From a virus, in the IMG/VR virus record IMGVR_UViG_3300021960_000179, positions 1 through 40,819 of that record: 40,819 nucleotides of DNA, one strand, 5' to 3'. Shown one piece after another: positions 1-40,819 of the stretch. The notes under the pieces are model-generated. The model worked only from the letters and a program-made list of their open reading frames with translations, ran no database searches and was not told the DNA's origin. Positions within the stretch are counted from its first letter, which is position 1, and each line of letters begins with the position of its first letter. A program made the position numbers and the translations under genes.

Positions 1-51
1 AAAACCGGGTGCAAAATTAAGTTTAGATAACCGAGAAGAAGAACTTGCCAT
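1..51 (-). CDS. Tail nozzle/stabilisation-type protein, N-terminus only (cut by window edge)
   Basis: An ATG at position 51 opens a frame that runs off the left edge after 17 codons. It reads MASSSSRLSKLNFAPGF. The stretch KLNFAPGF is typical, from memory, of the first residues of P22 gp10-like tail stabilisation proteins in marine podoviruses. It starts six bases after the stop of the PP-loop gene, so it is the next gene of that operon. The equivalent protein of the main genome (29560-31026) begins with an unrelated sequence, which supports the view that the left 3.2 kb comes from a different phage. The function rests on 17 residues only. Confidence 0.45.
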   Translation of the reverse strand, partial: MASSSSRLSKLNFAPGF

Positions 52-56
52 TTACA

Positions 57-1052
57 TTAGTCTTTCTTTAATTTAGCTGCTTCTAATATAGCTGACCAAT
101 ACTCATCACCCGTCATACCATCAGAGTTAATCCCACGATTTGAGTTAATCAGCCCCATATGACCACAGAAATCACCTAATTGTTCTTCTGTTTTTATTTC
201 ACTCATATCTATTCCATTCTTATTAAACCACTTAATTCGATTACTACTTTCAATAACACTAGGCCATTCACGACCAACCAAATCAGCGAGATAATTTCGC
301 GGCGCACACTCATCGCAGCACCCACCTCGCCAGACATATTCTGCCGGATCAGCTTCAGATCGCCACTGTCCGTAGCTGCCCTTCTCTGCACACCACAGAT
401 CGAAATCTCGGCCTGTCTTGCCGCTACTGACGTAATGATCGTAGCCACGTTGATAAGCACAACGCAGACACCAGATGTCAGTGCAGGTATTGACATCGCA
501 CGTCGTAATCAGTGACCGCAGTTCTGTTGGCAATGCTTCCAGTTGCTCAAATCTGCCCGACATTTGTGCAGCAATCGTGTCGTAATCTGCATCCGCTGCG
601 ACCGGCTCAGTAACGCTGATCGACGGCAGATACACCGCCGCGCCTGTGTCGTAGACCTGTCCGATCAAAATCGGGTGACGGTCTGTCGCGGTGTTCTCGA
701 CGCTGATGCCGATTGCTATGGCAGCAGCATTGTGTGCCGCAATCTGCGTGACGTAGTTTTCATAACGCGCCGTCGCAAATGCGTAGGTAATCTTTTTAAT
801 AAACCCTGAACGAACAGGTCGCATATCATCTGTATGGTTAATAGTAGGTAGAGAAACATATACTCTTTTAAATGTACGGATGTTTACCTCAAGCCAGTTG
901 CAGATTGCATCAAACTCTTTTTGTTCGTTTGATGCATCTTCATAGCCCTCAGCGAAATGCAACGCCACGATTTCGTGGTCTGTGTTGGAAAGACATTGGT
1001 GAAGTGAATAGGCGCTATTAACTCCACCTGATGCTGGTATCAAAATTTTCAT
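57..1052 (-). CDS. PP-loop (QueC/ExsB-like) ATP-binding protein, copy A
   Basis: This 331-residue protein begins MKILIPASGGVNSAYSLHQ. SGGVNS at residues 8-13 matches the PP-loop pyrophosphatase signature (SGGxDS type) used by QueC, TilS and PAPS reductases to adenylate a substrate. A cysteine cluster at residues 185, 190, 195 and 198 resembles the zinc site of QueC but has different spacing, and a second cluster (C245, C246, C249) follows. The start overlaps the stop of the glycine-rich adhesin gene (TAATG), so the two are probably co-translated. No other queuosine or deazaguanine gene is visible, so a role in DNA or tRNA modification is not supported by context. A close homologue lies at 21787-22773. 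The middle (about 300-780) is GC-rich and nearly identical to that copy, while both ends are AT-rich and diverged. Confidence 0.75.
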   Translation of the reverse strand: MKILIPASGGVNSAYSLHQCLSNTDHEIVALHFAEGYEDASNEQKEFDAICNWLEVNIRTFKRVYVSLPTINHTDDMRPVRSGFIKKITYAFATARYENYVTQIAAHNAAAIAIGISVENTATDRHPILIGQVYDTGAAVYLPSISVTEPVAADADYDTIAAQMSGRFEQLEALPTELRSLITTCDVNTCTDIWCLRCAYQRGYDHYVSSGKTGRDFDLWCAEKGSYGQWRSEADPAEYVWRGGCCDECAPRNYLADLVGREWPSVIESSNRIKWFNKNGIDMSEIKTEEQLGDFCGHMGLINSNRGINSDGMTGDEYWSAILEAAKLKKD

Positions 1053-1735
1053 TAACCTACAGTTCCTAAGATTGTTCCAGAATTATTAACTGTAATAGTA
1101 CGACCATTTTTACGTAATGCGTAACCGGCTGCACCTCCAGCGCCACCAGCACCGGGATATGTAATTTCACAACCGACCGCACCGCCACCAAAAGTACCAC
1201 TTGAGCCTTGTGTACCATCTTCACCAAAACCACCTGCTGCTCCTGTTGAGCCGTAAGAGCCATAGATGATAGGACCGCCACATTCACTTTTACCTACAAA
1301 CTCATAACGTGACCCACGATTTCCGCCACCGCCTCCACCGCCACCGCCTGATCTAACGCTCGCGCCTGAAGCAACATTAACTACATATGAACCGCTTCCA
1401 CCTGTATTGGTTTCCCAGTAAATAGCATCACCACCTGCTGAACCGGGTACGGCTACTAGTCCACCACTAGTTCCCGTATAGCTATCAATATTTCCATTAA
1501 TATTAATTACCACATCACTGTCAGCATTTAATGCTCCTGTTCTTAGTGAGTATGTAGTTAGTCCAAGGACTGTTACACCAGAAGCAATATTAACAATGAT
1601 CTTGTTAGTACTAGTAGCTGCTACATAACCTTTTGCCTCTGCAAGCGTAAGAATATTTTGCTCAAACGTATTTGAAGTGATATCAATAACTATAGTATTC
1701 TCACTTCCAAACCACATGGAGCTAAACATAGTCAT
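1052..1735 (-). CDS. Glycine-rich tail tip adhesin-like protein, copy A
   Basis: The 227-residue product has a beta-rich N-terminal half with the phrase ITSNTFEQNILTLAEAKGY, then a run of nine glycines near residues 130-140 and a GAAGG/GGAGGAAGYAL-rich C-terminal half. Poly-glycine segments of this sort are known from receptor-binding tip proteins of tailed phages such as the T-even gp38 adhesins, although I cannot show homology. It lies directly after a fibre gene (TAATG overlap at 1735) and before the PP-loop gene (TAATG overlap at 1052). Its closest relative in the window is 22773-23459, which differs mainly in the first 16 residues. The likely role is host recognition at the virion tip. 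Confidence 0.6.
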   Translation of the reverse strand: MTMFSSMWFGSENTIVIDITSNTFEQNILTLAEAKGYVAATSTNKIIVNIASGVTVLGLTTYSLRTGALNADSDVVININGNIDSYTGTSGGLVAVPGSAGGDAIYWETNTGGSGSYVVNVASGASVRSGGGGGGGGGNRGSRYEFVGKSECGGPIIYGSYGSTGAAGGFGEDGTQGSSGTFGGGAVGCEITYPGAGGAGGAAGYALRKNGRTITVNNSGTILGTVG

Positions 1736-2652
1736 TAACTAAAAGCCAACTGAGGTATGCCAAGTAAAATTCTATTATTTGCTACAACAAAATAGGGTAC
1801 AATATCTACTGCATTTGCTGTTGTACTAAGTGTTAAACCAAGACCACCTGCTGTTTCATAATCTGTACCAAGGGTTACTGTTCGTGAACCAGTTGCGTCT
1901 TGAATAAAGGAAATAACTCCACACTGACCAACTGTCTCTGTTGAAGGATTAGTTAAAGTTATATTACCAGTAAGTGTAAGTACAAAGTTTTGTTTTGTAG
2001 CAAAGTCTAAGGTAATGTTACCTGTATTAGTAGCATCTATATCAGTATTAGCATTTACTGTACCAGCCGCAACAACATTACCACTTGTATTAAGAGTAGA
2101 TGCTGATACAGCACCTGTAAATGTAGCTCCACCACCCTGTACTTGAGTTACATCTAATATAGATGTTGTGATACTAGTAGCTACAAGAACAGATGTTGAA
2201 ATGCTTGTAGCATTAAGAGTATTAGCTGTAAAAGAAGTTACTGAGGTAGGAGAATCTATTCGATAAATGGATGTACCATTACAAGCTACAAAAGTATTTT
2301 CACCCTGCACAAGATTTAAAGCAGTTCCTCCAACAGTTTTCATCTGTACTGCAAAAGAACCTGTAGTATTCTCTCTAATAAAGTAAGTCTTTTCTTCTGA
2401 TGGAATAGTAATAGTTACATTTGCAGTAAGTGTACCAGCAAACTCTAAAGCAGCATTACGTGATTGATCTGTTGCTCCATTACTATCCGAAAGGACAATA
2501 CCTGTACTGCTTACAGAAACAATTTCATAACCAGCAATAGCATCATCTATTAGATCAATAACATTAGTATTTAGAATAGCACCCCAACTATTAGGATTTT
2601 CTCCATCAGTTTGCTTTTCTAAACCTAGTCTGTTTGTATATGTACTTGCCAT
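1735..2652 (-). CDS. Tail fibre protein of the left branch
   Basis: This 305-residue protein starts MASTYTNRLGLEKQTDGENP, followed by NSWGAILNTNVIDLIDDAIAG, a common N-terminus for short fibres of marine phages. Its remainder is Thr/Ser/Val-rich and predicted beta-structured, without the S74 chaperone. The codons are strongly AT-biased, unlike the main genome. The stop overlaps the adhesin start, and the start abuts the 66-residue gene upstream. It occupies the same slot as the 260-residue fibre at 23459-24241, which also precedes a glycine-rich adhesin and a PP-loop gene, but the two fibres differ in sequence. Confidence 0.65.
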   Translation of the reverse strand: MASTYTNRLGLEKQTDGENPNSWGAILNTNVIDLIDDAIAGYEIVSVSSTGIVLSDSNGATDQSRNAALEFAGTLTANVTITIPSEEKTYFIRENTTGSFAVQMKTVGGTALNLVQGENTFVACNGTSIYRIDSPTSVTSFTANTLNATSISTSVLVATSITTSILDVTQVQGGGATFTGAVSASTLNTSGNVVAAGTVNANTDIDATNTGNITLDFATKQNFVLTLTGNITLTNPSTETVGQCGVISFIQDATGSRTVTLGTDYETAGGLGLTLSTTANAVDIVPYFVVANNRILLGIPQLAFS

Positions 2653-2852
2653 TATACTGTCCTTCTTTTAACTTTTTCTGTACACTCTGATTGTAAAATT
2701 TGTGTGTTTGCTTCTATTGTTATTTGATTAATAACATTTGCATAGTTCATACAGTTTATAATATCAGGAAATGGTCCTGTTACAGAATGCTCTTTAATAG
2801 GTTCACCTGTAGGTAACAGTGTTATTACAATTACTGAAATATAATAAAACAT
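2652..2852 (-). CDS. Small protein with hydrophobic N-terminus
   Basis: The frame encodes 66 residues. The first 14 (MFYYISVIVITLLP) are hydrophobic and could be a signal or membrane anchor, and two cysteines follow near residues 34 and 57. It fills the gap between the fibre accessory gene and the next fibre gene exactly, with its stop overlapping the next start, which argues that it is real. No family is recognised. It has no counterpart in the main genome module. An exported or membrane-bound accessory factor is possible, but nothing shows its function. Confidence 0.45.
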   Translation of the reverse strand: MFYYISVIVITLLPTGEPIKEHSVTGPFPDIINCMNYANVINQITIEANTQILQSECTEKVKRRTV

Positions 2853-3098
2853 TTAATTAAACTGATTATCAAACTCAGTTGTGTCTACAGCAATAGCATC
2901 ATTAAAGGGTGTCATGTCTTCAGTAGTCCAGTAGTCTTTTGCCACCATAATCTTCAGATGATCTACGTTGCGCTGAATAACTGTTTCGTCATTAGCATAT
3001 GCAGTAGGGTTAGCGATGACTGCATTAATAAGATTGACTGAATCCATTGCTGCGCTATAGTGCTGTGCAATTTCTTCAGCAGTGATTTCATTTTCCAT
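2853..3098 (-). CDS. Fibre-associated small protein, copy A
   Basis: I choose the ATG at 3098, giving MENEITAEEIAQHYSAAMDS and 81 residues in all. The start overlaps the end of the S74 fibre gene by 11 bases. A close homologue (40328-40576) follows the other S74 end in the window; both share QRNVDHLKIM and a C-terminal AIAVDTTEFD. Always following an S74 fibre gene suggests a fibre assembly or capping role, but this is only positional inference. The nucleotide sequence has diverged from the other copy, with more AT here. Confidence 0.6.
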   Translation of the reverse strand: MENEITAEEIAQHYSAAMDSVNLINAVIANPTAYANDETVIQRNVDHLKIMVAKDYWTTEDMTPFNDAIAVDTTEFDNQFN

Positions 3099-5556
3099 TT
3101 TCGATTTCCTTTTTAAGTGTTGCAACTTCAGCCGACAATTCTTGTACTGCCTTGACTAGAACAGGGACAAGTTTGCCATAGCTGGCTTCTAGTTTTTCGG
3201 GGTTGTTTTTTAGAACGAGGCTGAGATAATCTTCAGCATCAGCATCGATCTGTGCTTTGTCAAGGTCTTGTGCAATAAATCCAGCTTCTTGCTCACCAAC
3301 CTTTGCACCGTCACGCATGTTCCATGTGAACTTGACGGGTTTTAGTGTGTTGATAAAGTCAATGCCAAGCGGCAGTTCTTCGATGTCTTTCTTGTCACGA
3401 CGATCTGACAGACTCGATATGGTTTGCACTTGGCAACGTAGTGTAGATATGCTGGAATTACCAAGAGTAATTTCGTTACTTACGCCAACCGAACTAGCGT
3501 CAGAGCCATTGCCTAATATTATATTGTTAGAACCAGTTGTAAGATTATCCCCTGATTGAAGTCCTAAAAATGAGTTATTTTGGCCAGTTGTTACTGCTGA
3601 CCCGGCTAAATAGCCTATTGTTGTATTTGAATTGCCTGTAGTTACTTGCTTACCAGCCTCAGGTCCAATAGCAACATTGCCGTAAACACCGTTATGGCTG
3701 TAAAGACTTTCTTTTCCTATTGCAACATTATAACCATAACTAGTAGTACCGCCAGTGCCTCTACCTGCTTGATTACCAATAAAAACACTGCTGTCTTCTA
3801 CTGTAGCGTTATAGCCAGCGTATTGACCTATAATAACATTGGAGGAAGCAGTGGTAAGACTATTACCAGCGTTCCGTCCTATAGCAACATTGCCTGATGC
3901 TGTAGTAGCGGTGTACATAGCTTCACGGCCAAGAATTATATTTCTTAGACCCGTAGTTAAGTTGTAACCAGACCAATATCCGCATCCGATATTATCAGAA
4001 GCAGCACCCTGTATTTTGCGTAGAGAAGTTGACCCTATAGCAGTATTAAAACTGCCGGTAAGTGTTCCTAGTTGTCCACTATTTGCACCAAGAAAAGTAT
4101 TATGTTCACCAGTAGAATTACTAGTTCCAGAACCACTACCTATCGCAGTATTGTAAGAGCCAGAAGTAGTATTGGTTAAACTAGATCCACCCAATGCAAT
4201 ATTGTTGTTAGCACTACCATCATCTGATACTAATGCCTGATTGCCAAGACCAATAGTGGAACTATTTGAGTTAGTTAACGCATCACTTAGCCCATTAATA
4301 TCAGTAGCACCACCACCACCAGCAGCTTCCCAACCAGCCTCTCCGTTGGCATCAACTGTAAGTACGTAATCTTCAGTTGCAGTCGAGTCTTTAACAGTGA
4401 AATTAATACCGGGGATGCGTAACTTCGTTACGTTATTATCACCGAGTGTAACTTCGTTCGACGCTGAAGCTGAACTTGGCATTGCTTGGTAACCGAGCGA
4501 CGTACAGTTGACTCCGGTCGTGGTTAAAATGCCAGATTCATACCCTAGACTGGTATTCTTTGAGCCGGTCGTGATATGTCGGCCAGAAAGACGCCCGATA
4601 TTTGTGCATAGACTCGCTGTGGTTGCTGCAACTAATGATTGCTCGCCAACGCCCGTATTGCTACTGCCGGTACTTATTGCTGCGCCTGAATCCTTGCCGA
4701 TTATGACGTTATATACACAGCCCGTATGCAACCACATTGCACGTCGGCCAATCGCGACATTTGACGCGGTGCTACCCGTTTGGTTTACGCCGTAACCTGC
4801 ACTATGGCCGATAAACGTGTTGTCAAACGGGTCATTTCCTGCGCCATTGCCTTTTGTGCCACCACCGGCATCAGCGCCAATCGCTGTATTACGTCCGCCA
4901 TCAAGGGCTGCGGTCGCTGCAGCGAGTGCGCCAGAGCCTATGCCGTAGGTGCTTGTCCCAAGTTTTTTGGCATCAGACAAACCATCAATATCAGATGCAC
5001 CACCGCCAGCAGCAGCCTCCCACGTCATGCCGCCAGTATTGCCCGACCGGGCGGTCAAAATGTAGCCGTCGGACGGCGAGTTGCTCACCTTGAGGTTGTC
5101 TTCATCAACGACGTTGGATGCGATCACGGTCGCGCCGTCACCACTCGATGTGACCTCGCCGCTATGATTTGGGTGCGTATACGTGGTCGCAGCAGCCTGA
5201 AAAGTTGGCGCACTGCCGCTACCATTTGAGGTCAAAACCTGCCCACTTGTGCCAACAGCGGTGGCACCTATCGCAGAGGTCCCGTTGCCGAAGAGAACGC
5301 CATTCGCTGTCAGCGTCGATGCGCCCGTGCCACCGTCCGCGACTGCTAGGTCAGTGATGCCCGTAATGCTGCCGCCGTCAATGTTGACGCTCGATAACGC
5401 CACCGTGCCAGATACCACGTCCGCCGTGTGCGCGAGTACAGTGCGCAGCGCATCATTGATGTTCGACGGGACACAATTTTCATCAATGTCGATACCACCG
5501 ATATCGGTGTTTGACGCGGCAGTCGCAGAATAATCGTTCCAATTATTTTTAGCCAT
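3088..5556 (-). CDS. Large tail fibre with beta-roll repeats and C-terminal S74 autoprotease chaperone
   Basis: This 822-residue fibre has a short N-terminal anchor region followed by LAVADGGTGASTL, a usual fibre spacer. Two blocks of NTAIG/NVAIG/NTFIG-type repeats follow (roughly residues 205-375 and 430-700), as in YadA-head-like left-handed beta-rolls. The C-terminus, from SDRRDKKDI to the end, is a peptidase S74 intramolecular chaperone, which trimerises the fibre and then cleaves itself off; the serine and lysine of that motif fit the usual Ser-Lys dyad. A long helix ends the protein. The first half is GC-rich and the second beta-roll block (about 3480-4330) is AT-rich, so the gene is mosaic. 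It follows the portal gene by eight bases. Because of the 127-bp repeat inside it, this gene may join copy A or the right-end copy. Confidence 0.85.
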   Translation of the reverse strand: MAKNNWNDYSATAASNTDIGGIDIDENCVPSNINDALRTVLAHTADVVSGTVALSSVNIDGGSITGITDLAVADGGTGASTLTANGVLFGNGTSAIGATAVGTSGQVLTSNGSGSAPTFQAAATTYTHPNHSGEVTSSGDGATVIASNVVDEDNLKVSNSPSDGYILTARSGNTGGMTWEAAAGGGASDIDGLSDAKKLGTSTYGIGSGALAAATAALDGGRNTAIGADAGGGTKGNGAGNDPFDNTFIGHSAGYGVNQTGSTASNVAIGRRAMWLHTGCVYNVIIGKDSGAAISTGSSNTGVGEQSLVAATTASLCTNIGRLSGRHITTGSKNTSLGYESGILTTTGVNCTSLGYQAMPSSASASNEVTLGDNNVTKLRIPGINFTVKDSTATEDYVLTVDANGEAGWEAAGGGGATDINGLSDALTNSNSSTIGLGNQALVSDDGSANNNIALGGSSLTNTTSGSYNTAIGSGSGTSNSTGEHNTFLGANSGQLGTLTGSFNTAIGSTSLRKIQGAASDNIGCGYWSGYNLTTGLRNIILGREAMYTATTASGNVAIGRNAGNSLTTASSNVIIGQYAGYNATVEDSSVFIGNQAGRGTGGTTSYGYNVAIGKESLYSHNGVYGNVAIGPEAGKQVTTGNSNTTIGYLAGSAVTTGQNNSFLGLQSGDNLTTGSNNIILGNGSDASSVGVSNEITLGNSSISTLRCQVQTISSLSDRRDKKDIEELPLGIDFINTLKPVKFTWNMRDGAKVGEQEAGFIAQDLDKAQIDADAEDYLSLVLKNNPEKLEASYGKLVPVLVKAVQELSAEVATLKKEIENGK
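3215..3341. repeat. 127-bp direct repeat, internal copy
   Basis: This stretch inside the S74 domain is identical to the last 127 bases of the window. Just outside it (3214 versus 40692) the sequences differ, and they remain only similar from there on. An exact 127-bp match at a contig end is what a k=127 assembly leaves where two paths merge. Confidence 0.9.
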
Positions 5557-5564
5557 TTGTTACC

Positions 5565-7589
5565 CTACCCAACCGAACGAACATTGATCTGCTGATCACC
5601 GGCATTCGTGGCGAGTTCAATTTTCTTCATTTCGATCTCAGCGTTCAGCTCTTGGATCTTGAGCTGCAGCTCGGCTTCCTGCTTCTCGCGCTTGAGCTGG
5701 ATCTCGGCTTCCATCTTCATCCGGTCGGCTTCAATATTTGCCTGTACCTGCATCATTTCCGGCGTCATCTGCGGCTCTTGCGGCTGGTCTGCAGCCTGTT
5801 GCATCTGCGCGATCTGGTCGGCACTGATCGGTTTGAAGAACGCTTCGGGTCGATTGAACCCGGCGCTCTCGACGATTTTCGCCAACGTGTCGCGATATTG
5901 CTTCATATCGACCAGCGGATTGTTTGGCCCCAGCATCTGGAGGAGCTGTTCCTGCTTGTCGGCAATCACCGACAACGTGCGCATCTGGCCTTCTTTCATG
6001 CCGCCGCCGTAGCCGATATCTATCGAGGCATCGAACTTGTTCGACCACATCCGGGGGTCAAATTCCACGTAACGATCACGAATGCGCATGATGCGCTTGT
6101 CGGACTGGTAGCTGCTTACCAGCATCAAAACACATTTCGCCATGTGCTTAATGCCGGTCTCGGCAAACATCCGCGCGATCAGTTCAATTTTCTGCTGCGC
6201 GACATTCTGCATGGCAGACACCGCCGTCGCAGTGGTGTTCTGCAAACTCTCTGCATTCAGACCCATCGAGTTTTTGCTGACACCCGTGCGGCTCTCTCTC
6301 ACGCCGTCGAGATAATCGAGCATCCCAATTGTCTTGGCAGCGTTAACGCCCTGCTGGTTCAGCTCACGGATCGCACCGGGCTGACGCACCCGCACAATGG
6401 AGCCGGGACGGTTGTTTAGCAGGTCGCCGATGTTCGTCTGTCCCTCGACCACCTCCAGCCGGGGGTTTGTGGTCATGTACAGGCCATCGAGCGTCTGGCG
6501 CATAATCGTCGACTTGATGAGCTGCAGATCCATCACCGTGTCCGCGACCGACAGGCCATAGAACTTGTGCGGTATCTGGATCGGACAAATGGTCGAGAAT
6601 GGCACCGCCATGACTTCCTCGATGTCGAGGATCTCGTTACCACTGCCACCAACGGTGACTTTGTGGAGCGCCACGCGGCCATCGTCTTCCGGGTCAAACC
6701 GCATGTAACATTCGTGGATCAGAACCTTGCGCAGCATCGGGTCCGAGTGCGCATCGCCGCCCATGTCGTCGTCGCTGCCGTACCGCGCGTGATGCTCTTC
6801 AGATGATTGAAGGCTGGAATAGCTCGGCAGGTTTTCGACCTGATCCTCGTCAAAGCCCATGCCGATCAGCTCGTAAACCGTCTTCTCGACGCGGTGCGCG
6901 ACAAACGTCGCATCGTCCACCGTCCGCGCGTCCTTGCTGATCAGAAACTCTTCCGGCGGCACGTTAACAATGGTGACCTGTCCAGTCTCTGACGACCTGC
7001 GGCCACGCACGTCATGCGAGGTGCCAGTCATCATGCCCTCGATCAGCGCGTCGTCGTCTTCGTCGACATCAACCTCAGTCTCGACCGATTTTTCAGTGTG
7101 TTCGAGGATCTCAAAGTCGGGATCAGAGGCGATCAACGCATATTCGGCGTCGGTCAGGTCTTCGTACATCTCGTTGTCGTATTCTTCAACCGTCTCGTAC
7201 ATATGCTTGATGATGCCGACTTTCTGGATGAGCGCGTCTTTCATCCAGTTGTAGGCGATCTGCGTCCATTCATTATCTTGAGTGATGATGAAATTTACAT
7301 AGTCCGTCGCCTGTCGCGCAGCCTCGATATCGCTTTCCTGACGCGCGTCAAAACGCACGATCTGGTCGGAGCTGCAGAACGTGCGCATGAGGGACGGTAA
7401 GATCCATTCAACCACGTCGTGTACATCAGAGGATATAACACTGCTTCGCCCTTCCTGTTCGTTGCCAAACGGCTCCGACAGGTAATATTCAAGCGCATCT
7501 TTACGCTCCTGCGTGACCTCAGAACCAATGTTGCCGATGGCGTCACTGATCTCGGCCCCAATCAGGGTGCTTACACGAATGTCATCCAT
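5565..7589 (-). CDS. Portal protein
   Basis: The 674-residue product sits directly downstream of the large terminase (its ATG begins one base after the terminase stop), the usual place for a portal. It has the phage portal phrase DVVEWILPSLMRTF near residues 57-71, an acidic insert (DVDEDDDA) near residue 175, and a long charged C-terminal helix rich in Glu, Lys, Met and Gln (residues about 600-660), as in barrel-bearing P22-like portals. As a ring of twelve it would form the DNA gate and the docking point for terminase and the SU10-like adaptor (32327-32950). I base the call on size, position and these phrases rather than on a full alignment. Confidence 0.85.
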   Translation of the reverse strand: MDDIRVSTLIGAEISDAIGNIGSEVTQERKDALEYYLSEPFGNEQEGRSSVISSDVHDVVEWILPSLMRTFCSSDQIVRFDARQESDIEAARQATDYVNFIITQDNEWTQIAYNWMKDALIQKVGIIKHMYETVEEYDNEMYEDLTDAEYALIASDPDFEILEHTEKSVETEVDVDEDDDALIEGMMTGTSHDVRGRRSSETGQVTIVNVPPEEFLISKDARTVDDATFVAHRVEKTVYELIGMGFDEDQVENLPSYSSLQSSEEHHARYGSDDDMGGDAHSDPMLRKVLIHECYMRFDPEDDGRVALHKVTVGGSGNEILDIEEVMAVPFSTICPIQIPHKFYGLSVADTVMDLQLIKSTIMRQTLDGLYMTTNPRLEVVEGQTNIGDLLNNRPGSIVRVRQPGAIRELNQQGVNAAKTIGMLDYLDGVRESRTGVSKNSMGLNAESLQNTTATAVSAMQNVAQQKIELIARMFAETGIKHMAKCVLMLVSSYQSDKRIMRIRDRYVEFDPRMWSNKFDASIDIGYGGGMKEGQMRTLSVIADKQEQLLQMLGPNNPLVDMKQYRDTLAKIVESAGFNRPEAFFKPISADQIAQMQQAADQPQEPQMTPEMMQVQANIEADRMKMEAEIQLKREKQEAELQLKIQELNAEIEMKKIELATNAGDQQINVRSVG

Positions 7590-8969
7590 CTAAATTACGT
7601 ATCCTGTATCAACTTCGATAGGCCGCTGCGATGCCCAGCTTGTTGCACCGCGACCTTCATCGACGAACGTCAGAATGAACGCGTCTGCCAAGTCAGGAGA
7701 CCGTGCGCGTTTTCTCAGCTCGTCTTTGCTTTCAACTTTAATTTTGCCGCTGCTGGTAAACGAGTAGCGCGGCATGGTCAGCTCCGAGATCAGCTCTTCG
7801 TCCTTGCAGATTTTGCAATCCATCTCGTCGAACCAGTCTTTTGCCTTCCACCACAACTCATCACGCAGCCGCATGAAACGCTGCTTTACCGCCGGGGTCT
7901 CAGACACGTTTACATCAACCGCCGGGTAACCCAGCTCCCGCAGCCGGTCAGCAACCGCCGCACCCAAGCCAATCGTGTCGACACAGATCGCCTCGGGGCG
8001 CAATGGCCCATACGTCGCGTCGTACTCGTCGACCACCATGCCGACCGTCACCATCAGGTCAGGCCGCTGCCATGATTTGATCGGCTCCAGCAAAGTGTTG
8101 CCGTGCCGCTTGGCTAGTGCGCATCTATCCTTGCCGGTGCGCGAGACATCCAAACCCCAGATAACAGCCCCGGTCGCCTCAACGTCCCGGTCGACCGCAG
8201 CCTCAACTTTCCAGAGCGCCATGACTGCATCGTCATCAGCCTCCGGAAAATCAGCAGCGACACGGACGCGGAACACGTTCGATTCAGCGCCGTATTTTAT
8301 CTTCATGTCCTCGACAAACTCGTCGCTGACCTGTGAGCTGGACCAGCTCGGAACCTTCATCGTCTTCCAGCGGTGACGCATCTTCGTGTGCGTCTCGTAG
8401 AAATACCCCTCAGATCGCGTGGGGTTGCCGCACAGGATCGTTCGCGCATGTGGGGTGGACATCGACCCCTCCGCGACCTCAAAGACCACGTTGTCGATAC
8501 CTGACGCCTCGTCAATCACGAACAGAAGGTTCTCCGAGTGCAGCCCCTGCAGCGCCTCCGGGTTCTCTCGCCGGGAGACCTTCGCCACCGCAAAACTCTC
8601 ATTCGCCGCCCCGCGCAACTCAATGCGATCCGACTTGATCTCCAGCAGGTCTTGGAACTGCTTCGGCAGACGCCGGTGCCATTTGCTAACCTCGGCCCAA
8701 AGCACGTCATAGAGCTGGGCAGAGGTGTTCGCAGTACAGGCAATCTTCGTCGGGTAGTGCGTCAAGAGCTGCCACAACGTGACCCAGCTCAGGAACGCCG
8801 TCTTGCCGATGCCGTGACCGGAACGAATGCTGATACGGTTATTCGTCTGCAGCGCCTCAAACGCCTCGCGCTGCCATTGCTCCGGGGTCGCATCCATCAG
8901 CTCGACGAAGGCAATCGGGTTCTCGCGCAGAAACGCCAGACCCTTGCCGAGATCGTTCAGCTCAGTCAT
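7590..8969 (-). CDS. terL: Terminase large subunit (packaging ATPase/nuclease)
   Basis: The 459-residue protein has a Walker A motif SGHGIGKT at residues 50-57, a Walker B motif LLFVIDEAS at 148-156, and a coupling motif ILCGNPTR at about 178-185. The RNase H-like nuclease follows, with WGLDVSRTGKDR (D274), ICVDTIGLG (D331) and SPDLADAF (D426, D429) as the acidic metal ligands. It powers DNA translocation into the prohead and cuts the concatemer. It sits between a small unknown gene and the portal. All catalytic positions are present, so it should be active. Cleavage mode (cos or pac) cannot be told from sequence alone. Confidence 0.95.
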   Translation of the reverse strand: MTELNDLGKGLAFLRENPIAFVELMDATPEQWQREAFEALQTNNRISIRSGHGIGKTAFLSWVTLWQLLTHYPTKIACTANTSAQLYDVLWAEVSKWHRRLPKQFQDLLEIKSDRIELRGAANESFAVAKVSRRENPEALQGLHSENLLFVIDEASGIDNVVFEVAEGSMSTPHARTILCGNPTRSEGYFYETHTKMRHRWKTMKVPSWSSSQVSDEFVEDMKIKYGAESNVFRVRVAADFPEADDDAVMALWKVEAAVDRDVEATGAVIWGLDVSRTGKDRCALAKRHGNTLLEPIKSWQRPDLMVTVGMVVDEYDATYGPLRPEAICVDTIGLGAAVADRLRELGYPAVDVNVSETPAVKQRFMRLRDELWWKAKDWFDEMDCKICKDEELISELTMPRYSFTSSGKIKVESKDELRKRARSPDLADAFILTFVDEGRGATSWASQRPIEVDTGYVI

Positions 8970-8990
8970 GTGATACTGCGCCAGTCCTGT

Positions 8991-9572
8991 TTAGTTCAGT
9001 GTGAAAGCAGGGAGCTTTTTCTCTAGCACCCGTTTCTGTCGCCTGACATTGGTCAGGATCTTCTGGTTTCGTTTGATCGCGGCCTTGGCCTTCTTCAAAC
9101 GATCTTCCGCCGCGCTTATGCGCCGGTCGACTTTCGCGACCTCGATCTTGATCAGGTCGGTTTCTGATTTCTCCGGCTTAGGCTTCGGAGCCATCGCGCC
9201 CTCATGGAAACCATGCTTCAGTGCGTAGTCAGTCAGATCACGCTCCAGCCTGAGCTGCGCATGATCGTGATACCGCTCTACCCAGTGCGAGAGCATGTGA
9301 ATGATCTCAGGCCATCCGGTGTACAGGGAGCGTTTTCGGTTCGGGTTAACACTCCAGACACCGCTGCGGCACCAAGTAACACGGTTGCCGCTGGTGGCCT
9401 TAACGCGACCGGTAAACTTCCGGCCTGTCGCCGCGCGGTACAATCGCTTGAACCCGCGTATGGCTTCCTCGTCTGACTGCGGTATCTGCCATTCCGGGGA
9501 GATGCCTTGCCATTTGGTGTTTACCAGTCGGTGGTAGTCGTCCCGCGTGGGACGTTTGGTATAGTTCGTCAT
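8991..9572 (-). CDS. Unknown protein with C-terminal coiled coil
   Basis: The 193-residue protein starts MTNYTKRPTRDDYHRLV behind a good AAGGAG site. The N-terminal 115 residues are rich in Trp, Arg and Tyr (WQGISPEWQIP, VTWCRSGVWSV), suggesting a compact nucleic-acid-binding or small enzymatic domain. From about residue 140 the protein is a highly charged Lys/Arg/Glu helix, likely a coiled coil. It is the first gene after the late promoter at 9655-9712 and lies 21 bases upstream of the large terminase, so a packaging-related role is plausible. No family is recognised. Confidence 0.6.
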   Translation of the reverse strand: MTNYTKRPTRDDYHRLVNTKWQGISPEWQIPQSDEEAIRGFKRLYRAATGRKFTGRVKATSGNRVTWCRSGVWSVNPNRKRSLYTGWPEIIHMLSHWVERYHDHAQLRLERDLTDYALKHGFHEGAMAPKPKPEKSETDLIKIEVAKVDRRISAAEDRLKKAKAAIKRNQKILTNVRRQKRVLEKKLPAFTLN

Positions 9573-9654
9573 ATCATTCTCCTTGTGGCTAAGGAGACTG
9601 ACGCAGTATTCACAATGACAAAGAGCGCGTAAGCCTAACTCTGACTTACCCTCT

Positions 9655-9712
9655 ATTATAGCAAATCAATTATTACAGCGGTAAACTTTGTAATTACAAC
9701 AATACACTTTGT
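9655..9712 (-). promoter_or_regulatory. Extended -10 promoter with upstream 21-bp tandem repeat (candidate late promoter)
   Basis: On the minus strand TGCTATAAT lies at 9663-9655, a perfect extended -10. No good -35 is present. Instead two adjacent 21-bp units (9671-9691 and 9692-9712) share about 16 of 21 bases; each begins ACAAAGT and contains TGTAAT. The first unit ends 10 bp upstream of the -10. Two-turn spacing fits a transcription activator bound twice on the same face. It would drive the unknown gene, the large terminase, portal and fibre. The local sequence is very AT-rich. Confidence 0.65.
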
Positions 9713-9754
9713 TACTATTGATTCGTCTTTGCCTTTTGTCTGTGCGTTTACTTG

Positions 9755-10036
9755 TTATTTGGGTTTTGCCTTTTTTCGAGGCGGTTTCGAAGTATCTGTG
9801 AAGACCTGATAGACCCAGTCGAAGTCGACAACGACGCTGGGCAGCGATTGACGCGCGGTCGGCTCCCAACCTGCAGCGATCCAATGCTCGGCAAGGTCAG
9901 GGCGCTGCAGCTCAACGCAGGGGCGTCCATCGACCTCGATGTGTTCCCCGAAAAAAATTTTTCCGTTGTCGACGTAGCCGGGTTTTGAAATTTTGAAACG
10001 GCGGGGAGGTGTTGGGACTGTTACAGTCAACGCCAC
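9755..10036 (-). CDS. Small unknown protein before terminase module
   Basis: The reading frame gives 93 residues from a GTG at 10036, or 91 from a TTG at 10030. The TTG has AAGGGG five bases upstream and is my preferred start, although both are open. The product is Pro/Arg-rich at both ends (TPPRRFKI and PPRKKAKPK) with a middle containing GKIFFGEHIEVDGRPC and HWIAAGWEP. The basic tail suggests contact with nucleic acid. It follows the small terminase gene after a 100-bp gap and comes before the late promoter. I do not recognise it. Confidence 0.5.
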   Translation of the reverse strand: MALTVTVPTPPRRFKISKPGYVDNGKIFFGEHIEVDGRPCVELQRPDLAEHWIAAGWEPTARQSLPSVVVDFDWVYQVFTDTSKPPRKKAKPK

Positions 10037-10135
10037 CCCTTGCCGATCTGGTGCGGGGGGGTCGGTCGGTCAATTCTGGCGGAAATCTGCGGTTTCTGGG
10101 ATACGGCGAGACTATTCATCTTGCCATTTTCCGAT

Positions 10136-10555
10136 CTAACCCTTTGATATTGCTGACATTTCGATGATGGTTGCACCATCGTTTTGCACCACATCGAGGA
10201 TTTCCGATTGTCGCTGATCATCTTCGGCGACCGCCGCCGCCTCTGCCGCGTTTCGCGCTGCCTCCAGCGTCCTGTCCTGCACCATCCTGAGCTGATCGAT
10301 GACGTCTTCGTGGAAGTTCTGCGTCACTTCTACGGCCTGTGAGGGCCGCCCATAGCCTCGATTGAGGATCTCTTGGGTCGCAGCAAGGGAAACTCGCGCA
10401 TCGTCCTGTCGCATGAGCTGAAGCAGCCTACGCAGCGCCTCTTCGCCGTGAAGCTGGAACGTTTCCTTCAGCCGAATGCTCGGAGTTTTCTTCGGTCGGC
10501 CCCGTTTCGAACGCGATTTCTCTAACGGTTTGGCGTCACTGGGTTTATCTGCCAT
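10136..10555 (-). CDS. terS: Terminase small subunit-like protein
   Basis: The 139-residue protein has a basic N-terminus (KRGRPKKTPSIRL), then a helical core including DDARVSLAATQEILNRGYGR. The last phrase is characteristic of a large class of phage small terminase-like DNA-binding proteins. A helical Ala/Glu-rich tail would make the oligomer. It should bind the packaging start site and recruit the large subunit. It is separated from terL by two small genes and a promoter, which is unusual but acceptable. Its coding sequence contains a dyad (GATGGT TGC ACCATC, 10166-10180) and two TTGCACC sites that match the att region. Confidence 0.7.
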   Translation of the reverse strand: MADKPSDAKPLEKSRSKRGRPKKTPSIRLKETFQLHGEEALRRLLQLMRQDDARVSLAATQEILNRGYGRPSQAVEVTQNFHEDVIDQLRMVQDRTLEAARNAAEAAAVAEDDQRQSEILDVVQNDGATIIEMSAISKG

Positions 10556-10564
10556 TTCTATCGC

Positions 10565-10783
10565 TCAGTTAATCGTATCGGTTCCGGTGTGTGTCTTGAG
10601 GTCAATCCTCTCGCTCTCGGAGTAGTCTTTGCTCACCAAATACTGCATGAAATCCTCCAGCTCCTCGACGAACCACATCGCCACCTCTTCGTCTGGAAAC
10701 CCTCCCGCCGTCAGGACAACGCGCGGATGTTTTTCCTCGTCATCGATAGTGATGCTGAACCAGCCGTCGTCATCTGTGGACAC
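10565..10783 (-). CDS. Small acidic unknown protein
   Basis: I set the start at the GTG at 10783, because GGAGG lies four bases before it and the upstream codons of the open frame cover a terminator hairpin. The 72-residue product begins STDDDGWFSITIDDEEK after the initiator and has a predicted beta-beta-alpha layout with VAMWFVEELEDFMQYLVSKD as an amphipathic helix. It is strongly acidic in the first half. It lies ten bases upstream of the small terminase gene. The fold resembles many small phage regulators, but no family can be named. Confidence 0.55.
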   Translation of the reverse strand: MSTDDDGWFSITIDDEEKHPRVVLTAGGFPDEEVAMWFVEELEDFMQYLVSKDYSESERIDLKTHTGTDTIN

Positions 10784-10794
10784 ATTGCCTCCAA

Positions 10795-10823
10795 GAAAAA
10801 ACCCCGGCCACAAAGACCGGGGA
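10795..10823 (-). terminator. Intrinsic terminator after the regulator gene
   Basis: On the minus strand CCCCGG (10822-10817) and CCGGGG (10807-10802) form a GC-rich stem around a nine-base loop, followed by six T residues at 10801-10796. It lies between the DUF6362-like gene and the small acidic gene, so it could separate early from late transcription or act as an antitermination target. Confidence 0.8.
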
Positions 10824-10910
10824 GTTTCGAACTCAACAAGGGAGAGAGCAGACCATCGACATGCACTACCGCTGATCTCAGCTCAGAATGACCCACTTTA
10901 CGCAACACTT

Positions 10911-10925
10911 GCAACTTGACAATTT
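10911..10925. promoter_or_regulatory. Second copy of the operator-like 15-mer
   Basis: GCAACTTGACAATTT occurs here and at 13639-13653, next to the CI-like gene. Only one half of the palindrome found there is present here. It overlaps the stop codon of the DUF6362-like gene and faces the gap before the terminator, so it may be a repressor site at a regulatory gap. Confidence 0.4.
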
Positions 10926-11319
10926 ACCCCGGTATTCTGGGCTTTGTCGCCAGTCTGTCCCACGCAAGAATCATGTCGGCTATTGCTTTTGAATGCCTCT
11001 TCTTGACCGCGCTAGGAGGCTCACCAACGAGCGACGCAACACTGCGATAACTAGCCCTACCAGCCACACCCCAGATCGCGATCCTTGACGCCTCTGAGAG
11101 CGTTAGAGAGCATTCCAGCAGAGCATCCAGCCGGTCGATCCTATCACCAGACGGTGGCCCCAGTCTCAGGACTGCAGCATCCCAGCCATACGCTTCTTTC
11201 CGGTCATGCACCACTTCCGGCCAGAATGTCTGCTTTTTCTTAGGACCAGCCCAAGGCAACCGGCGCAACGTGCGGTGCGCCTCTTCAAGCAAGTCGATCA
11301 TGGTATCAGGATGCAGCAA
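10924..11319 (-). CDS. DUF6362-like sigma/antitermination-type regulator
   Basis: The 131-residue protein has an N-terminal part with RLPWAGPKKKQTFWPEVVHDRKEAYGW and a C-terminal helix-turn-helix (ASYRSVASLVGEPPSAVKKRHSKAIADM) of the sigma-70 region 4 type. Both match my memory of the DUF6362 family common in alphaproteobacterial prophages (named from motif resemblance). It is the last gene of the replication operon and lies just upstream of a terminator and the late genes, where lambda Q-type late regulators sit. I infer that it switches on late transcription, perhaps at 9655-9712. Its first codons overlap the preceding gene by 14 bases. Confidence 0.6.
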   Translation of the reverse strand: MLHPDTMIDLLEEAHRTLRRLPWAGPKKKQTFWPEVVHDRKEAYGWDAAVLRLGPPSGDRIDRLDALLECSLTLSEASRIAIWGVAGRASYRSVASLVGEPPSAVKKRHSKAIADMILAWDRLATKPRIPG

Positions 11320-11806
11320 TCAACTGTGCCCGTCGTTTGCTGTGCAAGGCGCGATCTATCTCTGCAATCAGCGTTTGGCGTCTGCGGCAGAAAAACTCGA
11401 CCCGGATCAGGATTTCTCGCCAAGACGGGAAAAACTCGTGATCGTCTGCAATCCGGTCGAGTGCCTTCAGAGTAGCGTCTGCGGGAAACCGCCTCAATTC
11501 ATTCGCGTATGTCCTGAGCTGCATTTCCATCTCGCCGTCAGACTGCTTCCGCGATGCCGTCAACAGCTTAACTTTCAGCAGAGCCTTGTAGACATCGTCA
11601 TCATCTGCCGGTGCCATGTGCGCCTCGACAGACTGCCTGAGCGCATGTAGCTGCGGCTCGGTTAGCTTATTGACGCCTTCGTACCCGATGAACTGAAAAT
11701 CACTGCTGATTTTTTCCTTCAGACTGCAGCCGACTGAAGACAGCGAGGAACTGATTTCCTTTCTCTCCGGTATCTGTGGATTGTTGCGAACTACGAGCTG
11801 GTTCAT
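11306..11806 (-). CDS. Replication protein, lambda P-like helicase loader candidate
   Basis: The 166-residue frame starts at an ATG preceded by GGTGG at good spacing, inside the 3' end of the O-like gene (107-base overlap in another frame). Residues about 95-140 read ANELRRFPADATLKALDRIA followed by FFPSWREI, a motif common in short phage replication proteins encoded after an O-like initiator. The C-terminal helix is Arg-rich. By position it should act with the upstream initiator, perhaps by loading the host helicase. There is no Walker motif, so it is not a DnaC-type ATPase. Family assignment rests on context and one motif. Confidence 0.6.
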   Translation of the reverse strand: MNQLVVRNNPQIPERKEISSSLSSVGCSLKEKISSDFQFIGYEGVNKLTEPQLHALRQSVEAHMAPADDDDVYKALLKVKLLTASRKQSDGEMEMQLRTYANELRRFPADATLKALDRIADDHEFFPSWREILIRVEFFCRRRQTLIAEIDRALHSKRRAQLIAAS

Positions 11807-12410
11807 CGGACCACCTTTCCTGACTTAGCCATGTGCTGGGGTGCGGTATAAATTTCGGATCGCTCGGCAGGTTCGCGTTCAATCGAACCAGCCCTGCCAT
11901 CAGCTCGTCGAATGAGACGAGCTTCATCGCCGTCTTAAATTTAGTTCGTGCAGCTCCCTTGCCGACCTTCTTCGGATACTGCTGCCAAAACTGATCGAAC
12001 TGATTTGATGTATTTATTAATGACGGTTCATTGACGGTTATATTACGGTTAGGGTGACACCTGTGTCGGGGGTGGGGTGACACCCTTGTCACCTCTGGGG
12101 TGACACCCTTGTCACCGGTGACACCTATGTCACCCCTCAAATCAGTGCGTTCGCGCAACATAATTTGGTAATGCGTGGCACTCCGACCGCCCCCTTTTCG
12201 CATGACCGTGACCTCACCGGACGCCACTAATTTTGCTAAACAACGCTGCACAGTGCGCTCGGAACAATTCCCATATGTCGCCAGACGGGAAACGCTCGGC
12301 CAACACAAACCATCGGAATTTGCGTGATTGCACAGACCAATTAGGACGAGTTTGGTTACCCCGTCTGCGGTGCTTTCATTTAGTGCCTGACTGATCAGTT
12401 CGATGCTCAT
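11700..12410 (-). CDS. O-like replication initiator with winged helix domain
   Basis: Starting at the ATG at 12410 (ATGA overlap with the upstream stop), the protein has 236 residues. The N-terminal 90 form a winged helix domain (CWPSVSRLATYGNCSERTVQ, then RCLAKLVASGEVTVMRKGG), as in phage replication proteins of the HTH_36 type. A variable linker follows, encoded by four iterons (12053-12134). The C-terminal region holds FWQQYPKKVGKGAARTKF and HPSTWLSQERW, typical of O-like proteins. It should bind the iterons and open the origin. As in lambda, the origin lies within the initiator gene. Confidence 0.8.
   Translation of the reverse strand: MSIELISQALNESTADGVTKLVLIGLCNHANSDGLCWPSVSRLATYGNCSERTVQRCLAKLVASGEVTVMRKGGGRSATHYQIMLRERTDLRGDIGVTGDKGVTPEVTRVSPHPRHRCHPNRNITVNEPSLINTSNQFDQFWQQYPKKVGKGAARTKFKTAMKLVSFDELMAGLVRLNANLPSDPKFIPHPSTWLSQERWSDEPARSSQQSTDTGEKGNQFLAVFSRLQSEGKNQQ
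12021..12134. other. Probable phage replication origin: four iterons plus 11-bp phased repeats
   Basis: Four copies of GGTGACACCCTTGTCACC or close variants start at 12053, 12076, 12099 and 12117. Each is an imperfect palindrome (GGTGACA / TGTCACC). Spacings of 23, 23 and 18 bp break the codon frame, so the repetition is at DNA level. To their left, TGACGGTT, TGACGGTT and TTACGGTT start at 12021, 12032 and 12043, exactly 11 bp apart, in AT-rich DNA (about 11990-12050) that could unwind. The array sits inside the O-like gene. Confidence 0.8.
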
Positions 12411-12601
12411 TGCAGCCGCCACTCGATCTCAGCGATGCGTGTGCAGCTCGGACAGGCGTCAATGCCACCGATCTCGATCTCGCGGTCCTCAAAGCACCAG
12501 TCCTCGCCCCAGTCAAAGATGCGCTGCACTCGCACCTGATCTGTAATGACGCGGGTCTCGCGCTCGATCTGTCCGGTATCGTGGCAAACAAGGCACCGCA
12601 T
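12407..12601 (-). CDS. Small zinc-finger-like protein
   Basis: The 64-residue product begins MRCLVCHDTGQIERE and ends near DACPSCTRIAEIEWRLQ. The CLVC and CPSC pairs should form a four-cysteine zinc site like those of DnaJ-type or small phage zinc ribbons. It starts in a TGATG overlap with the upstream gene and ends in an ATGA overlap with the O-like gene. It may be an accessory factor in replication, but only the metal site is visible. Confidence 0.65.
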   Translation of the reverse strand: MRCLVCHDTGQIERETRVITDQVRVQRIFDWGEDWCFEDREIEIGGIDACPSCTRIAEIEWRLQ

Positions 12602-13080
12602 CAGCCGTCTGCCAAATCAAGATCAGCGATTGGCCGCAGCGCAGCTCTCGGAACGGCGTAGCACTTGGGGCGATCCGGCTGACCAAAGTCAGTCAGGAAA
12701 TCGTCGATCATCGCCATTTCACGCGATAACCACCCGATCACCTCAAACTCCGGCGTCTGACCAATCACTAGGATATATCGCCCAGCAACGTCTCCGGGTC
12801 GCAGGATGAGTTTCCCGGCGTGATGCGTCGTCCAGCGTACCTGCAGATCCGGGGGGATATCCGGCGCGTTCTTGCCAACATCCCAGCTCGGCGGCCAATA
12901 GGTGTTGAGCGCCTTGGCAACTGCGATCTCTGCCCCTGCAGCATGTTGGTCGCGGCGACCGGGATCACCGACACCGTCTTGGCTGCTGCTGTCATAACCG
13001 CGTAGCCTTGACGACGTGTAGCGAGACTGGCCGACCATCGCGGCCAACATTTGCTCGTTTGGGGTCAGCATGATCTGCAT
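12601..13080 (-). CDS. Conserved phage protein, possible restriction-like nuclease fold
   Basis: Starting at ATG 13080 (TGATG overlap with the preceding stop) the product has 159 residues. It contains GAEIAVAKALNTYWPPSWD, then PDIPPDLQVRW, GKLILRPGD and RYILVIGQTPEFEVIGWL. This order of a conserved Glu helix, an acidic residue before a beta strand, and a hydrophobic hairpin resembles minimal PD-(D/E)XK folds, and similar proteins are frequent in temperate phages of Alphaproteobacteria. The lysine of the ExK motif is not obvious. I therefore call only the family resemblance, not activity. Confidence 0.55.
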   Translation of the reverse strand: MQIMLTPNEQMLAAMVGQSRYTSSRLRGYDSSSQDGVGDPGRRDQHAAGAEIAVAKALNTYWPPSWDVGKNAPDIPPDLQVRWTTHHAGKLILRPGDVAGRYILVIGQTPEFEVIGWLSREMAMIDDFLTDFGQPDRPKCYAVPRAALRPIADLDLADG

Positions 13081-13427
13081 CAGTCGCCCCACTTGGCCTG
13101 ATGTAATCTGATCTGATCGATGGTCTTGGTGTGCCGCCCAGCCAAAATGTCAAGCAGGTCGCGCAGGTCGAGAACAGCGAGAGGCGGAGACCGATCTCTA
13201 CCGATCACGAGAAAATCCGAATCGCCGTCAATCCAGTCGTAAATCTGTTTGAAGCCGTCCGCCCTGAGCTTGGCCTCGATAGTCCACTGCCCCATAAGAA
13301 TGTCGCCTTTGAAACCATCGGCAGCTCCCGACAACGGGACACGCTTGGCATCGATGCCGTGCGATTGGATTAAATTGACCAGTTTGCGCTCGTTCCGCGC
13401 ACCCTTATCGCGGGAAAACTTACCCAT
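13080..13427 (-). CDS. Hjc-like PD-(D/E)XK nuclease (Holliday junction resolvase type)
   Basis: The ATG at 13427 gives 115 residues starting MGKFSRDKGARNERKLVNLI. The conserved pattern is E (residue 14) in the first helix, GDI (about residue 41) and EAK (about residue 50), matching the archaeal Hjc/PDDEXK fold. It should cut branched DNA, helping to resolve recombination or replication intermediates before packaging. An open frame extends to 13574, but those codons overlap the Cro-like gene and look like a shadow. It overlaps the Cro-like stop by eight bases and is coupled to the next gene. Confidence 0.75.
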   Translation of the reverse strand: MGKFSRDKGARNERKLVNLIQSHGIDAKRVPLSGAADGFKGDILMGQWTIEAKLRADGFKQIYDWIDGDSDFLVIGRDRSPPLAVLDLRDLLDILAGRHTKTIDQIRLHQAKWGD

Positions 13428-13611
13428 TACTGCGGCTCTCCAGCCGTCGAGCGGCACCCTCAATGCGCTCCAGTGTGCGCACATTTGGTTTGTGAATTCC
13501 TTGCTCCCAACGCCAGATTGTCGACCGCGCAACACCGCTTTCACGATTGAGGTCGGCGATGCTGTATCGGCCACGAAGTTCGTCTATGAATAATTTATTT
13601 GACATACGCAT
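13420..13611 (-). CDS. Cro-like helix-turn-helix regulator
   Basis: About 63 residues. The segment YSIADLNRESGVARSTIWRW, followed by EQGIHKPNVRTLERIEGAARRL, is a classic HTH_3-type helix-turn-helix. The gene is divergent from the CI-like gene with a short operator region between them, as for lambda Cro and CI. Possible starts are GTG 13614, ATG 13611 and ATG 13605; none has a strong ribosome site. It is the first gene of the leftward replication operon and probably sets the lytic course by repressing the CI-side promoter. Confidence 0.75.
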   Translation of the reverse strand: MRMSNKLFIDELRGRYSIADLNRESGVARSTIWRWEQGIHKPNVRTLERIEGAARRLESRSNG

Positions 13612-13638
13612 CACGTTAATTCAGTTTGATGCGACTAC

Positions 13639-13657
13639 GCAACTTGACAATTTGTCA
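13639..13657. promoter_or_regulatory. Operator-like inverted repeat between Cro-like and CI-like genes
   Basis: TGACA ATT TGTCA (13645-13657) is a perfect five-base dyad in the divergent gap of about 60 bp. The 15-mer that contains its left half (13639-13653) recurs at 10911-10925. TTGACA here could also serve as a -35 element in either direction, but no convincing -10 matches it. The likely ligand is the CI-like or Cro-like protein. Confidence 0.6.
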
Positions 13658-13674
13658 TTGAGGAAGAGATGCAG

Positions 13675-14430
13675 ATGTACGATAATAAACCAATGCACAA
13701 AAGCTCCCACATCCGAGAATGTTTGAACCGGTTCAAGGTCACCTCTGGCTTGAGTTGGAAGGACATCGCCGAGGCTGCCGGACTGTCGCAGTCGACCGTG
13801 ACGCGCTATGTCAAGCAAGTCGATGAAGCGCAGGGGCCATCTTACGAGACAATTTCCAGTCTGCTGGAGGCCCACCCCGATCTGGCCGCGTCCGTCGACG
13901 GGTTGTCGAGAACTACGCGATTTCCCATCTACGGATATGTCTCGTTTCAGCCGAAGTATCAGATTTTGCCGCCGGGTTTTGCGCAGGATCGTTATGCCAC
14001 TGCATCGGGTAGCCAGTTGCACTCGCCGACATCTATGGTCGTCGTAACGGCGAATACCAACCCCTCCGGTTTTGGCGGATATCGTTGGTTTTTTCAGACC
14101 GACCGAGCCATCAAACTTGATTCCATGCCGGTCAACAAATTGGCAGAAACAATCAGCACATCTGAGCCATTTTCGACAATCCTGTGTGTGGTGAGCCACA
14201 AATCTGGTCAGCCCTATTTTGGGCATCTTGGTCGCTCGGCAGACCGATTTAAACTGTTTGGATTAAGTTCAATCAACTTGCAAAAAGACCCACGGATGCG
14301 CGAACAACTGCCAGAAGATCAGCAACCGTTGATATTTGACAAAGACGAGATAGTCCAAGCTTTCCCGATCTACTGCTGCATCTCTCCGACAGCGATGGAC
14401 ACCACAAAACTCGAATACGAAGAGGTCTGA
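13675..14430 (+). CDS. CI-like repressor with degenerate S24 domain
   Basis: I prefer ATG 13675 over 13669, because the AGGAAG site lies eight bases before it and only two before the other. The product (251 residues) has an N-terminal HTH (LSWKDIAEAAGLSQSTVTRY). Its C-terminal half follows the S24/LexA peptidase layout: RFPIYGYVSFQP, LDSMP, then YFGHL and FKLFGLSSIN. The usual Ala-Gly cleavage site is missing, and the position of the catalytic lysine appears to be glycine, while the serine of DSM remains. It should keep the prophage silent, but probably cannot cleave itself on RecA activation. It is the first gene of the rightward operon. Confidence 0.7.
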   Translation: MYDNKPMHKSSHIRECLNRFKVTSGLSWKDIAEAAGLSQSTVTRYVKQVDEAQGPSYETISSLLEAHPDLAASVDGLSRTTRFPIYGYVSFQPKYQILPPGFAQDRYATASGSQLHSPTSMVVVTANTNPSGFGGYRWFFQTDRAIKLDSMPVNKLAETISTSEPFSTILCVVSHKSGQPYFGHLGRSADRFKLFGLSSINLQKDPRMREQLPEDQQPLIFDKDEIVQAFPIYCCISPTAMDTTKLEYEEV

Positions 14431-14472
14431 TTCAATGGTGCTTTTTTTTGATCATAGTGTTGCGAGTTGGCA

Positions 14473-15393
14473 ATGAGCTTAGAACTGGTGCAGGACTGCC
14501 CAAGCGCATGGTCTAATGTGCAACTCGACCACACTTCGCCGAGCCAATTAAATCAGCCTATGGCGCGGTGGATCTATCAGTACGTGCTGCACACGCCGGA
14601 CGAACGCCGCGCTCAAAATCCCAATCTGCGCATGATCGGCGGCAGTGCCGTTAACCATGCCCTCGACATGATCTATGCAGGTCAGGGCGCAGAGATGGGG
14701 CGCGGCGAAGAGGTGCAGTTGGCGGCATCTGTCGACCAAGCCGTCGAGGCAGCTCAAAAGTTTATGCGCGATACCGTGGTCTGGGACGACGACGCGGTGC
14801 GGCGCGACAAATATGCAGACGAGATTGAGGCTGTCGTTGTCAACGCGATGGAGCAAATAGACGCTTTCGATAGCCCCGTCGTCTCACTTGAAAAATATGC
14901 CCATTGGCATCCGAGCTGGGCACCCGTTCCGATCACCGGTTACGCCGATTTTATTCTGGAAAACGGAATTATCATCGAGCTGAAAACCAAGTGGCCGCGC
15001 CAAGCCACGAACAAATCCGGCGAGACCACATGGCGAACATCGAGCAATCCATCAGCGCCCATCAATAATTGGACGCGCCAAGCCACCGTTTATCACGCTG
15101 CGTTCGGCGGTCCCGTTTACATCGTTTCTGCAAACAGTCTGAACGCGCGGAAATACGCGCTCAACACGTTCGAAATGGACGCCGCCGAGGCGAACCTGAT
15201 GGCGCGGCTACTAGAGCGGCACGAGGCGCTGCTGGATCTTGAAAAGGCAGACGACCGGGAACAGGGTTTGCAGCAATTGCTGCGGCGGCACCCGGCTGAT
15301 TTCGACGACATTTATTGGAATGAAGATCCTGACGTTCTCGGTGATGCCAAGCGGCGTTGGGATCAAGCGATCAACGCATGGATCAACACATGA
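14473..15393 (+). CDS. Phage exonuclease of the PD-(D/E)XK (RecB/Cas4-like) family
   Basis: ATG 14473 gives 306 residues. The core reads GSAVNHALDMI (helix with His), VPITGYADFILE (Asp of motif II) and IIIELKTKW (ExK), then NWTRQATVYHAAF (Gln/Tyr of motif IV). This is the layout of lambda-exonuclease-like and Cas4/RecB-type 5'-3' exonucleases. Followed by a putative annealing protein and SSB, it forms a Red-like recombination set that would chew double-strand ends and anneal the single strands. A TTG two codons upstream is an alternative start. Confidence 0.8.
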   Translation: MSLELVQDCPSAWSNVQLDHTSPSQLNQPMARWIYQYVLHTPDERRAQNPNLRMIGGSAVNHALDMIYAGQGAEMGRGEEVQLAASVDQAVEAAQKFMRDTVVWDDDAVRRDKYADEIEAVVVNAMEQIDAFDSPVVSLEKYAHWHPSWAPVPITGYADFILENGIIIELKTKWPRQATNKSGETTWRTSSNPSAPINNWTRQATVYHAAFGGPVYIVSANSLNARKYALNTFEMDAAEANLMARLLERHEALLDLEKADDREQGLQQLLRRHPADFDDIYWNEDPDVLGDAKRRWDQAINAWINT

Positions 15394-15402
15394 GGTATAT
15401 CA

Positions 15403-16077
15403 ATGGCGAATAAAAAGGCGAACGTCGACGACTTGAAAATGCTGCGAGACCTGTTGCCGACAGGCGTTAATCCGCGCGACACAGTGTGGGACTGTCACGG
15501 CACTTGGGTCATGTACCACCGGTACATCGAACTGATAGCGGCGAACAATAACGTCGAGATTGTAAGTCTGGATCTTTGCGACGTGCGGGACAAAAGCGCG
15601 GTTGTGAGGTGCGAGGTCGAGGCCGGTGATCGCAAAATAATTACGTTCGGCGAGGCGTCTCCGGCAAACTGCAAGAACGCATATCCGGTCGCGATGGCAG
15701 AAAAACGAGCTGTCGACCGAGCTGTTCTCAAGGCGGTGCTGATCCACGGCACGATATACAGCGAAAACGAGGACGAGACTTTTGCATCCTCGCCGCCACC
15801 AGCTCAGGCACCAGCCCCGGCGACACCCGCACCGGCCAAGGCTGCTGTGCAGACTGCGCAAACGCCGCAAGACTTGATGACTGCTGCCGAGATCGCAGCA
15901 GATGATCAGACCGCTGCCGTCAAGCAGGGTGCGATCCAAGCCCTTGCCGCGACCAGTGTTGAAAAACTGCGGTCTGAGTTCCAGATGTGGCGAAAAAATG
16001 TCGCCGCGTCATCGGACGAAACAGACCTAGTGACGAAACTTTTTTCTTACCAAGCCACAACCTTACAGGAGAATTAA
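15403..16077 (+). CDS. Putative single-strand annealing protein
   Basis: The 224-residue protein has an N-terminal domain (residues about 10-130) with WVMYHRYIELIAANNNVEIV, FGEASPANCKNAYPVAMAEK and RAVDRAVLKAVLIHG. The AEKRAVDRAVLK helix is common in phage annealing proteins of the Rad52/Sak/ERF kind, although I cannot choose among them. A Pro/Ala-rich linker (residues 131-150) leads to a helical tail, again as in ERF-type proteins. It lies between exonuclease and SSB, nine bases after the former and one base before the latter, the usual order of a recombination operon. Confidence 0.65.
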   Translation: MANKKANVDDLKMLRDLLPTGVNPRDTVWDCHGTWVMYHRYIELIAANNNVEIVSLDLCDVRDKSAVVRCEVEAGDRKIITFGEASPANCKNAYPVAMAEKRAVDRAVLKAVLIHGTIYSENEDETFASSPPPAQAPAPATPAPAKAAVQTAQTPQDLMTAAEIAADDQTAAVKQGAIQALAATSVEKLRSEFQMWRKNVAASSDETDLVTKLFSYQATTLQEN

Positions 16078-16078
16078 A

Positions 16079-16435
16079 ATGGCTGACGTGAATCAAATCA
16101 CTTTTTCGGGACGCCTCGGTGGCGATGCAGAAGTCAAGAAAATGGGCGACCGCGATAAACTTAGTTTCCGTGTGGCCGTCAACGCCGAGTATTCAAAAGA
16201 CGCGGCACCGGTCTGGTATTCGTGCCTCGCGTTTTATTCGGACAAACGTGCCTTCATGCTCGACGAGCTAAAGAAAGGGACACAGGTCATGGTCACCGGA
16301 TCTCTTCGTGTGCGTGAGGTCGGCGACAAGACATATCTGAACGTCGATGCGGATAATTTCACTTGGGCAAAGTCGGCTAAGGGTGGCGCGGCACCGGCAC
16401 CGGCTGGGGGCATCGATGATGAAATACCGTTCTAA
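16079..16435 (+). CDS. ssb: Single-stranded DNA-binding protein
   Basis: The 118-residue protein is an OB-fold SSB. It shows NQITFSGRLGGDAEVKKMG at the start, LSFRVAVNAEY, and WYSCLAFYSDKRAFML, then GTQVMVTGSLRVRE in the order of bacterial SSBs. It ends in DDEIPF, the acidic tip that docks partner enzymes. It is shorter than cellular SSB (about 170 residues), as usual for phages. An AGGAG site precedes the ATG. It would coat replication intermediates and help the exonuclease/annealing pair. Confidence 0.9.
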   Translation: MADVNQITFSGRLGGDAEVKKMGDRDKLSFRVAVNAEYSKDAAPVWYSCLAFYSDKRAFMLDELKKGTQVMVTGSLRVREVGDKTYLNVDADNFTWAKSAKGGAAPAPAGGIDDEIPF

Positions 16436-16589
16436 AAAACGCTGCGGTGCGTGGGAATTTCCGCTGAGTTACGGCGACTGGTCGACGCAGCAAGACCTTC
16501 GATATGACGTGACGCCGTCACATATGAACACAATTTTTAAGAGGCGAAAGGAATATGAACAGTATGTCGCAGGATTCAAACGATCTTGA
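16416..16589 (+). CDS. Possible small protein overlapping ssb
   Basis: A 57-residue frame starts MMKYRSKKRCGAWEFPLSYG inside the last codons of ssb, with GGGGG about seven bases before the tandem ATGs. It is basic and overlaps the next gene by 35 bases. The dense overlap pattern of this operon makes it credible, but no family is recognised and it could be chance. Confidence 0.35.
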   Translation: MMKYRSKKRCGAWEFPLSYGDWSTQQDLRYDVTPSHMNTIFKRRKEYEQYVAGFKRS

Positions 16590-16806
16590 AATCGTGTCGC
16601 TCCGGCAACTTGGAGAGATTTTTTTCCCAAGCGATAAACCCGGCACGGCGCGAGACAAGCGCGTGGGTCGACTGAGGGATGTCGGTCTGCGTCTCTGGAA
16701 AAATGGGCAGGGCAAAACGGCTCCGCTCGTCACAAACCTCGGCGAGGTAAGGCGATGGCAAATGAGCAAGTTGACGGCAGAGGATGCGGCTCGTCGCGTG
16801 AGCTGA
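16555..16806 (+). CDS. Small DNA-binding-like protein
   Basis: The 83-residue frame (ATG 16555, or ATG 16564 with better spacing to AAAGGA) reads IVSLRQLGEIFFPSDKPGTA then RVGRLRDVGLRLWKNGQGK and ends in a Lys/Arg-rich helix. The middle resembles small winged or excisionase-like DNA-binding proteins. It overlaps the LexA-like gene by 52 bases. Excisionase is one possibility, given the lysogeny genes nearby, but this is inference. Confidence 0.5.
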   Translation: MNSMSQDSNDLEIVSLRQLGEIFFPSDKPGTARDKRVGRLRDVGLRLWKNGQGKTAPLVTNLGEVRRWQMSKLTAEDAARRVS

Positions 16807-17021
16807 CCGACCGGCAGCAGCAGGTCGTCGACCATATCGCGGACATCCACGCGAACTTCAACCGTGCGCCCACGATGCAGCAGTTGGCCGACCGAATGCG
16901 GTGCAGTCGACAGAACATCGCGCAGATTTGCGAGAAGCTCAGAGCGATGGGCGAGGTGGAGCTGGGGCCGGGATATCGAAACTTACGATTGAGAGGAATG
17001 GATAATGAAAATCAAAATTAA
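16755..17021 (+). CDS. LexA N-terminal-like winged helix protein
   Basis: The 88-residue protein contains LTDRQQQVVDHIADIHANFN, RAPTMQQLADRMRCSRQNIA and KLRAMGEVELGPGYRNLRL. This is the winged helix of LexA (compare LTxRQxxVLxxI and GxxPTxxEIAxxL), without the S24 peptidase. It could compete for SOS boxes or regulate phage genes. It overlaps both neighbours, as part of the rightward operon. A short nonconserved N-terminus (about 16 residues) may mean a later start. Confidence 0.7.
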   Translation: MANEQVDGRGCGSSRELTDRQQQVVDHIADIHANFNRAPTMQQLADRMRCSRQNIAQICEKLRAMGEVELGPGYRNLRLRGMDNENQN

Positions 17022-17139
17022 CTGGCGAAAACATAAAAGGCCGTTCAAACGGGTGTGCGTGGACAGGCCGGGTGGCTTGTCAGCGGAGACGCAGCGGCGA
17101 CTTCTGCGGCATCAGATCAGGGAAACGACTGGAGCATGA
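17005..17139 (+). CDS. Small basic protein at operon end
   Basis: An ATG at 17005 with GAGAGGA upstream opens a 44-residue frame (MKIKINWRKHKRPFKRVCVD and so on) that ends at TGA 17137-17139. It overlaps the LexA-like gene by 17 bases, in keeping with its neighbours. The protein is strongly basic. It is the last frame before the operon terminator. Function unknown. Confidence 0.4.
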   Translation: MKIKINWRKHKRPFKRVCVDRPGGLSAETQRRLLRHQIRETTGA

Positions 17140-17200
17140 ATGCCAATTTAAAGGCAAGGTGGGACTAAAACGACGACCTGAGAGCGATCAGGATGCGAAA

Positions 17201-17244
17201 GTAAGGCCGGGGATGAGCAATCATACCCCGGCCTTACTGTTTTT
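17201..17244 (+). terminator. Strong intrinsic terminator of the rightward operon
   Basis: GTAAGGCCGGGG (17201-17212) pairs perfectly with CCCCGGCCTTAC (17226-17237) over 12 bp, followed by TGTTTTT. It lies between the convergent rightward operon and the integrase gene. The integrase stop codon falls inside the T run, so the hairpin probably serves both sides. Confidence 0.9.
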
Positions 17245-18556
17245 ACTCAGCGGCCACCGCAGAGCCGTACAGCATGTTTTCGGTATCTACCGCTGCTGCC
17301 GCGTCCTCTTCATCCTCGTCCCAGAGGTGGCCGTAAGTATCGAGCGTGAATGCCGCCGTCTGATGACCCATGCGGACGGAAATCCACTTAATGTTTCGCC
17401 CCTGCTTTATCCACATCGAGGCGCAGACATGACGCAGCGTGTACAGGGCTTCCGGCCACGCAATGTCATGCCAATTGCAAATTTGGTGAAGGCGAATCCG
17501 CCACGGTTCACTGTTAAGAGGTTTGCCAGTAGCCGTTGAAAAAAGCAGCTCACCGCACTGTATGTCGTTGTCCTCAACATGCTGCCGCAGACGTTGCGCG
17601 AGGTCAGGCCCAATCGGCACAAAGCGATACGAGTTCGATGTTTTGAGTTCACCAATCTGACCGTGTCGGTCGACGCTTTGCGACAGGCGCACTCCGGGGT
17701 TGTTGCGATGCAGCATCAAACCCTGCGGCAAACCCAAGTCATCCGTATTGGACAGTGTCAGACCGCGCAGCTCAGACGGGCGGCAACCGATCTGGGAAAG
17801 GCAGCGAAAAATCAGGCCGTAAGGCGTGGGCTTGTAACCCGTGCGCTCGTAGTGCCGTCGACGCCGCTCTGCATCGCCGAGATCGATAGTGTTTGTCGTT
17901 CGGTGGTGTTCGCAGCGCAGCCTGTCCTGCCGTCCTTCGCGGTCCCAAAGATCTGCAGCCTCGATCAGACGACGCACATTGTTGAGCGGCGGGATGCGCA
18001 CCTCTGTGTCTTTGCGGTGCTTCCATTTCACCTCGGCAGCTCTCCAGATTTCACGCCCGACCGGGGCGCACTTCTCGTTGCTGATTGCATAGGTGATGAT
18101 CGACTGGAACGTGGTGAAGATCGCACCGGCGTAGCGTTTTGTGTTGCCCTTCGATTTTTGAAAAGCGGCGATCTCCTCACCAACGGCCACGAGCAATTTT
18201 TTCTTGCAAAACTCCTTGATGTTTTTCTTGGCAATCAGCCGTCCGTCGACCTGCAGCTCCGACAGGCAAAGCCGCCAGTGACGTTCGATATTGTCGACAT
18301 AACTTCTCGTTAATCCGTCCTGCTTCTTCCTGTTTTCGTAATAGTCGAGATACACCTCGGTCAGTGTTCCGGCCTCTCTGGCGCTGGTGTGGCGACCTTC
18401 CGCGACCTCTTCCTGCGCAACGTTCTTGATGCGCATCAGCTCGTGTTCGTCGGCGTGGCTGATGTACTGGCGTTTGCCAGACTCGTCGTAGTAGGACGTG
18501 CGGTACTTTTTACCTACCAGTGGAAACTTGTGGACTTTGCTCTTTTTCTGGGCCAT
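17243..18556 (-). CDS. int: Tyrosine integrase
   Basis: The 437-residue protein has an N-terminal arm-binding part (to about residue 65), a SAM-like core-binding domain (65-180), and a catalytic domain with R259 (GCRPSELRGL), K305 (ELKTSNSYR), R375 (YTLRHVCAS), H398 (RMGHQT) and nucleophile Y408 (TLDTYGHL). The first position of the second box is Tyr372 rather than the usual His, a known variant. An insert of about 30 residues (206-240, rich in Arg/His) lies before R259. An AAGGAG site precedes the ATG. It would recombine attP at 19318-19665 with the host chromosome. The acidic Ala-rich tail (DEDEEDAAAAVDTE) is unusual. Confidence 0.95.
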   Translation of the reverse strand: MAQKKSKVHKFPLVGKKYRTSYYDESGKRQYISHADEHELMRIKNVAQEEVAEGRHTSAREAGTLTEVYLDYYENRKKQDGLTRSYVDNIERHWRLCLSELQVDGRLIAKKNIKEFCKKKLLVAVGEEIAAFQKSKGNTKRYAGAIFTTFQSIITYAISNEKCAPVGREIWRAAEVKWKHRKDTEVRIPPLNNVRRLIEAADLWDREGRQDRLRCEHHRTTNTIDLGDAERRRRHYERTGYKPTPYGLIFRCLSQIGCRPSELRGLTLSNTDDLGLPQGLMLHRNNPGVRLSQSVDRHGQIGELKTSNSYRFVPIGPDLAQRLRQHVEDNDIQCGELLFSTATGKPLNSEPWRIRLHQICNWHDIAWPEALYTLRHVCASMWIKQGRNIKWISVRMGHQTAAFTLDTYGHLWDEDEEDAAAAVDTENMLYGSAVAAE

Positions 18557-18647
18557 TTCTAATTCTCCTTCTGCGCGTCCGCGCGGGGGTTAACACTTGT
18601 GGCTAAGTGTTCGAGGGCCGGGGGTCATTCCCCGGCTCTCTTCGTTT

Positions 18648-18698
18648 TTAGAACAGGATGCCGATCAGCTCGGCGATGACGACGATGATGTCGATCAT
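18648..18698 (-). CDS. Possible 16-residue hydrophobic peptide
   Basis: An ATG at 18698, with GGGAGATG upstream, opens MIDIIVVIAELIGILF, then a stop. The peptide is one hydrophobic helix with two acidic residues at the start and one in the middle. It sits between integrase and the next small gene, each gap holding a hairpin. It may be a membrane peptide, or chance. Confidence 0.3.
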   Translation of the reverse strand: MIDIIVVIAELIGILF

Positions 18699-18717
18699 TT
18701 ATTCATCTCCCGTGGGT

Positions 18718-18737
18718 GCCGGGGCCGAAGCCCCGGC
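18718..18737 (-). terminator. Stable UUCG-loop hairpin after small gene
   Basis: GCCGGGGC cgaa GCCCCGGC forms a perfect eight-base stem; in the minus-strand RNA the loop is UUCG. It follows the stop of the 82-residue gene, but no T run comes after it, so it may stabilise or block the transcript rather than terminate it. Confidence 0.5.
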
Positions 18738-18744
18738 GGGTTGA

Positions 18745-18993
18745 TCAGGCGGCGAGGTCAAAGCCGATTTTCAGTGTTCTGGCGAGTGTCACCAGCTTCC
18801 AGCGATCTTCGGTCGGATACCCGCCGAGTCGATCCTCCGCTTTCCCGATGCGGCCCGGATGAGGAAGGAAAATATACCATTCACGATCATCGCGCCCGAA
18901 TTCGAGATTTCCGATGTAGCCGATGGTAACGCCCGGAATCGTAGCAACGATTTCCTGAGCCCGTTCGTAAAGTCTATCTTGATGTTCGGTCAT
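18745..18993 (-). CDS. Small unknown early protein
   Basis: The 82-residue frame begins MTEHQDRLYERAQEIVATIP, preceded by GGAGAAG at proper spacing. The product shows helix-strand-strand-helix features with GYIGNLEFGRDDREWYIFLP and ends in LVTLARTLKIGFDLAA. It lies upstream of integrase, a place often taken by excisionase or anti-host proteins. I recognise no family. A UUCG-type hairpin follows its stop. Confidence 0.6.
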   Translation of the reverse strand: MTEHQDRLYERAQEIVATIPGVTIGYIGNLEFGRDDREWYIFLPHPGRIGKAEDRLGGYPTEDRWKLVTLARTLKIGFDLAA

Positions 18994-19013
18994 TTTCTTC
19001 TCCGTTGGTTGGT

Positions 19014-19035
19014 GCCGGGAGCCGAAGCCCCCGGC
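19014..19035 (-). terminator. UUCG-type hairpin between small early genes
   Basis: GCCGGG and CCCGGC pair around agccgaagcc with one mismatch; the minus-strand loop is again UUCG-like. It follows the 63-residue gene and, like the one at 18718, has no T run. Confidence 0.4.
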
Positions 19036-19042
19036 GTTGTGA

Positions 19043-19234
19043 TCAAATTTTGTGTTCGATTGCGGCTTTCAGTTCATCAAGCCAGAAATCACGGTCGCCT
19101 TCGCTAAAGCTGTTAACGTACACGGAAGGCGCTACATCAAGGGGATACCAGTAGAAGTATCCGGTGCCTTTAACCAGTTCCAAGCCGTCGTTGGCGGCGA
19201 TCTTGTTCAAGTCTTTGATTGCGAAGTGTGCCAT
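19043..19234 (-). CDS. Small unknown early protein, first in the integrase operon
   Basis: I start at ATG 19234 because AAGGAG lies nine bases before it; an upstream open stretch to 19297 overlaps the likely promoter. The 63-residue product reads MAHFAIKDLNKIAANDGLEL and then VKGTGYFYWYPLD with a C-terminal helix. The pattern of a helix and aromatic beta hairpin (YFYWYPL) recurs in many small phage proteins that block host enzymes, but no family can be named. Confidence 0.6.
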   Translation of the reverse strand: MAHFAIKDLNKIAANDGLELVKGTGYFYWYPLDVAPSVYVNSFSEGDRDFWLDELKAAIEHKI

Positions 19235-19274
19235 CTGGTCGTCTCCTTGTGGCTGTGCAGTGTTGCGTTTACGC

Positions 19275-19280
19275 ATTATA
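19275..19280 (-). promoter_or_regulatory. Probable -10 of the integrase/early promoter
   Basis: TATAAT reads on the minus strand 41 bases before the start of the 63-residue gene. No -35 at 17 bp is convincing; a TTGTCA lies too close upstream (11 bp). TTGACAA (19291-19297, plus) resembles a half of the operator near CI, so this promoter may be repressor-controlled. Confidence 0.45.
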
Positions 19281-19317
19281 TGTACGCGCATTGACAACTA
19301 GGTTCAAGAGTTAATCT

Positions 19318-19665
19318 TGCACCTATCGACATTTTTGCACCATTTTTTGCACCATCGTTTTGCACCATGAATACGGGGCAAGTACGGAAAAGCGCAGAAA
19401 ACTGCGGAATAGTTTGGGAATGTTCGGGAAAGCTCTTATACGAGCAGAAAGGCCATCATAAATTGATTCGGCTTTTGTTTTCAGGTGCTTAATGCAACCT
19501 TTGACACGGCGGTATGGCAAGATTGATGATCTTCCCGTATTTGCGCTGTAACCCGCAGTTTACAAGGGATTGAAGTTTTTTTGCACCATAAGATTGCACC
19601 GTATTGGCGCATAAATCGATACAAATGAGCGGCAGTTTATTTTTGCACCGAATCTGCGTGGTGCA
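19318..19665. other. Probable attP region with repeated arm-type sites
   Basis: TGCACC, mostly inside TTTTGCACCAT, starts at 19318, 19336, 19348, 19361, then at 19582, 19595 and 19644, with an inverted GGTGCA at 19660. The two clusters flank about 215 bp with no gene. Two groups of integrase arm sites flanking a core is the lambda-like attP plan, and the integrase gene lies about 0.8 kb away. The crossover core is not identified; GCTC TTATAC GAGC near 19434 is a possible dyad. Confidence 0.65.
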
Positions 19666-19828
19666 ATTTACGGAAACAACGGTCAGCATACTCACCGCTA
19701 TAATGGATGACTGAGCCGTCGCCAAGAGGTGCCCAGAACATATCCGGCAGCTCTTCAAGACAGGCCGTGCAAAATTTTTGTGGCGGACTATCGATCCGCG
19801 TTCGCTTATCGACGCGGCGCTTGGGCAT
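19637..19828 (-). CDS. Small cysteine-containing protein
   Basis: The 63-residue frame (ATG 19828, GAGGA upstream) reads MPKRRVDKRTRIDSPPQKFC, with the CTAC pair at residues 20-23 and a further cysteine near residue 51 (DRCFRK). It overlaps the holin gene by 23 bases, and its end runs into the att arm sites. It resembles small zinc-binding phage proteins (CxxC with a downstream Cys/His set), without a recognised family. Confidence 0.5.
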   Translation of the reverse strand: MPKRRVDKRTRIDSPPQKFCTACLEELPDMFWAPLGDGSVIHYSGEYADRCFRKLHHADSVQK

Positions 19829-20225
19829 TCATGTTGTTCCTCGCGACACCCTTCCACTTCTCAGCCGTGCGCATTCCGCCAAGGCCGAGTAGCGACAGGG
19901 TCAGGGTCATCAGCCCCTCAGAATTTATCTGCGGTATTGGTGTTCCGGGTGACCAGATCATCACGCCCCACTCGACGATAGGATGGCCGATAAATTGCCA
20001 CCCCAATGCGAAGGCACAAATCCACATGATCGAGGGTCTAGCCCCGGCGACGAACACGCTGGAGTGTTTCGCGCTCTCGATATTGGCTTGAGCCTGAGCG
20101 AGGTCAAGACTGATGACCTGCTGTTTCAGCTCGGCCTCTAGTTTTGTTTTAAGATCCTTGTCCTCGACGAACTTGTCCAAGACCTTCCCGGCTACGCCTA
20201 TGACGCTGTCAGCAATTCCCAGCAT
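19806..20225 (-). CDS. Three-TM-type phage holin candidate
   Basis: The 139-residue protein starts with an amphipathic helix region (IADSVIGVAGKVLDKFVEDK) and a charged helix, then two clear membrane segments (SIMWICAFALGWQFIGHPIVEWGVM and LMTLTLSLLGLGG). ARPSIMW followed by GLGGMRTAEKW is the hallmark of the Holin_3TMs family. It lies six bases after the endolysin gene, as expected for a lysis cassette. It would form membrane holes that release the endolysin. Confidence 0.8.
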   Translation of the reverse strand: MLGIADSVIGVAGKVLDKFVEDKDLKTKLEAELKQQVISLDLAQAQANIESAKHSSVFVAGARPSIMWICAFALGWQFIGHPIVEWGVMIWSPGTPIPQINSEGLMTLTLSLLGLGGMRTAEKWKGVARNNMNAQAPRR

Positions 20226-20231
20226 GGTCGA

Positions 20232-20648
20232 TCAATCTATATCGTTGAAAAATTCATGGTGGCCGATGCGGCCAACACCGATCTTCCCCTCGGACCAATC
20301 AGGCGTCAGGCCAACCACATGGTAATGACAAGAGCCGCTCGTGTTGTCCTCGTGCTTACCAAGGGTGACCGATAGGGCCGTCCAGATGCACTCGACGAAC
20401 ATTTCATTGTCTGCGTCGAGCCGCAGCATTTTGTATCGATTTGGATCGTTCTCGTTCCAGCATGAGAACTGCCACGGCTTATGACAGACCTCGTGAATGG
20501 TGTTGCCCCACCAGCCGCCGCGATCAGCTCTGTTCTTGATGACATGCGCAACTGCCAGACGACCGTCTACGGTTTCGCCTCGCGCCTCGCCCCAAATCGT
20601 CCGCGCCATCGCGTCGATGTCTTTATTAATTTGGTAATCGTTATTCAT
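20232..20648 (-). CDS. SleB-type cell wall hydrolase (endolysin)
   Basis: ATG 20648 gives 138 residues; a TTG two codons upstream is also possible. The sequence holds MARTIWGEARGE (catalytic Glu of the Hydrolase_2/SleB fold), AVAHVIKNRADR, CHKPWQFSCWN, and SCHYHVVGLTPDW, all in family order. It should cleave the glycan strands of peptidoglycan. There is no signal peptide, in keeping with holin-dependent export. Confidence 0.9.
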   Translation of the reverse strand: MNNDYQINKDIDAMARTIWGEARGETVDGRLAVAHVIKNRADRGGWWGNTIHEVCHKPWQFSCWNENDPNRYKMLRLDADNEMFVECIWTALSVTLGKHEDNTSGSCHYHVVGLTPDWSEGKIGVGRIGHHEFFNDID

Positions 20649-20657
20649 GTTCAAATT

Positions 20658-20990
20658 TTACGTCAGCACTAACGGCTGCGCATCTTGACAATCCTTTTCG
20701 TGGTCTGTGATGTGCAGCTCCTGCACCTCAATGTCGTAGTAGGCAATTCGGACACCCATCCGCTTTTGTTTGTCAGATCTCTGCCGCGTAATTCTGGATG
20801 GTGTGACGCGCCCCGGATTCACGCGTTTTGCGTTCGTTTTAATATCAAGCAGAATTATTTCGCCGTCTTTTACGGCCACAAGGTCGACCGGCCCATGCCC
20901 TTGTAGCGGATGAAAAACGTCGTAATTATTTTTCGTCAAGATTGCCGCCGCCGCCAACTCCGCGAAGTGGCCCTTTTTTGTTTGATTCAT
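20658..20990 (-). CDS. PD-(D/E)XK nuclease in the lysis module
   Basis: The 110-residue protein contains GHFAELAAAAILTKNNYDVF (Glu of motif I), GPVDLVAVKDGEIILLDIKT (Asp of motif II, then DIK) and a basic C-terminus. This matches the PDDEXK fold of Hjc-type or homing-type endonucleases. It sits between endolysin and the coiled-coil membrane protein, starting in an ATGA overlap. A nuclease at this place is odd; it may act in host DNA breakdown or branch cleavage late in infection. Confidence 0.75.
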   Translation of the reverse strand: MNQTKKGHFAELAAAAILTKNNYDVFHPLQGHGPVDLVAVKDGEIILLDIKTNAKRVNPGRVTPSRITRQRSDKQKRMGVRIAYYDIEVQELHITDHEKDCQDAQPLVLT

Positions 20991-21310
20991 TTAATCTCTG
21001 GATGGCGTCCATTATGGATCGACATCTGGTGATCCACGTCGTGACGCAGACGCTCTATCTCGGCTAATATTTTTGCAGTCTCTCTGGCCGATTTGTCTCT
21101 CTCTGCAGGGGATAGCATCCCCGCCAAAATCGAGACCCGTTGGTCGGTCAGCTCGGCCTTATCAATGCGGGTATCCATGGCGCGAAGCCTCTTTTCCACA
21201 TCTATCAGGGTGGTGAGGATAGACCCCACCTGATACCTGACGACGGCGAAGGCACCTGCCAGACTGGCGAGGGTAGAACCCAAACTGATGAGAAGCTTCG
21301 TATCGTCCAT
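20987..21310 (-). CDS. Membrane-anchored coiled-coil protein of the lysis module
   Basis: ATG 21310 (TGATG overlap with the upstream stop) gives 107 residues. A membrane segment (LLISLGSTLASLAGAFAVVR, residues 5-24) is followed by a long charged helix up to the C-terminus. The layout resembles inner-membrane spanins (Rz-like) or DUF-type phage coiled-coil anchors. I see no lipoprotein partner. Codons between 21310 and 21415 are in the same frame but overlap the small holin, so I reject an earlier start. Confidence 0.65.
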   Translation of the reverse strand: MDDTKLLISLGSTLASLAGAFAVVRYQVGSILTTLIDVEKRLRAMDTRIDKAELTDQRVSILAGMLSPAERDKSARETAKILAEIERLRHDVDHQMSIHNGRHPEIK

Positions 21311-21474
21311 CAATCGCGACCAGTCCACCGGCGAACGGTCTGACTTTCCCAGATCCTGATCGCAATCCAGATGATCGAGAACGCTGCGGCGATGTCTGGC
21401 AGCAGTGCTAACCATGACCCAAATCCCGTGCCGAGAGCGGCGGCGTCGATGACAATTTTCGTGTCAGGAGTCAT
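21310..21474 (-). CDS. Small phage holin-like protein
   Basis: A 54-residue frame starts MTPDTKIVIDAAALGTGFGS, continues with WLALLPDIAAAFSIIWIAIR, and ends IWESQTVRRWTGRD. The sequence SIIWIAIRIWESQTVRRWTG matches the usual end of small phage holins with two membrane segments (IWxxIRIYETxTVQ). The start lies inside the end of the upstream anchored protein gene, and the stop overlaps the next start (TGATG). It joins the other membrane protein of this cassette, giving two holin candidates. Confidence 0.7.
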   Translation of the reverse strand: MTPDTKIVIDAAALGTGFGSWLALLPDIAAAFSIIWIAIRIWESQTVRRWTGRD

Positions 21475-21790
21475 GCTTTTTCTCCGTTACTGGCTGACCT
21501 CGGGGGGTAATCCATTCCCAATGTTCGCCTAGCAGAACGACACAGACTGCGCCGTTCATCTTCGGCGGCGAAAGTGTGAGCATCCAAATGCCGTCGGCTG
21601 AAACACTCAGCCGAGCTAGTGGCCTGTCTTCACCGGCGGAGATGCCATATCCGCGCCAGTTTTCCCTCGGCTCGAAAAATTTCGCCTGATCTTTTTCGAC
21701 ACAGTGGATATCGTGCGCGTGGGGACTGCGCATAAAAAAAGCCGTCAAAATGACGACCAGCAAGAAAATCAGAAATGGCCGGGCCGTCAC
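21464..21790 (-). CDS. Signal-anchored small protein after PP-loop gene
   Basis: I start at GTG 21790, which overlaps the stop of the PP-loop gene (GTGA). The 108-residue product opens with a hydrophobic segment, PFLIFLLVVILTAFFM, then a soluble part with two cysteines (IHCVEKDQ and GAVCVVLLG) and GIWMLTLSPP. It should be exported or membrane-anchored with the rest in the periplasm; the cysteines could form a disulfide. It lies at the head of the lysis cassette. No family is recognised. Confidence 0.55.
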   Translation of the reverse strand: MTARPFLIFLLVVILTAFFMRSPHAHDIHCVEKDQAKFFEPRENWRGYGISAGEDRPLARLSVSADGIWMLTLSPPKMNGAVCVVLLGEHWEWITPRGQPVTEKKHDS

Positions 21791-22773
21791 AATAGTGCCG
21801 CCTCTAGGATCGCTTCCCAATACGCATCGCCGGTCATCGCATCTGAATTGACGCCTCTGTCGAGGTTAATCCGCCCCATGCGTCCGCAGAAATCACCAAG
21901 CTGTTCTTCTGTTTCGATACCGGCCATGTCAGCGCCGTTGTCAGAAAACCACGCGATCCGATTGCGTGTATCGACCACGCTGGGCCACTCGCGGCCAACC
22001 AGATCGGCTAGATAATTAAGCGGCGCACACTCGTCGCAACAGCCGCCGCGCCAAACGTATTCGGCTGGGTCCGCCGCTGATCGCCACTGACCGTAGTCGC
22101 CCTGTTCTGCACACCACAGATCGAAATCGCGGCCTGTCTGGCCGTTGCTGACGTAGTGATCGTAGCCACGCTGATATGCACATCTGAGGCAGTAAACGTC
22201 TGTGCAGCTATCGACATCGCACGTCGTGATCAGCGACCGCAGACCTGTCGGCAGTGCTTCAAGCTGCTCGAACCGGCCCGACATTTGTGCGGCGATTGTG
22301 TGGTAATCCGCATCTGCTGCGACCGGATCAGTGACGCTGATACTCGGTAGATAGACCGCCGCGCCTGTGTCGTAGACCTGATCGATCAGGATCGGGTGTC
22401 GGTCTGTCGCGGTGTTTTCGACGCTGATGCCGATTGCTATGGCAGCAGCATTGTGTGCCGCAATCTGTGTGACGTAATTTTCGTACCGCGCCGCCGCAAA
22501 CGCATAGGTGATGTCTTTTGCAAACCCTGATCGAACCGGGCGCATATCGTCTGCGTGGTTGATCGACGGCAGGGTTACATAGGAACGCTGAAACGTGCGC
22601 ACATTTGCCGACAGCCAATCGCATATCGCGTCGAACTCGGTGCGTTCGTTCGGAGCGCCGTCGTAGCCCTCAGTGAAATGTAACGCGACAATTTCGTGGT
22701 CTGTGTTTGAGAGAAACTGATGCAGAGCGTATGCGCTGTTCACGCCACCGGATGCGGGTATTAAAATTTTCAT
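21787..22773 (-). CDS. PP-loop (QueC/ExsB-like) ATP-binding protein, copy B
   Basis: The 328-residue homologue of 57-1052 keeps the PP-loop SGGVNS, the Cys cluster CDVDSCTDVYCLRC, GISVENTATDRHP and the late CCDECAP. Its start overlaps the adhesin stop (TGATG) and its stop overlaps the anchored-protein start (GTGA), so it is coupled both ways. It sits at the junction of tail and lysis genes. All motifs needed for ATP binding and a zinc site remain, so it should be active on some nucleoside, peptide or sulfur substrate. I cannot tell which. GC content here matches the main genome throughout. Confidence 0.75.
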   Translation of the reverse strand: MKILIPASGGVNSAYALHQFLSNTDHEIVALHFTEGYDGAPNERTEFDAICDWLSANVRTFQRSYVTLPSINHADDMRPVRSGFAKDITYAFAAARYENYVTQIAAHNAAAIAIGISVENTATDRHPILIDQVYDTGAAVYLPSISVTDPVAADADYHTIAAQMSGRFEQLEALPTGLRSLITTCDVDSCTDVYCLRCAYQRGYDHYVSNGQTGRDFDLWCAEQGDYGQWRSAADPAEYVWRGGCCDECAPLNYLADLVGREWPSVVDTRNRIAWFSDNGADMAGIETEEQLGDFCGRMGRINLDRGVNSDAMTGDAYWEAILEAALL

Positions 22774-23459
22774 CAGGCTGCGCTCCCTGCAACGGTTCCA
22801 CTATTATTCAACGTCACGGATCTGCCGCTCTTCCTCAAGGCAAACCCTGCCGCACCTCCGGGACCGCCGCCGCCGGGATATGTAATTTCACATCCAATAG
22901 CCCCGCCGCTAAAAGTGCCTGTGCCACCCTGCGATCCGGCTTGGCCGAATCCTCCAGCAGCCCCGGTCGAGCCGTATGAGCCGTAGAAAATGCTCCCGAC
23001 ACATTCACTTTTACCTGCGAATTGATAGCGCGAACCCCTTTGGCCTCCACCCCCGCCACCGCCTCCGCCGCCCCGTAGATTTCCACCGGAGAGTACGTTA
23101 ACGATGTAGGTTCCGCTGCCGCCCGTCGCCGTCTCGAAGAACAGCGCATCGCCACCAGCAGAACCCGCCCCTGCCACAAGGCCACCGTTTGCTCCAGTGA
23201 AGCCATCGACACTGCCTGAGATATTTATCGTCAGGTCGCTGTTGGCGTTGATCGCGCCTGTCCGCAGCGCGTGTGTAGTCGAGCCGCTGATCGTAACGCC
23301 CGAAGCGATGTTGACGATAATTTCGGTATCGTCGGTACTCGCGTCATATCCGGCAGCGGTTGCCAGTGTCAGAATGTTTTGCTCAACAGCGTTAGACGTG
23401 ATGTCTAATGTAATCGCGCTGATTACAGCCAGATGGCCCTGAACGACCGGTAAAAGCAT
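22773..23459 (-). CDS. Glycine-rich tail tip adhesin-like protein, copy B
   Basis: The 228-residue homologue of 1052-1735 has ITSNAVEQNILTLATAAGY, a ten-glycine run, GAAGGFGQAGSQGG and PGGAAGFALRKSGRSVTLNN. The first 16 residues (MLLPVVQGHLAVISAI) differ wholly from copy A, so the joint to the virion or to the preceding fibre has been exchanged. It lies between the fibre and PP-loop genes with overlaps on both sides. The glycine-rich part probably forms loops that touch the host receptor. Confidence 0.65.
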   Translation of the reverse strand: MLLPVVQGHLAVISAITLDITSNAVEQNILTLATAAGYDASTDDTEIIVNIASGVTISGSTTHALRTGAINANSDLTINISGSVDGFTGANGGLVAGAGSAGGDALFFETATGGSGTYIVNVLSGGNLRGGGGGGGGGGQRGSRYQFAGKSECVGSIFYGSYGSTGAAGGFGQAGSQGGTGTFSGGAIGCEITYPGGGGPGGAAGFALRKSGRSVTLNNSGTVAGSAA

Positions 23460-24241
23460 TACTGCAGCGCCTTCACGGTCAGCAGCGAGAAAGTGGTCGA
23501 ACCGTCATTTATCCGCGTAATGTACAAGAAAAATTCATGCCCATTCGTAGTCGTCAGGTCGTCTCCATCTACCAAAGTGTACGAGCTTGTCGTCAGTGTT
23601 CCGGCAGAGGCGTTATTTTTATACAGCAGAACCATTGTACAATTCTTGGCCGGGACGCCTAACGTGTGAGCGCCGCCATTAATTGCCACTTGGAAATTGC
23701 CATCGTCCACGTCTGGTGTGTACGTGCCGGTAGTCTTTGTTCCTGCATCGTGAGCTGCGGCTGAATATCCCGCCGTCAACTCGTCAGCAGTATCTGCCCT
23801 CAAAATGTCTGCGTCGACAACCTCGAACACTCCGCGTGGTTGTCCATCGTTTGTCGCCGTTGGGCCGACCGCAACAGCCGTCAGAGAGGCGGATAGCGAC
23901 CCGCTGTCGAGAGTGACAGTGACCGTAGTGTTAGGTGAGCTGTAGCTCGACGAGGCGATGGTTCCATAAAGCGTCGAGCTGTCGGTCGCGCGAATGCGCC
24001 GGTTAGCGTGGTATCGCGCTGTCAGGTCTGTCGCCACCGTAAAAGTGGTTGCCGCTGTTCGCGTCGGCGTGTTGCCGAAGTCGATCCATTCGGCGTTCTC
24101 GTACCACTCGCGCACATCTGAGGCCACGCCCCGAATGAGATTATTGACGAGTGACGGGGCCATGCCTTCAGCCGCGCTGACGCCAGACAAAGAGGTATTA
24201 GAACCAGCCGTTGTCGACCAGTTTTTGATATCGGTTACCAA
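23459..24241 (-). CDS. Tail fibre protein of the main genome
   Basis: The 260-residue protein starts MVTDIKNWSTTAGSNTSLSG, then VSAAEGMAPSLVNNLIRGV and DVREWYENAEWIDFG, the common N-terminal module of virion-anchored short fibres in marine and rhizobial podoviruses. The rest is beta-rich with a C-terminal SYTLVDGDDLTTTNGHEFFLY. It ends in an overlap with the adhesin gene and starts 12 bases after the large ejection protein gene. The adhesin may cap it. Confidence 0.7.
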   Translation of the reverse strand: MVTDIKNWSTTAGSNTSLSGVSAAEGMAPSLVNNLIRGVASDVREWYENAEWIDFGNTPTRTAATTFTVATDLTARYHANRRIRATDSSTLYGTIASSSYSSPNTTVTVTLDSGSLSASLTAVAVGPTATNDGQPRGVFEVVDADILRADTADELTAGYSAAAHDAGTKTTGTYTPDVDDGNFQVAINGGAHTLGVPAKNCTMVLLYKNNASAGTLTTSSYTLVDGDDLTTTNGHEFFLYITRINDGSTTFSLLTVKALQ

Positions 24242-24253
24242 TTTTTGCTCCTG

Positions 24254-26743
24254 CTAAAATGCGCCGAGTGACGGGAATTTTTCTCGTGCCGCCTCGATTT
24301 CCGCTCCTGTCACCGGCACTTGTGACACGTCAGCTCCGACCGCCGCTGGTGCGGTTGCACTCAACGGCTTGTCAATTAGTGGTCTGCGCGTCAGCTCATT
24401 GCCGACACGCATGTTGCGCAGAATATTTGCAAGGCGATCACCCTGCTTTTTTCCCAATGCTGCACCGGCACTACCGGCAACCGATGCGGCAGCGATTGCG
24501 CTCATGTCGGTCACGCCTAAATGTGACAACAAGGCGTAACCAAACAGTCCAGTACCAGCGCCACCACCGCCGCCAGTGGTCAGGTTTTTCAAAGCACGAG
24601 CAAAAGTGGTTCCAGATTGTGATGGATTAGATCGATCACGCTGCGGCAGATAACTGACGCGCCGAAGCATCGTAGCGTAGCGCCGCAATTTTTTGATCTC
24701 TCCCGGCGTAAAAAGCTCTTCCATGTACCTTTTATTCTGGCGCAGGATTTGATTGATATTGTTAGACACGGTTTGCCCTGTCAGGGAAAAGACCGTCTCA
24801 CCACCACGCTCTACCGGTTTGATCGCGTTTTCGTGGAAGCTCATAAACGTCGCTGCTTTTAGACGTTGAAGTGTCTGGTTCCCCACAGCGTCGTCGTCAA
24901 AATTATTTTTGATATGCTGAACGACCTTCAGTGCGTTCGGTCCAAACCCTTTTTGGTTCATCAGCCCCAAAGACTGTACAACCGTGCGCGGGTCCATCTC
25001 CTCGCGTGTAATTTGCTCGATGGTTTTGTTGGCCGTGTACCGTTGGTTAAAAACGCGACTTGCACTCCTCGCCTGTTTTAGCGCGTCCAGTGCTGCGGCA
25101 TCTCCTTTGACAAGGGCGCTCGAAAAAACGTCATCCATCCAGTCATCGAATGAATTTTTAATTGTAACGAGTGCTGCGAAATCCGTGTCTCCGATATTTT
25201 TTTGACCGAGACGCGCAACGATACTGCGGCGCATCATCTCGATGGTTTTCATGTTGACCCGGATGTTGCTTACGTCGCCGCTATCCGCTCTTCTTTGATA
25301 CACGCTGATCTGTTTATTGAGACCTTTTAACAGGTCGAACGCTTCGGGAGTGTTAGCTTTTGTTACGACACCTAGAAAGTCTTTTTCGTCCAATCCGCGT
25401 CGAATAAAGGGCTTAATCTGTTTGACGCCCTCAAACAGAATTTGGACGCCGTTCATCATCGGTTTAGCGGCTTCCCATGCGACCTGTTCAGCGTCTTTCG
25501 CAGCCTCTCGTCCTGTCTGCAGACCGACTGCTATGTCGTCGATGATATCGGTTCGGCGCGTTATGTCAGCGTCGACATTCGGCACACCTGACACCTTTTC
25601 CTGCGTCTCCCGCAGGGCTGTGACCGCTGCCTGTCTTTGCCCCTCAACACTCGCCGGTAAGGGATTCGGCCCGTCACCGCGCAGCGTAGCAGCAGCGCGA
25701 TCATCACCGGCCATGATTAAGTCTTCGCGTTGGGCTACCGTTTTATCCGCCTCGCCAATCCGCTGACCCGGTCGCAACGTAACGCCAAACTCGCTCTCCA
25801 GCGGCAACGCTTCAGCGACAGCTTTTCTTGTCGGCTCAGTTCCGCCGCCACGCGCTACCTGCAAAACCTGCTTTGCAATGTCTGCCTCTACCGCGTCAGG
25901 ATCGACGCCCATTGCCTTCATCGTCTGCCGCGCTGTATCGGACAGGGAGCCGTCTTTGTTTACATATGCACGTTCACCGCCCAGTAAACGCCGCACCTCG
26001 TTGCCGAGTTTATAGCTCGACAATGCGCGACTGAGCGCCTGTCCAAGAAACTCACCAGCTCCCGCTCCTAGAGTTGAGATGGCAGTGCGCAGGAGGTCAG
26101 CTCTCTGATCTGCGCCGAGTGCGCGTCCTGTTTCATCTAGGGTAACCTGCTGCAGACCACCGGCAGCGCCTTGGGTGGCTACACCGGCAAGTCGACCACC
26201 TCCGGTCGCCTTTTGCACAATCCGGGCCAGTCGACCGAATGGCATGAATGATCCGACCGTCGCAAAGAAGGTCGTCAGGTCTGCGCCGGTCGCGCCGGGT
26301 TTATTCACATAAAATTTTTGGCCTTTGTACTCAACAATAGGATTGTCGAACTTGTCGCGCGTCATACGCGCACCCTCTATGCCTCGTATAATTTGCGCCT
26401 GTTCCTTGCGCGTCAGGCCGGTCGTATATGCTGCCAGACGCCGCGCAGCATCGCCCATCGACGTGCCGCCCTCTGGCCCCATGTCGGTCGCATCCAGACC
26501 GATTGTCGAGCTGAACTCTGACAGGTCAGGGAACTCGACGGCACGGTCACCTGACGCAATGCTCTGCAGCATACCGGCGCTCTCTCCGATTTTGCCGTAA
26601 CGCCCTGACCAGAGCTGATACTGACCCGGCTTTACTTCTATATAAGAGCCTTGGGGATTAGCCCCGCGCACGTCTGGCATTTTGAACGTGGGCGTGTTGG
26701 TCGGCGCGTCAGTGACGCCCGGAAGTATCTGGAACTCTGCCAT
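24254..26743 (-). CDS. Large internal virion (ejection) protein
   Basis: The 829-residue protein is mainly helical with Ala/Gly-rich hydrophobic patches (residues about 160-240 and 725-785), for example GAGTGLFGYALLSHLGVTDM. It lacks a signal peptide. Such proteins in short-tailed phages are packed in the head and ejected with DNA to make a channel through the envelope. Its place after the 441- and 272-residue proteins and before the fibres matches the three-protein ejection sets of P22 or T7 type. There is no lytic transglycosylase motif that I can see. Confidence 0.65.
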   Translation of the reverse strand: MAEFQILPGVTDAPTNTPTFKMPDVRGANPQGSYIEVKPGQYQLWSGRYGKIGESAGMLQSIASGDRAVEFPDLSEFSSTIGLDATDMGPEGGTSMGDAARRLAAYTTGLTRKEQAQIIRGIEGARMTRDKFDNPIVEYKGQKFYVNKPGATGADLTTFFATVGSFMPFGRLARIVQKATGGGRLAGVATQGAAGGLQQVTLDETGRALGADQRADLLRTAISTLGAGAGEFLGQALSRALSSYKLGNEVRRLLGGERAYVNKDGSLSDTARQTMKAMGVDPDAVEADIAKQVLQVARGGGTEPTRKAVAEALPLESEFGVTLRPGQRIGEADKTVAQREDLIMAGDDRAAATLRGDGPNPLPASVEGQRQAAVTALRETQEKVSGVPNVDADITRRTDIIDDIAVGLQTGREAAKDAEQVAWEAAKPMMNGVQILFEGVKQIKPFIRRGLDEKDFLGVVTKANTPEAFDLLKGLNKQISVYQRRADSGDVSNIRVNMKTIEMMRRSIVARLGQKNIGDTDFAALVTIKNSFDDWMDDVFSSALVKGDAAALDALKQARSASRVFNQRYTANKTIEQITREEMDPRTVVQSLGLMNQKGFGPNALKVVQHIKNNFDDDAVGNQTLQRLKAATFMSFHENAIKPVERGGETVFSLTGQTVSNNINQILRQNKRYMEELFTPGEIKKLRRYATMLRRVSYLPQRDRSNPSQSGTTFARALKNLTTGGGGGAGTGLFGYALLSHLGVTDMSAIAAASVAGSAGAALGKKQGDRLANILRNMRVGNELTRRPLIDKPLSATAPAAVGADVSQVPVTGAEIEAAREKFPSLGAF

Positions 26744-26746
26744 TAC

Positions 26747-28072
26747 TTAGCCACCGCTTCCAGTCGTTCCGGCAGGAACAGGTCCACCGCCGCCGCCTGT
26801 GTTTGTCTGACGCGTACCGCCGTATTTTAGGATAATCCGTTCAATATCTGCGCTGATGTCATTTTCCGGTGCGTTACCCGCTGCCGTCACTATCAGCGTC
26901 AGAGCTTGTGGATCATTCTCAATCATACGTCTGTACGCTGCTGGTCCCATTTCTCGAACGCGCTTATTGATACTTTGCGCAATCATCACTGCTTTTCTAT
27001 TCATCGCCTGTCGTATCTCGATGTTTGCGAGGGCGGCGTCTTTCGTGTCAGTGATGCGTGAAGCAACCTCCCCAGCCAGACCGATTTCCTTCTCAGAGAT
27101 CGCGCCTTTTAGCTTACCTGTCGTATCGAAAGTTATTTCTGTTGCGATACCTGCGAGTGTTTTTGCAATTGCTGCGCCGGGGGTAGCGCCCAGTTTGTCT
27201 GCTAAACCTTTTGCACCGTAACTCGTTAGAAGGTTTTTGAAGTTTTGCACCAGCTCGGTACCCGGTCCAAACGCTCCGGGGGGGGCCGATTCAAAGAGCT
27301 GCTTTTGGAGACTTAACAATTGATTTGTTTGCCCTGCCTTTGCGGTGCTTTCATTTAATGCAGAGAAGACCCCCATGTTTTCCGCGACTGCTGATTTTAC
27401 TGCTGATGGCTCGTATCTCGATGGCGGGTTTGTTGCAGTTTGAATGTAGTTATTATATTCCGCCGTTCCGGGTCGAAGGCCCATCGATGTAGCGTTTTGA
27501 TGCGCTGCAGTTCCTTTATTCATATTAACGAGTAATTGCGCAGTCGCCGTGTCACCCCCTGCGGCGAGTGCTAACGCCAAACGGTTCACATTGCTCATCG
27601 ACGGCTGGGGCGCACCTGCCTGTAAAAAGTTAGTCGGTGCCGCAGGTTGCCGCATTGCCATGTTCTGCGCAGCGATTGATGGGCCGCGTTGTGCGGTGTT
27701 TGCAAGTTGCGGCGGAATTGTGAGCGGCTGGGTCGGCGCTAGGGCGACCTGCGGACGCGCTGCTGTTTGGGGCATCAAACCTTTCAGCATTTGTTGCCGC
27801 ATCTGCAACGTCTGCAGCTTCTGCGCATTCATCGCGTTTTGCAGCGCGACGTTCTGCGTCTGTTGGGCAGACTGGATCGCGGGGTTTATTCCAGCCAGAC
27901 CAGCGACTGTCGGCATCGGATACCGGCTCGGACCAGCGGCTGCGAGGAATGGCGCAGCCAGTCCGCCAAGAAACTGTCGCCCAGCCTGTTGCTGCGCCGA
28001 CTGCTGCATCCCGCGCGGCAGGTAACTTGTGTATGGGTTAATTTTAGCGCCAAGGTTTTGAACAAATGCCAT
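26747..28072 (-). CDS. Second internal virion protein candidate
   Basis: The 441-residue product is Gln/Ala/Met-rich over its first 200 residues (such as MQQSAQQQAGRQFLGGLAAP and AQQTQNVALQNAMNAQKLQT), then helical with KLKGAISEKEIGLAGEVASR. It ends in a Gly-rich, disordered tail. These traits and its place between two other ejection-type genes, separated by four or fewer bases, suggest a DNA ejection protein. No enzymatic motif is visible. Confidence 0.6.
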   Translation of the reverse strand: MAFVQNLGAKINPYTSYLPRGMQQSAQQQAGRQFLGGLAAPFLAAAGPSRYPMPTVAGLAGINPAIQSAQQTQNVALQNAMNAQKLQTLQMRQQMLKGLMPQTAARPQVALAPTQPLTIPPQLANTAQRGPSIAAQNMAMRQPAAPTNFLQAGAPQPSMSNVNRLALALAAGGDTATAQLLVNMNKGTAAHQNATSMGLRPGTAEYNNYIQTATNPPSRYEPSAVKSAVAENMGVFSALNESTAKAGQTNQLLSLQKQLFESAPPGAFGPGTELVQNFKNLLTSYGAKGLADKLGATPGAAIAKTLAGIATEITFDTTGKLKGAISEKEIGLAGEVASRITDTKDAALANIEIRQAMNRKAVMIAQSINKRVREMGPAAYRRMIENDPQALTLIVTAAGNAPENDISADIERIILKYGGTRQTNTGGGGGPVPAGTTGSGG

Positions 28073-28076
28073 TGCT

Positions 28077-28895
28077 TTACCCCAAAAGTCCTAACAATCC
28101 ACCAGCCGCTGCGCCGATGCCGGGGCTTCCGAAATAGTCGCCCAACTGCGCACCGGCCAAGGCTCCGCCTATGCCACCCGCGACCGGGTTGTAATAGATC
28201 GGCTCCTGACCGGTTTGCTCGAAACCGTAGCCACCGCCGACCAGTCCCAAATAGGTGCCAAGTTTCTGCGCCTCTTTTGTCTGTTCAAAATTGTGCCGGT
28301 TTATGCTGTCCTGTAACTGCGACTGGGCCTGTGCTTCCCGCGCAGATCCGATGCGCGACAGTGTGTTAGCGTCGAGATAATCCATCTGCGCGTACTGCGG
28401 AGCTTGGTTCATTGCTTGTACTTGGCGGTTACGCTCTGTCTGATAGTTCTGGAACGCCATGTTCCCGGCGATGTCGCCGAGCTGCCGGGTCATTTCTCCG
28501 GTTGCTGCACCAGATCCGTATCGACCAGCTCCTGCGAATTGTGATGCAACGCGCGGTGTGACGAGATTTGCGGCAGAGTTGAACGCCGCGTTCATGTAGG
28601 GATTACCAGCGGCAAGGTAGTCCCCGCGCAGCGTCGACTCCATCTGGCCGCGACCCATGCGCTGCAGTTCGCTGCCGCTTAGTGCGCGGTTCGTTGAGGC
28701 TTCAAGCGCCAGTTCGGTTTCCGGCGCAAAATCAACAACGGTTGATTCCGGGAAATAATTCGGTACGTCGCTCTCGTATAGAGACTGAGCGCCAGAAAAA
28801 ATTTGCTCCAGATACGGTTTCTGAAAAGCGGGTGGCTCACGATCCGTCGATGTGGTCCGCACTTCCTCGCGTCTTGATCCGCCGCCTTTACTCAT
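28077..28895 (-). CDS. Third internal virion/ejection protein candidate
   Basis: The 272-residue product has a basic start (MSKGGGSRREEV), a core with NPYMNAAFNSAANLVTPRVA and FAGAGRYGSGAATGEMTRQL, and a glycine-rich C-terminal tail (GGIGGALAGAQLGDYFGSPG and GAAAGGLLGLLG). The core phrases recur in a widespread podovirus protein thought to be ejected with DNA. The GxxxG tail could pack in the membrane. The start overlaps the previous gene by eight bases. Confidence 0.6.
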   Translation of the reverse strand: MSKGGGSRREEVRTTSTDREPPAFQKPYLEQIFSGAQSLYESDVPNYFPESTVVDFAPETELALEASTNRALSGSELQRMGRGQMESTLRGDYLAAGNPYMNAAFNSAANLVTPRVASQFAGAGRYGSGAATGEMTRQLGDIAGNMAFQNYQTERNRQVQAMNQAPQYAQMDYLDANTLSRIGSAREAQAQSQLQDSINRHNFEQTKEAQKLGTYLGLVGGGYGFEQTGQEPIYYNPVAGGIGGALAGAQLGDYFGSPGIGAAAGGLLGLLG

Positions 28896-29295
28896 CTCTT
28901 AACTCCTTTGATAGCCACACGGCTGCCTTATCGTATCCCTGCAGGGCGCGTTCCCAGCCGGGACGCCCTGCAATTTCCACACGTCGACACCCGACAGTTT
29001 TTGCCCATTCGCAAACTTGTCGTTCGGCGTCTCGCAGCTCGATTAAATCGCCACCAGCCAGAAAAAACCGGCAGCTCGTAATTTTTGGATAGTCAATTAT
29101 TTCGGTAACAATCGCGCTCTTTTCCAATGGAAAAAACTGGAAGAACCCCTGCTGCACACCGTGCAGAATGTCCTTCGGTTCGTGCGTGTCTTTCGCGTAT
29201 TCGAGCGCCGCGTCGATGTGGCGCTTTACGCGAAAAAACTCGCTAACCAATAATTGCGTATTCGTAGTGTCTATCGGATGCAGCATCGCTGTCAT
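28888..29295 (-). CDS. GNAT-like small virion-operon protein
   Basis: ATG 29295 gives 135 residues; a GTG at 29322 is possible but lies deep in the previous gene. The sequence contains FFLAGGDLIELRDAERQVCE, WAKTVGCRRVEIAGRPGW and a C-terminal helix. In podoviruses a small protein with this WAK..GC...E..GR.GW pattern often comes with ejection genes and resembles the GNAT acyltransferase fold. The acetyl-CoA loop is not clear, so the activity is unproved. It overlaps the 106-residue gene by about 50 bases. Confidence 0.5.
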   Translation of the reverse strand: MTAMLHPIDTTNTQLLVSEFFRVKRHIDAALEYAKDTHEPKDILHGVQQGFFQFFPLEKSAIVTEIIDYPKITSCRFFLAGGDLIELRDAERQVCEWAKTVGCRRVEIAGRPGWERALQGYDKAAVWLSKELRDE

Positions 29296-29563
29296 GTGTA
29301 ATCGTTGCCGTTCCTGTGCCACGCGCTGAAACGAAAATTGCTGTCATAGCGGTAGCCGCGTTGGCCGTTATTGGCATGAGTACGATCACGCTATTTGCGC
29401 CGACTCTTGTATCTGTCAACGTGGTTGAAGTCGCGTTCGCAGTGAGCGTGATCGAACCTGTATTATTGCTTTTGCCATCCACCAAATTGCGAATGACGTT
29501 CGCAGTTGTCCGTGCATCAGCTCCACCGGGAGGGACGCTCGGATAAAAATTTGAACTACTCAT
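29243..29563 (-). CDS. Small structural protein
   Basis: The 106-residue protein starts MSSSNFYPSVPPGGADARTT and continues with ANVIRNLVDGKSNNTGSITL, then beta-rich Thr/Ala stretches with VLMPITANAATAMTAIFVSA. This form is common in phages between tail nozzle and ejection genes, and I infer a minor tail or trimer decoration protein. It starts in an ATGA-like overlap with the preceding gene. Confidence 0.55.
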   Translation of the reverse strand: MSSSNFYPSVPPGGADARTTANVIRNLVDGKSNNTGSITLTANATSTTLTDTRVGANSVIVLMPITANAATAMTAIFVSARGTGTATITHDSDAASDRHYEYAIIG

Positions 29564-31026
29564 CGACCGCCCAGTGGTGCCGCCTCAAACTCAACGCCGA
29601 CCGCCTCAGTCCATGTCGTCGCGGCTGGTATCTCCATCTTGAACCGGTGATAACGCCCCTGCGTTCGCGCTGGAACGGTGCCGTCCGCAGTTGGGCTACT
29701 GGCCGTCGTAAATGTCGCGGTCGACGCTGTAGTCGCCTTAGATCCAATCGAGGCGGTGAAGGTTCCGGCGTCGGTGAGCGGTCGAACACGGTTAATTGCA
29801 GAGCGGCGACCCTGAGCCGGTTGCACGTCGCTCGTCTCGAAAGTTGCAGCCAGATTATCGCCAGAAAACGTATAGAGCTGATTGTTTTGGAATGCGTAAA
29901 TCCGCCGCGTTCCGCCCTGCAGCGATGGGCTGTCGAGGCTGATCGTCAGTGCATCAATCGAGCTGTTTATATTGTCGACTTGTTCCAGCGTGTAACCAAT
30001 GCCGCGACCATAGCCGACCATATTGACACCCAGCTCGGCCAAACTCCAAGCATCGAGCTGGTAGTGATAACAGAGCATTTTGTTCGGCGTCGTCGAACCG
30101 TTTGACGTGTACGACCAGATGACGATGTGGCGGTCAGCGTCGACAACGCAGGTAATGTCGTCGATCTCGGCGGTGTTGACATCATTGAGGAAAAACTCGT
30201 CGACGCGGTTCGCGCCAATCGGCGCAATCGACTGGCCGTCAAAGCGATAGAAACCGTCATGGTCGAGGAAGAAAATATTGTTCTGAAGTTGCGCTGCAGC
30301 ACCTGATGCGAACAGTCCTTGATTGCGGCTGACCATGTCAACTTGGAAAATCACCGGGGTGCCGACAAAGTTTAACCGTGCAATCCCACGGTCGAAAAAT
30401 ACCGTGGCCGTTTCGCCGCCAAATAAGGCTTTTATGTGACCGGCACCCTCAATATTTTGGAAGTCAGACATCGTCGCAGCCGAGACCGTGAAGTTCGTCG
30501 GATCATCAATCGCCGACCAACGAACGCGCGTGGGCTGCAGCCCATCCGTGCTGTCAGTGGTGTGCGCGGTAAATACAAAGTCGCGAACCACCGCGACATA
30601 CTTTGCTTTGTGCGTCGTCACCAGATCGCTGAACAAACCGCCGGAGGTCAAATCAAACTGCTGCGGGTTTTCGTCCAGACAAACCGCGATTAGACGTTCG
30701 CCATACTGGTCAAAGTCCCACCGGTTGCTGCCGCTCAGTGTGTAGTTTCCGCTTTTACTTACATTCGAAAAAACAGACCCCGATGCACCACCCACTAGGC
30801 GATAAAGTTTGCCACTGTCCCCGGCAAAAAGGGACCAGTCCCCGGCTGCGGCTTGTCCGGCAGTCATCCCGAGTGGTGTGCTGTCGAGCGCATTTGTCGA
30901 CGCCTCGGCCAGTCCACTAAACGCGGTAAATCCACCCGGTGCAGGTATCACATTCGTCGCCGTCAGCAGATTGTTCGGCGCGAGGTTTGGCTGATCAGGT
31001 CGCCACTGCTGGAACGGAATAATCAC
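29560..31026 (-). CDS. Tail nozzle/stabilisation (P22 gp10-like) protein
   Basis: I choose GTG 31026, which overlaps the preceding stop (GTGA) and has GGAGAG seven bases upstream; a TTG at 31041 is the other option. The 488-residue product reads IIPFQQWRPDQPNLAPNNLL with ATNVIPAPGGFTAFSG, then beta-propeller-like repeats with WSLFAGDSGKLYRL and RDFVFTAH. This matches the hexameric hub or nozzle proteins that extend the portal in P22 and SU10-like tails. The C-terminal domain is a beta-rich extra. Confidence 0.7.
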   Translation of the reverse strand: MIIPFQQWRPDQPNLAPNNLLTATNVIPAPGGFTAFSGLAEASTNALDSTPLGMTAGQAAAGDWSLFAGDSGKLYRLVGGASGSVFSNVSKSGNYTLSGSNRWDFDQYGERLIAVCLDENPQQFDLTSGGLFSDLVTTHKAKYVAVVRDFVFTAHTTDSTDGLQPTRVRWSAIDDPTNFTVSAATMSDFQNIEGAGHIKALFGGETATVFFDRGIARLNFVGTPVIFQVDMVSRNQGLFASGAAAQLQNNIFFLDHDGFYRFDGQSIAPIGANRVDEFFLNDVNTAEIDDITCVVDADRHIVIWSYTSNGSTTPNKMLCYHYQLDAWSLAELGVNMVGYGRGIGYTLEQVDNINSSIDALTISLDSPSLQGGTRRIYAFQNNQLYTFSGDNLAATFETSDVQPAQGRRSAINRVRPLTDAGTFTASIGSKATTASTATFTTASSPTADGTVPARTQGRYHRFKMEIPAATTWTEAVGVEFEAAPLGGR

Positions 31027-31925
31027 GCTGCGTCTCTCCAATCTGCCGAGCTATCGTCGCGAGTAATTTCTTCAAAATCTGATGTGCCGCTGCCGCTGGG
31101 CGCATCTCCCCAGCTCGACGAGCTATCGTCTCGAACGATAACTGTCCACGCATCACCTAGCTTTTCGCTTTCTCCACTCCCGGAAATCGAACAGGCGGCA
31201 GAAATGCTCGGCGACACAGTCAGACCAAATTGAGCTGCCCCGAAAATTTCGACGAACGCGATTTCGCTCAACGCAGCAGCAGTAACCTGCGGCCTCGCCG
31301 TTGAGGTAATGTTGATTGCTGCGGCTGCTACACCCGATTTGACGCATTCGGCGGCGGCAGAGCTAGTTACCGCAATTGCGCCGGTGGCGGCGGTGGTCTG
31401 CAACCGATCTGCGACGGCAGCAGAGGTAATTGAAATTGTACCCGCGCCGGTCGCTGGTGTTATTTCGCCGGAAATACCAGCCGCGTTGATCGCGATGTCA
31501 GCAGAGGCAGACACCGTGCGAACAATTTCTGACGCGCTTGTGGCCGTGACAGAAATTACCGCAGCGCCGGAAACATTCTCGACTAGCTCGATGTCACAAG
31601 TGCCGGTGACAGATATTGTCCCGACCGCATTAACTTGAAGAACGCCAGTCGAGGTAATAGAACCGGTTATGGCAAATGATGAGTTACCACTGACAAACTT
31701 TACCGTTTCGGCTGCTGTGGTGGCAGTAACAGCGACTGATGCCGATGCTGCAGCATGGGTAACTTTAGTGCCGACTGCCGCGCCGGACACCGCTATGCTG
31801 CCTGACAACTCACCGAAACGTAGAGACCGTGTCTGCCACGCGGCGGCGTCGAGGCTGATATCTAGGGAATCAAGTGTTCCCCAAGCATCAAGCTGGTCAA
31901 AACTTGGCCCGGTAATATCCGGCAT
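31023..31925 (-). CDS. Repetitive Ala/Ser/Thr-rich structural protein
   Basis: The 300-residue protein is a chain of short beta repeats of roughly 35 residues, such as ASASVAVTATTAAETVKFVS, SAVISVTA-like and GTISITSAAVADRL. The C-terminal end carries two copies of a RDDSSxxWxDA motif (VRDDSSSSWGDA and TRDDSSADWRDA). The N-terminus (FDQLDAWGTLDSLDISLD) may attach to the tail. It lies between the 128-residue protein and the nozzle gene. Size and repeats suggest a tail appendage or head fibre. No family is recognised. Confidence 0.55.
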   Translation of the reverse strand: MPDITGPSFDQLDAWGTLDSLDISLDAAAWQTRSLRFGELSGSIAVSGAAVGTKVTHAAASASVAVTATTAAETVKFVSGNSSFAITGSITSTGVLQVNAVGTISVTGTCDIELVENVSGAAVISVTATSASEIVRTVSASADIAINAAGISGEITPATGAGTISITSAAVADRLQTTAATGAIAVTSSAAAECVKSGVAAAAINITSTARPQVTAAALSEIAFVEIFGAAQFGLTVSPSISAACSISGSGESEKLGDAWTVIVRDDSSSSWGDAPSGSGTSDFEEITRDDSSADWRDAA

Positions 31926-31928
31926 TTA

Positions 31929-32315
31929 TTAAGCAGCCGTTATATCAAGGTCACCCGCTGACACCCGCAGCACATCTCCACTAGAAATGGTCTTAGCGGT
32001 GCTAAAACTCCCATGTAGGAGCATATTTCCTGACGACGAGGCGTCCCATAACGACCAGAAGCCTACCGACCCCCATGAACCCGTCGCGGTTGGAAACGTA
32101 ATCGTGCCGGAGTTTGAGGTCGTTCCCCCGGATGCTGCCGAGAAGGTTGCTGCCTGACGCGCATACGAACTGCCGGACAGCTCGGTGCCGGAGGCGTCTT
32201 CTCCCATCGAGGCTACAGACAGGCCAAGGTAAACGGCTGACGGCATAGTATAGCTGCCGGTAGCCAAGATATGATCGAGGATCTCATTTTCAAGTGTGTT
32301 GCTCATAGCTGACAT
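31929..32315 (-). CDS. Small beta-rich virion protein
   Basis: The 128-residue product starts MSAMSNTLENEILDHILATG after a strong AAGGAG site, with SYTMPSAVYLGLSVASMGED and SGSSYARQAATFSAASGGTT. YLGL and SYARQ are key words of a widespread phage family near head-tail genes (called tail fibre or Gp80-like in some phages). Trp-rich GSWGSVGFWSLWDASSSG supports this. It follows the adaptor gene by 11 bases. Its exact place in the virion is unknown. Confidence 0.6.
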   Translation of the reverse strand: MSAMSNTLENEILDHILATGSYTMPSAVYLGLSVASMGEDASGTELSGSSYARQAATFSAASGGTTSNSGTITFPTATGSWGSVGFWSLWDASSSGNMLLHGSFSTAKTISSGDVLRVSAGDLDITAA

Positions 32316-32326
32316 TTTTTATCTCC

Positions 32327-32950
32327 TTATGCCATCGTGTAATCAAGACGCTGGGATAACGTCGACGAGGTGTTTAGGCCGCTTTCGTCACTCGCAATCA
32401 GGCTTTCTATCGTCGCCTTGTGCAAAGACGCCCACGTCTGCAGCCGCGCGTCGTTCATCAAAAAGGGTTCGGCTTCCAGTAGCGTCCCGTACACGTAGGC
32501 ATCGGGGGCGTCCTGCAAAATGACGTTCACAAGATTGCTGTCGCTCAACGCCGGGATCTTGGCAAAATACAACATCTCCAACGTGAACTCGCCGGACGGC
32601 GTTGGACCCAGACGGATGTCATCGCCGACAATCGTGAAAGCGGCGGGTGTTCCCACTTGCTGCGCAGCATAGGTCTGCAGAAACGAAGACGGCGGGAAAA
32701 ACCGCAGCATTTTAATTGGTGACTGCACAATGTGCAGTTCTTTCATTTCAAGATAGTCGGTCGGCAGCGAAACAGTGTTGTCTGATGCAGACGTTGTCGC
32801 CTGTACTGTCTTGAGCATCCGGCGCAGCCGCAGGTCGCGATTGAATTTTGCTTCGGCCAAATCAATGAATGTGTCGATTTGAGCTGACAGGTCCGCGCGG
32901 TTTAAATAATCGGCGACGAGGCTTTTAAGCTCGGTATAGGTGGCAACCAT
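32327..32950 (-). CDS. SU10-like head-tail adaptor
   Basis: The 207-residue helical protein starts MVATYTELKSLVADYLNRAD, followed by DTFIDLAEAKFNRDLRLRRM, typical of the phage adaptor family that binds under the portal. The middle VSLPTDYLEMKELHI and later GTPAAFTIVGDDIRLGPTPS and FTLEMLYFAKIPAL follow the known order. It should form a twelve-unit ring between portal and nozzle. Start and stop are linked with the preceding gene (overlap at 32950). Confidence 0.8.
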   Translation of the reverse strand: MVATYTELKSLVADYLNRADLSAQIDTFIDLAEAKFNRDLRLRRMLKTVQATTSASDNTVSLPTDYLEMKELHIVQSPIKMLRFFPPSSFLQTYAAQQVGTPAAFTIVGDDIRLGPTPSGEFTLEMLYFAKIPALSDSNLVNVILQDAPDAYVYGTLLEAEPFLMNDARLQTWASLHKATIESLIASDESGLNTSSTLSQRLDYTMA

Positions 32951-33261
32951 CAGAGGGTGCCTTCAACGGTTTTCAGATAACCGTTTTCATTCAGAAATTT
33001 TTTCAGGGCTTTCGGATCTTTGGTAATCCCCTCCTGCAACAGGCGGTGATAGACCACCAGTGGTATCCGCGCGACGTGGCGCATGTCACCGCTACCCATC
33101 TTTCCATTAATGGATTGATCACGTTTATTCTGATCGATGATCGGCGTGGCCTGTTGAGAAGTTTCAATCCACCACTTGTCGCTCTCGTGATCGAAATGAA
33201 AAGTCTCCTTCATCCCGGTCATCGGGTCGTAGCTGAGAGGCCGTGTCCAACGATCAGTCAT
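32950..33261 (-). CDS. Conserved capsid-adjacent protein
   Basis: The 103-residue protein reads SYDPMTGMKETFHFDHESDK, then PIIDQNKRDQSINGKMGSGD and MRHVARIPLVVYHRLLQEGI with KALKKFLNENGYLKT at the end. The same combination, including HVARIP, is found next to capsid genes in many podoviruses. Its role is not known to me; a head-completion or decoration role is likely by place. The gene lies 47 bases after the capsid gene, with a hairpin between. Confidence 0.6.
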   Translation of the reverse strand: MTDRWTRPLSYDPMTGMKETFHFDHESDKWWIETSQQATPIIDQNKRDQSINGKMGSGDMRHVARIPLVVYHRLLQEGITKDPKALKKFLNENGYLKTVEGTL

Positions 33262-33279
33262 GTCTGTCTCCAGAAAATT

Positions 33280-33301
33280 GGGGAGAGCCGAAGCCCTCCC
33301 C
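33280..33301 (-). terminator. Hairpin after capsid gene
   Basis: GGGGAGAGC and GCCCTCCCC pair with one mismatch around a CGAA (UUCG in RNA) loop; the minus strand continues AATTTTC. It may attenuate transcription beyond the capsid gene, leaving capsid messages in excess. Confidence 0.55.
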
Positions 33302-33308
33302 TTTACGC

Positions 33309-34274
33309 TTACGAAGTGGTGAGATCAGCAACTACCGCATGGGCAGCTTCGTTCCGCATCTCAAGCGTGTACTCGACGAGAAGTTGCTTTTTCTCGCTGT
33401 CGCCAGTCTTCGCCAGATCGTTCGTTTCGAACGGACGAAGGTAGCTGACCGCCATCATTTCCGGGTCAATTACCAGAGCCGACCGATCACGCGAGAACCG
33501 CGAAGGGACGATCTGCAGCTCACCGAAGTCTGAGACATACACGTCAGCAGCGCCGATGATTGCACCCGGCTCAGGGCTTGAGACTTGGAACCGATTTGCA
33601 GCAATGCCGGAGAAACCGGACATGACCTGCTTGTTGAACGGACCAACTACGCACATTGACGGATCGCCTCCGGCTTCCCATGCCTTTTTGACCGCAGACT
33701 TGAGAATGGTTTCCGTGTACGCCCTCTGCGTTCCATCAGTCGGTGCCGCAACAACGCCGGAGGAAAAACCACCGTCTGCAGGGCTACCAGCCACACCACG
33801 CACGTCGTTTGTGGTGATCCAGCTTTCGAAACCAGCAGACTTTCTGGCGGTCGACGCATTACCAGCAACAGAAGCATTGTTCGTGCTGATCGCGCTTTCC
33901 ATGTCGCGTTTAAGCTCCTTAGACGCTTTCGCCATCTGATAGGCCATTTCGGAATTTCTTCCGGCCTTGTTGACGGACTCAAGCGTTCCAGAGATTACGA
34001 CCACCTTGTCGGAAATCTGCGTGTAGTTTCCTACGCGAGTAGTGGCACTGATCGAAGAACCAGACGCCTCGTCTCCTTCGATAGCTGCATTCGAGGCAGT
34101 AGCGGAGGCCAGAGAATCTGTCTGCCACTCGTGGTAGGTGTTAGTCGCCTTTGATGTCCCGATGTTGGACATAACAGGCGTTTCAGTTGGGCTGATCGAA
34201 TAGATCGTATCTAGCAGATCTTCCCGATTTCCGACCGAGTCATACTGGTCGAACGTGTTAGTTGGCTGTGCCAT
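33309..34274 (-). CDS. Major capsid protein, DUF5309/SU10-like
   Basis: The 321-residue protein starts MAQPTNTFDQYDSVGNREDL, then YSISPTETPVMSNIGTSKA and YHEWQTDSLASA, a recognised opening of the SU10 major capsid family (HK97 fold). Later SFSRDRSALVIDPEMM-like phrases (SRFSRDRSALVIDPEMMAVS) and the ending LEYTLEMRNE-type (LLVEYTLEMRNEAAHAVVAD) confirm it. It follows the scaffold gene by 12 bases. Confidence 0.9.
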   Translation of the reverse strand: MAQPTNTFDQYDSVGNREDLLDTIYSISPTETPVMSNIGTSKATNTYHEWQTDSLASATASNAAIEGDEASGSSISATTRVGNYTQISDKVVVISGTLESVNKAGRNSEMAYQMAKASKELKRDMESAISTNNASVAGNASTARKSAGFESWITTNDVRGVAGSPADGGFSSGVVAAPTDGTQRAYTETILKSAVKKAWEAGGDPSMCVVGPFNKQVMSGFSGIAANRFQVSSPEPGAIIGAADVYVSDFGELQIVPSRFSRDRSALVIDPEMMAVSYLRPFETNDLAKTGDSEKKQLLVEYTLEMRNEAAHAVVADLTTS

Positions 34275-34286
34275 TTTTCGTTCCTT

Positions 34287-35327
34287 CTATTTCAACATTT
34301 CAGAAAAAATTGCCGCCGCATCCTCGACGCGACCGCTCTTTTTGAGACGACTGCGCTGTTCCCGCCTTCGTGCGTGATTGCTATCGCTCTTCGACTTTGT
34401 CGTTCCGGGCTTGGCAACTTTCGGCGCGTTACGCGCTTTTTTCTGAACTGCGGGTTGTTTGTTTTGCAATTCGTTCCAAAGCATCGCATCGCGCAGAACC
34501 TTGACGGCTCGGCTGTCGTAAAGTCCCTGCAGCTCTTCCGGGGCGAACCCGGAACGCTCGGCATACGTGACGATCTTTTCGTGGTCGGCCTTCGCGACTG
34601 TTTCGTCGCGCCACTCAGGAATGCGTTCCGGCAGCTTCTGGCGCTCGGCCTCGACGAACTGCTGCAACTCCTGCATTTGCATTTGCTGCTGCTGTTGCAT
34701 CTCGAACTGATAACGCTTCTGCGCTGCGGTTTTCGCTTCCTCTTTTTCGCGCCACTCGTTGCGCTTGATCACATATTCGAGTTCGTCTTCTGCTTTCAGA
34801 GCCTCCCAATCGGGTTGTGGCTCGTCAACAGTTTGCTGCATCTGCGATAGTTCATGCAGATATCGCTGACGTTCGGCCTCGACCTGACTCTGCTGCGCCT
34901 CGATAGCGCGGCGTTGTTCGGCAAGATCGCTCGTCTTGCGGGAATAATCCGACTGCATCATGTAGCCGTTCCTCAGCTCGTCGAGGGTGACCTCATACTC
35001 CTCGCCGTTGACGGTGACCGAATGCCTCGGTTCGTCGTCGACAGGAGCGGGTTCCTCTTCGTACCCCGGCGCGTCTTCTTCTGCGTCAGATCCTTCGAAC
35101 TCGACAGGTTCCTCAGAGGCCGTCTCAATAGCCTCTGGCTCGTCCACCGGTTCGGGGGGCGCGTCTTCGCTCGGAGCTGGATTGTCCGCTGCCGGGTCCA
35201 GCATGTTGGAGAAGTACGCTTGTGCGTCACCTAATGTCGGGTGACGGTTTGGCGACTGACTTGCTCCGCGCTCATCAAGAGTACGGGTTGGCAGGTCGTC
35301 GCCAATTTCTGTGTTTTCTTCAGCCAT
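34287..35327 (-). CDS. Scaffolding protein
   Basis: The 346-residue protein is acidic over its first 110 residues (EPEAIETASEEPVEFEGSDA) and then helical with long Gln/Glu stretches (FEMQQQQQMQMQELQQFVEA near 210). It ends with a basic helix (NHARRREQRSRLKKSG) and a short acidic tip. Acidic front, coiled coil and basic capsid-binding C-terminus are the classic traits of phage scaffolds, and it lies right before the capsid gene. HSVTVNGEEYEVTLDELRNG is also a common scaffold motif. Confidence 0.85.
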   Translation of the reverse strand: MAEENTEIGDDLPTRTLDERGASQSPNRHPTLGDAQAYFSNMLDPAADNPAPSEDAPPEPVDEPEAIETASEEPVEFEGSDAEEDAPGYEEEPAPVDDEPRHSVTVNGEEYEVTLDELRNGYMMQSDYSRKTSDLAEQRRAIEAQQSQVEAERQRYLHELSQMQQTVDEPQPDWEALKAEDELEYVIKRNEWREKEEAKTAAQKRYQFEMQQQQQMQMQELQQFVEAERQKLPERIPEWRDETVAKADHEKIVTYAERSGFAPEELQGLYDSRAVKVLRDAMLWNELQNKQPAVQKKARNAPKVAKPGTTKSKSDSNHARRREQRSRLKKSGRVEDAAAIFSEMLK

Positions 35328-35349
35328 TTTTCACTCCTCGACCGTCCAC

Positions 35350-35371
35350 GAAAAAACCGCCCGAAGGCGGT
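35350..35371 (-). terminator. Intrinsic terminator before scaffold gene
   Basis: ACCGCC and GGCGGT pair around CGAA; in the minus strand the order is stem, UUCG loop, stem, then six T residues (35356-35351). It lies 23 bases before the scaffold start, so transcription reaching scaffold and capsid must read through it or begin nearby. Confidence 0.85.
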
Positions 35372-35400
35372 CTGGGTTGCGGTCACTAATTGCGAAGAGT

Positions 35401-35652
35401 CTACGAACGAATTATCCGCAGTTGCTCTTCGGCTAAAACGCCTGATTGTATTATTTCGTCCAGATGATTTCGCACGTCTTTCAGCGCGGTCATCAGCGCA
35501 TGAATGTATTCGCGATCATCCACATTATTCGCGATCATCCATTCAGAGACATATTTTTGTTCTAACAATGTGAAACAATCTGCGAGTAATTCATCTTTTT
35601 TTAGTCGCTGCGCGTCATGTCCTCGCGCGATGGATTGCTCAATATTTTGCAT
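35401..35652 (-). CDS. Small helical phage protein
   Basis: The 83-residue product reads GHDAQRLKKDELLADCFTLL, then EQKYVSEWMIANNVDDREYI and HALMTALKDVRNHLDEIIQS. It is all helical. Similar small proteins occur upstream of scaffold genes in many podoviruses, and I take it as a head assembly or packaging helper by place. The gap to the preceding stop is two bases. Confidence 0.55.
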   Translation of the reverse strand: MQNIEQSIARGHDAQRLKKDELLADCFTLLEQKYVSEWMIANNVDDREYIHALMTALKDVRNHLDEIIQSGVLAEEQLRIIRS

Positions 35653-35654
35653 TT

Positions 35655-36929
35655 TTAAAACGCATCGCTGCCATCGCCATCAGGATCACCGTCATCGCTG
35701 AAATCACCCCAATCAACGCCGCCGGGGGCATCCAGCCCAGCCTGTGCCTGTGCCGCCGCCACATCAAACGCAGCCCCGAAAGCGTCAAACGCTGCGGTGG
35801 TGACTGCGTCGTTGAACCCTTCCTCATCAACGCCGCCAGAACCTCGCCCCGGCACATCGAAATCAACATCTAAATCAGGGATATTTGGATCAAACCGCAG
35901 CGGCTTGATATTATTCCGCGCGTTCGTCAGAGCGGTTCGCGCCTTGGAAATGTTGCCGTTGAATTGCTGGGTGGCTAGGTTTTGCAGGTCTTGCATGTTG
36001 CCCATCACCGAGATGTTTCCAAACGCGTCGACAAAATTTCCTTGTGCGTTGTACCCGCCGTGACCGGCAGTAAATCCGCTCAAATTCTCTCCGGTCGCAG
36101 GATCAAGTCCCGCTTGGACTGCACTCATTTTTTCAGCCGTATCGATGTCAAACCAGTCCGGCACCACGCCACTCAGCACTCGATCACCAAACAAACCCGG
36201 CGTTATTGAGAACATTTGCCCATCGATCTGTCCTGTTGAGTAACCCGGAACCCCCCGCAGCTCCATCGTTCGGTCGTAGGCCAAATTGCCCACATTTAAC
36301 TGGCCCATTTTGTTGGCTACTGCCCCCAGAACACTACTGCCAGTTAAAGAGCCAACCAAATTGGTCGGCGTGGTTGCATTGGCAATCACGTTCTCAATTG
36401 TTGTGCCAATCGGCTGATCAAAAGCATTGGACAGCGCAGAGAACATGCCGGGGTTTTGATTTGAGTACGCCGCCTGTGCATTTTGACTAGCTAGGTTCGC
36501 AGCCACTTCTGCCTGATTAGCACCGCCGATAGCGCCGAAATCCTCGACGGCGTAACTTGCCATCGCCGCCGGGTCGGTTGCCATCGACACAGGCTCATAG
36601 CCCACAGGACCGATGTCGACCGGGCCGAAATTGCCCCGGCTATATCCACCCATCGCAAAGCTCGGTGCAGTTGTCGGAAAACCCATGTTGATGGTTCGCA
36701 GAACTGTTGGCCGCGTGTTCGAAACCTGCATCGGCGCAGCCGCTGCCGGTGCCGATTGAAACGGCACAGGCGTGATAGACGCGGGAACCGCCGGAGTGAA
36801 CCCATAACCCGCGTTATACGCCACGCCAACCGGTTGCGATCCGCCTACCGGCAGCAGCGGATTGTTTGCCGCAACGGCTGCGGCATAGAGCGGATCATTT
36901 ACCGCGCCGGGGCCGTAATAATAAGCCAT
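35655..36929 (-). CDS. Low-complexity virion-associated protein
   Basis: The 424-residue protein has an Ala/Pro/Tyr-rich N-terminal half (MAYYYGPGAVNDPLYAAAVA and others), a middle with IENVIANATTPTNLVGSLTG, and an acidic Asp/Gly tail (DWGDFSDDGDPDGDGSDAF). There are no membrane segments. It shares tight gene overlap with the two effector-like proteins upstream (TAATG at 36929) and so probably belongs to the same ejected or internal set. No family is recognised. Confidence 0.5.
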   Translation of the reverse strand: MAYYYGPGAVNDPLYAAAVAANNPLLPVGGSQPVGVAYNAGYGFTPAVPASITPVPFQSAPAAAAPMQVSNTRPTVLRTINMGFPTTAPSFAMGGYSRGNFGPVDIGPVGYEPVSMATDPAAMASYAVEDFGAIGGANQAEVAANLASQNAQAAYSNQNPGMFSALSNAFDQPIGTTIENVIANATTPTNLVGSLTGSSVLGAVANKMGQLNVGNLAYDRTMELRGVPGYSTGQIDGQMFSITPGLFGDRVLSGVVPDWFDIDTAEKMSAVQAGLDPATGENLSGFTAGHGGYNAQGNFVDAFGNISVMGNMQDLQNLATQQFNGNISKARTALTNARNNIKPLRFDPNIPDLDVDFDVPGRGSGGVDEEGFNDAVTTAAFDAFGAAFDVAAAQAQAGLDAPGGVDWGDFSDDGDPDGDGSDAF

Positions 36930-38692
36930 TAAATTACGCCTCCAAGATATTGGCCAAAAAGGCCAAACCTTGCCGGTTTGTTTTGTTGTTCCTCGGTAGG
37001 AATAAGCCCCATCGGCGGTGTGCCGGGGGCCGACATGATGATGTCCTTTTCATCCACGTCACGGGTTTGCCACGGAGGAGTCGCCCTGCGCTCCTCTGGC
37101 GTCATGTTCATGCGCGTCTGTACGTTTCGCGCCTCTACCTCACCACTTAAACGATTATAGAGATCGTAATTATCGACCTCACCAATAGCTACGGCCTCAT
37201 CGTGATACTCAAGATCTTTCTCGGCTCGTTGAGCGGCGCGTAAAGACGGCGTGTTCGTTTTATCTAATTTATATCTTGCTCGGCGTAATGCGTTTTTCAG
37301 TTCTTTGGGATCTTTGTTTGCATATATGTCAAACATCGCATTGCGCGGCGTTCGACTAGCAAACCATTCACCAGCATCGGATAGCCATTTTTTCAAAGCT
37401 CTGCCGCCGTCAACGTGGCGTTTGGGCGGTGGGCCTAACTCTCGACGTATTTCACCGCTCTTCTCATACCACTGAGATTGATTAAATATCTGTTTGGGCT
37501 GAGTGATGTTCCTCATACGGCGGACATAATCCACAGCAGATAATTGTCGATACTCTTCCGCAGCCTGTCTGTTTGCGATAACAGCCTCGTCATATCGCAC
37601 CATGCTGCCATTAAAATTTTCAGTGATTTTGTTTCGCAGATGGGATGCGTATCGTTCCGGCGCTATTTGAAGATTTCCGCCCCGACCAAAACCCTCACGG
37701 TGCTGCACACCGTGTTGCAATTCGTGCAACACCACTGATCGCGCGGTTTCTGGATCTGGGCCATACGCCGTTATTCCCGGTCCCTCCGGCAGCGCACTGA
37801 TTAAAGTGCGCATCCTTTCGGCTTCGTCCTTTAGCGCGTCGATTTCTTGGTCTTGTATTTTCCGGTCGGCGTCGGTCCAATTTTTTGTAACAAATTTATC
37901 GTTACCAATGCGCTCTAACTCTTTGCGCCGCGCTTCAACCTGCATCAACTTTCGATGATAAAGGGATGGCATCTTGGGTAATGAAAGCGGCACGTCGTCA
38001 AATCGGTCGGCAAGTCTACTTAATGGGCCTAATGTACCTCTCTGTTGTAACGTCGGCTCAAACTCAGCGCGAACGCGCACGTCAGACAATTCTGGATAAG
38101 CGCCGCGTCCAAGATTGAAAAGCCCCGGAAAATCGAAAACCTCCTGAGCGCCGCCCTCAACCTGACCATAGTCGATTTCTTCAATGCCTTCGCCAAAATT
38201 AAGACGCGATTGACTGTCGTCAATTTCGAATTTCCACTTGCCGTCGACATCGTTAAACCAACCCGTCTTATTCAAGATGTCGTCGCGAGATGCTCCCTTT
38301 GCAGCCATGTCTTCGGCGATTGCTAACATGCCCTTATTCGCGGTCTCTGCTTGTGGACCTGCAAAGACCCCAAGGGTGTTGCCCTTCGGCGCTAGTCGAC
38401 CGGCTAACAAACCCGCAGGAGCAAATTCCATTGTATCGAAAAACACGTCTGCAGGGTCTGGGTTGCGAAGACCACGCATCGTCTGCCCCATGCGTATAGC
38501 CGCATTTCCTACATCGCGAACTATACCGGGAAATGCGATTTCCGGCGTTTCGTATGCGTCAAGGTCAAGCTCATCAACGTCGAGGAAATTCCTGATACGG
38601 AAAGGCAGGATCGTTGTGTAATCGTAATCAGGATTATTGAGCGGATTTTCGCTTAACAATCCCGCCGGGGCATGTGGCTGACCGTGCGGCAT
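36929..38692 (-). CDS. HExxH metallopeptidase-like polyvalent virion protein
   Basis: The 587-residue product contains SVVLHELQHGVQHREGFGRG at about residues 330-350. HELQH is a zincin HExxH motif, and the trailing EGF.RGG is known from metallopeptidase domains of phage large polyvalent proteins. N-terminal MPHGQPHAPAGLLSENPL with LDVDELD near residue 40, and the C-terminal PGTPPMGLIP and GGVI, are shared with the next protein (38692-40170), whose middle is unrelated. I infer a virion protein injected to cut host targets, with shared ends for packaging or delivery. Helices around 250-300 and 460-520 are charged. Host target unknown. Confidence 0.6.
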   Translation of the reverse strand: MPHGQPHAPAGLLSENPLNNPDYDYTTILPFRIRNFLDVDELDLDAYETPEIAFPGIVRDVGNAAIRMGQTMRGLRNPDPADVFFDTMEFAPAGLLAGRLAPKGNTLGVFAGPQAETANKGMLAIAEDMAAKGASRDDILNKTGWFNDVDGKWKFEIDDSQSRLNFGEGIEEIDYGQVEGGAQEVFDFPGLFNLGRGAYPELSDVRVRAEFEPTLQQRGTLGPLSRLADRFDDVPLSLPKMPSLYHRKLMQVEARRKELERIGNDKFVTKNWTDADRKIQDQEIDALKDEAERMRTLISALPEGPGITAYGPDPETARSVVLHELQHGVQHREGFGRGGNLQIAPERYASHLRNKITENFNGSMVRYDEAVIANRQAAEEYRQLSAVDYVRRMRNITQPKQIFNQSQWYEKSGEIRRELGPPPKRHVDGGRALKKWLSDAGEWFASRTPRNAMFDIYANKDPKELKNALRRARYKLDKTNTPSLRAAQRAEKDLEYHDEAVAIGEVDNYDLYNRLSGEVEARNVQTRMNMTPEERRATPPWQTRDVDEKDIIMSAPGTPPMGLIPTEEQQNKPARFGLFGQYLGGVI

Positions 38693-40170
38693 CAGATCAC
38701 ACCACCTGACATCCCGCTTCTAAAATTCTTCTGCAACGCCTCCTCCATCGCCATGCGCTTTCGATCTTCCATCTTTCTCAGCAAAAACTGTCGGTTCCAA
38801 CCGGCTGGTTCTCCGAGTAACCCCGTTGGCGAGTTGCTGGATGAGTCACCATCCCGCGACAGTAAGCCCATGACCGGAACGCCGGGGGCCGCTTTGAATG
38901 TTTCATCGTTGCGCTGCAGCAGCTTCATGCGTTTTAGAACCTCTTCGTCCCACGTCACATAATTACGACTGCCGGTTTCCGCGATAAAACGATCAGCTTC
39001 CTGTGGGGTGTCAAAAACCTTGTAATTTTTGGGATCGTTAAAATCGTAAACCTTCATTTTGTTATCGTTAGTGGCCGTTCGCGCCCAGCTTATCCGAGAC
39101 CCCGCGTCTAGGTATTTGAGTCCGGGAATACCGGCTCGTCCTAACTCTTTAGCGGCTTGTTCTTTCCCATCGCCATATCCCCCAAACCGGAATTTATTAA
39201 CTAACTCTGTGTGGATTTTTTCACCCGTGGGGTCGGCAGGGAGTTCTGGAAGATCCCTTTTGGGGTTATTATAAAGCGCATCTAGCAGAGCTTTGTCGTA
39301 TTCTTGTAACCCCTTCGGGTCTGCTTTATATCCAAATTTCTCAAGAGCTTTCCGCACACTCTCCGGCTGCTCACTCAGCGGCTTATCCCAGTCCAGATAA
39401 CGCGCAACTGCGTCATCCGGCAGATCGTGTTTGTAGAGATAACCCGGAGCTTTAGTGGTAATTCTGCCCCTGTTCTGTTCGATCCATTTAAGTCCAGACC
39501 GCCAACCGGCTGCATTGTCGGGGTCGTATTTGATAAAGTCTCGTGATTGGTTCAGCGCCGCGTCGATAACCTCATCTTCCGACAAATAAGGTCTGAGCCT
39601 TCGCATCGATTCAATTAGGTTGATACCGACACTGCGCGGCTCATTCAGCGTTTTATCGTCGTACTCTCGCACTAACTTACCGTCTAAAAACACATTTGAT
39701 TTGCCCTTAGCAAGTGACTGTCGGTAGTTTCCCGCGACGGCCTTCGCCTCTGCATCATAACGACCATGACCATAGGTCAACGCGCCCTCGCCGCTGCGGA
39801 TATGCTGCAAACTATCCGCTGCATCACCCGGCCCATATTTGTGGGGACTTCCTTGAAACACGTTCATTCCCAACGCACCCGCAGGGATACGGTTCAGTAA
39901 CCCCGCCGGTGAGAAGTCCAGCACGTCACCGAGTATCAACCCCGGTGGGCGTTGGCCTCGTGCCATCTGCCCCATACTTACCGCAGAGTTGCCAACATCC
40001 CGCAGCAGCCCCGGCACGGCGAGTTCCGGCATAACGTCGGTGTCGAGTTCATCGACATCCAGCGTGTTCCGCATCCGAAACGGCAAAATTGTGCTGTAGT
40101 CATAATTCGGATCATCCAGCGGGTTTTGCTGTAACAGCCCCGGCGGCGTGTGTGGTTGCCCGTGCGGCAT
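38692..40170 (-). CDS. PARP/ADP-ribosyltransferase-like polyvalent virion protein
   Basis: The 492-residue product holds VFQGSPHKYGPGDAAD, then GEGALTYGHGRYDAEAKAVA and GNY at about residues 100-150. The YGHGxY...A..Y order resembles the PARP and toxin-type ART core (FGKGIYFAD..AxxY). The expected first His is Gln in VFQG, and a later GIPGLKYLDAGSR with SRNYVTWDEE is typical of such phage domains. Its first 60 residues (MPHGQPHTPPGLLQQNPL..., LDVDELD) and last residues (PGVPVMGLL, GGVI) match the metallopeptidase-like protein, coupled by TGATG. Likely an ejected host-modifying enzyme; activity is unproved. Confidence 0.6.
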   Translation of the reverse strand: MPHGQPHTPPGLLQQNPLDDPNYDYSTILPFRMRNTLDVDELDTDVMPELAVPGLLRDVGNSAVSMGQMARGQRPPGLILGDVLDFSPAGLLNRIPAGALGMNVFQGSPHKYGPGDAADSLQHIRSGEGALTYGHGRYDAEAKAVAGNYRQSLAKGKSNVFLDGKLVREYDDKTLNEPRSVGINLIESMRRLRPYLSEDEVIDAALNQSRDFIKYDPDNAAGWRSGLKWIEQNRGRITTKAPGYLYKHDLPDDAVARYLDWDKPLSEQPESVRKALEKFGYKADPKGLQEYDKALLDALYNNPKRDLPELPADPTGEKIHTELVNKFRFGGYGDGKEQAAKELGRAGIPGLKYLDAGSRISWARTATNDNKMKVYDFNDPKNYKVFDTPQEADRFIAETGSRNYVTWDEEVLKRMKLLQRNDETFKAAPGVPVMGLLSRDGDSSSNSPTGLLGEPAGWNRQFLLRKMEDRKRMAMEEALQKNFRSGMSGGVI

Positions 40171-40265
40171 TATTTTTTCTTTTTCTTGCCCTTTTTACGC
40201 GCGGCTGCTGCCTTGGCACGGCCTTTAGGCGTGTATGCGTATTTTTTGCCTCGAACCATCGGCAT
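40170..40265 (-). CDS. Tiny lysine-rich protein
   Basis: A 31-residue frame starts MPMVRGKKYAYTPKGRAKAA and ends in a GKKKKK tail. Near-identical small basic proteins (M..RGKKY.YTPKG) are common in marine podoviruses near head genes. The stop overlaps the next start (TAATG). It is strongly positive and could bind DNA or a capsid protein, but no function is known to me. Confidence 0.65.
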   Translation of the reverse strand: MPMVRGKKYAYTPKGRAKAAAARKKGKKKKK

Positions 40266-40279
40266 AATTTATATCCTCA

Positions 40280-40303
40280 TAAAAAAACCCGCCGAAGCGG
40301 GTG
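40280..40303 (-). terminator. Intrinsic terminator between fibre and effector genes
   Basis: ACCCGC and GCGGGT pair around CGAA (UUCG in minus-strand RNA), followed by seven T residues (40287-40281). It ends the fibre transcript before the tiny basic protein and effector genes, which therefore need read-through or their own promoter. Confidence 0.9.
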
Positions 40304-40327
40304 CAAAATATTGAAGCAGTTGTTCAG

Positions 40328-40576
40328 TCAGTCGCCGAAAAGCGCGTCAAATTCCGTCGTATCGACGGCGATGGCAGCGTTAAACGGTGACATATCTTCA
40401 GTAGTCCAAAAGTCCTGTTCGATCATAATTTTCAGATGGTCAACATTACGCTGGATAACAGTCTCGTCGCTGGTATAGGCATCAGGGTCAGCGATGACTG
40501 CGTTAATAAGATTTACGCTATCCATCGCTGCGCTGTAAGCCTGTGCAATTTCTTCAGCGGTTCTTTCGTTATCCAT
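40328..40576 (-). CDS. Fibre-associated small protein, copy B
   Basis: The 82-residue homologue of 2853-3098 starts MDNERTAEEIAQAYSAAMDS and shares QRNVDHLKIM, WTTEDM and AIAVDTTEFD with it. It overlaps the S74 gene end by eight bases and is followed by a strong terminator. In the circular form it directly follows the large fibre. The function is unknown; being kept after two S74 fibres suggests a dedicated partner. Confidence 0.6.
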   Translation of the reverse strand: MDNERTAEEIAQAYSAAMDSVNLINAVIADPDAYTSDETVIQRNVDHLKIMIEQDFWTTEDMSPFNAAIAVDTTEFDALFGD

Positions 40577-40819
40577 TTTCGATTCCCTTTTTAAGTGTTG
40601 CGACTTCAGCCGACAATTCCTGTACGGCTTTGACCAAAACAGGGACCAGTTTTCCGTAACTGGCTTCCAGTTTTTCGGGATTGTTTTTCAGCACGAGGCT
40701 GAGATAATCTTCAGCATCAGCATCGATCTGTGCTTTGTCAAGGTCTTGTGCAATAAATCCAGCTTCTTGCTCACCAACCTTTGCACCGTCACGCATGTTC
40801 CATGTGAACTTGACGGGTT
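40569..40819 (-). CDS. S74 chaperone end of a tail fibre (5' part cut by window edge)
   Basis: This frame is open to the window end and encodes the last 83 residues of a fibre: MRDGAKVGEQEAGFIAQDLD through ELSAEVATLKKGIENG. It is nearly identical in protein to the S74 end at 3088-3341 but differs at many third codon positions left of 40693. The catalytic motif would lie just beyond the edge. In the circular model, it is the end of the fibre gene whose start is at 5556. Confidence 0.85.
   Translation of the reverse strand, partial: PVKFTWNMRDGAKVGEQEAGFIAQDLDKAQIDADAEDYLSLVLKNNPEKLEASYGKLVPVLVKAVQELSAEVATLKKGIENG
40693..40819. repeat. 127-bp direct repeat, terminal copy
   Basis: Identical over 127 bases with 3215-3341 and ending exactly at the window edge. 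It marks the likely circular join of the main genome. Confidence 0.9.

Follow-up and report, generated by a model that had tools for sequence, protein, structure and literature searches.

A portable phage cassette of a predicted gp38-type tail-tip adhesin and a PP-loop protein that may modify it

Two gene pairs in the window

The DNA analysed here is a viral record of 40,819 nucleotides (IMG/VR IMGVR_UViG_3300021960_000179), referred to below as the window. As listed in Table 1, two copies of a gene pair lie on its minus strand, each consisting of a gene for a glycine-rich protein and, directly behind it, a gene for a PP-loop protein. A sequence-only reading of the window had noted this duplication, and both pairs were indeed found, each with a 1-nt overlap between the stop codon of the first gene and the start codon of the second (TAATG in the left pair, TGATG in the right pair), with the caveat that the copies likely come from two phages. 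The left and right copies were 84% identical in the PP-loop protein and 66% identical in the glycine-rich protein. The different settings described by the same reading were also confirmed: a tail nozzle gene follows the left pair, a gene for a secreted protein and, farther on, a cell-wall hydrolase gene follow the right pair, and the genes upstream differ. The nozzle gene is complete behind the left-type pair in four loci (L011, L015, L016, and L020). In the right copy, the TGA of the enzyme gene overlaps the GTG start of the secreted-protein gene, so that three genes are coupled there. The secreted protein of 108 aa is a possible third member of the cassette, and no Pfam family was found for it.

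Table 1. Positions of the two gene pairs and of associated features in the window
Feature	Position	Strand	Basis
Left adhesin, 227 aa, predicted gp38-type polyglycine-II tip protein	1052-1735	-	Foldseek matches of the homologous right copy
Left PP-loop enzyme (predicted), 331 aa	57-1052	-	ORF, intragenic mosaic
Right adhesin, 228 aa, predicted gp38-type polyglycine-II tip protein	22773-23459	-	Model pLDDT 89.8, Foldseek
Right PP-loop enzyme (predicted), 328 aa	21787-22773	-	Model pLDDT 87.6, fold search
Left adhesin loop 1	1280-1291	-	K149 codon 1289-1291, C152 codon 1280-1282; Lys covariation
Left adhesin loop 2, conserved Cys C189	1169-1171	-	Alignment
Right adhesin loop 1	23001-23012	-	K150 codon 23010-23012, C153 codon 23001-23003; Lys covariation
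Right adhesin loop 2, conserved Cys C190	22890-22892	-	Alignment
Left PP-loop motif SGGVNS, residues 8-13	1014-1031	-	Motif census
Right PP-loop motif SGGVNS, residues 8-13	22735-22752	-	Sequence
Tail nozzle gene after the left pair, first codons, cut by the record end	1-51	-	
Left upstream fibre-type gene, unlike that of the right copy	1735-2652	-	
Right upstream fibre-type gene	23459-24241	-	
Secreted protein after the right enzyme, 108 aa, signal-peptide-like N terminus	21464-21790	-	GTG start overlaps enzyme TGA
Cell-wall hydrolase, farther on from the right pair	20232-20654		
Probable point at which the assembly branches between two phages	3205-3341	.	137 bp identical to 40683-40819

When the window was compared with itself by BLAST, only two repeats were detected, namely the gene pair and the segments 2869-3341 and 40347-40819, which match at 86%. 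The 137 bp at the right end of the record are identical to the segment given in the last row of Table 1, and this exact repeat falls within a Peptidase_S74 fibre gene, in its S74 chaperone part. Furthermore, the G+C content falls from approximately 0.55 to 0.34-0.46 in the part of the window left of about 4 kb, and positions 1-3400 are 94-95% identical to independent low-G+C contigs, which matched none of the other window genes. Because of the 137-bp repeat, the fall in G+C, and the identity to the low-G+C contigs, the two copies most likely represent two phages joined at a common S74-fibre stretch, or a recent natural recombinant. On these features, the simplest reading would be that a second phage contributed 3.3 kb, which the assembler or natural recombination joined to a temperate podovirus-type genome. 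Since the copies probably come from two phages, the claim of recurrence leans on independent contigs and not on the two copies of the window. The recurrence of the pair in different settings is unweakened, being confirmed by dozens of independent contigs.

The adhesin, the PP-loop family, and their linkage

The right copy of the glycine-rich protein was modelled with AlphaFold2 and 18 relatives. Foldseek searches with this model returned gp38 of PP01 (9v85, 1.7e-7) and gp38 of S16 (6f45_D, 4.7e-5), in agreement with the earlier designation of the gene as a tip adhesin. The protein is predicted from the model to be a gp38-type polyglycine-II adhesin with a beta-helix base and a polyglycine lattice; its location at the fibre tip and its binding of a receptor are putative and were deduced from the gene position behind fibre-type genes. 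The gp38 proteins of the PP01 type are polyglycine-II tip adhesins that bind the receptor by hypervariable loops (PMC12892980). The known T2/S16/PP01-type proteins share with the present ones the beta-helix, the Gly-rich lattice, and the hypervariable recognition loops. In contrast to them, the adhesins described here carry two exposed hypervariable loops with one conserved Cys each and a loop-1 Lys that tracks the partner enzyme; they have several types of N-terminal attachment and occur mainly in nozzle-bearing (podovirus-type) phages. Their N termini are variable (MTMFSS, MLLPVV, MALQAS, and MSNFGY). At least two Cys were present in the C-terminal part of all 66 distinct adhesins, in nearly all as one aligned Cys per loop. 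The Cys pair was rejected as an enzyme-specific feature, since enzyme-less adhesins of the same clade retain both Cys. For five sequences closely related to the left copy, pN/pS was 0.99 for the adhesin loops, 0.35 for the adhesin frame, and 0.16 for the enzyme, and pN was 0.29 in the loops versus 0.023 in the frame. The enzyme is accordingly under strong purifying selection, whereas the loops change fast. The pS of the loops was raised too, and an exchange of loops by recombination is therefore likely.

The PP-loop protein was modelled from the right copy with 21 relatives. In a fold search of the PDB, 21 matches were obtained at E <= 1e-3, all of them PP-loop-type enzymes; the best folds were NcsA, TilS, TtuA, LarE, ArgG, and YcfA (E 4e-5 to approximately 1e-3, TM approximately 0.3-0.35). 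The PP-loop fold assigned to the second gene in the sequence-only reading was borne out by the model and these matches, and a HUP/Rossmann fold with an N-terminal phosphate loop is predicted for it. In BFVD, the best match was A0A0F7L8F1 from an uncultured marine virus (51% identity, TM 0.88), a member of the same family for which no function is recorded, followed by phage proteins annotated as QueC. No Pfam match was obtained for 21 members of the family, and profile-based sequence searches of the PDB returned nothing informative.

The phosphate-loop motif was SGGVNS, SGGINS, or a close variant, with SGLGTNS in one clade, and its N was present in every member read. This N aligns to the D of QueC, MnmA, and TilS, and the acidic residue of SGGxDS is absent. 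As the motif Asp is Asn throughout, catalysis may differ or be lost. Sixteen positions were invariant in 32 diverse members (in the numbering of L101: P7, G11, N13, S14, Y16, T25, R68, F70, G123, S125, E127, Q178, P183, L186, G223, and D227), and the conservation was highest in the nucleotide loop (P, G, N, S, and Y) and at R68, GxSxE, Q178, and D227. This pattern looks like a retained ligand site and would suit an enzyme rather than a scaffold. The family also has a Cys cluster with the spacing C-x4-C-x4-C-x2-C, and not the C(x)8CxxCxxC of QueC. A zinc cluster as the catalytic core is unlikely, since the Cys cluster was lost or partly lost in five members (L014, L018, L055, L073, and L077).

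The label "QueC-like", given to the second gene from its sequence, failed as a family call. No QueC (PF06508) match was found for 21 members in Pfam or for two members in NCBIfam, and QueC was absent among the best 50 PDB fold matches; together with the SGG[VI]NS motif and the wrong Cys spacing, these results led us to reject QueC membership, and what is common to both is the superfamily fold. No queuosine or deazapurine gene was recognised in the loci read, with Pfam run on part of the window genes. By motif and profile comparison, the protein is assigned to a new, undescribed PP-loop family with the signature SGG[VI]NS.

The spread of the pair was surveyed in IMG/VR with the enzyme and a growing profile and, independently, with the N-terminal domain of the adhesin only. 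Together, these searches gave 105 distinct enzymes, and the adhesin was directly upstream in 71 of them. The distance from the adhesin stop to the enzyme start was -3 to +9 in all, with the 1-nt overlap in 44/70 (start of L163 corrected). The unlinked enzymes belonged to one T4-like clade or were cut by a contig end. Seen from the adhesin, the enzyme was the next gene in 68/72, a proportion (94%) that may be too high because linked members served as seeds for finding the adhesins. Adhesins without a following enzyme were those of L066, L076, L080/L081, and L116 and later that of L197, which came from a further viral scan dominated by polyglycine-pattern matches.

Approximately 17 gene families were found behind the pair, including the secreted protein (22 loci), nozzles (10), small membrane proteins, a collar fibre, and 2OG oxygenases. 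The secreted-protein family directly follows the enzyme in its 22 distinct loci, that of the window included, often in a coupled arrangement, and is absent from many cassettes; a role in blocking the receptor (superinfection exclusion) is possible for this small signal-peptide protein. The oxygenases behind the enzyme were a PF13759 2OG-Fe(II) oxygenase in L108/L111 (3e-9) and the unrelated TauD (PF02668) 2OG-Fe(II) oxygenase in L092/L115 (3.5e-49). The cassette is portable, and its two genes stay together amid very different neighbours. The sequence-only reading had taken the two genes to act as one unit, for which the occurrence of the same pair amid so many downstream families speaks, and it had named adjacency in just two phages as a result that would refute it; with 71 linked enzymes, this outcome was absent. 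The one-unit reading stands for the linkage in tail-tip phages, but not for the lineages without the enzyme or for the T4-like clade without a neighbouring adhesin.

The carriers are uncultured, mostly marine phages. No member of the enzyme family was found among 50,697 phage records or in two pattern-based scans of 84,980 species genomes, which detect close relatives only, and these collections held no isolate phage or host carrying it. Undetected in the phage-isolate and prokaryote-genome collections searched, the family has escaped annotation. Among isolates, related adhesins occur in Limnohabitans, Sphaerotilus, and Macromonas phages and in MW202481; both the enzyme and the Cys pair are missing there, but these adhesins are too distant to serve as a close control.

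In the enzyme tree, which was midpoint-rooted and included some mosaic sequences, the T4-like members formed a single clade (100/97), and linked members occupied all other branches. One to three enzyme copies were present in each T4-like contig seen, and no adhesin match was found in the T4-like contigs carrying the enzyme, which are fragments. In the marine T4-like L162, L169, L179, L189, L191, L193, and L195, the family often occurs as two adjacent copies. These copies lie between the gene for the tail sheath stabilizer (gp15-like) and the terminase genes (gp16/gp17), accompanied by AsnB-type amidotransferases and a second PP-loop gene (SGGIDS). Beside them is also a gene with an HxHNDG motif, which could be a 2OG oxygenase.

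The loop-1 lysine and the enzyme

Every adhesin accompanied by a canonical enzyme (58/58) had a Lys at most 9 residues before the loop-1 Cys, against 0/9 of those accompanied by a diverged enzyme or none; this Lys was absent from all four adhesins with an SGLGTNS enzyme and from all five enzyme-less adhesins, L197 included. In 54 of the 58, it was the sole Lys of the loop region. The association of this Lys with the canonical enzyme gave a Fisher value of 2e-11, in which relatedness is ignored. The feature was chosen after the loop alignment had been inspected; among 140 residue-by-region tests, the Lys was the only perfect one, and the next best reached 1e-4.

In the adhesin tree, for which the loops were left out, there were three losses of the Lys and three losses or alterations of the enzyme, and they fell on the identical three branches. 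A chance coincidence of the three events, by branch length, has a probability of approximately 2e-5 before correction for the post hoc choice of the feature; the correction would multiply this value by roughly the number of features that were looked at. The independent co-changes are only three, and a sign test cannot reach 0.05 at n=3. Four linked adhesin fragments outside the discovery set (L009, L013, L158, and L170) all had the Lys. In L197 (887-1291), a stub, MKILIPFS, starts at the usual 1-nt overlap and is fused in frame to the next gene, that of the secreted protein; its sequence and position mark it as the fossil of a deleted PP-loop enzyme gene, and the adhesin of L197 has no loop-1 Lys. 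The enzymes of the SGLGTNS clade remain linked, though their adhesins are without the Lys.

Candidate functions of the cassette

We propose that the cassette encodes a tail-tip adhesin and its own maturation enzyme, which would conjugate something onto the loop-1 Lys; from the comparisons above, we give this reading a probability of about 0.5. That the PP-loop enzyme modifies the adhesin had been suggested from the sequence alone, and it is now the best-supported function, because the loop Lys tracks both the presence and the type of the enzyme. It is not set higher mainly because the motif D is replaced by N and because some lineages dispense with the enzyme; as adhesin phages without the enzyme exist, the modification would not be essential.

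In PP-loop ligases, ATP activates a carbonyl oxygen, which is then replaced by an amine or sulfur; in TilS, a lysine amine attacks the adenylated carbonyl. In the proposed pathway, the adhesin would be translated first and the PP-loop enzyme directly after it from the overlapping start codon. Inside the infected cell, the enzyme would bind a nucleotide in its SGG[VI]NS loop and activate a donor at a carbonyl or carboxyl group, which may then be attacked by the amine of the single loop-1 Lys (K149 left, K150 right). The product would be a conjugate of the amide or amidine type, placed where the tip contacts the receptor, and the virions would carry a chemically altered receptor-binding loop. 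The benefit could lie in receptor specificity, tip stability, or evasion. A fuller version has a little less than even odds: a dedicated post-translational modification system in which the new SGG[VI]NS family conjugates a small molecule to a single hypervariable-loop Lys of a gp38-type tip, the cassette spreading as a unit, sometimes along with oxygenases (PF13759 and TauD) as possible participants in its chemistry. The flanking oxygenases and the T4-like AsnB-type amidotransferases may stand for further chemistry or may be a coincidence.

The closest solved folds, TilS, NcsA/TtuA, LarE, ArgG, and YcfA, belong to ligases or sulfurtransferases with small-molecule or tRNA substrates, whereas the present family resembles them at a TM of approximately 0.3 and has the D to N change in its motif. 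Two systems are alike in that a PP-loop enzyme is encoded with a protein shown or proposed as its target. In Cap9-CdnD (type IV CBASS), the N-terminal amine of the partner is the nucleophile (PMC13279940), and QatC-QatB (qatABCD) is a second enzyme-partner pair and a likely parallel (PMC13329287). Cap9 and QatC are of the QueC family, have SGGxDS, act on an N-terminal Gly (MGGS/MGTS), and serve in defence. In contrast, the phage family has SGG[VI]NS and would have a structural role, its partner has no MG(G/T)S N terminus, and an internal loop Lys would be the acceptor. As the adhesin N termini are not conserved, deazaguanylation of the N terminus, known from CBASS, is unlikely here.

The strongest rival explanation, which we regard as improbable, is that the PP-loop protein serves as a chaperone dedicated to folding or attaching the adhesin, with the loop Lys as its docking residue. 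The order of an adhesin gene and an overlapping partner gene is that of the tail-fibre chaperones (Tfa-type), which are known in marine phages from V22 (PMC7289586) and Pam3 (PMC9608196); in Tfa, V22, and Pam3 alike, the gene lies directly behind the receptor-binding gene. A docking contact would equally account for the Lys covariation, and the catalytic-type Asp is missing from all members. However, no Pfam or PHROG chaperone family was matched and the fold is that of PP-loop proteins; unlike in the Tfa-type proteins, the nucleotide-binding loop and the active-site-like motifs are the most conserved parts, which a chaperone would not need. Moreover, tandem copies occur in T4-like phages with no adhesin nearby, some adhesins occur without the partner, and the tip of a hypervariable loop would be an odd docking site.

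The absence of the enzyme from some adhesin phages would also be accounted for if it were independent cargo at a recombination hot spot (a tRNA, nucleotide, or anti-defence enzyme) with no functional link to the adhesin. The tandem T4-like copies between gp15 and gp16/gp17, with their AsnB-type amidotransferases and another PP-loop gene, point in the same direction, as do the enzyme subfamilies swapped behind similar adhesins (L055 and L069). But cargo would not be expected always at this one position in tail-tip phages, whatever the neighbours, nor to be translationally coupled and to track one adhesin residue, and this explanation appears slightly less probable still than the chaperone.

A third alternative, to which we give about a one-in-ten weight, moves the chemistry to the receptor: the cassette and the secreted protein would alter or mask the host receptor after infection, for superinfection exclusion or progeny release, and the Lys would recognise the unmodified receptor. 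Receptor-blocking proteins are encoded beside receptor-binding genes, e.g., llp of T5, and the small secreted protein coupled downstream in 22 distinct loci resembles them. AsnB/WbpG-type sugar amidotransferases belong to the PP-loop superfamily (PMC13329287). Nevertheless, many cassettes are without the secreted protein, the PP-loop protein is cytoplasmic and has no signal peptide, and the joint loss of Lys and enzyme is not obviously predicted. Classical QueC activity, in which preQ0 or a deazapurine would be made for use in tRNA or phage DNA, is very improbable: a weak PHROG "QueC-like" match of the right copy (8e-4), QueC-annotated phage proteins among the viral fold neighbours, and a low-probability hhalign alignment to QueC of E. 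coli over 130 columns are outweighed by the lack of SGGxDS, YxQxHxxE, and C(x)8CxxCxxC and by the Pfam and PDB fold results given above, and no queuosine gene was recognised in the loci read.

With regard to the proposed modification of the adhesin, tip adhesins of this type are already known, as is the concept that a PP-loop enzyme can modify its partner. No description of the adhesin/PP-loop pair was found in the literature searched, and neither the libraries nor the literature searched yielded an account of the enzyme family, of its dedicated link to a phage tip adhesin, or of the lysine signature. The host range of a phage is usually read off the sequence of its receptor-binding protein. 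If the modification is real, the binding partner of the tip would not be predictable from its sequence alone in a widespread group of environmental phages, and the receptor-binding site would be chemically extended beyond the 20 amino acids. It would also be a third protein-modifying role of PP-loop enzymes beside Cap9 and QatC, now on the side of the virus. The loop-1 lysine offers one concrete residue at which the modification can be tested.

Two further observations were made in the window. The left PP-loop gene is a mosaic: codons 81-240 have a GC3 of 0.47-0.68 and 80-88% nucleotide identity to the right copy, and the flanks of this segment mostly have a GC3 of approximately 0.3 and 66-72% nucleotide identity. 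At 36929-40170, two adjacent genes encode proteins of 587 and 492 aa with a similar start (MPHGQPH...); the two appear to be paralogs of the polyvalent virion protein type and may be injected.
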